Of a stretch of DNA of 64,000 nucleotides, positions 1-64,000 are shown in pieces. This DNA is from Phytoactinopolyspora halophila (GTDB lineage: Bacteria > Actinomycetota > Actinomycetes > Jiangellales > Jiangellaceae). Location: NCBI RefSeq assembly GCF_003287285.1, contig NZ_QMIG01000020.1, forward strand, positions 1 to 64,000, given 5' to 3'. Below the pieces are notes generated by a model that worked only from the letters and a program-made list of their open reading frames with translations, did not search any database and was not told the origin of the DNA. A program made the translations under genes and the position numbers. Positions within the stretch are counted from its first letter, which is position 1. Every line of letters begins with the position of its first letter.

Positions 1-30
1 GACGCCATCAACGCCCACCTCCACCGCTAA
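1..30 (+). CDS. Possible 3' end of a gene entering from the left edge
   Basis: Frame 1 is open from the window edge to a TAA at 28-30 and would give a nine-residue tail ending LHR. It is too short to identify. It would converge on cdd, and the left arm of the hairpin between them overlaps its stop codon. It may equally be non-coding. Confidence 0.3.
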   Translation, partial: DAINAHLHR

Positions 31-100
31 GCATGAACGTTGCAAGCACCGCTTGAGCCCGCCATGTAGTCGCTTAGTGTTCATGATCAGCGGGAGGAGG
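18..100. terminator. Imperfect long inverted repeat after cdd (palindrome family A, degenerate copy)
   Basis: The right arm (about 79-100) carries the family A core TGTTCATGATCAGCGGG. The left arm (18-37, CCTCCACCGCTAAGCATGAA) is its imperfect complement with a few mismatches and an indel. It begins 8 bases after the cdd stop on the minus strand, so it is a likely transcription end signal; there is no clear U-tract. The perfect relatives are at 2292-2364 and 12572-12651. Confidence 0.5.
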
Positions 101-107
101 CGGGGGC

Positions 108-518
108 TCAGGAAAGTTCGCGGGCGTCGAATGCTTGCGGAAGCACCTGGTCCATGGCAAGCACCCCCTGTGGCGTTTCCACCAGCAACGACGCGCCTCC
201 ATGCTCCCAGAGCAGCTGACGGCAACGCCCACACGGCATGGTCGTGGCCCGATCGTCACCGCCGACACAGGTGAACGCGACGAGCTTCCCGCCGCCGGAC
301 GCGACCAAGGCCGAGACCAGCCCGCATTCGGCACACAGGGTCAGGCCATAAGACGCGTTCTCGACGTTACAACCGGTCACCACACGCCCGTCGTCGACGA
401 GGGCCGACGCGCCTACCGCGAAGCCGGAGTACGGCGCATACGCCCTCCCCGCCGCCTCGGCCGCAGCCTGCCGCAGCGCCTCCCAGTCGATGGGCTCACG
501 GTCGATGGGTCGGCTCAT
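108..518 (-). CDS. cdd: Cytidine deaminase
   Basis: A 136-residue cytosolic pyrimidine-salvage enzyme that converts cytidine or deoxycytidine to uridine or deoxyuridine. The zinc site is complete: C62-A-E64, with Glu64 as the catalytic proton shuttle, and P-C96-G-R-C99. The substrate loop NVENASYG precedes it. Length fits the small homotetrameric family (about 130 residues). The frame is open further upstream, but the ATG at 518 starts the conserved region and leaves a 16-base gap to the mutase gene upstream; the longer version would overlap that gene. Both genes read the same way and are probably co-transcribed. Confidence 0.93.
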   Translation of the reverse strand: MSRPIDREPIDWEALRQAAAEAAGRAYAPYSGFAVGASALVDDGRVVTGCNVENASYGLTLCAECGLVSALVASGGGKLVAFTCVGGDDRATTMPCGRCRQLLWEHGGASLLVETPQGVLAMDQVLPQAFDARELS

Positions 519-534
519 GGGTACATCGTCGCAC

Positions 535-2115
<1,581 letters not shown>

Positions 2116-2291
2116 GTTCGCCTCTATTTCCGAACGGGAACCGCGGCCCTCCGGCGGTCACGCCCCCGCTGTGCCGTCCCGCCGGACCATCACATCGGCG
2201 TGTTCACCGGTGACGGACTCCAACCGTAGCTACTCCGCCAGCGTACGACCGTGAAAATGCCCACACCAGGAGATACTTCACACACCATGCA

Positions 2292-2364
2292 CCCCCTACC
2301 CGCTGATCATGAACACTAAGCGACTACATAGGTCGCTTAGTGTTCATGATCAGCGGGTAGGGGG
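2292..2364. terminator. Perfect 33-bp inverted repeat (palindrome family A)
   Basis: The arms 2292-2324 and 2332-2364 are exact reverse complements with a 7-base loop (TACATAG). It begins 9 bases after the stop of the minus-strand gene at 2374. The core TGATCATGAACACTAAGCG recurs at other gene ends in this window. There is no U-tract, so it would act as an I-shaped actinobacterial terminator, or it is a dispersed repeat. Confidence 0.85.
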
Positions 2365-2373
2365 AGTGCGAGG

Positions 2374-2949
2374 TTAGTTCACTTGGTGCGCCGAGGTCTG
2401 CTCGTCGGCCTGGACCACGAGGAAACGCTCCCCGCGGCCGATCTTGCGTCCGATGGGTATGTTCTGCCGGCCGTCACCGAGCCTGCCGACGAATATCGGC
2501 ATCTGATGCAACCGGTGCATCAGATCGAGCCGAAGCATGGTGACAGTGACATCAGCCGACCTTTGCATCATGAGTACAACGCGATTATTCACTTGTTCAT
2601 ACACGGCGCTATTGACAATTCGCGCATCACCTGACGGTGTACTCAGTGATTCCTGGATCTGCGCGACGAGCAATTGAGGTATCGGAGCCAAACCGTCGAC
2701 GACTTTCAACGACGGATTTTGTGCACGCAACGCGGACACGAGTGCCTCACGCTTTGCGCCCCGCACCGCTCGCCCCAGCGCAACGACATCGACGCTGGAG
2801 CCATCGATGCTGTTCCGCGCCCGTTCCAGATCCGTCTCCTGGATCGCTTCCATGCCCAGGTGCTGCAACGATCGACCGAGCTCGTCAAGTACCCGAACCC
2901 GCTTCCCGACCAATAGAACTCGTGCGCTTCGTGCCGCTTCCGCTGTCAT
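2374..2949 (-). CDS. Orphan pseudo-receiver protein of unknown function
   Basis: I do not recognise a named family. Residues about 8-105 look like a response-regulator receiver fold (ARVLLVGKRVRVLDELG, then DVVALGRAV, then alternating beta/alpha), but the strand that should end in the phosphorylated Asp reads VVALGRAV, so phosphotransfer is unlikely. The remaining 80 residues have no motif I know. The start at 2949 is chosen because AGGGG lies six bases upstream; the frame is open to an ATG at 3036, which has no clear ribosome site. It stands alone between the mutase and guaA and ends in a perfect hairpin. Confidence 0.6.
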   Translation of the reverse strand: MTAEAARSARVLLVGKRVRVLDELGRSLQHLGMEAIQETDLERARNSIDGSSVDVVALGRAVRGAKREALVSALRAQNPSLKVVDGLAPIPQLLVAQIQESLSTPSGDARIVNSAVYEQVNNRVVLMMQRSADVTVTMLRLDLMHRLHQMPIFVGRLGDGRQNIPIGRKIGRGERFLVVQADEQTSAHQVN

Positions 2950-3036
2950 CGGCATCCCCTGACCGTGCTGCTCCGCCATCCCTTGACAATGATCATGGAT
3001 GTTCGTCGCATCAGAAGTCACGACCCCATCTCTCAT

Positions 3037-3526
3037 CGTGAGATTTCACACACGAACAATCCAGCCGTCACATTTCTCGTCATCCGATAACGGCAAATAA
3101 CAATTCCGGTCCTCGCCGGAAGCGGCATCCCTCTCCCTTCCATCACCGGGCTGCAGAACACGAGGCCCGCGGACGGCTCGCGATCTTTCGATCTTGATCA
3201 TCACAGAGCCTCGGCGACACCGTCCAGCCGGGTCCCACCCCCGCGCAGCCCGGTCCCACATCGGCGGGGAACAGGTGATGGCGCGGGTCGCAGTCCCGCT
3301 CCCCGCACAGCCGGGTTCCCACCCCGGCGCGCGGGCCTCACGCGTTCATCAGACGGCACCTCAGCGGCGCGAAGCTGTTCCACCCGGCGCGCGGGCCACG
3401 CGCGCACCACTTCCTGCCCGATCTCCTGGCCCGACGGGCAATACTTCAGCCCGCAGACCACCGTCGAGACACCTGCGCGCGGACACCTGCGCGACCGGGT
3501 GCACACGAGTTAGGTAGGGTCACAGA
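3037..3526. other. Intergenic region between divergent genes, with degenerate repeats
   Basis: No convincing gene. Short open frames here (3046-3261 and 3201-3506, minus) have no recognisable family. Four degenerate copies of a CAGCC-GGTCCCACC-type unit lie at 3225-3239, 3246-3259, 3308-3325 and about 3372-3390, the last two continuing into CGGCGCGCGGGCC. The region must also hold promoters for guaA and for the gene at 2374. Confidence 0.45.
3515..3520 (+). promoter_or_regulatory. Probable -10 box of a leaderless guaA transcript
   Basis: TAGGGT ends six bases before the GTG start, so transcription would begin at or next to the start codon. There is no Shine-Dalgarno sequence in front of the GTG. 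No good -35 is visible. Confidence 0.45.
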
Positions 3527-5098
3527 GTGGCTGAGAACGAGCACGACACCGTCCTAGTCGTCGACTTCGGCGCCCAGTACGCCCAGCTGATCGCACGGCG
3601 GGTACGCGAGGCCAAGGTCTACTCCGAGATCGTCCCGCACACCATGCCGGTGGCGGAGATGCTGGCGAAGAATCCGCGAGCCGTGATTCTGTCCGGAGGA
3701 CCGGCCAGCGTCTACGCCGACGACGCGCCCGGAGTCGATCCCGCACTGTTCGAGGCGGATATCCCGGCCTTCGGGATCTGCTACGGCTTCCAGGCGATGA
3801 CCTCGGCGCTCGGCGGCCAGGTCGCACGCACCGGCATGTCGGAGTTCGGCCGCACCCCTCTCGCCGTCACCGAACCCGGCGTCCTGCTGCGCACCATGCC
3901 GGACGACGTCGCCGTGTGGATGAGCCACAACGATGCGGTGACCCACGCACCGCCGGGATTCGAGACCCTCGCGGTAAGCGACGGCACGCCCGTCGCGGCC
4001 TTCGAGGACACCTCGCGCAAGCTGGCGGGTGTCCAGTGGCATCCAGAGGTGCTGCACACGGAGTACGGCCAGGCGGTACTGGAGCACTTCCTCTTCGATC
4101 TCGCCGAGGTTCGCCCCACCTGGACGATGGTCAACATCGTCGACGATGCCGTCGAGACCATCCGGGCCCAAGTCGGCGACAAACAGGTGGTGTGCGGGCT
4201 GTCCGGCGGCGTCGACTCCTCGGTAGCGGCCGCCCTCGTGCAGCGCGCCATCGGAGATCAGCTTACCTGTGTCTTCGTCGACCACGGCCTGCTCCGCGAG
4301 GGCGAGGCCGAGCAGGTGGAGAAGGACTTCGTCGCCGCCACCGGCGTCGATTTGCACGTCGTCGACGCCGCCGACCGTTTCCTCATCGCGCTGAAGGACG
4401 TCGAAGATCCCGAGGAGAAGCGGAAGATCATCGGCCGGGAGTTCATCCGCGCCTTCGACGAAGCCGCACGCGAGATCGTGGCCAGGGCGGGCGCCGAGGG
4501 AAGCGAGGTCGAGTATCTCGTGCAGGGCACCCTCTATCCCGACGTCGTCGAGTCGGGTGGTGGCGAGGGCGCCGCGAACATCAAGAGTCACCACAACGTC
4601 GGTGGCCTGCCCGAAGATCTCCAGTTCACGCTGGTCGAGCCGCTGCGGTGGCTATTCAAAGACGAGGTGCGTGCCGTGGGCGAGCAACTGGGCATCCCCG
4701 CTGACATCGTGTGGCGGCACCCGTTCCCCGGTCCCGGGCTCGCCATCCGGATCATCGGTGCCGTCGAGAAACAGCGGCTGGAGGTGTTGCGCCGCGCCGA
4801 CGCTATCGCCCGATCCGAGCTGCACGCTGCCGGCCTCGACCGGGAAGTCTGGCAGTTCCCGGTGGTCCTTCTCGCCGACGTGCACTCGGTAGGGGTTCAA
4901 GGCGACGGGCGCACCTACGGACATCCGGTCGTCCTGCGTCCGGTCAGCAGCGAAGACGCGATGACGGCCGATTGGTCGCGGCTGCCGTTCGAGCTGCTCG
5001 AGAGGATCTCCACCCGGATCACCAACGAGATACCCGAGATCAACCGGGTGGTGCTCGACATCACCAGCAAACCACCCGCCACCATCGAGTGGGAGTGA
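3527..5098 (+). CDS. guaA: GMP synthase, glutamine-hydrolysing
   Basis: Converts XMP to GMP with ATP and glutamine ammonia. 523 residues in the usual order: class I glutamine amidotransferase (nucleophile C85 in GICYGFQ, partners H172 and E174 in WHPEV), ATP pyrophosphatase with the P-loop LSGGVDSS at 225-232, and the C-terminal dimerisation domain ending KPPATIEWE. The GTG start has a -10 box just upstream and no ribosome site, which fits a leaderless mRNA. Transcribed alone. Confidence 0.98.
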
Positions 5099-5173
5099 CA
5101 GCGGCGAGCACCTCGATACGATCCCGGCACGGCCGGGCGAGCGAGCTGTGCGGCCAGTGAGCGAGGCGGGCGG

Positions 5174-5368
5174 CTAGCGATCGCGGCGCGCCCGCACGAG
5201 TGAGGCACCGATGCCCACGAGCCCGATGGACACCAGCGCGATCGGTCCCGCGATACGGAGCCCGTCAGGCTCCATGGCGCCAGACTCCACCGCGAACCAC
5301 AGGCCGCACACGCTGAGAAACAGCAGGCCGAAGACGAGGGATGTGACGTCCGTAGCGTGCCGTTTCAT
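5174..5368 (-). CDS. Small two-span membrane protein
   Basis: 64 residues with two hydrophobic helices (about 9-27 and 38-57) and a basic C-terminus (RARRDR). The ATG overlaps the stop of the upstream LiaF/PspC-type gene by four bases (ATGA), so translation is probably coupled and the protein likely belongs to the same membrane-stress locus. No family name can be given. Confidence 0.75.
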   Translation of the reverse strand: MKRHATDVTSLVFGLLFLSVCGLWFAVESGAMEPDGLRIAGPIALVSIGLVGIGASLVRARRDR

Positions 5369-6966
5369 CGCGCTGCCTCCTCGTCCTGCAACGGCGAGCT
5401 GTCCCCGTCGTCGGTGGCCGGTCCGGCCTCATCCGTGCGCTCGATCTGGATATTGCCGACACTGACATCGAGGTCGAGCTCGATGGTTCCGCCATCGATG
5501 CCGGCCGGTCCCTCCGCTATTATCTGCCGCTGCTGCCCGAATCCGCTGTATGCCTCGTCGAAAGCCTGCATGTTGCCGAGGGTCACGTTCCCGTCTACGG
5601 CGACGTCGACGTCCTCGGGCACGATGATCTGCATGCTTCCCACGGCAAGGTGCAGTTCGAGATCGACCGTCTGGCCCTCGTCGAGTTCCAGAGCGGAGAG
5701 GTCGTAGATCAGCTGCCCGACGGCGTGGTTGACCGGCTCGCCGGGCAAGGCGGCCGGATCTGCTTCGGCAACCATGACATGTCGCCCCATCAGCGTGTCC
5801 CAGTTCGCGACGAGGGTTCCGGGGACCAGCGCCACGGTCAGCACGATCCCCCAGCCGATCATCGAACGTGCACGGCCGATCCACGTGCCCACCAGCAATC
5901 CGATCGCGATCACGCCCAGCGGCATCACGAGATACAGCGCGCCGGGATCGAGCGCGCCGGACGCATCGAACAATGCCAGCACGCCCACCGACACGAGTGA
6001 TACGCAAAACGTCAGCCAGCCCAGCGCTGGCCCGGTCCGTTCCGGATCATCACCGGTGTCCGCACCTCTGCCGTCCGGCCCGGCTGAGAACGGCGCCTGC
6101 TCCGGCGCCCGGTACACGCCGTCATAGCCCGTGTGACCACCGGGAACGTTCCAGTCCGGACCCTCTGGCCAGCCGCTCGAGTACACCGGCGACTGCGCCC
6201 GGGATGTCCAGCTCACCGGCTCGGCCGGGGTCCGCTCGGGTTCGAAGCGTTCGGGTTCAGCACGCCCGGATTCAGCACGCTCCGCTTCGGCACGCTCGGG
6301 TTCGGCGCGCTCCGCTTCGGTAGCATCTCGAGCTGCCGTGCCTTCCCACACCCGCTCGGGCGCACGGCCGCCATCCAGCTGGCTGCCGGGTTCGCGCTCG
6401 TCGTCCGCCGGACGGTCCGCGCCCGGTATCCACCCCGCGTCGCCGGAACTACGCGCATGCCCAGCGGCACCCGGATCACCCGCCTCACCATGCCGCTTGA
6501 CCAGCACGTACAGCCCGAATCCGGCGAGGGTCAGCAAGACCAGGCTGCTGAACGACCCGCCGATGATCACTACCGCCGAGATCAAGGTGATCGCTCCCAG
6601 GGCGAGCGCGAGCGGCACCGCAGCAGCGTCCCGGACCTCGTCCCGTCCAATCGCCTGTTCGAGAACGGATGCCTGATCCCCCTCGGCGGGAATCAGCAGC
6701 CAGGCGAGTGCGTAGATCGCGATACCCACGCCACCGAACACCGCGAGCACGGCGGTGACGATCCGCAAGATCATCGGGTCGATACCCAGTTTGCGGCCGA
6801 GACCATCGAGCACGCCCGCTACGACACGATCGTCCCGGCTGCGGCGCAGCGCGCGAAATCCCTCGTCCCGGTCGGGCGGCGTCGTCGCGGTGGCCTCGCT
6901 GGCCGAGGCGTCCGGCGGTTGTTCGGTCATATGTCGATCGTGCCCTGTTCGATCGCTTCCAGCCAT
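5365..6966 (-). CDS. PspC-domain membrane protein with LiaF-like C-terminus
   Basis: 533 residues. Residues about 45-105 form a PspC domain (DRVVAGVLDGLGRKLGID, then a membrane helix), followed by further helices, a low-complexity linker with repeated (A)ER(A)EP units, more helices, and a C-terminal beta domain with two similar strands (LAVGSMQIIVPED, DVSVGNIQIER) as in LiaF-type cell-envelope proteins. It sits back to back with a PspC sensor kinase and its regulator, which suggests it modulates that system. The start at 6966 has AGGGGGA six bases upstream; ATGs at 6930 and 7053 are alternatives. Confidence 0.85.
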   Translation of the reverse strand: MAGSDRTGHDRHMTEQPPDASASEATATTPPDRDEGFRALRRSRDDRVVAGVLDGLGRKLGIDPMILRIVTAVLAVFGGVGIAIYALAWLLIPAEGDQASVLEQAIGRDEVRDAAAVPLALALGAITLISAVVIIGGSFSSLVLLTLAGFGLYVLVKRHGEAGDPGAAGHARSSGDAGWIPGADRPADDEREPGSQLDGGRAPERVWEGTAARDATEAERAEPERAEAERAESGRAEPERFEPERTPAEPVSWTSRAQSPVYSSGWPEGPDWNVPGGHTGYDGVYRAPEQAPFSAGPDGRGADTGDDPERTGPALGWLTFCVSLVSVGVLALFDASGALDPGALYLVMPLGVIAIGLLVGTWIGRARSMIGWGIVLTVALVPGTLVANWDTLMGRHVMVAEADPAALPGEPVNHAVGQLIYDLSALELDEGQTVDLELHLAVGSMQIIVPEDVDVAVDGNVTLGNMQAFDEAYSGFGQQRQIIAEGPAGIDGGTIELDLDVSVGNIQIERTDEAGPATDDGDSSPLQDEEAAR

Positions 6967-7087
6967 CAGGGATCCCCCTGATCGCGCCCCGATCGTGCTC
7001 GTCACCCACACCTCCTCCGGGGTTCGGGGCTGCGCCTCAGGGTCTTCCCTCATGGCAGAGCAGGCGCACACGTGTGACTATCGAACA

Positions 7088-8443
7088 ATGACCGTTGCAC
7101 CACGCGCTCCGTCCGCCGACCGGGCGGGTGATGCGGATAGCTCGGAGCGTAGCCGTGAACACCGGGATCGCGAGCCCGAACCACCCAGGTTTGCCCGCGG
7201 CTCCGATGGCCGGCTCATCGGGGGTGTCGCCAGTGGCCTCGCCACCTACTTCGGCATCCAGCCACTCACGGTGCGCATCGCGTTCTGCGTTCTCAGCGGG
7301 ATCTCGGGGTTCGGTGTCGTGCTCTACGCGGCATTGTGGATCTTCACACCGTCCGCCGACGACGTGGCACGCCAGGAGGAGAACGCGTCGCCAGCCGGCA
7401 TCGCCGCCGCATCCCGAGCGGGCAGGCGCTGGCGATCCGCCGGTCACCCGCTGTCCGCCCGCCGCGGAGACCTCGGCCAGCTCGCCGCCATTCTCCTTCT
7501 CGGGCTCGGAGCGTTTCTCATCCTCGGGCAGACACCGCTCGGGCTCCGGGCGGAGGTCGCCTTCCCACTCCTGCTCACCGCAGTCGGCCTGGCGCTGGTC
7601 TGGCGTGGTATCGAGCACGATGAACGCCGCGCGACAGCCCACCCGGAGCGCGCACCGTGGCTCACGGCCATCACCGAAGGGGGAGGCTGGCTCGCGGTAC
7701 TCCGGCTCGGTGCGGGAGTCGTCATCGTGGTCCTCGGCGTCGGCGTGTTCCTTATGGGCCAGGGCCAGCTCGCAGCGATGCTCGACGCGCTGGCCGGGAT
7801 CGTGGTCCTGCTCGTCGGCCTCGGGCTGATCATCGGGCCCTGGTTGTGGAAACTGTGGCGTACCGCTGACGCCGAGCGGCGGGAACGGATCGTCTCCCAG
7901 GAACGCGCCGACATGGCGGCGCACCTGCACGACTCGGTGCTCCAGACACTCGCCTTGATCCAGAAACAGGCACACGATCCCCGCGCCGTCGTCAGCCTGG
8001 CCCGGCGGCAAGAACGCGATCTGCGCTCCTGGCTGTACGGCGACCAGAGCGGCGACGAGGAATCCTCCCTGGCCGCTGCACTCTCCACGACCGGCACGGA
8101 AGTCGAGGAGGACTTCGGCGTGCCGGTCGAGGTGGTCACCGTTGGCGATGCCCCTTTGGACGACCTTGGGCGAGCGATCATTCAGGCCGCGCGGGAAGCC
8201 GCCGTCAACGCGGCCAAGCATTCCGGCGCGCAGAAGATCGATATCTACCTCGAAGCCACCGAGGACGGCATCGACGTGTTCGTCCGCGATCGGGGAAGCG
8301 GATTCGACCCGGAGCAGATACCCGACGACCGCCTGGGCGTACGACATTCGATCATCGATCGGATGCGTCGCCACGGGGGCTCCGCGCAGATCCGTTCCGA
8401 GCCCGACGTCGGAACCGAAGTCAGGCTGACCACGATGCCGTAA
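7088..8443 (+). CDS. PspC-domain sensor histidine kinase (NarL/LiaS class)
   Basis: 451 residues. An N-terminal PspC domain (about 35-90, RLIGGVASGLATYFGI plus a helix) is followed by several membrane helices (about 130-260), a HisKA_3 dimerisation helix with phospho-acceptor His281 in HLHDSVLQTLA, and an HATPase_c domain with the N box NAAKHSGA and G box DRGSGFD. It probably senses envelope stress and phosphorylates the LuxR-type regulator that follows. The start ATG at 7088 is divergent from the PspC/LiaF gene, leaving about 120 bases for both promoters. Confidence 0.93.
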   Translation: MTVAPRAPSADRAGDADSSERSREHRDREPEPPRFARGSDGRLIGGVASGLATYFGIQPLTVRIAFCVLSGISGFGVVLYAALWIFTPSADDVARQEENASPAGIAAASRAGRRWRSAGHPLSARRGDLGQLAAILLLGLGAFLILGQTPLGLRAEVAFPLLLTAVGLALVWRGIEHDERRATAHPERAPWLTAITEGGGWLAVLRLGAGVVIVVLGVGVFLMGQGQLAAMLDALAGIVVLLVGLGLIIGPWLWKLWRTADAERRERIVSQERADMAAHLHDSVLQTLALIQKQAHDPRAVVSLARRQERDLRSWLYGDQSGDEESSLAAALSTTGTEVEEDFGVPVEVVTVGDAPLDDLGRAIIQAAREAAVNAAKHSGAQKIDIYLEATEDGIDVFVRDRGSGFDPEQIPDDRLGVRHSIIDRMRRHGGSAQIRSEPDVGTEVRLTTMP

Positions 8444-8462
8444 TGTGACGAGGAGCGTTACT

Positions 8463-9170
8463 GTGACCGAAGACGGAGGCAACGTGACCGAACCGAACAG
8501 CCGCGAGAGCGAACGCCAGCGTGCCGAGCCCGTCCGGGTGGCTCTGGTGGACGACCACGCGATGTTCCGCACGGGCGTGCGCGCCGAGCTCGCCCAGAAT
8601 TCGGATCGGGTCCACGTCGTCGGCGAGGCCGCCGACACCGCCGAGGCGATCCGGGTCGTTGCCGAACTTCAGCCCGAAGTGGTGTTGCTCGACGTGCACC
8701 TGCCGGGTGGCGGCGGTGTCGAGGTGCTTCACCAGCTGCACTCGCGCGTTCCCGACGTCAAGTTCCTCGCGCTCTCCGTCTCGGACGCCGCCGAAGACGT
8801 CATCGGCACGATCCGTGCCGGGGCCCGGGGATACGTCACGAAGACGATCACCGGTGACGACCTGGTCGACGCGATCGTCCGCGTCGCCGACGGCGATGCC
8901 GTGTTCTCGCCTCGTCTCGCCGGCTTCGTGCTCGACGCCTTCGCCGGTTCGCCGGCACCCACGGTGGACGATGATCTGGATGCCCTGACCCAGCGCGAGC
9001 GCGAGGTACTGCGGCTCATCGCACGCGGCTACGCCTACAAGGAAATCGCCAGGGAGCTGTTCATCTCCGTCAAGACCGTGGAGACTCACGTGTCTGCGGT
9101 GCTGCGCAAGCTACAGCTCTCCAACCGCTACGAGCTGACCCGGTGGGCAACCGATCGCCGGTTGATCTAG
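8463..9170 (+). CDS. LuxR/NarL-family response regulator
   Basis: 235 residues: receiver domain with the acidic pair in VDDH and the phosphoacceptor Asp in VVLLDVHLPGGG, then a LuxR HTH (LTQREREVLRLIARGYAYKEIA, split here at the recognition helix VKTVETHVSAVL). It is the partner of the PspC kinase immediately upstream. The GTG at 8463 has GAGGAG seven bases upstream. GTGs at 8445 (touching the kinase stop) and 8484 (GGAGG four bases upstream) are alternatives. Expected to control the divergent PspC/LiaF genes. Confidence 0.93.
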   Translation: MTEDGGNVTEPNSRESERQRAEPVRVALVDDHAMFRTGVRAELAQNSDRVHVVGEAADTAEAIRVVAELQPEVVLLDVHLPGGGGVEVLHQLHSRVPDVKFLALSVSDAAEDVIGTIRAGARGYVTKTITGDDLVDAIVRVADGDAVFSPRLAGFVLDAFAGSPAPTVDDDLDALTQREREVLRLIARGYAYKEIARELFISVKTVETHVSAVLRKLQLSNRYELTRWATDRRLI

Positions 9171-9180
9171 CAGCGCCACG

Positions 9181-9616
9181 GCGGCCCGTCCTCAGGGGGC
9201 GCTTTCCCCGGTTGACGACTTTCTCGACACGGTGAACGCGCTCGGTATCGAACGATGCCACGTGGTAGGTGCCTCGTTCGGTGCTGGCGTAGCCGTCGAG
9301 GTCGCGCTGACACGGCCAGAGCTCGTGGACTCGTTGCTGCTCAGCGGGCCGGGTGGATCACTCATCGACGAGCCGACACCTGAACTACGTGCGTTCGCTC
9401 GATCGGCTTGCCGAAATCCGAGCACGCACCCTGGTCCTGGTAGGCGCACTCGATCTTCAGGCGATCCACGACGCGGCGCGGCGGGTGGCCGACGGGATCG
9501 ACGGCGCGCGTCATGTCGTCTGGCCAGGTGTCGCCCACCTGCCGTCGATGGAACGCCCCGACGACTTTCTCGAACTGCTGCGTGATTGGCTCGCCCCTCG
9601 TTCGCAGCCCACATGA
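9181..9616 (+). pseudogene. Remnant of an alpha/beta-hydrolase gene
   Basis: Two frames carry complementary parts of one protein. Frame 1 (9211-9400) reads VDDFLDTVNALGIERCHVVG, then the nucleophile elbow GASFGAG and following helix up to PELRAF. Frame 2 (about 9385-9616) gives the end: LAEIRARTLVLVGALD, then HVVWPGVAHLPSMERPD and a final helix, including the catalytic His. The N-terminal strands before the elbow and the cap between the two pieces are missing. It follows the response-regulator stop directly, so a 5' deletion and an internal deletion/frameshift are likely. Not functional as read. Confidence 0.8.
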
Positions 9617-9669
9617 TCGTCGCCGAACGTGCACATGCCCATGTAGGCAATCGTTGATGATCAGCAAAG
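9612..9669. terminator. Imperfect inverted repeat, family B copy 1
   Basis: An imperfect dyad with arms of about 23 bases around GCACATGCCCATGT, ending in GATGATCAGCAAA. It covers the stop codon of the hydrolase remnant. A copy about 80% identical lies at 43776-43833 after an unrelated gene. Confidence 0.6.
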
Positions 9670-9740
9670 GGCGAGGGATGCGAGACCGATACGACGATGT
9701 GTAGTAGCGTGCTCCCTGACCCCGTACCGAAAGGATGACG

Positions 9741-10094
9741 ATGGAGTTCCTCTACAACATCGTGGTCGCCCTGCACTTCCTCGGCCTCGCCAGCCTCATC
9801 GGCGGCGCGCTCGTCCAGATGAAGGCACGGGGCGAGCGCCAGATCAATCGCGCGATCATCCACGGTGCATTGGTCCAGGTGCTGACCGGCCTGATCCTCG
9901 TCGGGATGCAGGAGATGGTCGACTCCTTGGACCGGGATCCCAACCACGCCAAGGTTGGTGTGAAGCTCCTGGTGGCACTGGTCATCGCCGTCGTCGCGCT
10001 GATCAACGAGAAGCGCCCGACCATTCCGGACGGCGTCTACTTCACCGTGTTCGGGCTGGCCGTGGCCAACGTGCTCGTCGCCGTCTTCTGGTGA
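9741..10094 (+). CDS. Small integral membrane protein, unknown function
   Basis: 117 residues with four predicted membrane helices (about 1-25, 38-56, 70-88 and 97-115) and few charged loops. AAAGG lies six bases before the ATG at 9741; the ATG at 9735 is too close to that site. No catalytic motif is visible. It stands alone before pcrA. Confidence 0.75.
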   Translation: MEFLYNIVVALHFLGLASLIGGALVQMKARGERQINRAIIHGALVQVLTGLILVGMQEMVDSLDRDPNHAKVGVKLLVALVIAVVALINEKRPTIPDGVYFTVFGLAVANVLVAVFW

Positions 10095-10200
10095 GCTCAG
10101 CCGGGGTTATGATCGCGGCGATTCCGTCTCGGACTCGCCCGGCGCGCAGGGCCAGATGGAATCGTCGTTGTCGGTCACGGAACATAGGCTAGAGGACACG

Positions 10201-12570
10201 ATGAGCGCACCGACCGAACAGACCACACTGTCCCCGGCCACGTCCGCTTCACCTGAGACGAGTTCCCACTCCGGCACGGGAGAGGACCGCGAGGAGCGCC
10301 GGCGCACGGACGCCGCGTCCATCCTCGAAGGGCTCAACGCTCAGCAACGCGAGGCTGTCACGCACGAGGGCCCGCCGCTGCTCATCGTCGCGGGAGCCGG
10401 ATCCGGCAAGACCCGGGTCCTTACCCGCCGGATCGCCTACCTCCTGGCCGAACGCGACGTTCATCCCGGCTCCATCCTCGCCATCACCTTCACCAACAAG
10501 GCGGCCGGCGAGATGAAAGACCGGGTCACCGAGCTGGTCGGGCGCCGCGCCGGCATCATGTGGGTGTCGACGTTCCATTCCGCGTGCGTACGTATCTTGC
10601 GCCGGGAGGCGAAGCGCCTCGGCTTCTCGTCGTCGTTCTCCATCTACGACCAAGCCGACTCGCAGCGGCTCATGACCCTCGTTTGCCGGGACCTGGAGCT
10701 CGATCCACGCCGTTACCCGCCGCGCGCCTTCAGCGCGGCGGTCAGCAACTACAAGAACGAGCTCATCGATCACGAGACCGCGGCCGAACAGGCATCCAGC
10801 CATTACGAACGCCAGGTCGCGGAGGCCTATGCCCTCTATCAGCAGCGGCTGGCCAGCGCCAACGCGTTCGACTTCGACGATCTCATCATGACCACGGTCA
10901 ACCTCCTGCAGGCCTTCCCCGAGGTCGCCGAACACTACCGCCGCCGGTTCCGGCACATCCTGGTAGACGAGTACCAGGACACGAACCATGCCCAGTACGT
11001 ACTGATCCGCGAGCTCGTGGGCGCGCCGGGTGCCACCGCACCCGCATCCGGTGCCGGCTCGGATGCTGGCGCGGCTGCCGGCTCCGTCGGCCCGGCCTCT
11101 GTCGGCCCGGCCGAGCTGTGCGTCGTCGGCGATGCCGACCAGTCGATCTACGCGTTCCGTGGCGCCACGATCCGCAACATCGAGGAGTTCGAGAAGGACT
11201 TCCCCAACGCCCAGGTCGTGCTCCTGGAGCAGAACTACCGCTCCACGCAGACAATCCTGTCCGCGGCGAACACCATGATCTCGCACAACTCGGGCCGCAA
11301 GCCGAAGCGGCTGTGGAGCGACGGCGGTGACGGCGAGAAGATCGTGGGCTACGTCGCCGACGACGAACATGCCGAGGCGCAATTCATCGCCGAGGAGATC
11401 GATCGACTGTCCGATGAAGGGCTGGCCACTCCCGGAGACGTCGCCGTCTTCTATCGCACCAACGCCCAGTCACGGTCCATGGAGGAAGTCCTCATCCGGG
11501 TCGGGTTGCCCTACCGGGTGGTCGGCGGCGTGCGGTTCTACGAGCGGCGCGAGATCAAGGACGCGCTCGCCTACCTCCGCTTCCTCGCCAACCCGGAAGA
11601 CACCGTGTCCCTGCGGCGCATCCTGAACGTTCCCAAACGCGGGATCGGCGAGCGAGCCGAGGCGATGATCGACGCGTTGGCGCAACGTGAGCGCATCACC
11701 TTCTGGCAGGCGCTGCGCCAGGCCAGGGACGCTCCAGGGATCGCCACCCGCTCGGTGAAGGCGATCGAGAACTTCGTGTCCCTCGCCGACGAGCTCCGCG
11801 AACTCGCCGCGGAGGCGGACCCGGCCACCACCCTCGAAACCGTGCTCGAACGTACCGGCTACCTCGCCGAACTCAGCGAGTCCGACGATCCGCAAGACGA
11901 GACTCGGGCGGAGAACCTGCGCGAGCTGATCGCCGTGGCCACCGAGTATGACGCCGAGGCGACCGACGAGGCGGTCGACACGCTCACCGGCTTCCTCGAA
12001 CGGGTCAGCCTGGTGGCCGATGCCGACGACATCCCCGAAGGCGAAGACCACGACGGCGTCGTCACGCTGATGACCCTGCACACCGCCAAGGGCCTCGAAT
12101 TTCCGGTAGTCTTCCTCACCGGCCTGGAAGACGGCGTCTTTCCCCACCAGCGCTCGCTCGGCGAGCAGCGCGAACTCGAAGAGGAACGCCGCCTGGCCTA
12201 CGTCGGCATCACCCGGGCTCGCGAGCGTCTCTACCTCTCCCGTGCCATCGTTCGCAGCGCATGGGGAACTCCCAGCCACAATCCCGCGTCCCGGTTCCTG
12301 CTCGAACTTCCCGACGAGCTCATCGACTGGCGACGCACCGAGGAAGACCAGGCACGCTGGACGCGCCCCGCGCCCACCCGCGGCGCCGCGTCCACGAGCC
12401 GTCCGATGCCCGCGCTCACCACTGGAGATCGGGTGAACCACGACGCGTTCGGGCTCGGCAAGGTCGTGGCCACGGCGGGCAGCGGGGATCAAGCACAGGT
12501 CACCGTCGACTTCGGCGCGGAGGGCCTCAAGACGCTGATGCTGCGCTACGCACCCATCGCCAAGTTGTGA
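10201..12570 (+). CDS. pcrA: ATP-dependent DNA helicase of the PcrA/UvrD1 type
   Basis: 789-residue superfamily 1A helicase for nucleotide excision repair and replication-fork maintenance. Walker A AGAGSGKT at 64-71, motif II DEYQDTNHAQY, motif III GDADQSIYAFRGA, motif IV region EQNYRST, motif V TLHTAKGLEF and motif VI AYVGITRARERLYL. The C-terminal Tudor-like segment (GDRVNHDAFGLGKV, then VTVDFG) is the RNA-polymerase-binding part known in PcrA. An Ala/Gly/Ser/Pro-rich insert (about residues 279-303) follows motif II and looks like a local expansion. GAGG lies five bases before the ATG. An 80-base palindrome follows the stop. Confidence 0.97.
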   Translation: MSAPTEQTTLSPATSASPETSSHSGTGEDREERRRTDAASILEGLNAQQREAVTHEGPPLLIVAGAGSGKTRVLTRRIAYLLAERDVHPGSILAITFTNKAAGEMKDRVTELVGRRAGIMWVSTFHSACVRILRREAKRLGFSSSFSIYDQADSQRLMTLVCRDLELDPRRYPPRAFSAAVSNYKNELIDHETAAEQASSHYERQVAEAYALYQQRLASANAFDFDDLIMTTVNLLQAFPEVAEHYRRRFRHILVDEYQDTNHAQYVLIRELVGAPGATAPASGAGSDAGAAAGSVGPASVGPAELCVVGDADQSIYAFRGATIRNIEEFEKDFPNAQVVLLEQNYRSTQTILSAANTMISHNSGRKPKRLWSDGGDGEKIVGYVADDEHAEAQFIAEEIDRLSDEGLATPGDVAVFYRTNAQSRSMEEVLIRVGLPYRVVGGVRFYERREIKDALAYLRFLANPEDTVSLRRILNVPKRGIGERAEAMIDALAQRERITFWQALRQARDAPGIATRSVKAIENFVSLADELRELAAEADPATTLETVLERTGYLAELSESDDPQDETRAENLRELIAVATEYDAEATDEAVDTLTGFLERVSLVADADDIPEGEDHDGVVTLMTLHTAKGLEFPVVFLTGLEDGVFPHQRSLGEQRELEEERRLAYVGITRARERLYLSRAIVRSAWGTPSHNPASRFLLELPDELIDWRRTEEDQARWTRPAPTRGAASTSRPMPALTTGDRVNHDAFGLGKVVATAGSGDQAQVTVDFGAEGLKTLMLRYAPIAKL

Positions 12571-12571
12571 C

Positions 12572-12651
12572 CCCCCCTTTTTTCGATGATCATGAACACT
12601 TACCTGGCCATATGGCCAGGTAAGTGTTCATGATCATCGAAAAAAGGGGGG
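12572..12651. terminator. 80-base perfect palindrome after pcrA (family A)
   Basis: Positions 12572-12611 and 12612-12651 are exact reverse complements with no loop, centred on GGCCATATGGCC. From the outside in: six C, six T, then CGATGATCATGAACACTTA. One base separates it from the pcrA stop. The shared core ATCATGAACACT links it to 2292-2364 and 61016-61072. A run of A (12652-12656) follows on the right. Confidence 0.88.
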
Positions 12652-12697
12652 AAAAATTCGCGTGCGACGCTGCGTTATCGGTCCGTAACGTAAGACC

Positions 12698-14503
12698 GTG
12701 CGCACGTTGCCCTATGCCGATCCGGGCCAGCCCGATCTCCGCTCGCCGTCGCGGTTCCTCCTCTGGATCGCGCGCGGCCAGATCGGTGTGATCACGCTCG
12801 CCACCGTCTACGGCATGATCTGGATGGTGGCGCAAGCCCTCATCCCGTGGGCCATCGGTCGCGGGGTCGACGGCATCGCCGCCGACGACACCGGCTCGGC
12901 CGTCCGCTGGGCTCTCGTCATCGCCGGGCTCGGCGCCGTCCAGGCGCTGGTCGGAGCGGTACGCCACCGTGTGGCCGTGGCCAATTGGTTGTACGCGGCG
13001 TTTCGCACCATGCAGGTCGTGACCCGGCACACCGCGCGTACCGGCCCGGCCGTGCCCAACGCGATGCCCACGGGCGAGGTCGTCGCGACCGCGTCCAGCG
13101 ACGCGCCGCACATCGGCCACACCTTCGAGGTGGTCTCCCGGTTCGCCGGTTCGATCGCCTCCTACATCGTGGTGTCCGGCATCGTCCTCGGCATCTCTCC
13201 ACCCCTCGGCCTGATCGTGCTCATCGGTGTGCCGGTGCTGGTGGCCGCGACCTCGCCCCTGATCCGCCCGCTGCAGAACCGCCAGCGCCAGCAACGCGAG
13301 GCGCTGGGCCACCTCACCGCGCTGGGAGCGGACACGGTGGCCGGGCTTCGCGTGCTGCGCGGCATCGGTGGTGAACAGGTCTTCCTCGGCCGATACGCGC
13401 AACGCTCGGAACGGGTGCGAGCCGCGGGCAACCGGCTCGCCGGCACCCACGCGCTGCTCGACGCCACGCTGGTGCTGCTGCCGGGAATCTTCCTCGTCGC
13501 GCTCACCTGGGTCGGCGCACGCCTCGTGCTCAGCGGGACGATCCTTCCCGGTGCACTCGTCGCCATGTACGGATTCGCGTTCTTCCTTGTGATTCCGGTA
13601 CGGACGGCCGGCGAGATGGCTTTCGCCACGGCCCGCGCACTCGTGGCATCACGACGCGTGATCGCCGTGTTGACGGTCGATCGCGACGTCCACGACGTTC
13701 CCGATGCCCCGCCACCAGCCAGCACCAACAGCGACAGCGACGCTGCCGCTCCCGGCGAGCCGCGAACGAACGGAAAACCGAACGCAGGACTCCCGGCTGA
13801 TGACCTCGAACCCGACGGCGCACCCAGGGGCATGCTCGTGGACACCGTCACCGGCCTGCGGGTCGAACCCGGGACGCTCACGATGCTGGTGGCCGACGAC
13901 CCCGCTGTCACCGCCGCCGTGGCCGACCGGCTCGGCCGGCTCGTGCCCGGCACCGGCGTCGAGCTCGGCGGCTCTCCCCTCGATCACCTTCCCCTCACCG
14001 AGGTTCGCCGTCGCATCGTCGTCGGCGACCCCGAACCCGCGTTGTTCACCGGCACGTTGCGGTCCAACCTCGACCCGCACGAGTGCCACGACGACGAATC
14101 CCTTCGTCACGTCATGACGGTGACGTCCGGCGAGGACATCCTGGAGACGCTACGCGAGGGTTTCGACTCGCCGGTCGAGGAACGCGGCCGTTCCCTGTCC
14201 GGTGGGCAACGCCAACGCGTGGCACTGGCGCGAGTCCTGCTGACAGACCCGGAGATCTTGATTCTCGTCGAGCCCACCAGCGCCGTCGACGCCCACACCG
14301 AGGTCGCCATCGCCGAACGGCTCGCCACCATGCGAGCGGGCAAGACCACGGTCATCGCCACCGCGAGCCCGCTAGTGCTCGCGCATGCCGACACCGTCGT
14401 CTGGCTCGCTGCCGGCCGCGTCGCCGCCACCGGAACGCATCACGAGCTTCTCGACATCCCCGGCTACCGCTACACCGTGACCCGAGAGGAGGAGATGGCA
14501 TGA
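12698..14503 (+). CDS. ABC exporter half-transporter with degenerate ATPase (heterodimer partner 1)
   Basis: 601 residues: six-helix exporter membrane domain (about 25-330) and nucleotide-binding domain (about 380-600). The P-loop is lost: at 397-408 the sequence is LVADDPAVTAAV with no Gly-rich loop and no Lys. Walker B is ILILVEPTS with Val524 in place of Asp (Glu525 kept), and the switch His is replaced (VIATASPL). The signature LSGGQ at 500-504 is intact. It therefore supplies the signature, not the catalytic half, of a heterodimer with the next gene, which overlaps by four bases. GTG start. Substrate unknown. Confidence 0.92.
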   Translation: MRTLPYADPGQPDLRSPSRFLLWIARGQIGVITLATVYGMIWMVAQALIPWAIGRGVDGIAADDTGSAVRWALVIAGLGAVQALVGAVRHRVAVANWLYAAFRTMQVVTRHTARTGPAVPNAMPTGEVVATASSDAPHIGHTFEVVSRFAGSIASYIVVSGIVLGISPPLGLIVLIGVPVLVAATSPLIRPLQNRQRQQREALGHLTALGADTVAGLRVLRGIGGEQVFLGRYAQRSERVRAAGNRLAGTHALLDATLVLLPGIFLVALTWVGARLVLSGTILPGALVAMYGFAFFLVIPVRTAGEMAFATARALVASRRVIAVLTVDRDVHDVPDAPPPASTNSDSDAAAPGEPRTNGKPNAGLPADDLEPDGAPRGMLVDTVTGLRVEPGTLTMLVADDPAVTAAVADRLGRLVPGTGVELGGSPLDHLPLTEVRRRIVVGDPEPALFTGTLRSNLDPHECHDDESLRHVMTVTSGEDILETLREGFDSPVEERGRSLSGGQRQRVALARVLLTDPEILILVEPTSAVDAHTEVAIAERLATMRAGKTTVIATASPLVLAHADTVVWLAAGRVAATGTHHELLDIPGYRYTVTREEEMA

Positions 14504-16242
14504 AGCTACCCGTCGCCTCTCCGGGTGAGGTGCGGGCCGAAGCCGGCGAGCTTTTCCAGCAGCACCGCGGGCCGCTGAGCCTCGCGCTCTCCCTGCACGT
14601 CATCGCGGCCGCGCTGGGGCTGGCCGGGCCGTTCCTGCTCGGCACGATGGTCGACGCGGTGGCCAACGGCACCAGCACCACCCGGATCGATGTTCTCGCC
14701 GCCACGCTCGCCGCGTGCATCCTCGCCCAGGCGCTGTTCACCCGCGCGGCGGTCCGCCGCTCGCTCGTGCTGGGCGAGAAGGTCTTCGCCGAGCTGCGTG
14801 AGACGTTCATCGCCCGCATTCTCCGGTTGCCGCTGTCCACCGTGGAACGCGCTGGTACCGGCGACCTCATCGCCCGGACCACGGGGGATATCGATGCACT
14901 GGCACGGACCGTGCGGTTCGCCGTGCCGGAGATCCTCATCGCGATCGTCACCACGGTGCTGACCCTGGCGGCCGCGATCCTGACCGGTCCGTTTGTCGCG
15001 GCGGGAGCCATCGTGGGCGGGCCGCTGCTCTACGCCGGTACCCGGTGGTATCTCAACCGAGCCCGGCAGGGTTACCTGTGGGAACGCGCCGCATACGCGA
15101 CGCTGGATGGCACCGTGACCGAGACGGTCGACGCGGCACGCACGATCGAGAACCTGGGGCTTGCCGGCGTCCGGGTCCGGCGCACCGAATCCGACCTGGC
15201 GGAGGCATACGCCACCGAGCGCCGCACCCTGTTCCTGCGCAGTGTCTGGTTCCCGACGGCAGAGTTGTCCTATGTGCTGCCCGTGGCGGCCACGCTGGCC
15301 TGGGGTGCTTGGCTCGCCTCTGCCGGGTGGGCCACCGTCGGGCAGGTCGCTGCGGTCGTGCTGTACATGGTGCAGATCGTGGATCCCGTCGACCGGCTCG
15401 TGTCCTGGCTCGACGAGCTTCAGGTGGGCACGTCGTCGCTCGCCCGCGTGGTCGGAGTGGCCAAGGTACCCGACGACCGCGAGCCCACCGGAGCCGCTCC
15501 GGATGGGGAGGATATCCACGCCGACGATGTGCGCTACGCCTATGTCGACGGCCAGGACGTCCTGCACGGTGTGTCGCTCGAGCTGCGGCCAGGCGAGCGG
15601 TTGGCCATGGTGGGTCCATCTGGCGCGGGCAAGTCGACGCTGGGCCGGCTGCTGGCCGGAATCCACCCCACGCGGGCCGGGCGGGTCGCGGTGGGCGGCG
15701 TCGAGCTGGTGGCGCTGGAACTCGACCAGCTCCGCCGCGAGGTGGTGCTGGTCACCCAAGAACACCACGTGTTCGTCGGCACGCTACGCGACAACCTCGC
15801 CCTCGCCGCCCCGTCGGCCAGCGACGACGAGTTACGGCAGGCGCTCGACGCGGTGGACGCGCGGGAGTGGGCCGACGCGCTACCCGACGGCCTCGACACG
15901 GTGGTGGGCTCCGGTGGTCACTCCGTGGGCCCGGCCCGGGCACAGCAGATCGCGCTGGCCCGGATCGTGCTCGCTGACCCGCACACGCTGGTGCTGGACG
16001 AGGCGACGTCGCTGCTGGATCCGCGCGCGGCGCGGCACCTGGAACGCTCACTCTCCGCCGTCCTGCACGGGCGGACCGTCGTCGCCATCGCACACCGGCT
16101 GCACACCGCGCACGACGCCGATCGCGTCGGCGTCGTGGAGGAGGGCCGGATCAGCGAGCTCGGCAGCCACCACGAACTCGTCGAGCACGGCGGTGCCTAC
16201 GCCAAGCTGTGGGAGTCCTGGCACGGCCGTTCCCCCACCTGA
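14500..16242 (+). CDS. ABC exporter half-transporter with intact Walker motifs (heterodimer partner 2)
   Basis: 580 residues with a six-helix membrane domain and an ATPase domain. Walker A GPSGAGKST at 372-380, Walker B LVLDEATS at 497-504 and the switch His in AIAHRLHT are intact, but the signature is SVGPA (475-479) rather than LSGGQ. Combined with partner 1 this gives exactly one complete ATP site. The ATG at 14500 overlaps the upstream TGA (ATGA) behind GAGGAGG, so the pair is translationally coupled. Membrane exporter; substrate cannot be told from sequence. Confidence 0.95.
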   Translation: MKLPVASPGEVRAEAGELFQQHRGPLSLALSLHVIAAALGLAGPFLLGTMVDAVANGTSTTRIDVLAATLAACILAQALFTRAAVRRSLVLGEKVFAELRETFIARILRLPLSTVERAGTGDLIARTTGDIDALARTVRFAVPEILIAIVTTVLTLAAAILTGPFVAAGAIVGGPLLYAGTRWYLNRARQGYLWERAAYATLDGTVTETVDAARTIENLGLAGVRVRRTESDLAEAYATERRTLFLRSVWFPTAELSYVLPVAATLAWGAWLASAGWATVGQVAAVVLYMVQIVDPVDRLVSWLDELQVGTSSLARVVGVAKVPDDREPTGAAPDGEDIHADDVRYAYVDGQDVLHGVSLELRPGERLAMVGPSGAGKSTLGRLLAGIHPTRAGRVAVGGVELVALELDQLRREVVLVTQEHHVFVGTLRDNLALAAPSASDDELRQALDAVDAREWADALPDGLDTVVGSGGHSVGPARAQQIALARIVLADPHTLVLDEATSLLDPRAARHLERSLSAVLHGRTVVAIAHRLHTAHDADRVGVVEEGRISELGSHHELVEHGGAYAKLWESWHGRSPT

Positions 16243-16248
16243 TCAGAG

Positions 16249-16302
16249 GATAACGAACCGACATTGTCGAGGTCATAGTCTCGACGATGTCGGTTCTTTA
16301 TC
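16249..16302. terminator. Bidirectional hairpin terminator between the ABC operon and mazG
   Basis: Arms 16249-16271 and 16280-16302 are complementary over 23 bases with one mismatch and one G-U pair; the loop is GTCATAGT. It lies 6 bases after the exporter stop and 30 bases before the convergent mazG stop, so it can serve both. Confidence 0.85.
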
Positions 16303-16332
16303 GCCGGCCAGCGGACCCTTCTGCTCGCGGCC

Positions 16333-17052
16333 CTACGGCTGCCGGGAGGCGGGAGTGGACGCTGACTCCGCCTCGCGCACCCTGTCGATGTGGCGGCGCG
16401 TCGCATCACGGAGCGCCTGCTCGGGATCGATACCCTGCTGGCGCGCGGCGTTCACCACGCCCATCAGGTGATCGCCCACGTCCTCGGCGCAGGTCAGCTC
16501 GGGCACGGTCGATTCCGGCACCGCGACGTCCAGCTCCGACCGCTCCACCCGGTTCAGCACCTTGGTGGCCAGGGAGAGCGCCGGCTGCGCCAGAGGGACG
16601 CCGTCAACCGCCGACGACCGCTGTTTCTCGGCACGCTTCATCGCTTCCCAGCGGCCCTCGACGTGAGCGGCGGTGGGAGCGTCGGCGTCGCCGAACACGT
16701 GCGGGTGGCGCCGGACGAGTTTCTCGGCGATGCCGGCGGCGACATCGTCGATGGACCACGGATCGTCCGCGCGCTCCTCGGCGATCCGGGCATGGAACAG
16801 GACCTGCAACAGCAGGTCACCAAGCTCTTCTCGAAGGTCCGTGTCGCTACCGGCTTCGATCGCCTCGAGCGTTTCGTACGCCTCTTCGAGCAGGTAGGTG
16901 GCCAGGCTTCGATGCGTCTGCTCCGCATCCCACGGGCACCCGCCCGGCGAGCGGAGCCGGTCCATCACGCGGACCAGATCGAGCAGGCGCTCTCCGGTCG
17001 GCGCCTCACTCGTCCCCGGCCGGCCCGGGTCACTGCTCGACAGGGAGCTCAT
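16333..17052 (-). CDS. mazG: Nucleoside triphosphate pyrophosphohydrolase MazG
   Basis: 239 residues; hydrolyses non-canonical or excess NTPs/dNTPs to monophosphates. The N-terminal MazG signature is clear: LRSPGGCPWDAEQTHRSL, then EEAYE and EELGDLLLQVLFHA with the metal-binding E-x-x-E/E-x-x-D pattern. The start overlaps the upstream lipoprotein stop by 23 bases, implying coupled expression. The actinobacterial mfd-lipoprotein-mazG order is kept. Confidence 0.93.
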   Translation of the reverse strand: MSSLSSSDPGRPGTSEAPTGERLLDLVRVMDRLRSPGGCPWDAEQTHRSLATYLLEEAYETLEAIEAGSDTDLREELGDLLLQVLFHARIAEERADDPWSIDDVAAGIAEKLVRRHPHVFGDADAPTAAHVEGRWEAMKRAEKQRSSAVDGVPLAQPALSLATKVLNRVERSELDVAVPESTVPELTCAEDVGDHLMGVVNAARQQGIDPEQALRDATRRHIDRVREAESASTPASRQP

Positions 17053-17743
17053 TCTCGCCCGCCGGCTCTTCTTCGAACGGCTTCGAGACCGACCCGCTCT
17101 CGGGGACGAACCCCTGCTCCGCCGTCCACTCCCCGTACCTGGGGTTGATCTCGATGTCCTTCTCCGCGACAGCAGACTGGAGCATTTCCTGCGCCGCTTG
17201 CTGACCGCCCTCGGCAGACGTGATCTCTTGCGAGATGAGCGCCGTACGGGCCTCCGTGCGCAGCAGCTCCTCGGTGAACGACTGCTCGGCGAGGAACGCG
17301 GTCATGTCACCGTCGGGAAACTGCTCGGCGAACTGCTCCAGAAAATCGTCGACATCGGCCTCGGTGATCTCGATACCCGACTCCGCCGCCAGATCCTCGT
17401 ACAACCGGTTGATCACCCAGCGGCTCAAGAGCTCTTGCTGGATCTCCGCGGTGTCGTCACCGGCCCCGAGCGGCTGAAGTGGCAGGTCGTGTTCCTCGAT
17501 CGCGGCGTTGCGCACCTCGATCACCTCGTCGACCTGCTCCTGCAGGCCGGAGACGCTGAGACGTTCACCGTCAACCGTGGCCGCGGCACCGACCTGCGCG
17601 GGGTCGCACGCGGCGAGCGCAGCGACGACCGCCGCGACGGCTGGCACGACAAGGAACCGGCAAGACTGGCGAGACCAGCGGGAGTTCGACACTGCTTTCC
17701 TCTTCGTCATCATCGTCAAGGTCGTCCATCGACGTCGGACCAC
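17030..17743 (-). CDS. SurA-like N-terminal domain lipoprotein
   Basis: 237 residues. A basic n-region and hydrophobic stretch end in the lipobox LAAC (Cys46), so it is probably a lipid-anchored extracytoplasmic protein. ATVDGERLSVSGLQEQVDEV and the helical part with WVINRLYEDLAAESGIEITE match the chaperone-like SurA N-terminal domain; no PPIase domain follows, and the C-terminus is acidic. The GTG at 17743 lies five bases after a TAAGAT -10 box, so the transcript may be leaderless; ATGs at 17713 and 17710 are alternatives. Likely a folding helper for exported proteins (inference). Confidence 0.8.
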   Translation of the reverse strand: MVRRRWTTLTMMTKRKAVSNSRWSRQSCRFLVVPAVAAVVAALAACDPAQVGAAATVDGERLSVSGLQEQVDEVIEVRNAAIEEHDLPLQPLGAGDDTAEIQQELLSRWVINRLYEDLAAESGIEITEADVDDFLEQFAEQFPDGDMTAFLAEQSFTEELLRTEARTALISQEITSAEGGQQAAQEMLQSAVAEKDIEINPRYGEWTAEQGFVPESGSVSKPFEEEPAGENELPVEQ

Positions 17744-17825
17744 CGTGCATCTTACCTATCCGGGCTCACTCGGGCTCGGGTGCCATCCCCGCTTCCCGTG
17801 GCGCTTCCGGCATCGCGAGCCACGA

Positions 17826-20800
17826 TCACGCCGGTGCCGGCTCGTGAACCAGGATGTCGTCCACCACCTTGTCCACCCACGCGAGCAGTTCCATGCCGCG
17901 CAGCGGGGTACCACCGATCGTGGCGGTCGCGGGCCGCGGCACCAGCATCGTGCGTACGGCGTCCTTGATCAGAGCCTTCGGGTACAGGCGCTGGAGGCGT
18001 GCACGTTGCCAGTCCGCGAGCTCGACCTGGGCGAAACGCACGTAGTTCCCCTGCAACGTCACCTCGCTCAGCCCGGCGCGCCGTGCCTTGGCCCGGAACC
18101 GTGCGATCGCCAGCAGGTTGTCCACCGGTTCGGGTGGCGGCCCGTACCGATCCTGCAGCTCCTCCCGGACCGCCGCCACCGCGTCGTCATCAGCCGCCTC
18201 CGACAGCCGCCGGTAGGCTTCCAGGCGCAGCCGCTCGCTGGCGAGGTAATCGTGCGGGATGTGGGCATCGATCGGAAGGTCGATCCGGACCTCGGCCAGC
18301 CCTTCCTCGGCATCGCCACGGTACTCGGCGACCGCCTCCCCGACGAGGCGCACGTACAGGTCGAAACCGACGTCGGCGATGTGGCCCGACTGCTCGCCGC
18401 CGAGCAGGTTTCCGGCGCCGCGGATCTCCAGGTCTTTCATCGCCACCTGCATGCCGGAACCGAGATCGGAATGCTGCGAGATCGTGGCTAGCCGCTCGTG
18501 CGCCTCGTCGGTCAGCGGTGTCTCTCGCGGGTAGAAGAAGTAGGCATACGCCCGTTCACGACCCCGCCCGACCCGGCCGCGCAACTGGTGAAGCTGGGCC
18601 AGGCCGAGCCGCTCGGCATGATCGACGATCAGCGTGTTGGCGTTGGAGATGTCCAGACCGGTCTCCACGATGGTCGTACACACCAGGACGTCGATCTCCC
18701 GCTGCCAGAACGAGGTGATCACGTTCTCCAGCGTGTGCTCGCCCATCTGGCCGTGTGCCGCCGCCACCCGGGCCTCGGGAACGAGTTCACGCAGGCGAGC
18801 CGTCACCTTCTCGATGGTGTCCACGCGGTTGTGGACGTAGAAGACCTGGCCCTCGCGCATCAGCTCGCGCCGGATGGCCGCGCTGAGCTGTTTCTCGTCG
18901 TACCCGCCGACATAGGTCAGCACGGGATGCCGCTCCTCGGGCGGCGTGGCGATCACCGACATGTCCCGGATCCCCGTGATGGACATCTCCAGCGTGCGCG
19001 GGATCGGCGTCGCCGACATGGTGAGGACGTCGACGTTCGTTCGCAGCTGCTTGAGCTTCTCCTTGTGCTCGACGCCGAACCGCTGCTCCTCGTCGACGAT
19101 CAACAAGCCAAGTTCCTTGAACCGGACGTCGCCGGTGAGCAGGCGATGCGTGCCGATGACGACGTCGACGCTGCCCTCGGCGAGCCCCCGGATGACCTCG
19201 GCTGCCTCCTGGTCGGTCTGGAACCGCGAGAGCGCCTTCACCGTCACCGGGAACTGGGCATAGCGCTCGGTGAACGTCGCGAAGTGCTGCTGCACCAGCA
19301 GCGTCGTCGGCACCAGGACCGCGACCTGGGTGCCCTCCTGGATCGCCTTGAACGCCGCACGCACCGCGATCTCGGTCTTGCCGTAGCCGACGTCACCGCA
19401 AATCACGCGGTCCATGGGCACCGTGCGCTCCATGTCGCTCTTGACCTCGTTGATGGTCGAGGCTTGGTCGACGGTTTCGACGTAAGGAAAGGCGTCTTCG
19501 AGCTCACGTTGCCACGGCGTGTCCGGGCTGAACGCCCGCCCGGGTGCGGCCTGGCGGGCAGCATAGAGCTTGATCAGCTCCGCGGCGATCTCCTTGACCG
19601 CGCTCCGGGCGCGACCCTTGCGCTTGGCCCAGTCCGAACCGCCGATGCGATCCAGGCCCGGCGAATCACCACCGACGTACTTGGTGACCTGATCCAGCTG
19701 GTCGGTGGGGACGTACAACCGGTCGGGTGGCTGGCCGCGCTTGCTTGCCGCGTACTCCAGGACCAGGTACTCGCGCACCGCGCCCTGCACGGTCCGGCTG
19801 GTCATCTCGACGTAGCGGCCGATGCCGTGCTGCTCGTGGACGATGTAGTCGCCGGGCTGCAGCTGCAACGGGTCGACCTGGTGCCGACGCCGGCTCGGCA
19901 TGCGAGTCGCACTCTTATCGGAGACCCGCTGCCCGGTGAGATCGTCCTCAGTCAGCACGATCAGGCCGGCGTCGTCGGCGATGAACCCGTGCTGCAGCGT
20001 CCCGGTGGTCACGTGAACGATTCCGGGCTCCGGAGCGGCGTCGAGATCCTCGATCAGGCGCGCTGGCACCTCGGCCTCGCCGAACAGTTCGACGGCCCGC
20101 ATGGCGGTCCCGTGGCCGCCGGTGATCACGACGACGCGGCCCCCGCTCCCCAGCCATCCCTTGACATCGGCGAGCGCGCGGGCAGTGTCCCCGCGATAGG
20201 TCTCCGCCGGCTTGGCCGTCACCCCCCGCGTCTGCACCGCGCCGGCCTCGACCATCTCGTCACCCAGATCGACCCCGTAGAGCTCCGCGTCGAGAGCTTC
20301 GGTCGTGGTCGTGCCAGTCGTGTCGGTCGTGCCGGTCGTGCTCGCGTCGGTCGCGGATCCGGCCTCGCTGTCCAGGCCGAACGAGCTGATGCTCCACCAC
20401 GGCAGGCCGAGCTCGATCGCGTGTGCGCGCACGTCAGCGAGCGTGCGGTACGCGGCGGCACCCAGATCGATGGGCGCCGTCCCGCCAGCGGCAGCGGCCG
20501 CCCACGACGCGTCGAGAAACTCCTGGCTGGTGGCGACCAGATCGTGAGCGCGAGACCGGATGCGCTCCGGATCGCAGGTCACGACGTGGCTGCCGGCGGG
20601 CAAGAGGTCGACGAGCAGCTCCATCTCGTCCACCAGCACGGGAGCGAGCGACTCCATCCCTTCGACCGCCACCCCGGCGGCGATCTTGTCCAGCATCTCG
20701 GCGAGCTCCGGGTGCTGCTCGGACAGCGCCGCGGCGCGCTCCCGGACCTTGTCGGTCAGCAAGAGCTCGCGGCAGGGCGGCGCCCACAATCCGTGTTCGA

Positions 20801-21488
20801 CCGGGCCGGCGGAGCGCTGATCTGCCACGGTGAAGTAGCGGATCTCCTCGATCGAGTCACCCCAGAAATCGACCCGCACGGGGTGCTCCTCGGTGGGCGG
20901 GAAGACGTCGACGATCCCACCGCGCACGGCGAACTCGCCGCGCCGCTCCACCAGATCGACGCGGGAGTACGCGGCGGCAGCGAGCTGATCGACCACATCT
21001 TCGAGCGAGACCTCGACTCCGGCCCGCAGGCGCACCGGACGCAGCTCGGCCAGTCCCGCAACCTGAGGTTGCAACACGCTTCGTACCGGCGCCACCACGA
21101 CCTTGACCGGGGTGTCGTCCTCGGCCGGGTGCACGAGCCGGCGCAACACCGCGAGCCGTCGGCCCACGGTGTCGCTGCGCGGTGAAAGCCGCTCATGCGG
21201 GAGCGTCTCCCACGCGGGGTACTCGACCACGCTGTCGTCGGGTAGCAGGCATCGCAACGCTGTCACCAGATCCTCGGCCTCGCGCCCCGTTGCCGTGACG
21301 GCCAGGACCGGCCGGTCGGCTCCCACGGACGCGTCGGAGAGCGCCGCCACGACGAACGGGCGCATCGACGGCGGTGCGGTGAGATCCAGAGTGCTGACCG
21401 CACCGTGCCGCGCGTCTGCGACGGCCGAACGTAGCGCCGAGTCGCCGGCGTCGTCGAGCAAGGCGTGCAGGAGTCCAGTGAGTCTCAT
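17826..21488 (-). CDS. mfd: Transcription-repair coupling factor
   Basis: 1220 residues. Mfd removes RNA polymerase stalled at DNA lesions and recruits UvrA. N-terminal UvrB-like modules (SPRSDTVGRRLAVLRRL), the RNA-polymerase interaction domain near residue 540 (PGDYIVHEQHGIGRYVEM), the helicase with Walker A ICGDVGYGKTEIAVRAA, the DEEQRFG box (VDEEQRFGVEHKEKLK), the translocation motif region, and the C-terminal TRCF domain are all in order. Residues about 375-395 are a Thr/Gly-rich insertion (TTGTTDTTGTTTTE), a local expansion not expected to affect function. GAGG precedes the ATG. Confidence 0.98.
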   Translation of the reverse strand: MRLTGLLHALLDDAGDSALRSAVADARHGAVSTLDLTAPPSMRPFVVAALSDASVGADRPVLAVTATGREAEDLVTALRCLLPDDSVVEYPAWETLPHERLSPRSDTVGRRLAVLRRLVHPAEDDTPVKVVVAPVRSVLQPQVAGLAELRPVRLRAGVEVSLEDVVDQLAAAAYSRVDLVERRGEFAVRGGIVDVFPPTEEHPVRVDFWGDSIEEIRYFTVADQRSAGPVEHGLWAPPCRELLLTDKVRERAAALSEQHPELAEMLDKIAAGVAVEGMESLAPVLVDEMELLVDLLPAGSHVVTCDPERIRSRAHDLVATSQEFLDASWAAAAAGGTAPIDLGAAAYRTLADVRAHAIELGLPWWSISSFGLDSEAGSATDASTTGTTDTTGTTTTEALDAELYGVDLGDEMVEAGAVQTRGVTAKPAETYRGDTARALADVKGWLGSGGRVVVITGGHGTAMRAVELFGEAEVPARLIEDLDAAPEPGIVHVTTGTLQHGFIADDAGLIVLTEDDLTGQRVSDKSATRMPSRRRHQVDPLQLQPGDYIVHEQHGIGRYVEMTSRTVQGAVREYLVLEYAASKRGQPPDRLYVPTDQLDQVTKYVGGDSPGLDRIGGSDWAKRKGRARSAVKEIAAELIKLYAARQAAPGRAFSPDTPWQRELEDAFPYVETVDQASTINEVKSDMERTVPMDRVICGDVGYGKTEIAVRAAFKAIQEGTQVAVLVPTTLLVQQHFATFTERYAQFPVTVKALSRFQTDQEAAEVIRGLAEGSVDVVIGTHRLLTGDVRFKELGLLIVDEEQRFGVEHKEKLKQLRTNVDVLTMSATPIPRTLEMSITGIRDMSVIATPPEERHPVLTYVGGYDEKQLSAAIRRELMREGQVFYVHNRVDTIEKVTARLRELVPEARVAAAHGQMGEHTLENVITSFWQREIDVLVCTTIVETGLDISNANTLIVDHAERLGLAQLHQLRGRVGRGRERAYAYFFYPRETPLTDEAHERLATISQHSDLGSGMQVAMKDLEIRGAGNLLGGEQSGHIADVGFDLYVRLVGEAVAEYRGDAEEGLAEVRIDLPIDAHIPHDYLASERLRLEAYRRLSEAADDDAVAAVREELQDRYGPPPEPVDNLLAIARFRAKARRAGLSEVTLQGNYVRFAQVELADWQRARLQRLYPKALIKDAVRTMLVPRPATATIGGTPLRGMELLAWVDKVVDDILVHEPAPA

Positions 21489-21611
21489 GATCCTCGTTTC
21501 GTGGACAGGCGGCAGTGCCCCAGACCGCTCGGCGGTAGGGGGTGGGCCGTCTTCTATCCTATGCGGGGCCGGAGGGCACCGACGTCCGGCCGGAGCTCCG
21601 AGGAGGTTGGG

Positions 21612-22472
21612 TTGACGGCTCGTTTCACCGGCCGCGTCGCACTCGTCACCGGTGCCGCGCGCGGCATCGGTCAGGCCATCGCCGCACGCCTGGTCGACGA
21701 GGGTGCTACCGCCGTCCTCGCCGATGTCGACACCGACGCCGTGACCGCGGCGGCGGATGAGCTAACCGCGTACGGCGACGTCCTCGGCGTCACGTGCGAC
21801 GTGACCGACCGATCTTCCGTCGACGCCGCCGTCGGCGCCGCTGTACAGCGGTGGGGAAGGCTCGACGTGCTGGTGAACAACGTAGGTGTGAACGGTGGCC
21901 CGCCATTCATCGACGTCGACGACGAGGCGTGGAACCGCCAGGCGGATCCGACGCTGCATGGTGCCGCCCGCTGTATCCAGGCCGCGCTGCCGTCGTTGCT
22001 GGATTCGCCCGCGGGCGGATCGGTGGTGTCGATCGGTTCGGTCAACGGCATGGCCGCCTTCGGCAGCGAAGTCTACTCGGCAGCCAAGGCCGGATTGATC
22101 AACCTGACCCAGAATCTCGCCTTGCGTTACGGGCCAGACGGGGTGCGGTTCAACGTCGTCGCTCCGGGAACGGTGCGCACGCGCGCTTGGGAGCACCTGG
22201 ACGACCGCCCCGACGTGCACGAACGGTTGCGCCGGCTGTATCCGCTCGGACGGCTGGGCGAGCCGTCTGACATCGCGGCAGCGGCCGCCTTCCTCGCTTC
22301 CGACGACGCTTCCTGGATCACGGGTACGGTCCTCAACGTCGACGGCGGCATCCTCGCCGGTGTTCCGGGATTCGTCGCCGCCACCACGCGCGACGACGAC
22401 GGCGGTGGTGATGGTGCCGACCGTGATGACCGGGATGACCGGGATGACACTGCCTCTGCCTCCGATCGGTGA
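21612..22472 (+). CDS. Short-chain dehydrogenase/reductase
   Basis: 286 residues, classical SDR: cofactor loop TGAARGIGQ, NNVGVNG, catalytic Ser in SIGSVNG and YSAAK with Tyr and Lys, then PGTVRT and the closing DGG. Substrate unknown. The start is a TTG with AGGAGG five bases upstream; the frame is open further up but no better start exists. The C-terminus carries an unusual charged tail with tandem DRDD repeats encoded by a repeated GATGACCGG unit, beyond the normal SDR end. Divergent from mfd. Confidence 0.88.
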   Translation: MTARFTGRVALVTGAARGIGQAIAARLVDEGATAVLADVDTDAVTAAADELTAYGDVLGVTCDVTDRSSVDAAVGAAVQRWGRLDVLVNNVGVNGGPPFIDVDDEAWNRQADPTLHGAARCIQAALPSLLDSPAGGSVVSIGSVNGMAAFGSEVYSAAKAGLINLTQNLALRYGPDGVRFNVVAPGTVRTRAWEHLDDRPDVHERLRRLYPLGRLGEPSDIAAAAAFLASDDASWITGTVLNVDGGILAGVPGFVAATTRDDDGGGDGADRDDRDDRDDTASASDR

Positions 22473-22480
22473 TCATGGCG

Positions 22481-22486
22481 TACGGT
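22481..22486 (+). promoter_or_regulatory. Probable -10 box for the gene at 22494
   Basis: TACGGT is followed by seven bases and the ATG at 22494, the spacing expected for a leaderless transcript. No Shine-Dalgarno sequence is present. Confidence 0.45.
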
Positions 22487-22493
22487 GTTGCGC

Positions 22494-23168
22494 ATGCGGG
22501 TTGTGATCGCGGGCGGGCACGGCCAGATCGCGATACGTCTGGAGCGCCTTCTGACGCTCCGCGGTGACGAGGCGATCGGCCTGGTCCGGAGCCATGAACA
22601 TGCGGCAGATCTCGCCGGCGCCGGAGCGACGGCGGTGGTTCTCGACCTCGAATACACGACGGCGGACGAGATCGCCGCCGAGCTCCACACCGTGGACGCC
22701 GTGGTGTTCGCCGCCGGCGCCGGACCCGGCAGTGGTATCCCCCGCAAGGACACGGTGGACCGCGCGGGAGCGGAGCTGCTCGCGGATGCCGCGATGCAAG
22801 CCGGAGTCCGCCGCTACATTCTGATCTCGGCGATGGGCGCCGGTGCGGAACCGCCCCCGGACACGAGCGAGGTGTTCGCCGCCTACCTCCGCGCCAAGGG
22901 AGCCAGCGAGGACGATCTGCGCGCCCGCCCGCTCGACTGGACCATCCTGCGTCCGGGGCGGTTGACCGACGAGTGGGGAACGGGGCGGATCAGCTTGGCG
23001 ACGTCGGTGCCGCGCGGGCCGGTCCCACGCGACGACGTCGCGGCGGTCCTCCTCGCCCTGCTCGACGAACCGGCGACGGCAGGTATGACGCTCGAACTCG
23101 TCGCCGGCGACACACCGATCGACGAGGCCGTCGCCGCCTTCCGCAACGACGGCACGTTCGCGCCCTGA
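22494..23168 (+). CDS. NAD(P)-binding atypical SDR (NmrA/YwnB-like)
   Basis: 224 residues. The Rossmann loop is VVIAGGHGQIA; the fold continues through VVFAAGAGPGSG, YILISAMGA and WTILRPGRLTDE, typical of the single-domain atypical SDR family often annotated as NAD-dependent epimerase-like or oxidoreductase. The classical YxxxK is absent (AYLRAKGASE occupies the place). The ATG sits seven bases after a -10 box; an in-frame GTG at 22485 would lie inside that box. Function unknown. Confidence 0.85.
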   Translation: MRVVIAGGHGQIAIRLERLLTLRGDEAIGLVRSHEHAADLAGAGATAVVLDLEYTTADEIAAELHTVDAVVFAAGAGPGSGIPRKDTVDRAGAELLADAAMQAGVRRYILISAMGAGAEPPPDTSEVFAAYLRAKGASEDDLRARPLDWTILRPGRLTDEWGTGRISLATSVPRGPVPRDDVAAVLLALLDEPATAGMTLELVAGDTPIDEAVAAFRNDGTFAP

Positions 23169-23178
23169 ACCGCCCTCG

Positions 23179-23184
23179 TAGGCT
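23179..23184 (+). promoter_or_regulatory. Probable -10 box for the APS kinase gene
   Basis: TAGGCT lies seven bases before the GTG at 23192, again the geometry of a leaderless start, with no ribosome site. Confidence 0.4.
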
Positions 23185-23191
23185 TGGTGCC

Positions 23192-24496
23192 GTGCCCGCG
23201 AACGATTCGACACCTGTGCCGGAGCTGCCCACGGTCACGCCCGGCGCCGTGACACTGACAGAGATCGAGCTCGCACTCCTCGGTATCGGCCCTGCCACCA
23301 TGTCGATCGACATTCCGGCTGGTATCGGTGAGCGGGTCGAGCAGTCCGGGCGCCTCGTGCTCACCGATCCCGAGGGCGCCCCCGTGGCCGAGCTGGCCGA
23401 TATCCAACCAGCCCGGCCACCGGTCCCTGCGGACGGCTCGACCGGCGAATTCGCCGTGACCGGCCGCGTTGTCCGTACGGGTATCCCCGCCAGCACCACC
23501 GATAGTGACGGGCCGTATTCGTGGCTCCGGTTGCCACCGTCCGGGCAGTTCGAGGGCGCATCGGCCGTGGTGAGCCACGACCCGATCGACGCCTACGCCC
23601 TGCAAGCAGCGGATCCGCACGGCCCGCTGCTGCTCGTCGTCCTCGATGGCCCGCGCGCGCGTCCCGGGCCGGATGCTCCCACCGTCGCCCGGGCCACGCT
23701 TGCCCTTCGTGACCAGCTACGCGAGCAAGGCCGCCACGCCGATGCCGTGCTCGTCCCCGCTCCCCAGTACGGCGACGAGCGCGACGAGCACCTGGCAGAA
23801 ACGATCGCTCGTGCGTATGGTGCCCGCCTCGTGCGGCCCGCCCGGCGTCCAGATCTCGCCGCTCTGTTCGCCGGACTGGATGGCCGGGCTGTGCCTCCTG
23901 TCGACGAGTGGCCGGAACCGAGCCTGCACGCATGGCAGCGATGGCGACCACCCCGGCGGGACCGCGGTCTGGTCGTGTTCTTCACCGGCCTCTCCGGCTC
24001 CGGAAAGTCCACCGTGGCACGCGCGGTGACCGACCATCTCGCCGAGGACGGACGCCGCCGCGTCACGCTGCTCGACGGCGACGTCGTGCGGCGGAATCTC
24101 TCCGCCGGGCTCGGATTTTCCCGGGCAGATCGGGACCGCAATATCGAACGGATCGGTTACGTCGCCGCCGAGATCGCCCGGCACGGCGGGACGGCCGTGT
24201 GCGCGCCGATCGCCCCGTTCGCCGCCACCCGAGCACGCGTGCGCCAGATGGTCGAGGCCCACGCCGACTTCCTGCTGATCTACGTCGCAACCCCGCTCGC
24301 CGAGTGCGAGCGGCGGGACCGCAAGGGCCTCTACGCGCGAGCTCGCGCGGGCGAGATCGCCGACTTCACCGGCATCTCCAGCCCCTACGAGGCACCGGAG
24401 GACGCCGAGCTCGTCGTCGACACCTCAGACCTGACGATCGAACAGGCTCGCGATGCCGTGATCGGCCTGCTCACGAACGGCGGCTGGCTGGACTGA
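23192..24496 (+). CDS. cysC: Adenylyl-sulfate kinase with a degenerate sulfurylase-like N-terminus
   Basis: 434 residues. The C-terminal half (about 258-434) is APS kinase: P-loop GLSGSGKST at 266-274, LDGDVVRRNLSAGLGFSRAD, then ERIGYVAAEIARHGG and KGLYARARAGEIADFTGI. It makes PAPS from APS. The first 250 residues resemble an ATP sulfurylase layout (PUA-like start, then VSHDPIDAYALQAA where the QTRNPxHxxH site should be), but that motif is not kept, so a non-catalytic or diverged role is inferred. The true sulfurylase genes cysD/cysN are 9 kb away. Its 3' end overlaps the convergent rmlC by 26 bases. Confidence 0.87.
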   Translation: MPANDSTPVPELPTVTPGAVTLTEIELALLGIGPATMSIDIPAGIGERVEQSGRLVLTDPEGAPVAELADIQPARPPVPADGSTGEFAVTGRVVRTGIPASTTDSDGPYSWLRLPPSGQFEGASAVVSHDPIDAYALQAADPHGPLLLVVLDGPRARPGPDAPTVARATLALRDQLREQGRHADAVLVPAPQYGDERDEHLAETIARAYGARLVRPARRPDLAALFAGLDGRAVPPVDEWPEPSLHAWQRWRPPRRDRGLVVFFTGLSGSGKSTVARAVTDHLAEDGRRRVTLLDGDVVRRNLSAGLGFSRADRDRNIERIGYVAAEIARHGGTAVCAPIAPFAATRARVRQMVEAHADFLLIYVATPLAECERRDRKGLYARARAGEIADFTGISSPYEAPEDAELVVDTSDLTIEQARDAVIGLLTNGGWLD

Positions 24497-25145
24497 GCTG
24501 CTCGTTCCGGGCCCGGGCGGTGTAGAAGGCCAGCGTGCGCTCGTAGTCGGGCAGGACGCCCGCATCCCGGGCCTCGCGAAGGGTCGGCGCCTGCGCGTCT
24601 TTGGCGGACAGCTGGGCCGTTAACAGCTCGCCGTCTCGCCCCTCCGACGGCCAGTCGATGTCCAGATCGGCATCGAACGGATGGACACCCCGTTCCCGTT
24701 CCGGCGCGTATTCGCTCGAACACAGATACATCACGGTCGAGCCATCCGCCAGCGACATGAACGCGTGCCCGAGCCCTTCGGCGATGTAGACGGCTCGCCG
24801 ATCCCGGTCATCGACTACGGCCCGGTCCCACTGGCCGAAGGTCGGAGAGCCCAACCGCAGGTCGATGACGACGTCCAGCACCGCTCCGACCGCACAGGTG
24901 ACATACTTCGCCTGGCCGGGAGGCACGTCGGCGAAGTGCACGCCGCGAACCACGCCCGCCGCCGAGATCGAGCAGTTGGCCTGGCGCAGATCGAGCGGAT
25001 GGCCGAGCACCGCTTCCAGGAGGTCCTGCCGGAAGAACTCCAGGAACCTGCCGCGCTGGTCGCCGAACTGCCGCGGCGTGAACGTCCAGGCGCCCTCGAT
25101 CGCCATCGGATCCAGGCGCGGTGCGTCACCGTTGCGTTCTGTCAC
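24471..25145 (-). CDS. rmlC: dTDP-4-dehydrorhamnose 3,5-epimerase family protein
   Basis: 224 residues of cupin fold: GAWTFTPRQFGDQRGRFLEF, NCSISAAGVVRGVHFA with the catalytic-base His, DVVIDLRLGSPTFGQW and GLGHAFMSL. It epimerises the keto sugar made by RmlB. It is divergent from rmlB with about 230 bases between. The GTG at 25145 has GGGAG nine bases upstream and leaves a normal N-terminus; the frame is open to 25343, with other ATGs at 25232 and 25106. rmlA and rmlD are not nearby. Confidence 0.85.
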   Translation of the reverse strand: MTERNGDAPRLDPMAIEGAWTFTPRQFGDQRGRFLEFFRQDLLEAVLGHPLDLRQANCSISAAGVVRGVHFADVPPGQAKYVTCAVGAVLDVVIDLRLGSPTFGQWDRAVVDDRDRRAVYIAEGLGHAFMSLADGSTVMYLCSSEYAPERERGVHPFDADLDIDWPSEGRDGELLTAQLSAKDAQAPTLREARDAGVLPDYERTLAFYTARARNEQLSPASRRS

Positions 25146-25372
25146 CGGTTCCCACTCCCGATCTGTCGGCCCGAGCGTTTCCCCGCCACGTGCATACTCG
25201 CCCGGCGTCACGGCCGTCGTGAAGGTGCCCATGTCCGCCGTCCGGCCCGCAAACGGCGGAAACAGTCCGGTATCACACCCGCGGTGCGCCTGGATACCGT
25301 TCTTTTGCGCTGGTGATAGGCGCCCAGCGCGGGCAGGGCACACAGGACCACGAGGGCACCGGAGGGGTTCGG

Positions 25373-26356
25373 ATGCGGATCGTCGTGACCGGGGGCGCGG
25401 GATTCATCGGCTCGCACTTCGTCCGCGAGGCGGCGGCCGGTCGTTACCCGTCGCTGGCCGATGCGCACATCGTCGTCCTCGACAAGCTGACCTATGCCGG
25501 GAACCGCGCCAACCTCGCTCCCGTCGCCAACTCGCCACGGCTCACCTTCGTCGAGGGCGACATCCGCGATGCCGCGACGGTCGACGCCGTGGCGGCGCGT
25601 GCCGACCAGATCGTGCACTTCGCCGCCGAGAGCCACGTCGACCGTTCCATCACGGGCGCGGCCGACTTCGTGCTGACCAACGTCGCGGGCACGCAGACGT
25701 TGCTCGACGCCGCACTGCGCCACGGCATCGAGCGCTTCGTACACGTTTCCACGGATGAGGTCTATGGATCGATCGAGGAGGGATCGTGGCCCGAAGAACA
25801 CCCGCTCGAGCCCAACTCCCCGTACAGCGCGAGCAAGGCGGGCAGCGACCTGCTCGCGCGTGCCTATCACCGCACCCACGGCCTCGAGGTGCTCATCACC
25901 CGTTGCTCCAACAACTACGGCCCGTACCAGCACCCAGAGAAGGTCATCCCGCTGTTCGTCACCAACCTGCTCGACGGCAAGCCCGTCCCGCTGTACGGGG
26001 ATGGTACGAACATGCGTGACTGGCTCCACGTCGACGACCACTGCCGGGCCGTCGAGCTGGTCCGCACGCGGGGGCGCCCCGGCGAGGTCTACAACATCGG
26101 AGGCGGCACCGAGCTGACGAACCGCCAGCTCACTACCGAACTCCTCGCCGCCTGCGGCGCGTCGTGGGCGAGCGTCGAGCACGTGGAGGATCGGCTCGGC
26201 CACGACCTGCGGTACTCCGTCGACACCACGAAGATCCGGAACGAGCTCGGATACGTGCCGCGGATCCCGTTCGAGCGTGGCCTGGCCGACACCGTCGCCT
26301 GGTACCGCGCCAACCGTGCCTGGTGGGAACCGCTGAAACGGCCCGTCGCCGTCTAG
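25373..26356 (+). CDS. rmlB: dTDP-glucose 4,6-dehydratase
   Basis: 327 residues, extended SDR. NAD loop TGGAGFIGSH, the catalytic region HVSTDEVYGS with the Asp-Glu pair, YSASKAGSD with Tyr and Lys, and TRCSNNYGPYQHPEK leave no doubt of the family. It dehydrates dTDP-glucose to dTDP-4-keto-6-deoxyglucose for rhamnose or other deoxysugars. GGAGGGG is five bases before the ATG. A strong hairpin follows. Confidence 0.95.
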   Translation: MRIVVTGGAGFIGSHFVREAAAGRYPSLADAHIVVLDKLTYAGNRANLAPVANSPRLTFVEGDIRDAATVDAVAARADQIVHFAAESHVDRSITGAADFVLTNVAGTQTLLDAALRHGIERFVHVSTDEVYGSIEEGSWPEEHPLEPNSPYSASKAGSDLLARAYHRTHGLEVLITRCSNNYGPYQHPEKVIPLFVTNLLDGKPVPLYGDGTNMRDWLHVDDHCRAVELVRTRGRPGEVYNIGGGTELTNRQLTTELLAACGASWASVEHVEDRLGHDLRYSVDTTKIRNELGYVPRIPFERGLADTVAWYRANRAWWEPLKRPVAV

Positions 26357-26369
26357 ACTGGAAGGACCA

Positions 26370-26435
26370 CTTCTTGGTTCTGCGGAACGTGCAGGAGCCC
26401 CAAACTCCGCCTGAACGTTCCGCAGAACCAAGAAG
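26370..26435. terminator. Bidirectional hairpin terminator between rmlB and the LysR gene
   Basis: The arms 26370-26390 and 26415-26435 are exact complements over 21 bases (CTTCTTGGTTCTGCGGAACG...), with a 24-base loop that can pair further. It begins 14 bases after rmlB and ends 20 bases from the convergent LysR stop. Confidence 0.9.
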
Positions 26436-26455
26436 AGAGAGCAGAACCTCGACGC

Positions 26456-27352
26456 TCAGCGGCTCTCGGTCACCTTCATCCGGAACAGCTCCAACGCGCG
26501 CAGTACCGCGGGATGCTCGGCGACGGGCCGTCGTACAGCGACGCTGATGTGCCGGGTCGGAACGGGCGACACGACGGGAACCGTGGCCAGCCCATCGGGC
26601 ACGTCGCCGACGGCGAGTTCAGGGACCACCGTGATCCCGACTCCTGCGGCCACGAACTGGATGGCGGTCCGGTAATCGTGGGTCTCGACCGAGAACTCGG
26701 GAACGAATCCGGCTTCTGCGCATGCGGACATGAGAACCCAGCGGCAAGCGCCATCCTTAAGGTCGTTGTCCACCCACCGTTCGCCAGCCAGCTCGGCAAG
26801 GGGCACCGAAGCTGCTGACGCCAGGGCGTGATCTCCGGGGACGACCGCAACGTACGGGTCGTCGACGAGGCGCTGGACCTCGACATCGTCCGGCCGTACC
26901 GGCTCCGGGCCTTCCACGAAGATGTCGAGGTCCGGCACGGGCTGTGCGATACCTCCTCGCTCGGCCTCCGTCATCCGCAGCTCGAGCTGGAGATCGGGGA
27001 ACTCCGCGTGCAGCACTGACACGACCGATGGCAGCCACACCGCACCGATCGAGGCGATGTAGCCGATCGACAACCGGCCGATCCTGCCTGCTCGCAGGTC
27101 TCCGGCCACTCGCTCGACGCGGTTGAGCGCTTCGAACAACGGCTCTGCTTCACTCGCGAGCATCCGCGCGGCACCGGTCGGCACGATTCCCCGGCCGGAG
27201 CGCTCGAGCAGGCTCAGCCCGGTCTCGCGCTGCAGGAGCGCCAGCTGCTGACTGACCGCTGACGGTGTGTACCCCAGGGCGGAGGCACTAGCGCGGATCG
27301 AGCCCGTAGCCACGACGGCCCGCAACAGGCGAAGACGGGAAACATCGATCAT
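26456..27352 (-). CDS. LysR-family transcriptional regulator
   Basis: 298 residues. N-terminal winged HTH (residues 4-62: LRLLRAVVATGSIRASASAL, then YTPSAVSQQLALLQRETG) and a periplasmic-binding-like effector domain (about 90-290). It is divergent from the DMT exporter at 27427, the usual arrangement in which a LysR regulator controls the neighbouring gene. The shared region 27353-27426 is AT-richer than its surroundings (ACTATATAGTGCTACTTAAC) and should hold both promoters and the operator. Confidence 0.9.
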   Translation of the reverse strand: MIDVSRLRLLRAVVATGSIRASASALGYTPSAVSQQLALLQRETGLSLLERSGRGIVPTGAARMLASEAEPLFEALNRVERVAGDLRAGRIGRLSIGYIASIGAVWLPSVVSVLHAEFPDLQLELRMTEAERGGIAQPVPDLDIFVEGPEPVRPDDVEVQRLVDDPYVAVVPGDHALASAASVPLAELAGERWVDNDLKDGACRWVLMSACAEAGFVPEFSVETHDYRTAIQFVAAGVGITVVPELAVGDVPDGLATVPVVSPVPTRHISVAVRRPVAEHPAVLRALELFRMKVTESR

Positions 27353-27426
27353 GACAATGACTATATAGTGCTACTTAACATTCATCGACAAATATTTGCT
27401 TGTCCTTTCTATTGCGGGCGTCAACG

Positions 27427-28425
27427 ATGGAGTTCGTGACCGCTCAACTACAAAATCTCGACATGATCTCACGGCTCCGCTCCAGCACCCGCCTCGCCGC
27501 GGCCGCAGCAGCCGGCACCGTGGTGCTGTGGGCCTCCGCGTTCGTTGTCATCCGCGACGTCGGCCACACGTTCTCTCCCGGCTCGATGGCACTCATCCGC
27601 CTCTTCGTCGCCGCCGTCGCCCTGACCGCGCTGGCCCTCGTCACATACCGGAGTACCGCGTTCACGCGCGTGCCACGGCGCTCCCTCCCATTGGTCGTTG
27701 CCTGTGGCGTGCTGTGGCTCGCCGGCTACACGGTCGCGCTCAACGCGGCAGAACAGCACATCGATGCGGGCACGGCGGCGTTTCTCGTCAACCTGGCACC
27801 GCTGCTGATCGCCTTCGGGGCGGGAACGTTCCTGGGCGAAGGCTACCCCCGGCCACTCATTGTCGGTTCGCTCGTCGCGCTGGGCGGCCTCGGGATGATC
27901 GCCATGGGCTCCAGCGGACACCGCGACGGAATCGGCGTCGCCCTGTGCCTGCTGGCCGCCCTCCTCTACACGGCGGGAATGCTGATCCAGAAAGTGGCGC
28001 TCCGCCGAGTGGACGCGCTCCCCACCATCTGGCTCGGAAGCGTCGCCGGCACCACGGTCCTGACGCCCTGGGCACCCCAGCTGATCGGCGAATTCGAGGC
28101 AGCTTCGGCTGGCGCCGTTCTCGGGGCCGTCTACCTCGGCGTTTTCCCCACCGCCGTCGGCTTCACGTTGTGGGCCTATGCCCTCAGCCGGATGAACGCC
28201 GGCCGGCTCAGCGCCACGACATACGCCGTTCCACCCGTCGCCGTCCTGCTCTCCTGGCTTTTCCTCGCCGAGATGCCGACGGTCTACGGGCTGATCGGCG
28301 GTGTGGTCTGCCTCGCCGGTGTCGCGTTCTCGCGCCGTTCTGGCGGAGCTCGTGCCCGGACCCGGCACCGGCCGCGGGCTGAGGCGGCCGGTGCCGAAGG
28401 AGTCCCGAGCTCTACGGGACGCTGA
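27427..28425 (+). CDS. EamA/DMT-family drug/metabolite exporter
   Basis: About 332 residues with ten membrane helices in two EamA repeats (about 15-135 and 150-290). Typical features are the first-repeat start VVLWASAFVVIRDVG with LIRLFVAAVAL and the second-repeat end GVFPTAVGFTLWAYAL...AVLLSWLFLAEMP. The C-terminal tail is basic. Exported substrate unknown; probably induced through the divergent LysR protein. The start is uncertain (ATG at 27427 or 27463). Confidence 0.9.
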   Translation: MEFVTAQLQNLDMISRLRSSTRLAAAAAAGTVVLWASAFVVIRDVGHTFSPGSMALIRLFVAAVALTALALVTYRSTAFTRVPRRSLPLVVACGVLWLAGYTVALNAAEQHIDAGTAAFLVNLAPLLIAFGAGTFLGEGYPRPLIVGSLVALGGLGMIAMGSSGHRDGIGVALCLLAALLYTAGMLIQKVALRRVDALPTIWLGSVAGTTVLTPWAPQLIGEFEAASAGAVLGAVYLGVFPTAVGFTLWAYALSRMNAGRLSATTYAVPPVAVLLSWLFLAEMPTVYGLIGGVVCLAGVAFSRRSGGARARTRHRPRAEAAGAEGVPSSTGR

Positions 28426-28456
28426 CCGGGCGAGCGAACATACGAGTACTCCTCGC

Positions 28457-31408
28457 CTACGGGGCCTCGGCGACGTGCAGCTCGGCCGCCGCCGCGACGT
28501 CGAAGTGCCCGGCCGACGCGGTCAGGCGCACGTAGCGCGCGGATGTTGGCTCCCACGTGGCGTACTTCTGGGTGTCGTCGTCGGCCCAGTCACCGCCGGT
28601 AACGGTCGTGAACTGTTCACCGTCAGTGCTGACCTCGACGTCGTACGACGTGATGTTGCCGTTCGGGTTGCCGTCCTGACGCGGCAGGTAGGCCAACCCC
28701 TGCACGTCCCGGTCCTGACCGAGATCCAGTGTCACGCTGGCCGGCAACGGCCCGGTAGCCGCCGGAGCGGAGTGCCAGAACGTGGAGGTATCGCCGTCGA
28801 CGGAACGGCACGGAATGTAGGGGTCGCTGTGCACGCTGCTCGCCGTCGCCGACATCTCCGCCTGGGACACGAGATGGTCGAATTCCTCCGGTGCGTCGTC
28901 GGGCAACGGTGAGCGGGGCGGCGCCGGTGGTGTGGTCGTCAGATCGGGCCCCTTGGCCTGCACCACCCCGAGCTCTCCGGCCGTGGCGGTCGCGTCACCG
29001 CAGCCTTCGTCGTCGTCCGCCGCGATCAGACGGACGTAGCGGGCTCGCTGCTTGGGCCAGGCCGCCACCTTGGTCGAACTGTCGGCCGACCACATTCCGC
29101 TGGCGACCTCCTCGAAGGTCTCACCATCCGCGCTCAGGTGGACCTCGTAACTCCTGATCATTCCGTTGGTGTTGCCATCGAGGCGCGGCTGATACGTCAG
29201 CGCCTGGATGCGCTGAACGCTTCCGAGGTCCACCGTGACCGCCTGTGGCAGCCCTTCCGGAGGATCGAAAGCTGAACTCCACTCCGTCTCGGGACGGTCG
29301 TCGATCACGTGCTCCGCACCGTAGGTCCATCCCTGAAAGAACCCGTGTTCGGACGTGGCGCTCGCGGACATCGAATCCTTGGACACGAACTTCGGTTCTC
29401 CAGCGGTGGGCACCACGCGAACGTCGTCGAACTGGGCGTTGTCCCACGCACTGACGCTCAGCGCGACGTTGCCGGTTCGCTGGGTCGTGTCCTGCACCTC
29501 AGCCAGGCGTCGATCGTCGAGGAACACCCCGATGGTGTCGCCGTCCATCCGCAGGATCACCTCGTGCCAGCTATCCACCTCGATGGACTCGTCTCCACTG
29601 GCCAGCGACACCTCGGCCGCGCCCGCGTGGTCGCGGCTGAAGAGTTCCCAGCCGTCGGTGCCGACGCGGACGTGGTACCCGCTCGCGGGTGAGCCCCAGG
29701 ATTGCCCGGACACCCGGCCGCCCACTTCGACGTATCCGGGCTCTTCCAGCATGACGTCGGCATGCACAGCGTAGTCACCCCACCAGCGCGGATCACCGAC
29801 CATGGTGCTGAGCGGGACCTCGCCGACGTGGGTCCAGCTGATCGGCTCCTCGGCCAGCATCTGGCGATAGCACGTGCCATCGCGGTCACCATCACACGGC
29901 GCGGCTTCGAAAGCACCGGCGAGATCCGAGAAGTAGCGTGCGGTCCGGCCGTGGTCGACGTCCTCGAACGTCTCCTGGAACGGCACGGACAGTCGCTCGT
30001 CGACGCTCGCGCCGGGTTGCGCGTCACCCTTTCCTTGCCCGTCGGAGGTCGTCACCGAATAGATGTGACCGGGTTCGACGTCGAGCGTCACGCTGCCGCC
30101 CTCGGGTGTGAGCACGCCGGCACGACGGAACCGGTCGGCGTCGTCGTCGGTGCGGAGATCCGACGACCACACCTGCAGCTGCTTCCCGGGGAGGTTTTCC
30201 AGCTGCAACGTGACGGACGACGGCTCGTCCATGTCGAACGTCTCGATCACCGCGCTCCAGTCGTCGCCGCTGGGCGACACGAGCGACACCTGGGTAGCAC
30301 CGGATTCGAGACGCTCGCTACCGGTATCGAGATAGCGCCAGCCCGGATCGGCGAACTGGTTCGTGTGCGCGTAGGACCAGATGCTGTCACCGACGTCGTA
30401 GAAACCGGACCATGGCCACTCGGCGACCATCAGGCCCGTATCGGCCATGGTGATGTTCGAGTACCACGCCGAGATCGGCGACCAGACCATCATGCCGGTG
30501 ATGGCGGCGTCGATATACATCCGGTTCGCCCCGCGAGCCAGCGGCGCCGCACCCGCATCGTGGGCCATGGAACTCTGTTCGCCGATCCACAGTGGCTTGT
30601 CGAGCGACCGCGCCGTCTGCGTGCTGGAGCACTCCGCGTACGTCGAGCGCCAGCCGCACGGCGAGTGCATGTTCGCGATGTCTACGGCGTCACCGAAGTC
30701 CGCATTCTCAACCATGTCGTCGGCGACCCGCCAGCCCCAATACGGGGTGTCGTCCGCGGCGGTGAGCTGGACGTCGGGATAGTGCTCGTCGAGCGCTGCG
30801 TCCCACTCGACGAACCACTCCTGGTCGTAGCCGGCCTCGTTCCAACCGCCCATGAAGTCGATGTCGATGTCGTGTTGCTCGGCGCAGTCCAGCCAGTTGA
30901 GCAGGTAATCGATGTTGTCCTGGCTCCAGAAACCACCGTCGAACCAGCCCGGCGCGCCCCATTGCAGGCCGCCGAGCTTGATGTCCGGGTTCCGCTCCTG
31001 CGCCTCGCGCATCAACCACCATTCGTAGCCGCGCCCGCAGTCGATCTCGTCGGGAGTGCGCATGTGGCTGGGCTCGGCACCGGATGTCGAGTTCGTGTCA
31101 CCGCCGATCTCCACTTTGAGGATTTCGAGTTCGGCGCCGTATCCGGGTTCGAAGAGGTAGTCGAGAATCTGGCTTCGTTCGGGCTCCGGGTAGTCGTAAA
31201 GCAACCGGCTGGACGCCCCGGCACTGACGGCGCCGAGGCCATCGAAGGTGCGGCCCGCACTGTCGCCGTCGACGACGACGGTTTCGTGTTGCGCGCCGTC
31301 CACCGTCGCGTCCTCGGCCGCTTGCCCCGGGGGGATCGCCACCATCCAGGACCCGGCCAGGGCCGCTATCGCGACCGTGCCGGCGGCCCTCCGTCGCTGA
31401 AGTTGCAT
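28457..31408 (-). CDS. Secreted GH59 galactocerebrosidase-like beta-galactosidase with two F5/8C domains
   Basis: 983 residues. A signal peptide (basic start, hydrophobic core, PGQAA-type cleavage near residue 30) is followed by a GH59 catalytic barrel closely following animal galactosylceramidase: FDGLGAVSAGASSRLLYDYP, SQILDYLFEPGYGAELEILK, VEIGGDTNSTSGAEPSHM, YEWWLMREAQERNP. The acid/base is E191 (GGWNEAGYD) and the nucleophile E277 (LWIGEQSS). A GALC-like lectin domain (about 480-675) and two F5/8 type C carbohydrate-binding modules (about 680-830 and 848-983) follow. Likely releases galactose from extracellular galactosides. The ATG at 31408 has GGGAGG seven bases upstream. Confidence 0.92.
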   Translation of the reverse strand: MQLQRRRAAGTVAIAALAGSWMVAIPPGQAAEDATVDGAQHETVVVDGDSAGRTFDGLGAVSAGASSRLLYDYPEPERSQILDYLFEPGYGAELEILKVEIGGDTNSTSGAEPSHMRTPDEIDCGRGYEWWLMREAQERNPDIKLGGLQWGAPGWFDGGFWSQDNIDYLLNWLDCAEQHDIDIDFMGGWNEAGYDQEWFVEWDAALDEHYPDVQLTAADDTPYWGWRVADDMVENADFGDAVDIANMHSPCGWRSTYAECSSTQTARSLDKPLWIGEQSSMAHDAGAAPLARGANRMYIDAAITGMMVWSPISAWYSNITMADTGLMVAEWPWSGFYDVGDSIWSYAHTNQFADPGWRYLDTGSERLESGATQVSLVSPSGDDWSAVIETFDMDEPSSVTLQLENLPGKQLQVWSSDLRTDDDADRFRRAGVLTPEGGSVTLDVEPGHIYSVTTSDGQGKGDAQPGASVDERLSVPFQETFEDVDHGRTARYFSDLAGAFEAAPCDGDRDGTCYRQMLAEEPISWTHVGEVPLSTMVGDPRWWGDYAVHADVMLEEPGYVEVGGRVSGQSWGSPASGYHVRVGTDGWELFSRDHAGAAEVSLASGDESIEVDSWHEVILRMDGDTIGVFLDDRRLAEVQDTTQRTGNVALSVSAWDNAQFDDVRVVPTAGEPKFVSKDSMSASATSEHGFFQGWTYGAEHVIDDRPETEWSSAFDPPEGLPQAVTVDLGSVQRIQALTYQPRLDGNTNGMIRSYEVHLSADGETFEEVASGMWSADSSTKVAAWPKQRARYVRLIAADDDEGCGDATATAGELGVVQAKGPDLTTTPPAPPRSPLPDDAPEEFDHLVSQAEMSATASSVHSDPYIPCRSVDGDTSTFWHSAPAATGPLPASVTLDLGQDRDVQGLAYLPRQDGNPNGNITSYDVEVSTDGEQFTTVTGGDWADDDTQKYATWEPTSARYVRLTASAGHFDVAAAAELHVAEAP

Positions 31409-31770
31409 GCGCAAACCTCCCAATCTTCGTTCTCCGACGACGACGTGGATGTCCTGCCGGGAGGAATCTCCAAGCCGTCGGGCGCGTCACCGGCGCTGGC
31501 GTGGCCCGGTGACTGTCATGGCGACCTGCCTCTCGACATCGAGTGCGTTCTGATGAACAATGGCCGGTGATTGGTAAGAGGTTCGACCAATTTCAGCGAA
31601 AAGGACCTCCTGGGCCAGCAATCGATTTCCGACAGAGTAGGGGTGTCCCTTCACCCTGTCAATGCCTCGGACCCACACCTCGCGACACCGCCACCGGCAC
31701 CGCACCTCGGGCCGCCCGTCCTCAGGGTCGAACGCCGCGCACACGCTTCCCGCCCGGCACGCGCGGCAGA
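31409..31770. other. Intergenic region upstream of the GH59 gene
   Basis: No gene that I can support. It should contain the end signal of the hydrolase gene (see 31734-31767) and the promoter of the GH59 gene. A possible operator is the dyad ATTGGT (31570-31575) with ACCAAT (31586-31591), but arms of six bases are weak evidence. Confidence 0.4.
31734..31767 (-). terminator. Weak candidate terminator after the hydrolase gene
   Basis: GCCGCGC and GCGCGGC form a 7-bp stem with a 20-base loop, starting 4 bases after the hydrolase stop on the minus strand. In DNA this GC-rich such a short stem can occur by chance. Confidence 0.3.
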
Positions 31771-32559
31771 TCAGCCCATCCACGGCTCCGGGTCGCGCAG
31801 CTTGGGCGGCAAGAGCCGCTCGGTGACCCAGCTATGCACCATCGCATTGAACAACTCCGGCTGTTCCACATGCCATGCATGCCCGGCTTCCGGGACGTAC
31901 TTCGCCCAGCTCGGAGTGAATCGATCGGCCAGGGGACGAAGCGAGCCCAGCACTTCCCGGCTCTCGTGCTCACCCGCGACCGCGAGAAGCGCGCAGTCAA
32001 ACTGCGGGGGCCTGTCCGGCAGGCGAAAGTTGATCACTTCGTCGGCGATCCGTTTCGATATCATGCGTGGCAGCGCCGCGGCAGGATCCGGGCGGTCGTC
32101 TGCCCCGCTGTCGTGGCCGCCAACCGTTCGGGTGGCCGGGGACACGAGCCGTCGCACGCTCGTATAGCGCGCCATGAGTTGTCCCCGCTGCCAGACGCGA
32201 GTGCCGAACGATGCAGGCACCACACTGACCCCCGAAACGATCATGCCCGCCACGAGATGCGGGGCCGCCTGTCCCAGATGAATCGCCACGTAGCCACCGA
32301 GCGAGAGGCCAACGACGCTCGCCCGTCCGCCGGCACGTCCCTCAATGACGTCGGCGACGCGGCGGGCAGCGTCGTCGAGCGACTCCCAGGCCACGTTCAC
32401 GCTCTCGCCATGCCCGGGAAGGTCCACGACGAGGCAACGAAGATCGTTCGCAAGGTATCGGCTCTGCGCATCCCACATCGAGCCGCTGGCTGCGGCGCCG
32501 TGCAAGAAGATCACCGGAATGCCGCTCGCCGGCCCGCTCTCTGCCACATACAGCCCCAC
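31771..32559 (-). CDS. Alpha/beta-fold hydrolase
   Basis: 262 residues. Oxyanion-region HG in VIFLHGAAASGSMWD, nucleophile elbow GLSLGGY, and catalytic His in VPEAGHAWHVEQP define a proline-iminopeptidase/esterase-type hydrolase. Substrate unknown. It lies 41 bases downstream of cysN on the same strand, so it may be read from the cys operon, though there is no functional link I can name. Confidence 0.88.
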   Translation of the reverse strand: MGLYVAESGPASGIPVIFLHGAAASGSMWDAQSRYLANDLRCLVVDLPGHGESVNVAWESLDDAARRVADVIEGRAGGRASVVGLSLGGYVAIHLGQAAPHLVAGMIVSGVSVVPASFGTRVWQRGQLMARYTSVRRLVSPATRTVGGHDSGADDRPDPAAALPRMISKRIADEVINFRLPDRPPQFDCALLAVAGEHESREVLGSLRPLADRFTPSWAKYVPEAGHAWHVEQPELFNAMVHSWVTERLLPPKLRDPEPWMG

Positions 32560-32600
32560 GGAAGACGAGCCTAGCGATCACGCCCGCCGAGCAGTAGGGG

Positions 32601-33893
32601 TCAGCCGGCGCTGCTGATCATCCCGGCACCGACGGTGTGGTTGGTCGACTCGTCGATCAAGACGAAGCCACCGGTGATCCGGTTCCGCCGGTACTCGTCC
32701 GCCAGCAACGGCGCCGTGGTACGCAAGCGCACCCGTCCGACGTCGTTGAGTCCCAGCTGGGTCACGGTGTCATCGCGGTGCAGGCTGTTCACGTCGAGCT
32801 TGTACTGCAACTCCTTGACCATGGCCCGCGCCGAACGCGTAGTGTGCTTGATCGCGAGCTTCTGCCCCGGAACCAGCGGCTGATCCGTCATCCAGCAGAC
32901 CATGGCGTCGATGTCCTGCGCGGCCGCTGGCCGGTTGTGCGGACGGCAGATCATGTCTCCACGAGACACGTCGAGCTCGTCTTCCAGCTGAACCGTGACA
33001 GACATCGGTGCGAATGCCTCGGAGACCGGACCGTCTGCGGTCTCGACCTCCGCGATCCGGGTGGTGAACCCACTGGGCAGCACCATGACCTCGTCGCCCT
33101 TCTTGAGCACACCACCGGCGATCGTGCCCGCGTAGCCCCGATAGTCGGCATACTGCAACGACTGCGGGCGGATCACATACTGCACCGGGAATCGCACATC
33201 GACGAGGTTGCGATCGCTCGCGATGTGCACGTGTTCGAGATGATGCAGCAGTGACGATCCCTCGTACCACGGCATGTTCGTCGACCGCGAGACGATGTTG
33301 TCTCCGTACAGCGCCGAGATCGGGATCACCGTGAGGTCGGGAATGTCGAGTTTGGTGGCGAAACAGGCGAAGTCGTGCGAGATCTGCTCGAACACCTCTT
33401 CCGACCAGTCCACCAGGTCCATCTTGTTCACGGCGAGCACCAGGTGTGGCACCCGGAGCAGCGAGACGATGAAGGCGTGCCGGAGGCTCTGTTCGACCAG
33501 CCCCTTGCGCGCGTCGACGAGCACGATCGCCAGATCGGCCGTCGAGGCGCCGGTGACCATGTTGCGCGTGTACTGGATGTGGCCGGGAGTGTCGGCGATG
33601 ACGAACTTGCGCCGCGGCGTCGCGAAGTAACGGTAGGCCACGTCGATCGTGATGCCCTGCTCGCGTTCGGCGCGCAAGCCATCGGTGAGCAGGGCAAGGT
33701 TGGTGTATTCGTCGCCCCGCTCCTGGCTCGTGCGCTCCACGCTCTCCAGCTGGTCATTGAAGATCGACTTCGAATCGAAGAGCAACCGGCCGATCAGCGT
33801 GCTCTTGCCGTCATCCACGGATCCGGCGGTGGCGAATCGCATCAGATCCATGTGGTGAATCGGAGGCGTCGTGGTGGTCGCTGCCGTGTCCAT
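32601..33893 (-). CDS. cysN: Sulfate adenylyltransferase subunit 1 (GTPase)
   Basis: 430 residues, EF-Tu-like GTPase that drives APS synthesis by CysD. GTP motifs: G1 GSVDDGKST, G2 region REQGITIDVAYRYF, G3 DTPGH, G4 NKMD, followed by two beta-barrel domains. It ends without the APS-kinase extension found in fused CysNC proteins, which fits the separate cysC at 23192. The start directly follows the cysD stop. Confidence 0.96.
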   Translation of the reverse strand: MDTAATTTTPPIHHMDLMRFATAGSVDDGKSTLIGRLLFDSKSIFNDQLESVERTSQERGDEYTNLALLTDGLRAEREQGITIDVAYRYFATPRRKFVIADTPGHIQYTRNMVTGASTADLAIVLVDARKGLVEQSLRHAFIVSLLRVPHLVLAVNKMDLVDWSEEVFEQISHDFACFATKLDIPDLTVIPISALYGDNIVSRSTNMPWYEGSSLLHHLEHVHIASDRNLVDVRFPVQYVIRPQSLQYADYRGYAGTIAGGVLKKGDEVMVLPSGFTTRIAEVETADGPVSEAFAPMSVTVQLEDELDVSRGDMICRPHNRPAAAQDIDAMVCWMTDQPLVPGQKLAIKHTTRSARAMVKELQYKLDVNSLHRDDTVTQLGLNDVGRVRLRTTAPLLADEYRRNRITGGFVLIDESTNHTVGAGMISSAG

Positions 33894-34802
33894 CTAGAAG
33901 TAGCCCTCCCGTTTGCGGTCTTCCATGGCAGCTTCGCTGACGCGGTCGTCTCCGCGGGTCGCGCCCCTCTCGGTGATGCGGGTTGCGGCGATCTCTTCAA
34001 CGATCTTCTCGATCGTGTCAGCGTCCGACTGCACTGCGGCCGTGAGCGTCGCGTCGCCGACGGTGCGGTACCGGACCTTCTCGATGAACGTCGGCTCGCC
34101 GTCCCGGGGCCGGCAGAACTCGTTGACGCCGAACAGCATCCCGTCCCGCGAGAAGACCTCTCGCTCGCGCGCATAGTAGATGGAGGGGACGTCGATGTTC
34201 TCGCGGCCGATGTACTGCCAGACGTCCAGCTCCGTCCAGTTGGAGAGCGGAAAGACCCGGATGCTCTCGCCGAGGTGGATCCGGCCGTTGTAGATGTTCC
34301 ACAGCTCGGGGCGCTGATTCTTCGGGTCCCACTGGCCGAACTCGTCCCGGAACGAGAAGACCCGTTCCTTCGCCCGCGCCTTCTCCTCGTCGCGGCGTGC
34401 ACCGCCGAACAACGCCGAGAAACGGTTCTTCTCGACCGCTTCAAGCAGTACGGGCGTTTGGATCCGGTTACGTGAACCGCTCGGTTCCTCGCGCACCACC
34501 CCGCGATCGATCGCGTCCTGCACCGACGCGACAACCAGGTTGACGCCCAGCTCGGCCACGCGCCGATCGCGAAATTCCAGCACCTCCGGGAAGTTGTGCC
34601 CGGTGTCGACGTGCAGCACCGGGAACGGGATCGGCGCCGGCCAGAACGCCTTCTCCGCGAGACGGAGCATGACGATGGAGTCCTTGCCACCCGAGAAGAG
34701 CAGCGCTGGACGTTCGAGCTCCGCGGCAACCTCGCGGAAAACGTGGACGGATTCGGCTTCCAGAAGATCGAGCTGGCTGAGTTGATATTCGTGGAGTGTC
34801 AT
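33894..34802 (-). CDS. cysD: Sulfate adenylyltransferase subunit 2
   Basis: 302 residues of the ATP-PPi-loop superfamily: LLFSGGKDSIVMLRLAEKA (PP-loop SGGKDS), HVDTGHNFPEV, RRDEEKARAKER and FPLSNWTELDVWQYI are diagnostic. It activates sulfate with ATP to APS together with CysN. The ATG at 34802 shares one base with the cysQ stop (TGATG), so cysQ-cysD-cysN form a tight operon. The frame is open to 34853, but that would overlap cysQ. Confidence 0.97.
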   Translation of the reverse strand: MTLHEYQLSQLDLLEAESVHVFREVAAELERPALLFSGGKDSIVMLRLAEKAFWPAPIPFPVLHVDTGHNFPEVLEFRDRRVAELGVNLVVASVQDAIDRGVVREEPSGSRNRIQTPVLLEAVEKNRFSALFGGARRDEEKARAKERVFSFRDEFGQWDPKNQRPELWNIYNGRIHLGESIRVFPLSNWTELDVWQYIGRENIDVPSIYYAREREVFSRDGMLFGVNEFCRPRDGEPTFIEKVRYRTVGDATLTAAVQSDADTIEKIVEEIAATRITERGATRGDDRVSEAAMEDRKREGYF

Positions 34803-35692
34803 CACGTGGACCTCGGGACGGCGGATACCGGACGGGAGCCGGGCGTACAACACGCGTCAAGTACCGCACTGGCGACCTCGGGACGGGCCACCAGCAGGTC
34901 AGGAAGATACGGATCGGCAGCGTTGTACCGCAGCGGGGAACCATCGATGCGGCTGGCGTGCAAGCCCGCAGCACGAGCAATGGCCACCGGCGCCGCCGAG
35001 TCCCACTCGTACTGCCCGCCAGCGTGCAGGTAAGCATCCACTTCGCCCAGCACCACAGAAACGATCTTATATCCGGCGGATCCCAGCGGCACGAGCTCGA
35101 CCGGAAGCACCTCCGCGACCTGCCGAGCCACCGCAGGCGCCCGGCTGCGGCTCACCGCGATCCGCCAGGGCCGCTGCGTCGAGGGCGGGTCGGCACGATC
35201 GGCAGCGTCCCCGATATCGAGACCATCGGGATGAGCGGTGACCGAGCGCAGAGCGGGGTCACCCGACAGCGTGACCGATCGGCCCGGCAACGCCACGGCG
35301 CCAGCGACGAGATCACCGCCATCAGCCGGCTGATCACTGCCAGCCGTATCGGTGCGCTGCCAGAGCCCCACGTGTACGGCCCAGTCCGAGCGACCCTCGC
35401 CGTACTCGTTGGTGCCGTCGAGCGGGTCCACGATCCATACCCGGTCTGCGGCCCGACGCCGGGCATCGTCGGCGCCCTCCTCGCTCATGACGACATCACC
35501 GGGACGCTGTTCGGCCAATGTGCGCACCAGGTATTCGTGAGAACGCCGATCACCGGCGGCGCCGAGCTGCCTGGCATCTCCGGACGGCACCTGTTCAGCA
35601 CGCAGGTCGAGCAGCAACTCGCCCGCCTCACGTGCAAGGCGGGCGGCCAGAGCTATGTCGGTGTCGTTCACGAAGCTCCTTGAGGACGGCAT
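34802..35692 (-). CDS. cysQ: 3'(2'),5'-bisphosphate nucleotidase
   Basis: 296 residues, inositol-monophosphatase family. Metal-binding motifs are SEEGADD, DPLDGTNEY and WDSAAPVAIARAAG. CysQ removes PAP formed when PAPS is used, matching its place at the head of cysD-cysN. The ATG at 35692 has AGAGGG just upstream; a GTG at 35713 is the alternative start. About 100 bases separate it from pth, so it may have its own promoter. Confidence 0.92.
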   Translation of the reverse strand: MPSSRSFVNDTDIALAARLAREAGELLLDLRAEQVPSGDARQLGAAGDRRSHEYLVRTLAEQRPGDVVMSEEGADDARRRAADRVWIVDPLDGTNEYGEGRSDWAVHVGLWQRTDTAGSDQPADGGDLVAGAVALPGRSVTLSGDPALRSVTAHPDGLDIGDAADRADPPSTQRPWRIAVSRSRAPAVARQVAEVLPVELVPLGSAGYKIVSVVLGEVDAYLHAGGQYEWDSAAPVAIARAAGLHASRIDGSPLRYNAADPYLPDLLVARPEVASAVLDACCTPGSRPVSAVPRST

Positions 35693-35799
35693 CAAGCCCT
35701 CTAGGATACGCACTCACCCGGTCACGGCAGCCGTGCGTCCATATTCCAGAACAAAACGCCCATGATGTGAGCAGGCCGTCCGCACCCTTCACGCGTCGT

Positions 35800-36387
35800 T
35801 CACGCGTTGTACCGGTTCTGCGCGTGCGTCAGCCCGGAAACGACCACCGTTTCTGCCGCATCGGCCGCCCGATCCACCTCCAGCTCCAGATCGCGACGCT
35901 CCGCCGGTGAGAACGGTTTGAGCACGTAGGCCGCCGCGTCCATCCGGCCGGGCGGCCTGCCGATGCCGAACCGTACGCGGATGTAATCACCGGTACCGAG
36001 CGCCCCACGCACCGAGCGCAGTCCGTTGTGGCCGTTGTCCCCGCCGCCACGTTTCACGCGCAGCGCGCCGAAGGGCAGGTCGAGCTCATCATGGATGATC
36101 ACGACGTTTTCCGGCCCGATCCCGTGATAGCGGCACAGCCCGGAGACCGGCCCGCCGGACTCGTTCATGTACGAGCGCGGCCGGGCCAGCACCGTGCGCA
36201 CGCCGGGTGGTTCACCCAGCCGCACCTCGGCGACGTCCGCGCGGCGGAGACGCTGCGGCTTGAACCGGGCGCTGGCGCGCGCCGCCAACAGGTCGACGAC
36301 CATCGCGCCAACGTTGTGCCGGGTGTCGGCGTACTTGGTTCCCGGGTTTCCCAGCCCGACGACGAGCCAGGCGCTGCCCGAACTCAC
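35800..36387 (-). CDS. pth: Peptidyl-tRNA hydrolase
   Basis: 195 residues. Frees tRNA from prematurely released peptidyl-tRNA. Family marks: VVGLGNPGTKYADTRHNVG with the catalytic His24, RPRSYMNESG, HDELDLPFG and GGGDNGHNGLRSV. It follows rplY by 23 bases, as in most actinobacteria. Confidence 0.97.
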   Translation of the reverse strand: MSSGSAWLVVGLGNPGTKYADTRHNVGAMVVDLLAARASARFKPQRLRRADVAEVRLGEPPGVRTVLARPRSYMNESGGPVSGLCRYHGIGPENVVIIHDELDLPFGALRVKRGGGDNGHNGLRSVRGALGTGDYIRVRFGIGRPPGRMDAAAYVLKPFSPAERRDLELEVDRAADAAETVVVSGLTHAQNRYNA

Positions 36388-36410
36388 GCCCGTCCTCGAG
36401 GTCGCGACCG

Positions 36411-37052
36411 TCAGGACTCGTCGGAGCCCGACTCGCCCTCGGCCTCCGACTCGGCAGCTGCCGGCTGCTCCTCGGCGGCCTCCGCCCCTTCTTCCTCTTC
36501 AGGCTCGGGCGCCATGGCCATCGCGCTCACGTTCACCACGAGCAGTTCCGGATCGGAGATCAGGGTGGTGCCGCGCGGCATCTCGAGATCACCGGCGTGG
36601 ATCTGCGAGCCGATGTCCAAGCCGTCGACCGAGACGTGGACGCTTTCCGGCAGGCGGGTGGCGTCGGCCTCGATGGCGATGGAGGTGTTCTCCTGAGTGA
36701 CCATGGATCCGGAGATCGGCTCCCCGTCGATCACGACCGGAATGTCGACCGTCACCTTCTCGCCGCGCCGGACGAGCAGCAGATCGACGTGCTCGATGAA
36801 GCCCTTCAGCGGATCCCGTTGCACGTGCTTGGGCAACGCCAGCTCGTTGCCCCCGCCGGCGATGTCGAGTGTGAGAAGTGCGTTCGGGTTCTTCAGGGCC
36901 ATCATCGTGTCGTGGCCCGGCAGCGCCAGATGAACGGGGTCGGTGCCGTGCCCGTACAGGACCGCGGGTACCTTGTCGGCACGACGCAGCCGGCGCGCGG
37001 CACCCTTACCGAACTCAGTACGCAGCTCGGCGGCAATCTTGATATCGGACAC
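36411..37052 (-). CDS. rplY: 50S ribosomal protein L25/Ctc
   Basis: 213 residues: the N-terminal 5S-rRNA-binding L25 domain (about 5-95, with GKGAARRLRRADKVPAVLYG) and the C-terminal CTC beta domain, followed by a long Glu-rich acidic tail typical of high-GC Gram-positives. Upstream of pth and probably co-transcribed with it. GGAGG-type site before the ATG. Confidence 0.96.
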   Translation of the reverse strand: MSDIKIAAELRTEFGKGAARRLRRADKVPAVLYGHGTDPVHLALPGHDTMMALKNPNALLTLDIAGGGNELALPKHVQRDPLKGFIEHVDLLLVRRGEKVTVDIPVVIDGEPISGSMVTQENTSIAIEADATRLPESVHVSVDGLDIGSQIHAGDLEMPRGTTLISDPELLVVNVSAMAMAPEPEEEEGAEAAEEQPAAAESEAEGESGSDES

Positions 37053-37226
37053 GGTGAAACTCCTCCAACGGCAGCGTTCAGTCGAAAGCGTCAGTGGTGG
37101 CGGTACGGCGAAGAGCGCGCGCCGAAGTACGCGCCGCGTCGATCACGGCACCCTTCGAAGAGCGCCCTCGCCGAGGCAACCACGCGATTCTACTCGCCCG
37201 CCACGCTTCGACGCGAACCGGGCCCA

Positions 37227-38204
37227 CTAAGCATTGCCGTCGAACAGACTCGTCACCGAGCCGTCCTCGAAAACCTCACGAATGGCACGCGCCAGCAACG
37301 GGGCAATGGACAGCACGGTCAGCGAGTCGAAGCGCCGCTCGTCCGGGATCGGCAGCGTGTTCGTGACCACCACCTCGTTGATATCCGAGTTCTTCAGCCG
37401 GTCCACGGCTGGACCGGAGAGCACCGCGTGAGTGGCCGCGACGACGACGCTCCGCGCGCCGTTGGCGATGAGTGCCTCGGCGGCCTGCGTGATCGTCCCC
37501 GCCGTATCGATCATGTCGTCCACCAGCAGGCAGGTACGGCCCGCGACCTCACCCACGACCTCGTGCACCTTGACCTGGTTGGCAACGTTGGGATCCCGGC
37601 GCTTGTGGATGATCGCGAGAGGTGTACCGAGCCGATCCGCCCAGAGGTCGGCAACCCGGACTCGGCCAGCGTCCGGCGACACGACCGTCATGTTCCCCGA
37701 GTCGTAGCTTTGCGCGATGTAGTCCGCCAGCAGCGGCAGCGCCCACAGATGATCGACGGGGCCGTCGAAGAACCCCTGGATCTGCGCGGTGTGCAGGTCG
37801 ACCGCCATCAACCGATGCGCACCTGCCGTCTTGAACATGTCTGCGATGAGCCGTGCCGAGATCGGCTCGCGCCCCTTGTGTTTCTTGTCCTGGCGGGCAT
37901 ACCCGTAAAACGGCATCACGACGGTGATCCGTTTCGCCGATGCGCGTTTGAGCGCATCGACCATGACGAGCTGCTCCATGATCCACTCATTGATCGGGGC
38001 CGTGTGACTCTGCAACACGAAGGCGTCGCACCCGCGGACACTCTCGTCGAAGCGAACGTAGAGCTCCCCGTTGGCGAACTCGTGCGCCTTCATCGGAATC
38101 GGGTCGACGCCGAGGCGCTCGGCCACCTCGTCGTTGAGTACGGGATGCGACCGGCCACCGAACAGCATCAACGTCTTCGTGCCACTTGCCCGCAGCCCGT
38201 TCAC
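37227..38204 (-). CDS. prs: Ribose-phosphate pyrophosphokinase
   Basis: 325 residues. Makes PRPP for purine, pyrimidine, His and Trp synthesis. Signatures: VVMPFYGYARQDKKHKGREP (ATP/flexible loop), AVDLHTAQIQGFFD, SPDAGRVRVADLWADRLG and the PRPP loop LVDDMIDTAGTI. The GTG at 38204 has GGGGAG six bases upstream and overlaps the glmU stop, so the two are coupled. About 175 bases without a gene separate it from rplY. Confidence 0.97.
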   Translation of the reverse strand: MNGLRASGTKTLMLFGGRSHPVLNDEVAERLGVDPIPMKAHEFANGELYVRFDESVRGCDAFVLQSHTAPINEWIMEQLVMVDALKRASAKRITVVMPFYGYARQDKKHKGREPISARLIADMFKTAGAHRLMAVDLHTAQIQGFFDGPVDHLWALPLLADYIAQSYDSGNMTVVSPDAGRVRVADLWADRLGTPLAIIHKRRDPNVANQVKVHEVVGEVAGRTCLLVDDMIDTAGTITQAAEALIANGARSVVVAATHAVLSGPAVDRLKNSDINEVVVTNTLPIPDERRFDSLTVLSIAPLLARAIREVFEDGSVTSLFDGNA

Positions 38205-39661
38205 TGGTCGCTCCCCTCGACGTTTTCTCGTCCAGTCTGCCTTTCCTGGGCCCGCCGCGCAGCCTCTACTTCCGGAGTCCCCGGCCGTTTCCGCGCGACC
38301 CACCCCTCGACGTTGCGCTGCCGCCCGCGCGCCACGCCCATGGCCCCTGGAGGGACGTCATTGGTGATCACCGATCCCGCAGCGGTGTACGCGCCGTCGC
38401 CCACATTCACCGGCGCGACGAACATGTTGTCGGCGCCGGTCCGGCAATGGTCCCCGATGGTGGTGTGGTGCTTGCTCACGCCGTCATAGTTGACCGTGAC
38501 CGTCGCCGCGCCGATATTGGTCCGCTCCCCGATGGTGGCGTCGCCGACGTAGGACAGGTGCGGCACCTTCGACTCGCGGCCAATGTCCGCGCTCTTCGTC
38601 TCGACGAACGCACCGATCTTTCCGCCCTCCCCCAGCCGGGTGCCGGGCCGCAGGTAGGAGAACGGACCGACACTGGCATGCGGGCCAATCTCCGCGCCGG
38701 CGGCATGCGTTCGGACGACGGTGGCGCCCGCGCCAACGGTTGTGTCGTACAGCGTCGTGTCGGGGCCCACCTCGGAACCGGTATCGATGCGGGTACGGCC
38801 GTGCAACTGGACACCGGGACGTAGCACCACGTCCCGATCCAGCTCGACGGTCACGTCGATCCACGTGGTAGCGGGATCGACGATGGTGACGCCAGCACGC
38901 ATCCACCGGGTGGTGATTCGGCGATTGAACTCGCGGTGGAGGTTGGCGAGCTGGAGCCGGTCGTTGACTCCCTCGGTCTGCCAGGTGTCGGCGGTCACCA
39001 GGGCGCCTACCGTCCGGCCGGCGTCGCGGGCCAGCTGGATCAGGTCGGTGAGGTACAGCTCACCCTGCACGTTGTCGGTGTCGAGCTGGGACAGCCCGGT
39101 GCGTAAGACGTCGGCGTCGAATACGTAGATCCCCGAGTTGAACTCGGTGATCCGCAGGACGTCCTCGGTGGCGTCCTTGTGCTCCACGATGCGCTCGACG
39201 GAACCATCCGCACCCCGCACGATCCGGCCGTAACCGGCGGGATCGTCGAGCTCGGCGGTGAGCACGGACACGCCGTGGCCACCGGCGACATGCTGCCCGA
39301 CGAGTTCCTGCAGCGTCTGCCCGGTCAACAACGGCACGTCGCCGTATGTCACGACGACCACGCCATGCAGGTCGGGCAGCGTTCGCAACGCACACTGGAC
39401 GGCATGGCCCGTGCCGAGCTGCTCTTCCTGCACCGCGGTCGCGGCCCCGGGCGCGATCTCCGCCAGATGCGCGACCACGTGCTCACGGCCATGACCCACG
39501 ACGACGGTCAGATGGTCGGGATCCAGCTCCTGGCCGGCCGCCACCGCGTGGCCGACGAGACTCCGGCCAGCCAGTTCATGCAGGACCTTCGGGGTGGAGG
39601 ACTTCATGCGAGTGCCCTCGCCCGCGGCGAGGACGATGACAGCTGCGGGACGCGTAGACAC
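38201..39661 (-). CDS. glmU: Bifunctional GlmU: GlcNAc-1-P uridyltransferase and GlcN-1-P acetyltransferase
   Basis: 486 residues; supplies UDP-GlcNAc for peptidoglycan. The N-terminal nucleotidyltransferase has LAAGEGTRMKS, QLGTGHAVQCAL and YGDVPLL; the C-terminal left-handed beta-helix has the hexapeptide repeats and acetyltransferase residues (GNNxxxGDHC-like region THAAGAEIG, SYVGDATIGERTNIGAATVT, NYDG). The GTG at 39661 has AGGAG nine bases upstream; the longer open frame begins with unrelated sequence. First gene of glmU-prs. Confidence 0.96.
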   Translation of the reverse strand: MSTRPAAVIVLAAGEGTRMKSSTPKVLHELAGRSLVGHAVAAGQELDPDHLTVVVGHGREHVVAHLAEIAPGAATAVQEEQLGTGHAVQCALRTLPDLHGVVVVTYGDVPLLTGQTLQELVGQHVAGGHGVSVLTAELDDPAGYGRIVRGADGSVERIVEHKDATEDVLRITEFNSGIYVFDADVLRTGLSQLDTDNVQGELYLTDLIQLARDAGRTVGALVTADTWQTEGVNDRLQLANLHREFNRRITTRWMRAGVTIVDPATTWIDVTVELDRDVVLRPGVQLHGRTRIDTGSEVGPDTTLYDTTVGAGATVVRTHAAGAEIGPHASVGPFSYLRPGTRLGEGGKIGAFVETKSADIGRESKVPHLSYVGDATIGERTNIGAATVTVNYDGVSKHHTTIGDHCRTGADNMFVAPVNVGDGAYTAAGSVITNDVPPGAMGVARGRQRNVEGWVARKRPGTPEVEAARRAQERQTGRENVEGSDQ

Positions 39662-39806
39662 GCGGGCTCGCTCCTGAGCATCGGATGGGTGGGAACGTGC
39701 ACGACGATACTCCGCCACGACGGACGGCACGAACCCGACCGGCCACACCGGCCATCCACACCGGGCGTATCGGTCATGCCGACGGTGGGGTCAGGTTCTG
39801 GCCACG

Positions 39807-39879
39807 CTCCCGGGAGAGGACTCGAACCCCTATTTCCAGAACCAAAATCTGGCGTGTTAACCGCTTACACAACCCGGGA
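39807..39879 (-). tRNA. tRNA-Gln (anticodon TTG)
   Basis: 73-nt cloverleaf on the minus strand. Acceptor arms TCCCGGG/CCCGGGA, D arm with TAAGCGGTTA, anticodon stem CCAGA/TCTGG around loop TTTTGGT (anticodon TTG), T arm GGGGTTCGAGTCC. Discriminator base G; CCA is not encoded. It lies just upstream of glmU on the same strand. Confidence 0.95.
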
Positions 39880-40065
39880 TCACGGAAACCACGAGGCTCC
39901 GTGTCGAGCTTACCGCACGCTGCCGCACGGCCCGGCCGCTCACCCCACGGGAAAGTGGCACTCCGTCGTTGCCCGCCGCCCTCGCATCGGCCAATCCCTC
40001 GAAAGAAGCGCCGAAGCGTCGCCGTGGTGAACAGGAGATGACCACGGGCACCGGGATTTCAATAC

Positions 40066-40095
40066 TTACGGCAGCGTAGGTTACGGTTGCGTAGG
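40066..40095 (+). promoter_or_regulatory. Tandem operator upstream of the desaturase gene
   Basis: Two adjacent 15-base copies, TTACGGCAGCGTAGG and TTACGGTTGCGTAGG, each contain the dyad TACG-N4-CGTA. They sit 33 bases before the start codon. Spaced dyads like this are typical for a TetR-type fatty-acid regulator (inference); the regulator is not identified. Confidence 0.7.
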
Positions 40096-40128
40096 AAAGG
40101 TATTCCTAAGCACCCGGAGGAACCGTTC

Positions 40129-41184
40129 ATGGCTCCCACCGACACCGCCACTCCCCCGTCCAGTCAGTCGTCGACGTCCGGGCCCGATACCTCCACCCTG
40201 ACATCGACTCCCAGCGCGCCCCAGAGCGCGCCCTCGGACCTGCCCAGCGGGACTCTCGGCGGTGACACGCAGAACACGGGTGAGCGCATCACCATCGGCC
40301 TGTTCATCGCCGTCCCATTCGTCGCCCTACTCGCCGCCATTCCGGTGGCCTGGATGGGCGGGATGCTGAGCTGGCTGGACGTCACACTCGCCGTGGTGAT
40401 GTACCTCATCGCCGGTCACGGCATCACGGTGGGGTTTCACCGCCACTTCACGCACCGGGCATTCAAGGCGAATCGTCCCACGAAGATCGCCATGGCGATC
40501 TCCGGAAGCATGGCAATCGAAGGGCCGGTCATCCGGTGGGTCGCCGACCACCGGCGGCACCACAAGTACGCCGACAAGGAAGGCGATCCGCACTCTCCCT
40601 GGCGCTACGGCAACAACGTTCCGGCCTTGATCAAGGGCATGTTCTTCGCCCACATGGGCTGGATGTTCGACGTGGAGCAGACTGATCAGCGCAAGTTCGC
40701 GCCGGACTTGCTTAAGGACAAGGACATCCGTCTCGTCAGCCGGCTCTTCCCCCTCTGGGTGGCCATCTCCCTCCTGCTGCCGCCGATCGTCGGTGGCCTG
40801 GCGACCTGGTCCTGGCAGGGCGCGCTGACCGCGTTTTTCTGGGCAACGCTGGTTCGCGTCGGGCTGTTGCACCACGTGACCTGGTCCATCAATTCGATCT
40901 GCCACGCGATCGGCGAACGCCCCTTCGAGAGCCGGGACAAGTCCGGCAACGTGTGGTGGCTCGCGGTGCTGTCCATGGGCGAGTCCTGGCACAACCTGCA
41001 TCATGCCGATCCGACCAGCGCCCGCCACGGCGTGCTCAAGGGCCAGATCGACTCGAGTGCCCGAGTGATCAAGATCTTAGAGCGCTTCGGGTGGGTCTGG
41101 GATGCTCGCTGGCCCAGCGCGGAACGTATTGAGGGCAAGCGAGTCGACGACTACGGCGGCGAGAAAACACTCGTCGCACCCTGA
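40129..41184 (+). CDS. Membrane acyl-CoA (delta-9) desaturase
   Basis: 351 residues. The three histidine clusters of the membrane di-iron desaturases are present: HRHFTH, HRRHHK and HNLHHAD, with four membrane helices in between. It introduces a cis double bond into stearoyl/palmitoyl chains and so tunes membrane fluidity. A Thr/Ser/Pro-rich N-terminal 45 residues precede the first helix. GGAGG is eight bases before the ATG at 40129. The upstream tandem dyads indicate transcriptional control by lipid state. Confidence 0.93.
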   Translation: MAPTDTATPPSSQSSTSGPDTSTLTSTPSAPQSAPSDLPSGTLGGDTQNTGERITIGLFIAVPFVALLAAIPVAWMGGMLSWLDVTLAVVMYLIAGHGITVGFHRHFTHRAFKANRPTKIAMAISGSMAIEGPVIRWVADHRRHHKYADKEGDPHSPWRYGNNVPALIKGMFFAHMGWMFDVEQTDQRKFAPDLLKDKDIRLVSRLFPLWVAISLLLPPIVGGLATWSWQGALTAFFWATLVRVGLLHHVTWSINSICHAIGERPFESRDKSGNVWWLAVLSMGESWHNLHHADPTSARHGVLKGQIDSSARVIKILERFGWVWDARWPSAERIEGKRVDDYGGEKTLVAP

Positions 41185-41220
41185 TGACCCCCGAGGTCAC
41201 CGTGGCGGTCACGGGTGTGC

Positions 41221-42549
41221 TCAGAGACCGAGTATGGTGCGGGCGGTCATGAAGTAGATGATCAGACCCGTGGCATCGACCAGCGTGGCGACCATGGGGG
41301 CGGACACGACGGCGGGGTCGATGCCGAGCTTCTTGGCGAACAACGGCATGCATCCGCCAACGATCGCTGCCCAGGTACACACCGCCAGCAGTGATATCGC
41401 AATGACCAGCGCGAGCTGGAGATCGGCGAACACCAACCCGATCACGATGCCGACGAGACCGAGCGCCAAGCCGAGGAGCGCGCCCACGCGCGCTTCCGTC
41501 CACAGCACTCGCGGAACGTCGCGGACCCGCACCTCGGCCAGGGCTAGAGCACGCACCACCGAGGTCGCCGACTGGGCACCAGTATTACCCCCACTTCCGG
41601 TGATCATCGGGATGAAGAGCGCGAGCGCCGTGACCTCGGCGAGGTTCTCCTCGAAATGGTCCAGCACATTGATCGTCAAGATGGCGGCGACGAACAACAA
41701 CATCAGCCACGGCACCCGGCGGGTGGCGAGCATCCAGATCCCGGCCAGGAGATACGAGCCGGCCAGCGGTTCGGAGCCGGACTGCCGGTAGGCATCCTCG
41801 GTTTCTGCTTCCTCCAAGACCTCCACCGCGTCGTCGATAGTCAACAGCCCGAGCAAGCGGTCCTCACTGTCGACGATCGGCAGGTCGAGCAGGTTCGCGT
41901 CCCGCATCAAACGGGCAGCGTCCTCCGCCTCGTCGGTGGCGCGCGCCGAGACGAAGTCCATCGTCGCGATGTCGTTGACCCTCCTATCGGTGGGCGCGGT
42001 GACGAGATCGCGCAGGGATGTGATGCCCACCAACCGCCGCCCATCGTCCACGACCGGCAACGTATAGACCGTCTCCGCGTTGGCGCCCTTGGTCCGCACC
42101 ACGTTCAGCGCCTCCGCAGCGGTCAGCGACCGGTGCAGCGCGACCACCTCCGGGGTCATGGCGCGCCCGGCCGAGCCTTCCGGGTAGCCGAGCAGGGCGG
42201 CCGTCATCTGGCGCTCATGTGGGCTCAGCCCGGCAAGCACGCGGCGGGCGACCTTGGCCGGAGTCTCACCGATCAGCCGCGCACGGTCGTCCGGGTCCAT
42301 GCCTTCGACCAGCTCGCGGAAGGCACGGTCGCGCAGGCCGGCGAGGATTTCCTGCTGATCCGATGGGTCCAGCTCCTCGAAGACCGCCAGCGCCTTCCCC
42401 TTGTCCAGCAAGCGAAAGACCAGCGCCATCCCTGCGGCATCGGCATGCAACAGCTCGTTGGCGATTTCGTACGGCTGCTTCGAGTTCAGCCAGTCCTTCA
42501 GGTAGGGGAGGTCTTGTTCCTTGAGCATGTCAAGCAGATCCGCCGTCAT
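41221..42549 (-). CDS. mgtE: Magnesium transporter MgtE
   Basis: 442 residues: superhelical N domain (about 10-130, FEELDPSDQQEILAGL), paired CBS domains (about 135-255) that gate by cytosolic Mg2+, and five membrane helices (about 275-442) with the pore motif PMITGSGGNTGAQSAT. GGAGG lies six bases before the ATG. That ATG overlaps the stop of a 36-codon leader ORF (ATGA), and a long foldable leader precedes it. Converges on the desaturase with a gap of about 36 bases. Confidence 0.95.
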   Translation of the reverse strand: MTADLLDMLKEQDLPYLKDWLNSKQPYEIANELLHADAAGMALVFRLLDKGKALAVFEELDPSDQQEILAGLRDRAFRELVEGMDPDDRARLIGETPAKVARRVLAGLSPHERQMTAALLGYPEGSAGRAMTPEVVALHRSLTAAEALNVVRTKGANAETVYTLPVVDDGRRLVGITSLRDLVTAPTDRRVNDIATMDFVSARATDEAEDAARLMRDANLLDLPIVDSEDRLLGLLTIDDAVEVLEEAETEDAYRQSGSEPLAGSYLLAGIWMLATRRVPWLMLLFVAAILTINVLDHFEENLAEVTALALFIPMITGSGGNTGAQSATSVVRALALAEVRVRDVPRVLWTEARVGALLGLALGLVGIVIGLVFADLQLALVIAISLLAVCTWAAIVGGCMPLFAKKLGIDPAVVSAPMVATLVDATGLIIYFMTARTILGL

Positions 42550-42656
42550 GCCTTACCTCCCAGGATCACTCGCCCGTCTAGGCACCTGCTCGGATCGCGA
42601 TTCGGTCGAGGTTGACCTGGACAGAAAGTCCGGTAGCGCAGCGCTTCACGGCACAT
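42546..42656 (-). CDS. 36-codon Pro/Arg-rich leader ORF coupled to mgtE
   Basis: The ATG at 42656 is preceded by AAGGAG at seven bases, a near-ideal ribosome site. The peptide begins MCREALRYR, has the segment PGQPRPNRDP (four Pro in ten residues, positions 13-22), and ends LGGKA. Its TGA overlaps the mgtE start codon (ATGA). I know of no homologue. Proline-rich leader peptides sense low Mg2+ in front of enterobacterial mgtA; a similar role here is inference from position and composition. It could also be a plain coupling ORF or chance. Confidence 0.6.
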   Translation of the reverse strand: MCREALRYRTFCPGQPRPNRDPSRCLDGRVILGGKA

Positions 42657-42851
42657 GGGTGTACTCCTTTGATCAGCACGGCCGCACACCCAGGCATGTT
42701 CACAATGCGCTGCACGCCCGCCTTGCGGAGGCAGAATTATGAAATGGCACGCCGGAGTGCGCGTCGGGTGAGGTCGGCATGAATAGCAATCCAGCTACTA
42801 TGGCTGGGCTCGGCGTCGGCTACAGATGATCGACGTCGCATTGCCCTCACC
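42656..42851 (-). promoter_or_regulatory. Candidate structured leader RNA of the mgtE transcript
   Basis: Read on the minus strand, TGGGTGT (42692-42686) pairs with ACACCCA (42662-42656) so that the ribosome site of the leader ORF is in the loop and its A of ATG is in the stem. Further up, GGTGAGG (42851-42845) pairs with CCTCACC (42773-42767) around an inner hairpin CCAGC/GCTGG (42807-42803/42795-42791). I could not fit it to the known M-box. The stretch 42852-43066 shows no gene. Confidence 0.4.
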
Positions 42852-43066
42852 TCCCCAGCACGAATCACGGCGTGGTACTCACTGTGACAAGAATTTGACG
42901 ACGTTCGGCAGCACGTCCCGTACTACCTACAGCGGCATGTCAACGCGACACCTGCACACGAGCACATGTCACTAATCTCGCGTGGCTGACAAACCTCCAA
43001 GATTCTAGTCCGCAAACGCAGCGCATCCAAGCCAACCCAGAAAACCCGACGACGGGGGATGATGGG

Positions 43067-43747
43067 GTGGTGGACATCGATGACGGATCGGAAAACGGGT
43101 CAGAAACACGCCCTACGGGCAACCGGACACGCATGACGGCGAAACAACGCCGCGAACAGCTCATCGACATCGGCCGCACCCTATTCGCCGAACGCGGTTT
43201 CGACGGCACGTCGATCGAGGAGATCGCCGCCCGCGCACGGGTTTCCAAACCGGTCGTCTACGAACATTTCGGCGGCAAGGAAGGCATCTACGCGGTCGTG
43301 GTCGATCGCGAGATGGAGCAGTTGCTCGACAGCATCACGACGGCTTTGAGTTCCGAGGGACATCCCCGCGTCCTGCTCGAACAGGCCGCACTCGCATTGC
43401 TCGATTACATCGAGACGTCCACCGACGGGTTCCGCATTCTCGTTCGCGATTCGCCCGTCGCCAGTTCGACCGGTGGGTTCGCCAGTCTGATCTCCGACGC
43501 GGCCAGTCAGGTCGAGCATCTGCTGGCCGAGGAGTTCGCCAATCGGGGTTTCGACGCCGGACACGCCCCCATGTACTCGCAGATGCTGGTCGGCATGGTG
43601 GCTTTGACCGGGCAGTGGTGGCTGGAGGTCCGCTCACCTGACAAGCGCGTGGTCGCCGCGCACCTGGTCAACCTCGCGTGGAACGGGCTGGCCGGACTCG
43701 AGGGTGATCCTCATATCGACCAGGCCGAGCACACAACGTCGTCATGA
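43067..43747 (+). CDS. TetR-family transcriptional regulator
   Basis: 226 residues. N-terminal HTH (about 24-70): KQRREQLIDIGRTLFAERGF, TSIEEIAARARVSKPVVYEHF, GGKEGIY; C-terminal ligand domain about 85-215. The start is a GTG after a G-rich stretch. No divergent partner is evident; mgtE, transcribed away from it, lies about 520 bases off. Ligand and targets unknown. It could also act at a distance, for example on the desaturase operator. Confidence 0.9.
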   Translation: MVDIDDGSENGSETRPTGNRTRMTAKQRREQLIDIGRTLFAERGFDGTSIEEIAARARVSKPVVYEHFGGKEGIYAVVVDREMEQLLDSITTALSSEGHPRVLLEQAALALLDYIETSTDGFRILVRDSPVASSTGGFASLISDAASQVEHLLAEEFANRGFDAGHAPMYSQMLVGMVALTGQWWLEVRSPDKRVVAAHLVNLAWNGLAGLEGDPHIDQAEHTTSS

Positions 43748-43775
43748 CGCGCGGACCGCCGACCCGTGCGGACTC

Positions 43776-43833
43776 CATGATCATTGACGACGGTGCACAT
43801 GTCCATGTCGGCGATCGTCGACGATCAGCAAAA
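43776..43833. terminator. Imperfect inverted repeat, family B copy 2
   Basis: A dyad around GCACATGTCCATGT ending in GACGATCAGCAAA, about 80% identical to 9612-9669. It lies between the convergent TetR and methyltransferase genes, 28 bases after the TetR stop. Confidence 0.6.
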
Positions 43834-43868
43834 CCTGACCCTCGGGCTCACCTATCCACCGAGCTTCC

Positions 43869-44618
43869 CTAGATGTGACCGACGGCGAAGATGCGCCGGT
43901 ACCGAAGCACGGTGCCGTGCCGGCCGGCCGGATAGGCCTCGTGCAAGCGTGCCCGGTATTGCTCGACGAACTCGTCCGCCTCGGCCTCGCTCAGCTGCGC
44001 GATCACGGGCCGCAATCCACTGCCACGTAACCACTCGAGAACGTCATCGGGCCCGTCGAGAAGGTGGACATAGGTCGTCTCCCAGACGTCGACGGCCATT
44101 CCGAGATCACACAGCACGTCCACGTATTCCACCGGATCGTGGACCACGGGCCACGCAACTTCGATCCGATCTGCCCAGCGCGCGGACGCGGCCAGATCAC
44201 GCATCTCGACGTGGGCCGGCTCTTCATAGTTGCCCGGAACCTGAAACGCCAGCCAACCACCTGGCGCAAGAAACGAGGCGAGACGCCGGAGTACCCGCGC
44301 GTGTTCGGGCACCCACTGCAGCATCGCGTTACTCACCATGACATCCACGGCGGCCTCTGGAGCCCATTCGCGCACGTCGGCCCGGACGAATTCCACGCCC
44401 TCGCACCCGCGGGCGCGCTGGATCATCTCCGCCGACGCATCCACCCCGACGATCTTCGCCCCGGGCCAGCGTCGCTCCAGCTTGGCGGTGAGACCCCCTG
44501 GCCCGCAGCCCAGGTCGACGACGTAGTCGGGCCGTTCGACGGGTATCCGTGCGACAAGATCGTGAAACGGGCGTGCACGTTGCTCGGCGTAGAGAAGGTA
44601 CTGCTGGGGATCCCACAC
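43869..44618 (-). CDS. tam: Trans-aconitate 2-methyltransferase
   Basis: 249 residues, class I SAM methyltransferase: VVDLGCGPGGLTAKLE (motif I), VDASAEMI, and NAMLQWVPEHARVLRRL. The N-terminus MWDPQQYLLYAEQRARPFHDL matches the Tam family. It methylates the trans-aconitate that inhibits aconitase. GTG start with GCGAGG six bases upstream. The gene is divergent from a MarR regulator, and a perfect-armed operator lies in its promoter region. Confidence 0.9.
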   Translation of the reverse strand: MWDPQQYLLYAEQRARPFHDLVARIPVERPDYVVDLGCGPGGLTAKLERRWPGAKIVGVDASAEMIQRARGCEGVEFVRADVREWAPEAAVDVMVSNAMLQWVPEHARVLRRLASFLAPGGWLAFQVPGNYEEPAHVEMRDLAASARWADRIEVAWPVVHDPVEYVDVLCDLGMAVDVWETTYVHLLDGPDDVLEWLRGSGLRPVIAQLSEAEADEFVEQYRARLHEAYPAGRHGTVLRYRRIFAVGHI

Positions 44619-44639
44619 GGACGGCCTCGCATCGTGATA

Positions 44640-44657
44640 TATCTTGATGTCAAGATA
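44640..44657. promoter_or_regulatory. Palindromic MarR-type operator, tam side
   Basis: TATCTTGATGTCAAGATA: eight-base arms TATCTTGA/TCAAGATA with a two-base centre. It lies 22 bases upstream of the tam start. The same TCAAGA/TCTTGA halves form the second site at 44682-44694. This sequence type is common for MarR regulators. Confidence 0.75.
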
Positions 44658-44675
44658 CCTTAGGCATCGCCTTCC

Positions 44676-44704
44676 TTGAAGTCAAGATTCTTGATGCATA
44701 CAAT
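44676..44704 (+). promoter_or_regulatory. marR promoter with an operator in the spacer
   Basis: TTGAAG (44676-44681) and TACAAT (44699-44704) are separated by exactly 17 bases. The spacer contains the perfect dyad TCAAGATTCTTGA (44682-44694). The GTG of marR begins six bases after the -10 box, so the transcript is probably leaderless and autorepressed. Confidence 0.78.
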
Positions 44705-44710
44705 TCTTCT

Positions 44711-45211
44711 GTGGCGGCAGATGAGGTAGACCGGCTGGTAGCTGCGTGGCAACGGGAACGCCCCGACCTCGACGTCGCGCCCATGGGAGTGCTCTCCCGC
44801 GTCAGCCGGCTCGCCCGGCATCTCGACCGCGCCCGGCGCTCCGCGTTCGCCGCCCACGGACTCGAACCGTGGGAGTTCGACGTTCTCGCAGCACTGCGCC
44901 GGTCCGGCCCGCCATACGAGCTCTCTCCCCGAACGCTGCTGGCTCAAACTCTCGTGACCAGCGGCACGATGACCTCGCGAGTCGACAAGCTCACCGCACG
45001 CGGCCTGGTGACCCGGCGCGCCGACGAGCACGACCGGCGCGCCGTACGAGTCGTTCTGACCGAACAAGGCAAGTCGTCCGTCGACGCAGCTCTGGAAAGC
45101 TTGCTCGCTCACGAACGCAGCATCCTCGCCAATGTCGCACCCGATGACCAGGCGATGCTGGCGAACCTCCTGCGAGCACTCGTCCTGCCGTTCGACGACA
45201 CGGCCGAGTGA
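44711..45211 (+). CDS. MarR-family transcriptional regulator
   Basis: 166 residues of winged-helix MarR fold; the DNA-binding part reads LSPRTLLAQTLVTSGTMTSRVDKLTARGLVTRR with the wing DEHDRRAVRVVLTEQG (two stretches, about 80-120). The GTG start directly follows the -10 box. Two matching palindromes in the divergent region point to control of itself and tam. Converges on the YihY gene with a 2-base gap. Confidence 0.93.
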   Translation: MAADEVDRLVAAWQRERPDLDVAPMGVLSRVSRLARHLDRARRSAFAAHGLEPWEFDVLAALRRSGPPYELSPRTLLAQTLVTSGTMTSRVDKLTARGLVTRRADEHDRRAVRVVLTEQGKSSVDAALESLLAHERSILANVAPDDQAMLANLLRALVLPFDDTAE

Positions 45212-45213
45212 CC

Positions 45214-46136
45214 TCACGTCCCGCCGTGGCTGTCGTGCGCCAGGGCCTTGTCCCGTTGCTCGGCGTCGAGGTGGTCGATAGCGCTTTCAGCTGTCAACGC
45301 CGCCAGGACCATGAGCAGCCTGGTGACCACGTAGATCCAGGCGATGAGCGCCAGGGGCGCCGCGAACGCGGCGAACGTGTCGTCCGCCCCCGGTCCCAAG
45401 ACGTACTGGACCAGGAAGTTCTTGAGGATCTCGAAGACGACGGCGCCCAGCAACGCGGTGAGCGCCTGCTCCTTGGCGGGGACGATGATCCGCGGCAGGC
45501 CGGTCAGCAAGTAGGCGAACAACAGCGTGTTCACGCCGATCGACAGCACCCAGCTGACCACGCCCAGCACACCCGTGGCATCGACACCTTCGACCCCAAA
45601 CCACTCCAGGAGCTGCTGAGTCATGTGCCGCGCGACGACACTCATCCCCCAGGACACCGCCAGCAGGAGACCCAGACCGATGAGCGCGACAAGATCGAAG
45701 AGTTTCCGGGTGATGATGTTCCCGGGTTTGTCGTCCATGCCCCACATCGAACGCACCGCTGCCCGGATCGAGTCCACCCAGCGCAACCCGGTATAGATCA
45801 GCACTATCGCGCTGACCACACCAACCGTGCCGGCGTTCTCATAGAACCGGGCGACGTCGAGGCCGATCTCTGGAAAGTTGTCGTCCACGACCTGCTGGAC
45901 GGTCTCCACACCCGCACGCCCGGCGACCCGGCTAGCCACGGCCGAGGCCAGCAATAGCAACGGGAAGAGCGAGAAGAAGCCATAGAAGCTCGCCGCACCG
46001 GCCAGCCGATCACCACGCAGATTGCCGTAGCGCTTCCACGCCCGAACCGGCAGCGTCGGTTGTAGCCATTTCCACAGCGCCCGGGCACGGACCCACAGTG
46101 CCCTGGCGCGACTCCACAGCGCCCGGAGTCGGGCGT

Positions 46137-46140
<4 letters not shown>
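45214..46140 (-). CDS. YihY/BrkB-family inner-membrane protein
   Basis: 308 residues with six membrane helices (about 45-290), the core signature RLAGAASFYGFFSLFPLLLL near residue 45, GLRWVDSIRAAVRSMWG and a last helix ending LTAESA. Once called ribonuclease BN, but the family is a membrane protein of unclear role. The first 30 residues carry a threefold RARALW-type repeat. The start overlaps the stop of the 2H phosphoesterase gene by four bases. Confidence 0.9.
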
Positions 46141-47848
<1,708 letters not shown>

Positions 47849-47861
47849 TTAAGGAGAACCG

Positions 47862-49523
47862 ATGCCCGATCATCCGCGTGCCGGACAGCCAGCTACGGCT
47901 GCCGACCTCGTCGACATCGCCAAGCTGGTCACCGCGTACTTCACGCGGCACCCGGAACCTCAGAATCCAGCACAGCAGGTCAGTTTCGGCACCTCGGGAC
48001 ATCGTGGTTCGGCCTTCGACACGGCGTTCAACGAAACCCATATCGCAGCCACATCGCAAGCGATCTGTGACTACCGGTCAGACAACGGTATCCAGGGGCC
48101 CCTGTTCCTCGGCAAAGATACGCACGCGCTGTCGGAGCCCGCATGGGCGACCGCGGTCGAGGTCTTCGCCGGGAACGGCGTCACCCTTCTGATCGACTCC
48201 GCCGATCGCTACACGCCCACCCCCGCCGTCTCGCGCGCCATTCTCGCGCACAACGCGACCGGGCAGCACCGGGCCGACGGTGTCGTCGTGACGCCCTCGC
48301 ACAATCCTCCGCAGGACGGTGGCTTCAAGTACAACCCGCCGGACGGTGGACCGGCAGGCTCGGAGATCACGAGCTGGATCCAGCGGACGGCGAACGGCTA
48401 CGTCGAATCCGGCCTGAAGGGTGTGCGGCGAATTCCACTCGGCAGCGCGCTCGCCGCGGACACGACGGATACGTACGACTTCCTCGGTCACTATGTCGAT
48501 GACCTGCCCGCCGTCGTCGACCTCGATGCCATCCGCGCGGGTGGTGTCCGCATCGGTGCCGACCCGCTCGGAGGCGCGTCGGTGGACTACTGGGAGGCCA
48601 TCGCCGAACGGCACCGTCTCGATCTCACGGTCGTGAACCCGCTCGTCGACCCGACATGGCGGTTCATGACCCTGGACTGGGACGGCAAGATCCGGATGGA
48701 CTGCTCGTCGCCGTCGGCCATGGCCTCGCTGATCGGCCGGATGCGCCGCGATGCGGCACAGGAAGCCGACTTCGACATCGCGACGGGCAACGACGCCGAC
48801 GCCGACCGGCACGGCATCGTGACTGCCGACGGCGGCCTGATGAACCCGAACCACGTGCTGGCCGTGGCCATCGACTACCTGTTCACGCACCGCGACCACT
48901 GGCCGGTCGACGCAGCGATCGGCAAGACCCTGGTGAGTTCTTCGATGATCAACCGGGTCGCGGCGTCGCTCGGCCGGCCCCTCGTGGAGGTTCCGGTCGG
49001 GTTCAAATGGTTCGTGCCGGGACTGCTCGATGCGACCATCGGGTTCGGAGGCGAGGAGTCTGCCGGTGCCTCCTTCTTACGCCGCGACGGCCGCGTGTGG
49101 AGCACCGACAAGGACGGGATCAGCACGTGCCTGCTCGCTGCCGAGATCATGGGCACCACAGGCAAGACACCGAGCGAGCACTACCGAAAGCTCACCGCAC
49201 GGCATGGCGAACCGGCGTACGCGCGTATCGACGCGCCCGCCACCAGAGAGCAGAAGGCCGTCCTCGCCCAGCTCTCACCCGAGCAGGTGTCCGCTACCGA
49301 GCTGGCGGGTGAACCGATCTCGGCCAAGCTGACCCGAGCGCCGGGCAACGACGCCCCGATCGGTGGGCTGAAGGTTCTCACCGAGTCCGGGTGGTTCGCC
49401 GCCCGCCCGTCCGGAACGGAAGACGTGTACAAGATCTACGCCGAGAGCTTCCGGGGACGCGAACATCTGAACCGGATCCAGGAGGAGGCACGCGCCGTCG
49501 TTGACGAAGCGCTCGCCAGCTGA
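47862..49523 (+). CDS. pgm: Alpha-D-glucose-specific phosphoglucomutase
   Basis: 553 residues. Interconverts glucose 1-phosphate and glucose 6-phosphate. The phosphoserine loop is TPSHNPPQDGG, the metal loop GNDADADRHG, the sugar-binding loop GGEESAGASF and the phosphate-binding loop RPSGTEDVYKIY. GGAG site before the ATG. It joins the galactose genes just downstream to central metabolism. Confidence 0.96.
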   Translation: MPDHPRAGQPATAADLVDIAKLVTAYFTRHPEPQNPAQQVSFGTSGHRGSAFDTAFNETHIAATSQAICDYRSDNGIQGPLFLGKDTHALSEPAWATAVEVFAGNGVTLLIDSADRYTPTPAVSRAILAHNATGQHRADGVVVTPSHNPPQDGGFKYNPPDGGPAGSEITSWIQRTANGYVESGLKGVRRIPLGSALAADTTDTYDFLGHYVDDLPAVVDLDAIRAGGVRIGADPLGGASVDYWEAIAERHRLDLTVVNPLVDPTWRFMTLDWDGKIRMDCSSPSAMASLIGRMRRDAAQEADFDIATGNDADADRHGIVTADGGLMNPNHVLAVAIDYLFTHRDHWPVDAAIGKTLVSSSMINRVAASLGRPLVEVPVGFKWFVPGLLDATIGFGGEESAGASFLRRDGRVWSTDKDGISTCLLAAEIMGTTGKTPSEHYRKLTARHGEPAYARIDAPATREQKAVLAQLSPEQVSATELAGEPISAKLTRAPGNDAPIGGLKVLTESGWFAARPSGTEDVYKIYAESFRGREHLNRIQEEARAVVDEALAS

Positions 49524-49626
49524 CTCCCTGGATGACTCCTGGCTCGTCGGCTGGGCCGGTGGCGCTCCGACATGCCGTCGACGGAGGCGTCACACATCCA
49601 CACTGGAACGAACATTTATGTGCGAT

Positions 49627-49641
49627 GATGTTTGAAACATC
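49627..49641. promoter_or_regulatory. Palindromic operator candidate upstream of deoR
   Basis: GATGTTTGAAACATC, a perfect 15-base dyad (7-base arms around G), 49 bases before the deoR start. Its core GTTTGAAAC recurs before galT (50523-50541), so it is likely the DeoR-family binding site. Confidence 0.65.
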
Positions 49642-49690
49642 GCAGCGTCGTGCCCATAGATCCACGGCGAGCATCCAGAGGGAGGGCCAC

Positions 49691-50473
49691 ATGCTCGCAG
49701 CCGAACGGCAGGCGCACATCCTCGACGAAGTACAGCGCCGCGGCGCTGCCAGGGTCCGGGAGCTCGCCATGCTGTTCCAGGTCTCCGACATGACCATCCG
49801 CCGCGACCTCGACGCTCTGGTGTCGCGCGGAGCGCTGGACAAGGTCCACGGCGGGGCAACGTCACGTCGCGCGGCGAGCACGGAGGAACCTGGATTCGAC
49901 GTCAAGTCACTGCGCCAGCAGGCGGAGAAGGACGCGATCGCCCGCGTGGGGGCCGAGCTCGTCGCGCCCGGCTCGGCGGTCGGCCTCTCGGCGGGCACGA
50001 CCACGTGGGCACTGGCGCAGCACCTGCGCGGCATTCCCCAGCTCACCATCGTCACCAACTCGCTGCCCATCGCCGACACGTTCCACCACGACGACGACGT
50101 CGACGTCGTGGTCACCGGCGGCGTTCGCACTCCCTCGGACGCGCTGGTGGGACCGATCGCCGTGACGTCGCTGCGCCAGCTCCACCTCGACCTCGTCTTC
50201 CTGGGCGTGCACGGAATCGACCTGCACGCGGGCTTCACGACACCGAACCTGCTCGAAGCCGAGACGGATCGTGCCCTGGTCACGGCCGGCCACCGGTTGA
50301 TCGTCGTAGCCGATCACACCAAGTGGGCGACGGTGGGGCTCAGCACGATCGCCACCCTTGGCGAGGCCGATGTGCTGGTCTGTGATGCCGGCCTACCGGG
50401 GGAGGCGCGGCACGCTCTGGACGAGCACGTGGGTGAGTTGATCCTCGCCTCGGAGCCCGACCAGCAGGTGTGA
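49691..50473 (+). CDS. DeoR/GlpR-family regulator of the galactose genes
   Basis: 260 residues. N-terminal HTH (AAERQAHILDEVQRRGAARV, then LFQVSDMTIRRDLDALVSRG) and the sugar-phosphate-sensing domain with SAGTTTWALAQHL, VTGG and GVHGIDLHAGFTT. GAGGG precedes the ATG at 49691; the longer open frame would run through the operator. By position it controls galT-galE-galK, probably releasing DNA when a galactose phosphate binds (inference). Confidence 0.92.
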   Translation: MLAAERQAHILDEVQRRGAARVRELAMLFQVSDMTIRRDLDALVSRGALDKVHGGATSRRAASTEEPGFDVKSLRQQAEKDAIARVGAELVAPGSAVGLSAGTTTWALAQHLRGIPQLTIVTNSLPIADTFHHDDDVDVVVTGGVRTPSDALVGPIAVTSLRQLHLDLVFLGVHGIDLHAGFTTPNLLEAETDRALVTAGHRLIVVADHTKWATVGLSTIATLGEADVLVCDAGLPGEARHALDEHVGELILASEPDQQV

Positions 50474-50522
50474 TCAGCCGCCCTGGCCATCGCCGAACGT
50501 CTGTGGGATAGTGTTTGCTCTA

Positions 50523-50541
50523 GTTCGAAACTGTTTGAACC
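50523..50541. promoter_or_regulatory. Paired DeoR half-sites upstream of galT
   Basis: GTTCGAAAC (50523-50531) and GTTTGAACC (50533-50541) match the core GTTTGAAAC in front of deoR. They lie 15-33 bases before the galT start, where a repressor would block transcription. Confidence 0.6.
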
Positions 50542-50555
50542 ATAGCGGCGGTGTG

Positions 50556-51638
50556 ATGGTGAAGCGAACCTCGGCCCGGCTCGCGGACAATCGCGAGATC
50601 ATCTATTTCGACATCGAGGGAGTCGATCGGAAGAGCGACGATCCCCGGGACCTGCCACCCGTGAGCACGGCCGCCCAGATGCGCCACGATCCGTTGCTGA
50701 ACGAGTGGGTGGCCATGGCCTCCCACCGGCAGGAACGCACCTTCCTGCCACCGGCCGACCGCTGCCCGCTGTGCCCATCCCGGGACGGCCTGCACACCGA
50801 GATCCCGGCGACGGACTATGACGTCGTGGTGTTCGAGAACCGCTTCCCCAGCCTGTCCATGAGCGCCACCGAGCCGGGGACGCGCGTCGCGCCCGGCAAC
50901 GAGCTCGTCGCCAGGCGTGCCGGGACGGGCCGCTGCGAGGTCGTCTGTTTCAGCAGCCGTCACGATGCCTCGTTCGCCACCCTGCCTCCGGAACGCGCGC
51001 GGCTCGTCGTCGAGGCATGGGCGGATCGCACGGCTGAGCTCTCCGCCATGCCAGGAGTCGAGCAGGTCTTCTGCTTCGAGAACCGGGGCGAGGAGATCGG
51101 GGTCACCCTCTCGCACCCGCACGGTCAGATCTACGCCTATCCCTACATCCCGCCCCGGACGTCGACGATGCTGGACAACGCCCGGCACTACCGGGCAGAT
51201 CGGGGGCGAAACCTGTTCGCGGACGTCCTGGCCCAGGAGCGCGCCGGTGAGCGGGTCGTCGCCCAATCCGCACACTGGACCGCATTCGTGCCGGCAGCCG
51301 CCCGCTGGCCGGTCGAGGTCCACCTCTATCCACACCGCCAGGTGCCGGACATCCCAGCGCTGAGCGATGCAGAACGGGACGACTTCGTCACGGTCTACCT
51401 CGACATCTTGCGCCGCTTCGATGCCCTCTACGATGCGCCGCTGCCCTACATCGCCGCCTGGCACCAGGCACCCGTCGCCGCCGACCGGGACCTCGCCTAC
51501 CTGCACATGCAGCTCTTCTCGATCCGCCGCGCGGCGGACAAGCTGAAGTATCTGGCCGGGTCGGAGTCGGCCATGGGCGCGTTCATCACCGACGTCCTTC
51601 CCGAAGATGTCGCTGAACGGCTCAGGGACGCTCGATGA
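50556..51638 (+). CDS. galT: Galactose-1-phosphate uridylyltransferase
   Basis: 360 residues. Transfers UMP from UDP-glucose to galactose 1-phosphate. Active-site HPHGQIYAYP, zinc-type ligands CPLCPS and the RHD region FSSRHD are present. ATG at 50556 chosen; the open frame to 50511 would include the operator. First gene of galT-galE-galK, about 40 bases before galE. Confidence 0.96.
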   Translation: MVKRTSARLADNREIIYFDIEGVDRKSDDPRDLPPVSTAAQMRHDPLLNEWVAMASHRQERTFLPPADRCPLCPSRDGLHTEIPATDYDVVVFENRFPSLSMSATEPGTRVAPGNELVARRAGTGRCEVVCFSSRHDASFATLPPERARLVVEAWADRTAELSAMPGVEQVFCFENRGEEIGVTLSHPHGQIYAYPYIPPRTSTMLDNARHYRADRGRNLFADVLAQERAGERVVAQSAHWTAFVPAAARWPVEVHLYPHRQVPDIPALSDAERDDFVTVYLDILRRFDALYDAPLPYIAAWHQAPVAADRDLAYLHMQLFSIRRAADKLKYLAGSESAMGAFITDVLPEDVAERLRDAR

Positions 51639-51678
51639 CCCCTTCGATGACCCCAGGTGACCACGTGGAGGTGGGATC

Positions 51679-52650
51679 GTGAAGGTTCTGGTGACCGGCG
51701 GGGCCGGCTACATCGGATCCGTCGTCGCGGCGCAGCTTCTGCAGGCCGGACACGACGTCGTCGTTCTGGACAACCTGTCCAGCGGTCACGCCGACGCCGT
51801 GCCCAGCGGCGCCGCGTTCGTCGAAGGCGACATCGACGATGCCGGCGACGTGCTCGACACCTCGTACCACGCTGTGCTGCACTTCGCGGCGAAATCCCTG
51901 GTCGGCGAATCGGTCGCGCGTCCGCAGCTGTACTGGTGGAACAACGTCGTCGGCACGTTGCGGCTGCTCGACGCCATGCGCGAGCAGGGCGTGCGGAGCC
52001 TGGTGTTCTCCTCGACGGCGGCGGCCTACGGCGAACCGGAGACCACCCCGATCCGGGAAGGCACGCCAGCCGCGCCCATCAACCCGTACGGGCAGAGCAA
52101 GCTCGCGATCGACCACGCCCTCGCCGGCGAGGCAACGGCGCACGGGCTGGCCGCCGTCAGCCTGCGCTACTTCAACGTCGGCGGCGCACTCGGCCGCTAC
52201 GGCGAGCGTCACGACCCCGAAACCCATCTCATCCCGAACGTGCTCGCCGTTCCCGCAGGCCGGCGAGAGTCGGTCGACGTGTTCGGTACCGACTACCCCA
52301 CCCACGACGGCACGGCCATCCGCGACTACCTGCACGTCGAGGACCTCGGACGGGCACACCTGCTGGCGCTCGACTGGACCGCGCAGACCGCCAGGGGCCA
52401 GCGCGGAGAGCACCGGGTCTACAATCTCGGCACCGGAACCGGATACACCGTGCGCGACGTCATCGACGCCGCACGCCGTGTCACGGGCCATCCCGTTCCC
52501 GCCATCGAGCGGGAACGTCGTCCGGGCGATCCGCCGGTGCTGGTGGCATCGGCGGACCGCATCGCCACCGAGCTCGGCTGGCACGCAGCACACGACCTCG
52601 ACCGCATCGTCACCGACGCCTGGGCATTCATGAAAGGAACCGACGCATGA
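51679..52650 (+). CDS. galE: UDP-glucose 4-epimerase
   Basis: 323 residues, extended SDR: TGGAGYIGS, VVLDNLSSGH, SSTAAAYGEP, catalytic YGQSK and RYFNVGGA. Interconverts UDP-galactose and UDP-glucose. GTG start with GGAGG seven bases upstream. Its stop overlaps the galK start. Confidence 0.96.
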   Translation: MKVLVTGGAGYIGSVVAAQLLQAGHDVVVLDNLSSGHADAVPSGAAFVEGDIDDAGDVLDTSYHAVLHFAAKSLVGESVARPQLYWWNNVVGTLRLLDAMREQGVRSLVFSSTAAAYGEPETTPIREGTPAAPINPYGQSKLAIDHALAGEATAHGLAAVSLRYFNVGGALGRYGERHDPETHLIPNVLAVPAGRRESVDVFGTDYPTHDGTAIRDYLHVEDLGRAHLLALDWTAQTARGQRGEHRVYNLGTGTGYTVRDVIDAARRVTGHPVPAIERERRPGDPPVLVASADRIATELGWHAAHDLDRIVTDAWAFMKGTDA

Positions 52651-53825
52651 GCGACGTCACCACCGTCGACGTGGTGGGATCGGCACCGGGCCGGGTCAAC
52701 CTGATCGGAGAGCACACCGACTACAACGGCGGTTTCGCCCTGCCCCTGGCGATCCCGCACCGCACGACGGCGGCGGTGCGGCGACGCGACGACCGCATCG
52801 TGACCGCGACGTCCAGCCGCCGGGATTCCGGGCCCGTCGAGTTCCATGTCGATTCCGAGCCTGGTGACGTCACCGGCTGGAGCGCCTACGTCGCCGGGGT
52901 TTTCTGGGCCTTGCGGCATGCCGGATACGACGTCCCCGGCGCCGACGTGCACATCGACAGCGACGTCCCGAGCGGCGCCGGCCTGTCATCGTCCGCCGCC
53001 CTCGAGTGTTCGGTACTCGTAGCGCTGAACGCGTTGGCCGGCCTGGAGCTCGACCCCACGAGATCGGCGCTGCTCGCGCAGCAGGCGGAGAACGAGTACG
53101 TCCGTGCACCCACGGGCCTGATGGATCAGATGGCCGCCATGCACGGGCGCGACGGCCACGTGATCCTCTTCGACGCCGCGGACGTCAACGCCGAGCCGAT
53201 CCCGTGCGATCTTGCCGGTGCCGGGCTGACGCTGCTGATCATCGACACCCGGGCACCACACCGGCACGCTGACGGCGAGTACGGCGCGCGCCGTCGTAGC
53301 TGCGAGCACGCCGCACGCAGGCTCGGCGTCTCGTCGTTGCGGGATGTCCAGGACGAGCCGGTCGAATCCGTCGTCGGCCGGCTCGAGCCGGGCGCATCCG
53401 GTGAGCCGCACCCGGAAGGCACTCCCCTCTCGCCCGACACACCCGACGTGACCCGGCGCCGGGTACGGCACGTGCTCACCGAGAACGGCCGTGTTCAAGA
53501 AACCGTCCAGCTCCTGCGTGCCGGCCGGATCCGCGACGTGGGCCCCCTGCTCACCGCGTCACACGTCTCTTTGCGCGACGACTACGAGGTCACCGTGCCC
53601 CAGCTCGACGTCGCGGTCGACGCCGCGCTGCATGCCGGAGCGCACGGAGCCCGCATGACCGGCGGAGGCTTCGGCGGTTCGATCATCGCGCTCGTGGACA
53701 CCGAGCGCGCCGAGGCCGTCACGGCTGCCGTCCGGCAGGCCTTCACTCGGTACGGGTTCGCCACCCCGGACGCCTTCGTGGCCGTGCCGTCGGCCGGCGC
53801 CGGTGTCGTTTCACCGTCCCGATAA
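52647..53825 (+). CDS. galK: Galactokinase
   Basis: 392 residues, GHMP kinase: galactokinase signature GRVNLIGEHTDYNGG, the GHMP loop VPSGAGLSSSAALE, GLMDQMA and the C-terminal GGGFGGSIIAL. Phosphorylates galactose to galactose 1-phosphate. ATG overlaps the galE TGA (ATGA), so translation is coupled. Last gene of the operon. Confidence 0.96.
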   Translation: MSDVTTVDVVGSAPGRVNLIGEHTDYNGGFALPLAIPHRTTAAVRRRDDRIVTATSSRRDSGPVEFHVDSEPGDVTGWSAYVAGVFWALRHAGYDVPGADVHIDSDVPSGAGLSSSAALECSVLVALNALAGLELDPTRSALLAQQAENEYVRAPTGLMDQMAAMHGRDGHVILFDAADVNAEPIPCDLAGAGLTLLIIDTRAPHRHADGEYGARRRSCEHAARRLGVSSLRDVQDEPVESVVGRLEPGASGEPHPEGTPLSPDTPDVTRRRVRHVLTENGRVQETVQLLRAGRIRDVGPLLTASHVSLRDDYEVTVPQLDVAVDAALHAGAHGARMTGGGFGGSIIALVDTERAEAVTAAVRQAFTRYGFATPDAFVAVPSAGAGVVSPSR

Positions 53826-53958
53826 CGGCTCCGAGCATCCCCCGGCTGACCTCGGGCACGCTCCCCGAGCCTCACGCATGTCGGGAGGGTCTTCGGCCGG
53901 ATCACCCGCCATCGGCAGGGCTCGAAACGCGGATCGTTGCGAAACCCGATGTGTACGT

Positions 53959-53980
53959 TTAGGCTAGCCTAAGTTAGCCT
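53959..53980. promoter_or_regulatory. IdeR/DmdR-type iron box
   Basis: TTAGGCTAGCCTAAGTTAGC contains the perfect 14-base dyad TTAGGCTAGCCTAA (53959-53972) and fits the actinobacterial iron box. It is 45 bases before the siderophore-interacting gene. An outer inverted pair GTGTACGT (53951-53958)/ACGTACAC (53992-53999) flanks it. Confidence 0.8.
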
Positions 53981-54016
53981 CGCCTATGCTTACGTACACA
54001 CTTTCTCGACGGGGAT

Positions 54017-55036
54017 ATGATGACGAGTACCGCAACTGACGCAGCCACCCGCACGCCCGGCGGCACCATCACCGCGGACCCGAACGCGCCACGCTGGCGG
54101 CCCTTCCGCGTCGTCGTCGCCGATCTCAAGCGGCTGAGTCCCACCTTCCTGCGGGTCACCTTCACCGGCGACGATCTGGACCAGTTCGGGCACGACGGCC
54201 CAGACCAGCGCATCAAGCTCTACATTCCCAGGGCGGGCCAGGGCATACCGCAGTTCTCCACCACGGACTGGTACACCGAGTATCGCAACTCTGACCCGTC
54301 CACTCGGGGGTTCATCCGCACCTACACCATCCGGGCGGTGCGGCCCGAGCGTCGCGAGCTGGACGTGGACTTCGTTCTGCACGGCCCCGCCGGCCACCAC
54401 CCGTCCGGCCCGGCAGCGAGCTGGGCCGCGCGGGCAGCCGTGGGTGACGAGCTCGCCGTCATCGGGCCGAACCGGCTGTTCCCGGGCGACTGCCTCGGGC
54501 ACGAGTGGAATCCACCGGTGGGCGCGCGCGACATCATCATCGCCGGCGACGAGACGGCGGTCCCCGCCATCGGTGGCATCCTGGAGCGCCTGCGTCACGG
54601 CCAGAGCGCCGCAGGCGGCACGTCGCCGGCCCCCGCACCACGGATCCGGGCTTTCCTTGAAGTCCCCGAGCCCCAAGACGTCCTCGAACTTGCCGCGCCA
54701 GACGGCACCGAGATCAGCTGGCTGCCCCGCTCGCGACCCGACGGCTCGTCGTCCGGACATGGGCAGCTGCTCGTCGACGCGGTCACGTCGGCGTCGCTCA
54801 CCCGCCCGGCGTCCTCCACCACCGACACATCCACGGTCGACACCGTGGACATCGATCTCGAGGTGCTCTGGGAGGTCGCGGCCAGCGCCAGCAGCCCCGT
54901 CTACGCCTGGGTGGCCGGCGAAGCGGGCGCGGTCAAGGCGATCCGCCGGCACCTGGTACGCGAGCGCGGGATCGACAAGGGCGCGGTCACCTTCATGGGC
55001 TACTGGCGCCTGGGCCGCGCCATCGACGAGGGCTGA
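54017..55036 (+). CDS. Siderophore-interacting protein (FAD-dependent ferric reductase, ViuB-like)
   Basis: 339 residues. FAD-binding part (about 25-155) with FIRTYTIRAVRPERRELDVD and HGPAGHHPSGPAASWA; C-terminal SIP domain with IIAGDETAVPAIGGILE, AWVAGEAGAVKAIRRHL and YWRLGRA. It frees iron from imported siderophores by reduction in the cytoplasm. An iron box lies in the promoter, so it should be expressed under iron limitation. The ATG at 54020, five bases after GGGG, may be the real start. Confidence 0.93.
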   Translation: MMTSTATDAATRTPGGTITADPNAPRWRPFRVVVADLKRLSPTFLRVTFTGDDLDQFGHDGPDQRIKLYIPRAGQGIPQFSTTDWYTEYRNSDPSTRGFIRTYTIRAVRPERRELDVDFVLHGPAGHHPSGPAASWAARAAVGDELAVIGPNRLFPGDCLGHEWNPPVGARDIIIAGDETAVPAIGGILERLRHGQSAAGGTSPAPAPRIRAFLEVPEPQDVLELAAPDGTEISWLPRSRPDGSSSGHGQLLVDAVTSASLTRPASSTTDTSTVDTVDIDLEVLWEVAASASSPVYAWVAGEAGAVKAIRRHLVRERGIDKGAVTFMGYWRLGRAIDEG

Positions 55037-55973
55037 TTCCCGGCGTCGGCGGGTATGGCGAGGGACCAGCCTCGCCGGATGAGCGGCGCCGGAGGATGCC
55101 ACGGCGCCGGGTGGCCCGCCGGTCAGCCTGAAACATCGCATCCGGGTAGTCGGCGTCAACCTCGTCGATCTCCACGTCGAACCCCTCGCCGTCACGATCG
55201 CCGCCGATGTCGCGAAGGCGCACCACGATGCCCGTCGCGACATCGAGCACCGTCTCGAACCGATCGGCGAAGACGGGCATCGGATCCAGCGGGGGCGCTC
55301 CTTCCGCGCGGTCGATCGCCACGCTGACCTCGCTGTGCAGCAGCGGGCAGCACGCACAGCGTGGGTCGTAGTCCGGGCTCGGTCGCACCACTGCCCTGAG
55401 GACGGCCCGGCCGAACAGCTCTCCCCGCTCCAGTTCGAGGACCTCCACGCCGGGCGGACAGGCGCCGTCCTGGGCCGGAACGTCCCCGGGCACGCCGGCA
55501 CCGTCCGGCACATCGCCATCCGGCGCCCAACCGTCCAGCGCGCCGTCGGCGAGCTCTTGCGGATCCAGCATCGCGACCCACTGGTAATTCACGTACATCG
55601 GATCGTCATAGACGAGCTCGACGTCATCCGGCCGGGAGATGACCAGCCCGTCCTCCCGCCGGACCGGCTGCGGCGACCCCGGGTCCTGCGGGACGCGGTA
55701 GACCGGCTGCGGCACTCGCCGCTGAGGGATCGACTCGTGATCGTCTGTCGAGACCGCCCGGAAGACGCCGCGATTCCTTCCGAGCTGGTCGCGTTCATCG
55801 ACGACGTGTACGTCACCATGTTCCGGTTCCACCCGCATCCGGGCGGGTCGTTTGATCCACGCCCGGAGCCGCTCGGCGCCGTCACGCGTCACCGTCGTCC
55901 GGGTGAACGCGACTGACGACCACAACCACGGCGACGAGCGCGCCAGCGCGCGGAACGTATCAGGATCAACCAC
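54993..55973 (-). CDS. Hypothetical protein with a CACC motif
   Basis: 326 residues, not recognised. The N-terminal third is Arg/Val-rich with no signal peptide; the middle has YVNYQWVAMLDPQELADG, a Pro/Gly/Asp-rich loop and then RCACCPLLHSEVSVA with two close cysteines; the C-terminal 40 residues are Arg/Pro-rich and poorly conserved-looking. That C-terminus overlaps the convergent siderophore-interacting gene by 44 bases. Codon use in the body looks coding. GTG start. Role unknown. Confidence 0.65.
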   Translation of the reverse strand: MVDPDTFRALARSSPWLWSSVAFTRTTVTRDGAERLRAWIKRPARMRVEPEHGDVHVVDERDQLGRNRGVFRAVSTDDHESIPQRRVPQPVYRVPQDPGSPQPVRREDGLVISRPDDVELVYDDPMYVNYQWVAMLDPQELADGALDGWAPDGDVPDGAGVPGDVPAQDGACPPGVEVLELERGELFGRAVLRAVVRPSPDYDPRCACCPLLHSEVSVAIDRAEGAPPLDPMPVFADRFETVLDVATGIVVRLRDIGGDRDGEGFDVEIDEVDADYPDAMFQADRRATRRRGILRRRSSGEAGPSPYPPTPGISPRRWRGPGASSP

Positions 55974-56079
55974 GTTCCGACGCTAACCCCGGACGTGGAC
56001 TCCAGGCGACCGCATTTCTGCCCGGCCCGACCACGCAGCTGCCGTCATCCAAAACCGGCAGCTGACGTCGTCCGATGTG

Positions 56080-57294
56080 TCAGGAGGCGAGGCGCTTGGC
56101 AAGATTCTCGTCGAGCGTGGCCAGGAACTCCTCCGTGGTCGCCCAGCCCTGATCGTCGCCGACCAGCAACGCGAGATCCTTGGTCATGACGCCGGATTCC
56201 ACGGTTGTGACCACGACGTCCTCGAGCGTCTGGGCGAAGCTGGTCACCTCCGGGGTGTTGTCCAGCTTGCCGCGATGTTCCAGCCCGCGTGTCCAGGCGA
56301 AGATGGACGCGATCGGGTTGGTCGACGTGGGCTTTCCCTCCTGATGCTGACGATAGTGCCGGGTGACCGTGCCGTGCGCGGCCTCCGCCTCGACCGTGCC
56401 ATCCGACGTCATCAGCACCGAGGTCATCAGGCCGAGCGAGCCGAAGCCCTGCGCGACCGTATCGGACTGCACGTCACCGTCGTAGTTCTTGCACGCCCAG
56501 ACGTAGCCGCCTTCCCACTTCAGCGCGGCAGCCACCATGTCGTCGATCAGCCGGTGCTCGTAGGTGAGGCCGGCAGCCTCGAACTGCTCCTTGAACTCCT
56601 CCTCGTAGACCTCGGCGAACAGGTCCTTGAACCGCCCGTCGTAGGCCTTGAGGATGGTGTTCTTCGTCGACATGTACACCGGGAACTTGCGTTCCAGGCC
56701 GTAGCGGAACGATGCCCGGGCGAACTCCCGGATCGACTCGTCGTAGTTGTACATGCCCATCGCGACGCCGCCGTCCGGGAAGTTGGCGACCTGCATCTCC
56801 ATCGGTTCGCCACCGTCGGCCGGCGTGTAGGTGATGGTCACCGTGCCCGGGCCGGGGACGACGAAGTCCGAGGCCTTGTACTGGTCGCCGTGGGCGTGCC
56901 GCCCGATGATGATCGGCTTGGTCCAGCCCGGAACCAGGCGCGGGATGTTGGAGATGACGATCGGCTCGCGGAAGATCACGCCACCGAGGATGTTGCGGAT
57001 GGTGCCGTTGGGCGAGCGCCACATCTTCTTCAAGCCGAATTCCTCGACCCGCGCCTCGTCCGGCGTGATGGTGGCGCACTTCACCCCGACGCCGTGCTGC
57101 TTGATGGCGTTCGCGGCGTCGACGGTGACTTGGTCGTCGGTGGCGTCGCGGTTCTGGATCGACAGATCGTAGTAGCGAAGGTCCACGTCGAGGTATGGAT
57201 GGATCAGGCGTTCCTTGATGAACGACCAGATGATTCGCGTCATCTCGTCGCCGTCGAGCTCGACGACGGGGCCAGCTACCTTGATCTTCGCCAT
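56080..57294 (-). CDS. icd: NADP-dependent isocitrate dehydrogenase
   Basis: 404 residues, the dimeric eukaryotic-like type: [27 protein letters not shown] (substrate Ser/Asn), [11 protein letters not shown], the metal-binding [12 protein letters not shown] and [14 protein letters not shown] step from isocitrate to 2-oxoglutarate. The ATG at 57294 has AGGAG eight bases upstream; the in-frame TTG at 57300 is less likely. Last of the citrate synthase-DUF3017-mdh-icd series. Confidence 0.97.
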
Positions 57295-57405
57295 GGTCAA
57301 CGCTCCTGAAGTTCAGTTTCTCTCGACGTCAAGATATCAGACCCTGCCCGGGAGCCATCGGGGCGTCCGGCCCGCCCTCGCTCCTCCTACAGGGATCCCC
57401 CGACG

Positions 57406-57434
57406 ATCACCACTGCACACCGCCGCGTGGTGAT
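57406..57434 (-). terminator. Short hairpin after mdh
   Basis: ATCACCAC (57406-57413) and GTGGTGAT (57427-57434) form an 8-bp stem with a 13-base loop, 6 bases past the mdh stop. It may attenuate read-through from mdh into icd. Confidence 0.5.
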
Positions 57435-57440
57435 GTCCAG

Positions 57441-58820
<1,380 letters not shown>

Positions 58821-58824
<4 letters not shown>

Positions 58825-59948
58825 CGCTCAGAGATGTCCTTCCAGCGCCGGCCGACCGGGCCGGTGTATTCGCTGGCAGGCCTGATCAGCCGGTTGTCCT
58901 CGTGCTGTTCGATCACGTGCGCGGTCCAGCCGCTCATCCGGGAGATCGCGAACACCGGCGTGAACAAGTCAGTGGGGATACCGAGTGCGTGATAGACGCT
59001 CGCGGCATAGAAGTCAACGTTCGGGTACAGGCCCTTGGTGTCGAAGACGGCCTTTTCCATACGCCGCGAGAAGTCGAAATAGTGCCGGTTACCGGTGAGT
59101 TCGGCGAGCTCTTCACTCATCCGCCGCAGATGGGTGGCGCGCGGATCTTCCGCCTTGTAGACGCGGTGGCCGAATCCCATCAGCTTGCGCCCGGCGCTGA
59201 GTTCATCCCGAACGAACCGGTCGACCGTGTCTACGCCGCCCTCGATCGAGCTCAGCGTCTTCATCACCGCCTCGTTCGCGCCGCCGTGAAGCGGACCGCG
59301 TAGCGCACCCATCGCCCCGGTGATGGCCGAGTGGATGTCCGACAGGGTCGCCGCGACGACCCGAGCGGTGAACGTCGACGCGTTCATCGTGTGGTCAGCA
59401 TGCAGCACGAGGCACGCGTCGAAGATCTCCGCTGCCCGATCCGCCGGGCGCTCGCCGGTCACCTGAAGCAGGAAGTTTCCCGCGATACCCAGCGACGGAT
59501 CACCCTCGGCCACCTCCCGGCCGCTACGATCCGCGTGGTACCGCGCGACGAGCACGGGCATCTGCGCCACCAGCCGGGTCGCCTTACGCCGATCCGCCTC
59601 GACCGATGAGTCCGCAGCGTCCGGGTCGTCCACAGCCAGCGACGAGACCAGAGTCCGCAACGCCTCCATGGGCGTGCCGCTACGGACGACGTGCGGAAGC
59701 AGCGCCTCCGTGGTCTCACCGATCCATCGGGCGCCGGTCAGCTCATTCGCGAAAGCGCCGAGTTCGTCTGCCGTAGGAAGATCTCCCCGCTGCAGGAGAT
59801 GGACACACTCCTCGAAGCTGATCCGCCCGGTAATGTCATTGATGTCGTAGCCCCGATAGAACAGACGGCCCTCTTCACCGTCGATGTCGGATATCGACGT
59901 GGTGGCCGCGACGACATCAGCGAGGCCGCGCGAAGACTTATCGGCCAT
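58821..59948 (-). CDS. Citrate synthase (possibly 2-methylcitrate synthase)
   Basis: 375 residues. Catalytic elements: LHADHTMNAST (first His), GPLHGGANEAVM, KLMGFGHRVYKAEDPRA (second His and CoA contact) and PNVDFYAASVYHALGIP with the catalytic Asp. The short form resembles the actinobacterial second citrate synthase, and 2-methylcitrate synthase activity cannot be excluded from sequence. GGAGGT is nine bases before the ATG. It sits between folD and DUF3017, ahead of mdh and icd, which supports a TCA role. Confidence 0.94.
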
Positions 59949-60054
59949 ACAGGTTGGGACCTCCTCCTCTGTGAAGTCGCCGCCACCTTACCCAACGGTA
60001 AGTGCGACGAGATGTCCGACCCTGCGCGCTCCGCCCGGTGGCTCACCAAACCCT

Positions 60055-60078
60055 ATACCGTGCAACATACCGTGCAAC
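60055..60078. promoter_or_regulatory. Tandem 12-base repeats upstream of citrate synthase
   Basis: ATACCGTGCAAC occurs twice in direct contact (60055-60066 and 60067-60078), about 107 bases before the citrate synthase start and just after the folD stop. Exact tandem copies suggest a regulator site; the regulator is unknown. Confidence 0.5.
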
Positions 60079-60096
60079 ACTAAATGGTCGCGTTCC

Positions 60097-60975
60097 TCAC
60101 CTCACTCGCTCCGCGGCCTCGACGACATTCGCCAGCAGCATCGCCCGCGTCATCGGTCCGACACCGCCCGGGTTCGGAGAAACCCACGACGCGACCTCGT
60201 ACACGCCGGAATGCACGTCGCCAGCGATCCGCGACTTTCCAGTTTCGGGATCCTGCTGCCGGCTCACGCCCACGTCGAGCACAACCGCCTCCGGCTTGAC
60301 CGCGTCAGCGGTCACGATCCCCGGAACTCCGGCAGCCGCCACGATCACATCCGCCTGACGCAGGTGGCCCGCGAGATCGCTGGTCCCCGTGTGGGTGGAT
60401 GTGGCCGTCGCGTTCACCGCCTTCCGGGTGAGCAGGAGGGGAAGCGAGCGTCCCACCGTGACGCCGCGGCCGACGATCACCACATCACGCCCTGCCAGCG
60501 AGATACCGTGCCGAGTCAACAGCTCGATGATCGCCCGGGGCGTGCACGGCTGCGGAGAGGCGATCTCGGTGTTCACCCCGAGGACAAGCCGGCCGAGGTT
60601 GGTGGGGTGGAGCCCGTCGGCGTCCTTGGCCGGATCAACGCGTTCCAGCACCGCATCGGTGTCGATGTGGGCAGGCAACGGAAGCTGGACGATGTAACCG
60701 GTACAGGCAGGGTCGGCGTTGAGCTCGTCGATGACGCCTTCGAGCTCGGCCTGCGTGACCGTGTCCGGGAGATCTCGCCGGATCGACGTGATCCCTACCT
60801 CGCCGCAGTCTCGGTGCTTTCCGTTGACGTACGACGTCGATCCCGGATCGTCACCCACGAGCACCGTGCCAAGGCCCGGAGTCGCACCCGCAGATGCCAG
60901 GCGCTCGACACGGGCTCGCAGCTCGTCCTTGATCGCAGCAGCCGTCGCCTTGCCGTCCAGGATCTTCGCGCTCAT
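60097..60975 (-). CDS. folD: Bifunctional methylenetetrahydrofolate dehydrogenase/cyclohydrolase
   Basis: 292 residues. Makes 10-formyl-THF from methylene-THF, feeding the PurN and PurH reactions encoded next door. Signatures: [12 protein letters not shown] with the catalytic Lys, [26 protein letters not shown] and the Rossmann part [17 protein letters not shown]. Full length. Confidence 0.97.
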
Positions 60976-61015
60976 CTCGTTACCGTCCTTTCTGGTCCTC
61001 AGCCCTCACGCCTCT

Positions 61016-61072
61016 CCGCTGATCATGAACACTTACCGGCCTCATAGAGCGACTAGTGTTCATGATCAGCGG
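61016..61072. terminator. Long inverted repeat after purH (family A)
   Basis: CCGCTGATCATGAACACT (61016-61033) pairs exactly with 61055-61072 over 18 bases; the loop is 21 bases. It lies 22 bases past the purH stop on the minus strand. It shares the core with 2292-2364 and 12572-12651, but the inner stem is no longer paired. Confidence 0.82.
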
Positions 61073-61094
61073 GAATTGGGGGGAGGGAGGTGGG

Positions 61095-62696
61095 TCAATG
61101 GAGGAAATGGCGAGAGCCGGTCAGATACATCGTCGCTCCGGCCTCCTGCGCTGCTGCGACGACCTCGTCGTCGCGCACCGATCCGCCCGGCTGGACCACG
61201 GCGCGCACGCCACCGTCCAGCAGGACCCGCAGTCCGTCCGGGAACGGGAAGAACGCGTCGGACGCGGCCACCGAGCCCGCAGCGCGCTCGCCGGCTCGCG
61301 ATACCGCCAGACGGGCCGCATCCACCCGGTTGACCTGTCCCATCCCGACACCCACGGCCGCGCGGTCGGTCGCCAACAGGATCGCGTTGGACTTCGCCGA
61401 ACGGACCGCCCGCCAGGCGAACGCGAGATCGGCACGCGTCGCCTCATCCGCCGGCTCCCCCGCCACGAGCGTCCAGCCAGAAGGGTCGTCACCGGGCGCA
61501 TCGACGCGATCGGCGCGCTGTATCAACATGCCACCGGAAATGGGCCGCGACTCAACCGCACCTGCTCCCCCGGATACCCGCAGCACGCGCAGGCTCTTCT
61601 TCTCCGCCAAGATCTCCAGCGCGCCATCGTCGAATCCGGGAGCGGCGACGACCTCCGTGAACACCTCGGCGATCTGCTCCGCCGCGGCCCGCGTGAGCAC
61701 CTGGTTCGTCGCGATCACCCCGCCGAACGCCGAGACCGGATCGGTGGCGTGTGCCTTGCGGTGTGCCTCGGCCACATCGACACCGACGGCGATACCGCAG
61801 GGATTGGCATGCTTGATGATCGCCACCGCGGGTTCGGAGAAGTCGTGGGCGGCCCACCAGGCGGCGTCGGCATCGACGAAGTTGTTGTACGACATCTCCT
61901 TGCCGTGCAGCTGCTCGGCCTGCGCCAGTCCGGCATTCGAGCCGGCACCGCCGCCGTCCGACACGTACAACGCGGCGGGCTGGTGCGGGTTCTCGCCGTA
62001 TCGCAACACCGACTCCCGCTGCCAGGTGGCACCCACCCAGCGGGGAAAGCCGCTGCCGTCCGACGTGTCCGTGTGGACGTTGCCCATCCACGACGCCACG
62101 GCGACGTCGTAGGTGGCCGTGTGCGCGAATGCCTCGGCGGCCAGGCGTCGTCGTTCGGCGAGCGTGAATCCGCCGTTCCGGGCGGCCGCCAGGACATCAG
62201 AATATCGGGACGGGTCGACGACGACGGCGACGCTGGGATGGTTCTTCGCCGCGGCCCGCACCATGGACGGGCCACCGATGTCGATCTGTTCGACGATCTC
62301 GTCGGCCCGCGCGCCCGAGGCCACGGTGTCAGCGAACGGGTAGAGGTTGCAGATGACCAGTGAGAACGGCTCGATTTCCAGCTCGGCCAGCTGGTCTCGA
62401 TGGGTGTCGAGGCGCAGATCGGCCAGCAGACCGGCATGCACGTTCGGGTGCAGGGTCTTGACCCGCCCATCCAGACACTCCGGGAAACCGGTGAGCTCTT
62501 CGACCCGCGTCACGGGCACTCCGGCCTCGGCGATCCGCGCCGCCGTGGAACCGGTGGACACGATCGTCACGCCCGCATCGGCCAGGCCGCGAGCGAGATC
62601 GTCCAGGCCTGTCTTGTCGTAGACACTGATCAGAGCCCGTTCGACGGGCACCTGCCCGTCATCGGCCGACGTGGATTCGGGGAAGGTGGCGCTCAT
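61095..62696 (-). CDS. purH: Bifunctional AICAR transformylase/IMP cyclohydrolase
   Basis: 533 residues; last two steps of IMP synthesis. MGS-like cyclohydrolase domain (about 12-150: [35 protein letters not shown]) and AICAR transformylase domain with [26 protein letters not shown] and [16 protein letters not shown] lies four bases before the ATG at 62696. About 180 bases separate it from purN upstream. Confidence 0.97.
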
Positions 62697-62874
62697 CTCA
62701 CTCCTCAGCAAGCGGCGGCATGCTCGACGGCAGCCGCGGGTGGCCATCCGACCGCCGGGGCCCAGGCGTTCGACCCCGAAGTCTCCTGCTGGTGTGCCGC
62801 TCCCCGGTGGTTATCCACCCAGCGCCAGTCGCGACGCGGCCTAGCGTAACAGGTACCGTGCGGCTTGCGGAGAC

Positions 62875-63504
62875 CTACGGAATGGTGACCGTCCGGCCAT
62901 TGACGGTCCACCCCTCCCGGGCCAAGCGGCCGACGTATTCGACGAGCTGTTCCCGCTCCGCCGCCTTGATCCGCTCCGTCAGGGACGCGACGTCGTCGCT
63001 GTCGAGGACCGGAACCGCCACCTGGGCGATGATCGGCCCGGTGTCCACACCGGAGTCCACGAAGAACAGCGTCGCACCGGTGATCTTGACTCCGTACTCG
63101 AGGGCGTCCCTGGGGCCATGCATGCCCGGAAAGGCAGGGAGCAAGGCGTTGTGGGTGTTGATGTAGCGGCCTTCGAACCGCGCGAGGAACTCGGGACCCA
63201 CCAGCTTGAGGAATCCAGCGGAGATCACCAGATCGGGGGCGCAATCCTCCACGTGCCTGGTCAGTGCCCGGTCCCACCCCTCACGTGTGGGATGGTCACG
63301 GAGCCGTTCGACGAATGTCGGAACACCGGCATCCGTCGCGATCTTCAATCCGTCGATGCCGTCCCGGTCCGCGCCGACGCCGACTACCGTCGCGCCGTAT
63401 GCCGGATCGGCACACGCGTCCAGCAGCGCCCCGAGGTTGCTTCCGGCTCCCGAGACGAGCACGACCAGACGGCACGCACGCCCGGCATCTGGGGATATAC
63501 GCAC
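62875..63504 (-). CDS. purN: Phosphoribosylglycinamide formyltransferase
   Basis: 209 residues. Transfers formyl from 10-formyl-THF to GAR. Catalytic Asn and His are in YINTHNALLPAFPGMHG and the Asp in FVDSGVDTGPI. The usual NxHP is NTHN here and the following His of the VHF strand is Phe (ATLFFVD), small departures that leave the three catalytic residues intact. Part of DUF6350-purN-purH. Confidence 0.95.
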   Translation of the reverse strand: MRISPDAGRACRLVVLVSGAGSNLGALLDACADPAYGATVVGVGADRDGIDGLKIATDAGVPTFVERLRDHPTREGWDRALTRHVEDCAPDLVISAGFLKLVGPEFLARFEGRYINTHNALLPAFPGMHGPRDALEYGVKITGATLFFVDSGVDTGPIIAQVAVPVLDSDDVASLTERIKAAEREQLVEYVGRLAREGWTVNGRTVTIP

Positions 63505-63618
63505 GATGAGCTCCCGACAGACAGATCACGGCAAGCGGCGGCGCAGCCGGCGGTCGAGAGCGCCGCCCGACACCGGTGACCATATCCGATGCCGGCACAT
63601 CGTCGAGTGACACCCTGC

Positions 63619-64000
63619 TCAGTCGGCCGGTGTCGAACTCCGCGCACTCGCTGCGTCGGCGCTCGCACTCCGTCGGGACCGGAGCCACGTGAGCAACGTC
63701 GCCGTGATCATCGCCGGGACGCCGCAGGCGACGAACGTCATCGCCGCCACCTCCCACGGCACCGGCCCGACCTCGGCCAGCCGCACCGCGCCCATCGAAC
63801 CGCCGGACAACATCGCCAGTGCCGACATGCCCAGGGCGCTCGCGGCAGCCGTGCCGCCAGCAGCGAGAACGACGGTGGTGATGGACTCCCGATACGGTTC
63901 AAGCGTGCGATAGACGAGGAGTCCGGCGATCGCTCCCGCCACGATCGGCCCGGCCAGCACCACCCACGTGAGCGTTCCGGGCACGTCCGACGGCAACGCT
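63619..64000 (-). CDS. C-terminal part of a DUF6350-type membrane protein (runs off the window)
   Basis: About 126 residues are visible, with three membrane helices and a basic, Ser/Ala-rich tail (LRSRRSASADAASARSS). The gene continues past the right edge, so the N-terminus is missing. A multi-span DUF6350 protein directly upstream of purN is the usual actinobacterial arrangement; the name rests on that position as much as on sequence. Confidence 0.72.
   Translation of the reverse strand, partial: ALPSDVPGTLTWVVLAGPIVAGAIAGLLVYRTLEPYRESITTVVLAAGGTAAASALGMSALAMLSGGSMGAVRLAEVGPVPWEVAAMTFVACGVPAMITATLLTWLRSRRSASADAASARSSTPAD

Follow-up and report, generated by a model that had tools for sequence, protein, structure and literature searches.

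A candidate family of Mg2+-sensing leader peptides encoded upstream of mgtE and corA in actinobacteria

It is already known that enterobacteria sense Mg2+ through the ribosome by means of acid-proline leader peptides. In the case of MgtL, which precedes mgtA in Escherichia coli and Salmonella, the EPDP motif leads to destabilisation and drop-off of the ribosome at low Mg2+, an event that alters folding of the leader and turns mgtA on (PMC11282234). In the corA leader of the same two organisms, stem A sequesters the ribosome site of the uORF encoding CorL, the translation of which opposes corA expression via Rho (PMC11552253). MgtQ is encoded between mgtC and mgtB in Salmonella; its acidic codons 2 and 5 lower translation of the uORF, free the mgtB ribosome site and raise mgtB translation (PMC8092293). 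Finally, the M-box (RF00380) provides Mg2+-dependent leader control of mgtE and related genes. Some M-box leaders also contain uORFs, amongst which the mycobacterial M-box uORF2 is conserved and has been described as specific to mycobacteria (PMC12810186). At the level of titles and abstracts, the literature describes no actinobacterial mgtE or corA leader peptide other than these mycobacterial M-box uORFs. The literature searched also did not pair mgtE with the phrase "intrinsic ribosome destabilization" or return the peptide string of the locus reported here. The leader-peptide family characterised below is apparently undescribed.

The actinobacterial uORFs resemble mgtL in that a short ORF lies in the long leader of a Mg2+ transporter gene, encodes an acid-proline pair early in the peptide and is overlapped by stems. 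They differ from it in serving MgtE and CorA rather than a P-type ATPase, in belonging to a different phylum, and in carrying a single E-P (a weaker motif than EPDP) together with a conserved P-x-S that includes a rare AGT codon. No sequence relation to MgtL was evident, and the acid-proline likeness is a functional analogy only. As with CorL, a uORF is found before corA with a stem over its ribosome site, and the CCT CCC : GGGAGG pairing observed in actinobacteria resembles stem A of the enteric mgtA and corA leaders (PMC11552253). The published description of CorL gives it one proline, within an N terminus that is conserved; an EPPS core is common to the actinobacterial corA peptides and the mgtE leaders. 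The early acidic residues recall MgtQ, although the latter is intergenic, acts on mgtB translation and has been described in Salmonella. Unlike M-box leaders, the leader studied here showed no match to the M-box. Overall, the actinobacterial leaders resemble those of MgtL, CorL and MgtQ in that each contains a short ORF, equipped with a ribosome site of its own, ahead of a Mg2+ transporter gene. They also share an acidic/proline motif that lies within the first ~30 residues and is conserved as peptide, with Q or H/R in place of E as exceptions.

The mgtE locus of the window and its close relatives

The window is a 64,000-nucleotide stretch of the Phytoactinopolyspora halophila genome (contig NZ_QMIG01000020.1). 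The preliminary description of this DNA had taken the gene in question to be mgtE, an assignment borne out by its MgtE_N, CBS and MgtE domains. In profile searches this gene was the sole PF01769 match in the genome, which gave no CorA match. The same description had proposed that a 36-codon ORF ending on the mgtE start (here uORF2) acts as a proline-rich leader peptide gene. It had pointed to four prolines within PGQPRPNRDP, a well-placed AAGGAG ribosome site, the ATGA overlap with mgtE, a hairpin holding the uORF2 ribosome site, and a GGTGAGG/CCTCACC stem further upstream. All of these elements were confirmed in the sequence (Table 1). Inside the upstream stem-loop sits another ORF, uORF1, which had gone unnoticed, and the stem itself pairs the uORF1 ribosome site with uORF1 codons 23-25. 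The uORF1 peptide begins with MRRRSSVADAEPSHSSW and carries the acid-proline sequence DAEPSHS at residues 9-15. In predicted folds, the CCTCACC of uORF1 pairs with GGTGAGG when folded locally and with the mgtE Shine-Dalgarno sequence when the full-length leader is folded.

Table 1. Features of the mgtE locus and its leader (window coordinates)
Feature	Coordinates	Strand	Basis
mgtE, Mg2+ transporter, 442 aa	41221..42549	-	Pfam MgtE_N, CBS x2, MgtE
mgtE Shine-Dalgarno GGGAGG	42556..42561	-	sequence
uORF2, ORF of the preliminary description, MCREALRYRTFCPGQPRPNRDPSRCLDGRVILGGKA, 36 codons, stop overlaps mgtE start (ATGA)	42546..42656	-	sequence
uORF2 Shine-Dalgarno AAGGAG, seven bases before ATG	42664..42669	-	sequence
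Hairpin GGGTGTGC/GTACACCC, uORF2 Shine-Dalgarno in loop	42657..42691	-	predicted fold; same arms in L069 and L071
uORF1, conserved leader peptide gene, MRRRSSVADAEPSHSSWIAIHADLTRRALRRAIS followed by stop, 34 codons, 292 nt 5' of mgtE	42737..42841	-	translation
CCTCACC within uORF1 codons 23-25, able to pair with GGTGAGG (42851-42845) of the uORF1 ribosome site	42767..42773	-	predicted folds
uORF1 codons 11-15, GAG CCC AGC CAT AGT = E-P-S-H-S, presumed destabilising/stalling core	42797..42811	-	comparison
Conserved core of leader, Shine-Dalgarno plus uORF1 codons 1-16	42791..42854	-	BLASTN to relatives; degenerate pattern exact at 42797-42854
uORF1 Shine-Dalgarno GGGGAGG	42850..42856	-	sequence; GAGGTG kept at nearly all homologous uORFs

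The closest mgtE genes were those of Phytoactinopolyspora and same-family genomes, with 79-85% identity. Comparison of the window leader with the leaders of four of them (L003, L068, L069 and L071) by BLASTN gave a single significant block each time, at approximately 42854-42791, with 75-84% identity and E values of 6e-16 to 7e-9. This block was the only alignable part of the leader; it covers the start of uORF1, and uORF2 lies outside it. The uORF1 orthologues in four Phytoactinopolyspora-like genomes read MRRRSSMTDSEPSHS, MRSRSSVTDAEPCHS, MRHRSSMTDAEPCHS and MRSRSPLADADPDHS. Amongst these relatives the E/D and P of the core are kept with synonymous changes (CCC, CCG, CCA) and CAT AGT is invariant. 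A degenerate pattern of the uORF1 block was found in 5 of 22 same-family genomes, as a single copy in each and always 5' of mgtE. The close relative L070 had neither uORF1 nor a coupled ORF by the criteria used.

M-box matches (RF00380) were obtained in three of these relatives, L003 (988-1162), L069 (3231-3404, reverse strand) and L071 (899-1072), where they lie 5' of the uORF1 homologue and separate from it. This arrangement points to Mg2+ control of the same mgtE gene, and the M-box and the uORF may be two Mg2+ sensors, possibly acting in series. The M-box covariance model did not match the window leader at an E value as high as 10, and searches of this leader for known RNA families gave none at gathering score or at E values up to 10. 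A search of the window leader for sigma-70-like promoters also found none, a result that carries no information in this organism.

Two of five other close relatives (L069 and L071, Phytoactinopolyspora) also have an ORF that is coupled to mgtE and whose ribosome site sits in the same hairpin; three of the five closest relatives lack the coupled ORF. In L069 and L071 the pairing of this hairpin is kept through changes (GGGTGTGC/GCGCACCC). The coupled position is shared by these two relatives; the uORF2 peptide and its prolines are unconserved even there. Whether close relatives keep the Pro codons had been named as a check and, since they do not, uORF2 fails as a proline sensor. Its role, if any, is most likely translational coupling to mgtE in a small group of relatives. 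When the leader was shuffled, an ORF of at least 30 codons led by a Shine-Dalgarno sequence arose in 7.4% of cases; in 0.9% such an ORF also ran into the start of the gene. The two window hairpins were not more stable than their shuffled counterparts (z = -1.03 and -0.81), nor did the fold of the whole window leader stand out (z = -0.39). The original observation is thus real and partly ordinary. The idea of a leader peptide controlling an actinobacterial mgtE was right in principle, as the conserved acid-proline peptides bear out, and the ORF chosen was wrong, uORF1 being the relevant one.

A leader-peptide family upstream of mgtE and corA

An early EP or DP in a uORF led by a Shine-Dalgarno sequence was found at 43 of 64 sampled mgtE loci, the corresponding values in controls being 0.07 on average in Markov shuffles and 0 on the reverse strand. 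About one third of the sampled mgtE loci had no such uORF. PF03448 was also tried as an mgtE probe; it matched nearly every genome, apparently picking up other MgtE_N proteins too, and was dropped. Upstream of mgtE the family type is GAGGTG-[A/G]TG-M(R)(S/G)EPPS. The commonest form is MRSEPPS[H/R/P], which occurs in Streptomyces and Nocardia, while Nocardiopsis has MSSEPPS and Micromonospora MTSEPSS. Outside the class and within the same phylum, two loci encode MSEPSSS and MSEPGSS, and their MgtE proteins are only 37-41% identical. EPPS occupies residues 4-7 elsewhere, compared with residues 9-15 for DAEPSHS in the window, and the E-P-S-H-S of uORF1 corresponds to the EPPS, EPSS and EPGSS of the other families. 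The uORFs range from 8 to 47 residues in length, of which only 7-15 are conserved.

The genomic distribution of the peptide was examined independently of gene context, using a pattern made of the ribosome site followed by MR[S/G]E-P-[P/S]-S, in 394 genomes. This search gave 19 matches, each in a different genome, and the reversed pattern matched nowhere; 6 of the matches lay before mgtE and 13 before corA. The corA matches came from 12 genomes of one same-family genus, inferred to be Jiangella, and from one genome of another family. Two more patterns were built from corA leaders, so that the first search is the cleanest evidence. Specifically, a pattern of the MSQPPST form gave 5 matches in 248 genomes, one per genome and all before corA, and an MDRS(H/R)PCSTT pattern from Streptomyces gave 4 matches in 238 genomes, again one per genome, with coordinates just before corA. 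Both reversed patterns gave none. Taken together, the 28 matches of the three patterns are all followed, about 160-450 nt downstream, by a Mg2+ transporter gene (mgtE in 6 cases and corA in 22).

The corA leaders of further families read MSSEPPS, MTRSEPPS, MRGEPPS, MSGEPPS, MRSEPPG and MSQPPST. The acidic residue is not universal, as illustrated by MSQPPST, found before corA in one family, and by the Streptomyces form MDRS(H/R)PCSTT. In each of the 12 Jiangella-like genomes the leader precedes corA and this mgtE is missing, while the genome of the window has mgtE and no corA; the leader therefore appears to follow the transporter in use. Two same-family genomes that possess both genes (G001 and G002) carry an SEPPS leader at corA and not at mgtE. 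Six Streptomyces leaders of corA paralogues (L209, L211 and L224-L227) contain an ORF reading MDRS(H/R)PCSTTRSSRR about 410-450 nt before corA, with a 40-nt stretch in its start region that is identical in four Streptomyces genomes.

Conservation of the peptide and of the RNA

Variation in the R-S-E-P-P-S block of 51 distinct uORFs is concentrated in third codon positions, with column entropies of 1.51, 0.28 and 5.26 at codon positions 1, 2 and 3, respectively. The third-position entropy was reached by 11 of 18,564 choices of six columns (p=0.0006, a value that ignores kinship). The uORF peptide is therefore probably under selection, as judged from this comparison. For the five-species block of the window alone, the third-position excess gave p=0.06.

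The codons used within the core are nonetheless unusual. Pro5 is CCT in 41 of 59 uORFs, although CCT makes up 1.5% of the Pro codons in mgtE genes, and 57 of 58 Ser codons at Ser7 of the EPPS group are AGT, compared with 5% of Ser codons in mgtE genes. AGT also occurs in all five same-family mgtE uORFs (42799-42797 in the window). This codon choice implies that part of the conservation concerns the RNA. When the leaders of Streptomyces and Jiangella are folded in silico, CCT CCC forms base pairs with GGGAGG of the ribosome site. Such pairing does not account for AGT, for which slow decoding after the proline core or a separate RNA pairing is possible. The 3' half of the uORF also supplies the 5' arm of a second hairpin. 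A consensus fold of all mgtE leaders pooled gave 5 pairs only, the alignment being too diverse, and a homogeneous subset gave a clearer result. In the Streptomyces/Nocardia leaders, 93.7% of cells in this hairpin are paired, and covariation exceeded that of every one of 500 shuffles and, by a wide margin, that of slid versions. Leaders of the corA group retain the pairing, with covariation no higher than in shuffles.

Proposed mechanism and alternative explanations

By sequence, uORF1 is an ORF with a strong ribosome site and a conserved, N-terminally placed [E/D/Q]-P-x-(x)-S core, located almost exclusively before Mg2+ transporter genes. On this comparative evidence we consider it likely that uORF1 is a cis-acting leader peptide gene through which mgtE responds to Mg2+, and that it belongs to a family placed before mgtE and corA in many actinobacteria. 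Mg2+ dependence, stalling and the direction of control we infer by analogy. Ribosome drop-off or pausing is proposed because the anatomy matches that of the enteric leaders, namely an early acid-proline pair, a ribosome site covered by a stem, and a hairpin that would be opened by a ribosome reaching the stop codon. At low cytosolic Mg2+, the ribosome would pause or drop off at E-P-x-S and leave the 3' half of the uORF uncovered, allowing the second hairpin to form; this would be the ON state, with production of the transporter. With ample Mg2+, the uORF would be translated through and the second hairpin blocked. Expression would then fall either by premature, probably Rho-dependent, termination or by closure of the transporter ribosome site. 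Since one family has Q in place of E, strict acidic destabilisation may be an incomplete account, and polyproline-type pausing at the uORF core is possible.

More specifically for the window, uORF2, whose ribosome site lies in a hairpin loop and whose stop codon overlaps the mgtE start, would probably relay the decision by translational coupling, and the CCTCACC of uORF1 could pair with its own ribosome site or with that of mgtE. These window-specific steps are put forward conditionally, their comparative support being the uORF2 hairpin of L069 and L071.

Alternatively, control could be exerted by the RNA structure, that is by the ribosome site paired with CCUCC together with the second hairpin, the peptide sequence being irrelevant. 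The strongly conserved CCT and AGT codons, the pairing of EPP codons with the ribosome site in Streptomyces and Jiangella, and the identical 40-nt block in four Streptomyces genomes would all be expected in that case. We nevertheless find it rather unlikely, given the excess of third-position variation (p=0.0006). Moreover, Nocardia keeps MRSEPPS with CCC CCG AGT although the pairing to GGAGG is lost, the relatives of the window keep E-P-x-H-S without CCTCC, and the start codon alternates between ATG and GTG while the frame is kept. That uORF2 itself is a proline-based Mg2+ sensor is very improbable: the density of its prolines (four within ten codons), its well-formed ribosome site and its overlap with mgtE, and the similar coupled ORFs of L069 and L071, have to be set against a peptide and prolines lost even in those two genomes and an ORF missing from three of the five closest relatives.

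If the peptide is what matters, it could still stall at its proline motifs and report on EF-P/ABC-F activity, antibiotics, or amino acid or tRNA supply instead of Mg2+. Retention of PP where E has become Q (MSQPPST) and the almost invariant rare AGT after the prolines fit such a signal. It is however unlikely to be the one sensed, since every one of the 28 whole-genome matches precedes a gene for a Mg2+ transporter, from one or other of two unrelated families, and M-box riboswitches stand 5' of the same uORF in relatives. The conservation of the N-terminal sequence across families might also suggest a small trans-acting protein, acting for example on the transporter protein. This possibility we regard as scarcely credible in view of the short conserved part, the wide range of lengths and the occurrence of the same core with two unrelated transporters, always in cis.

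The preferred reading of uORF1 as a Mg2+-responsive leader peptide gene suggests that actinobacteria sense Mg2+ through ribosomes that stall or drop off while making a short peptide unrelated to the enteric peptides. We give roughly even chances to a broader proposal, according to which actinobacteria would have arrived, independently of enterics, at a Mg2+ sensor that is based on the ribosome, extends across the phylum and has [E/Q]-P-x-S(AGU) as its core. Such a sensor would serve two unrelated transporter families and stay with whichever one a lineage uses. Control in two steps would arise where it is combined with an M-box, as in some relatives, or with a second, coupling ORF, as in the window. 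If true, a functionally parallel peptide unrelated in sequence before mgtE and corA would make this a general solution reached more than once. The natural variants EPPS, EPSS, EPGSS, EPxHS, QPPS and HPCS would constitute a test set for Mg2+ sensitivity of the nascent chain, and M-box-free Mg2+ control in actinobacteria would be directly testable.

A conserved Cys-rich ORF of 43 residues, MADTPACGNQAGELCPACFSAVLRPEGAHGRCDGCGWVGKCCE, was observed 5' of mgtE in L076 and L078, which are members of the phylum outside the class. Elsewhere in the window, a ZMP/ZTP riboswitch (RF01750) at 62753-62842 on the reverse strand is followed by an ORF that resembles purH by its start sequence.
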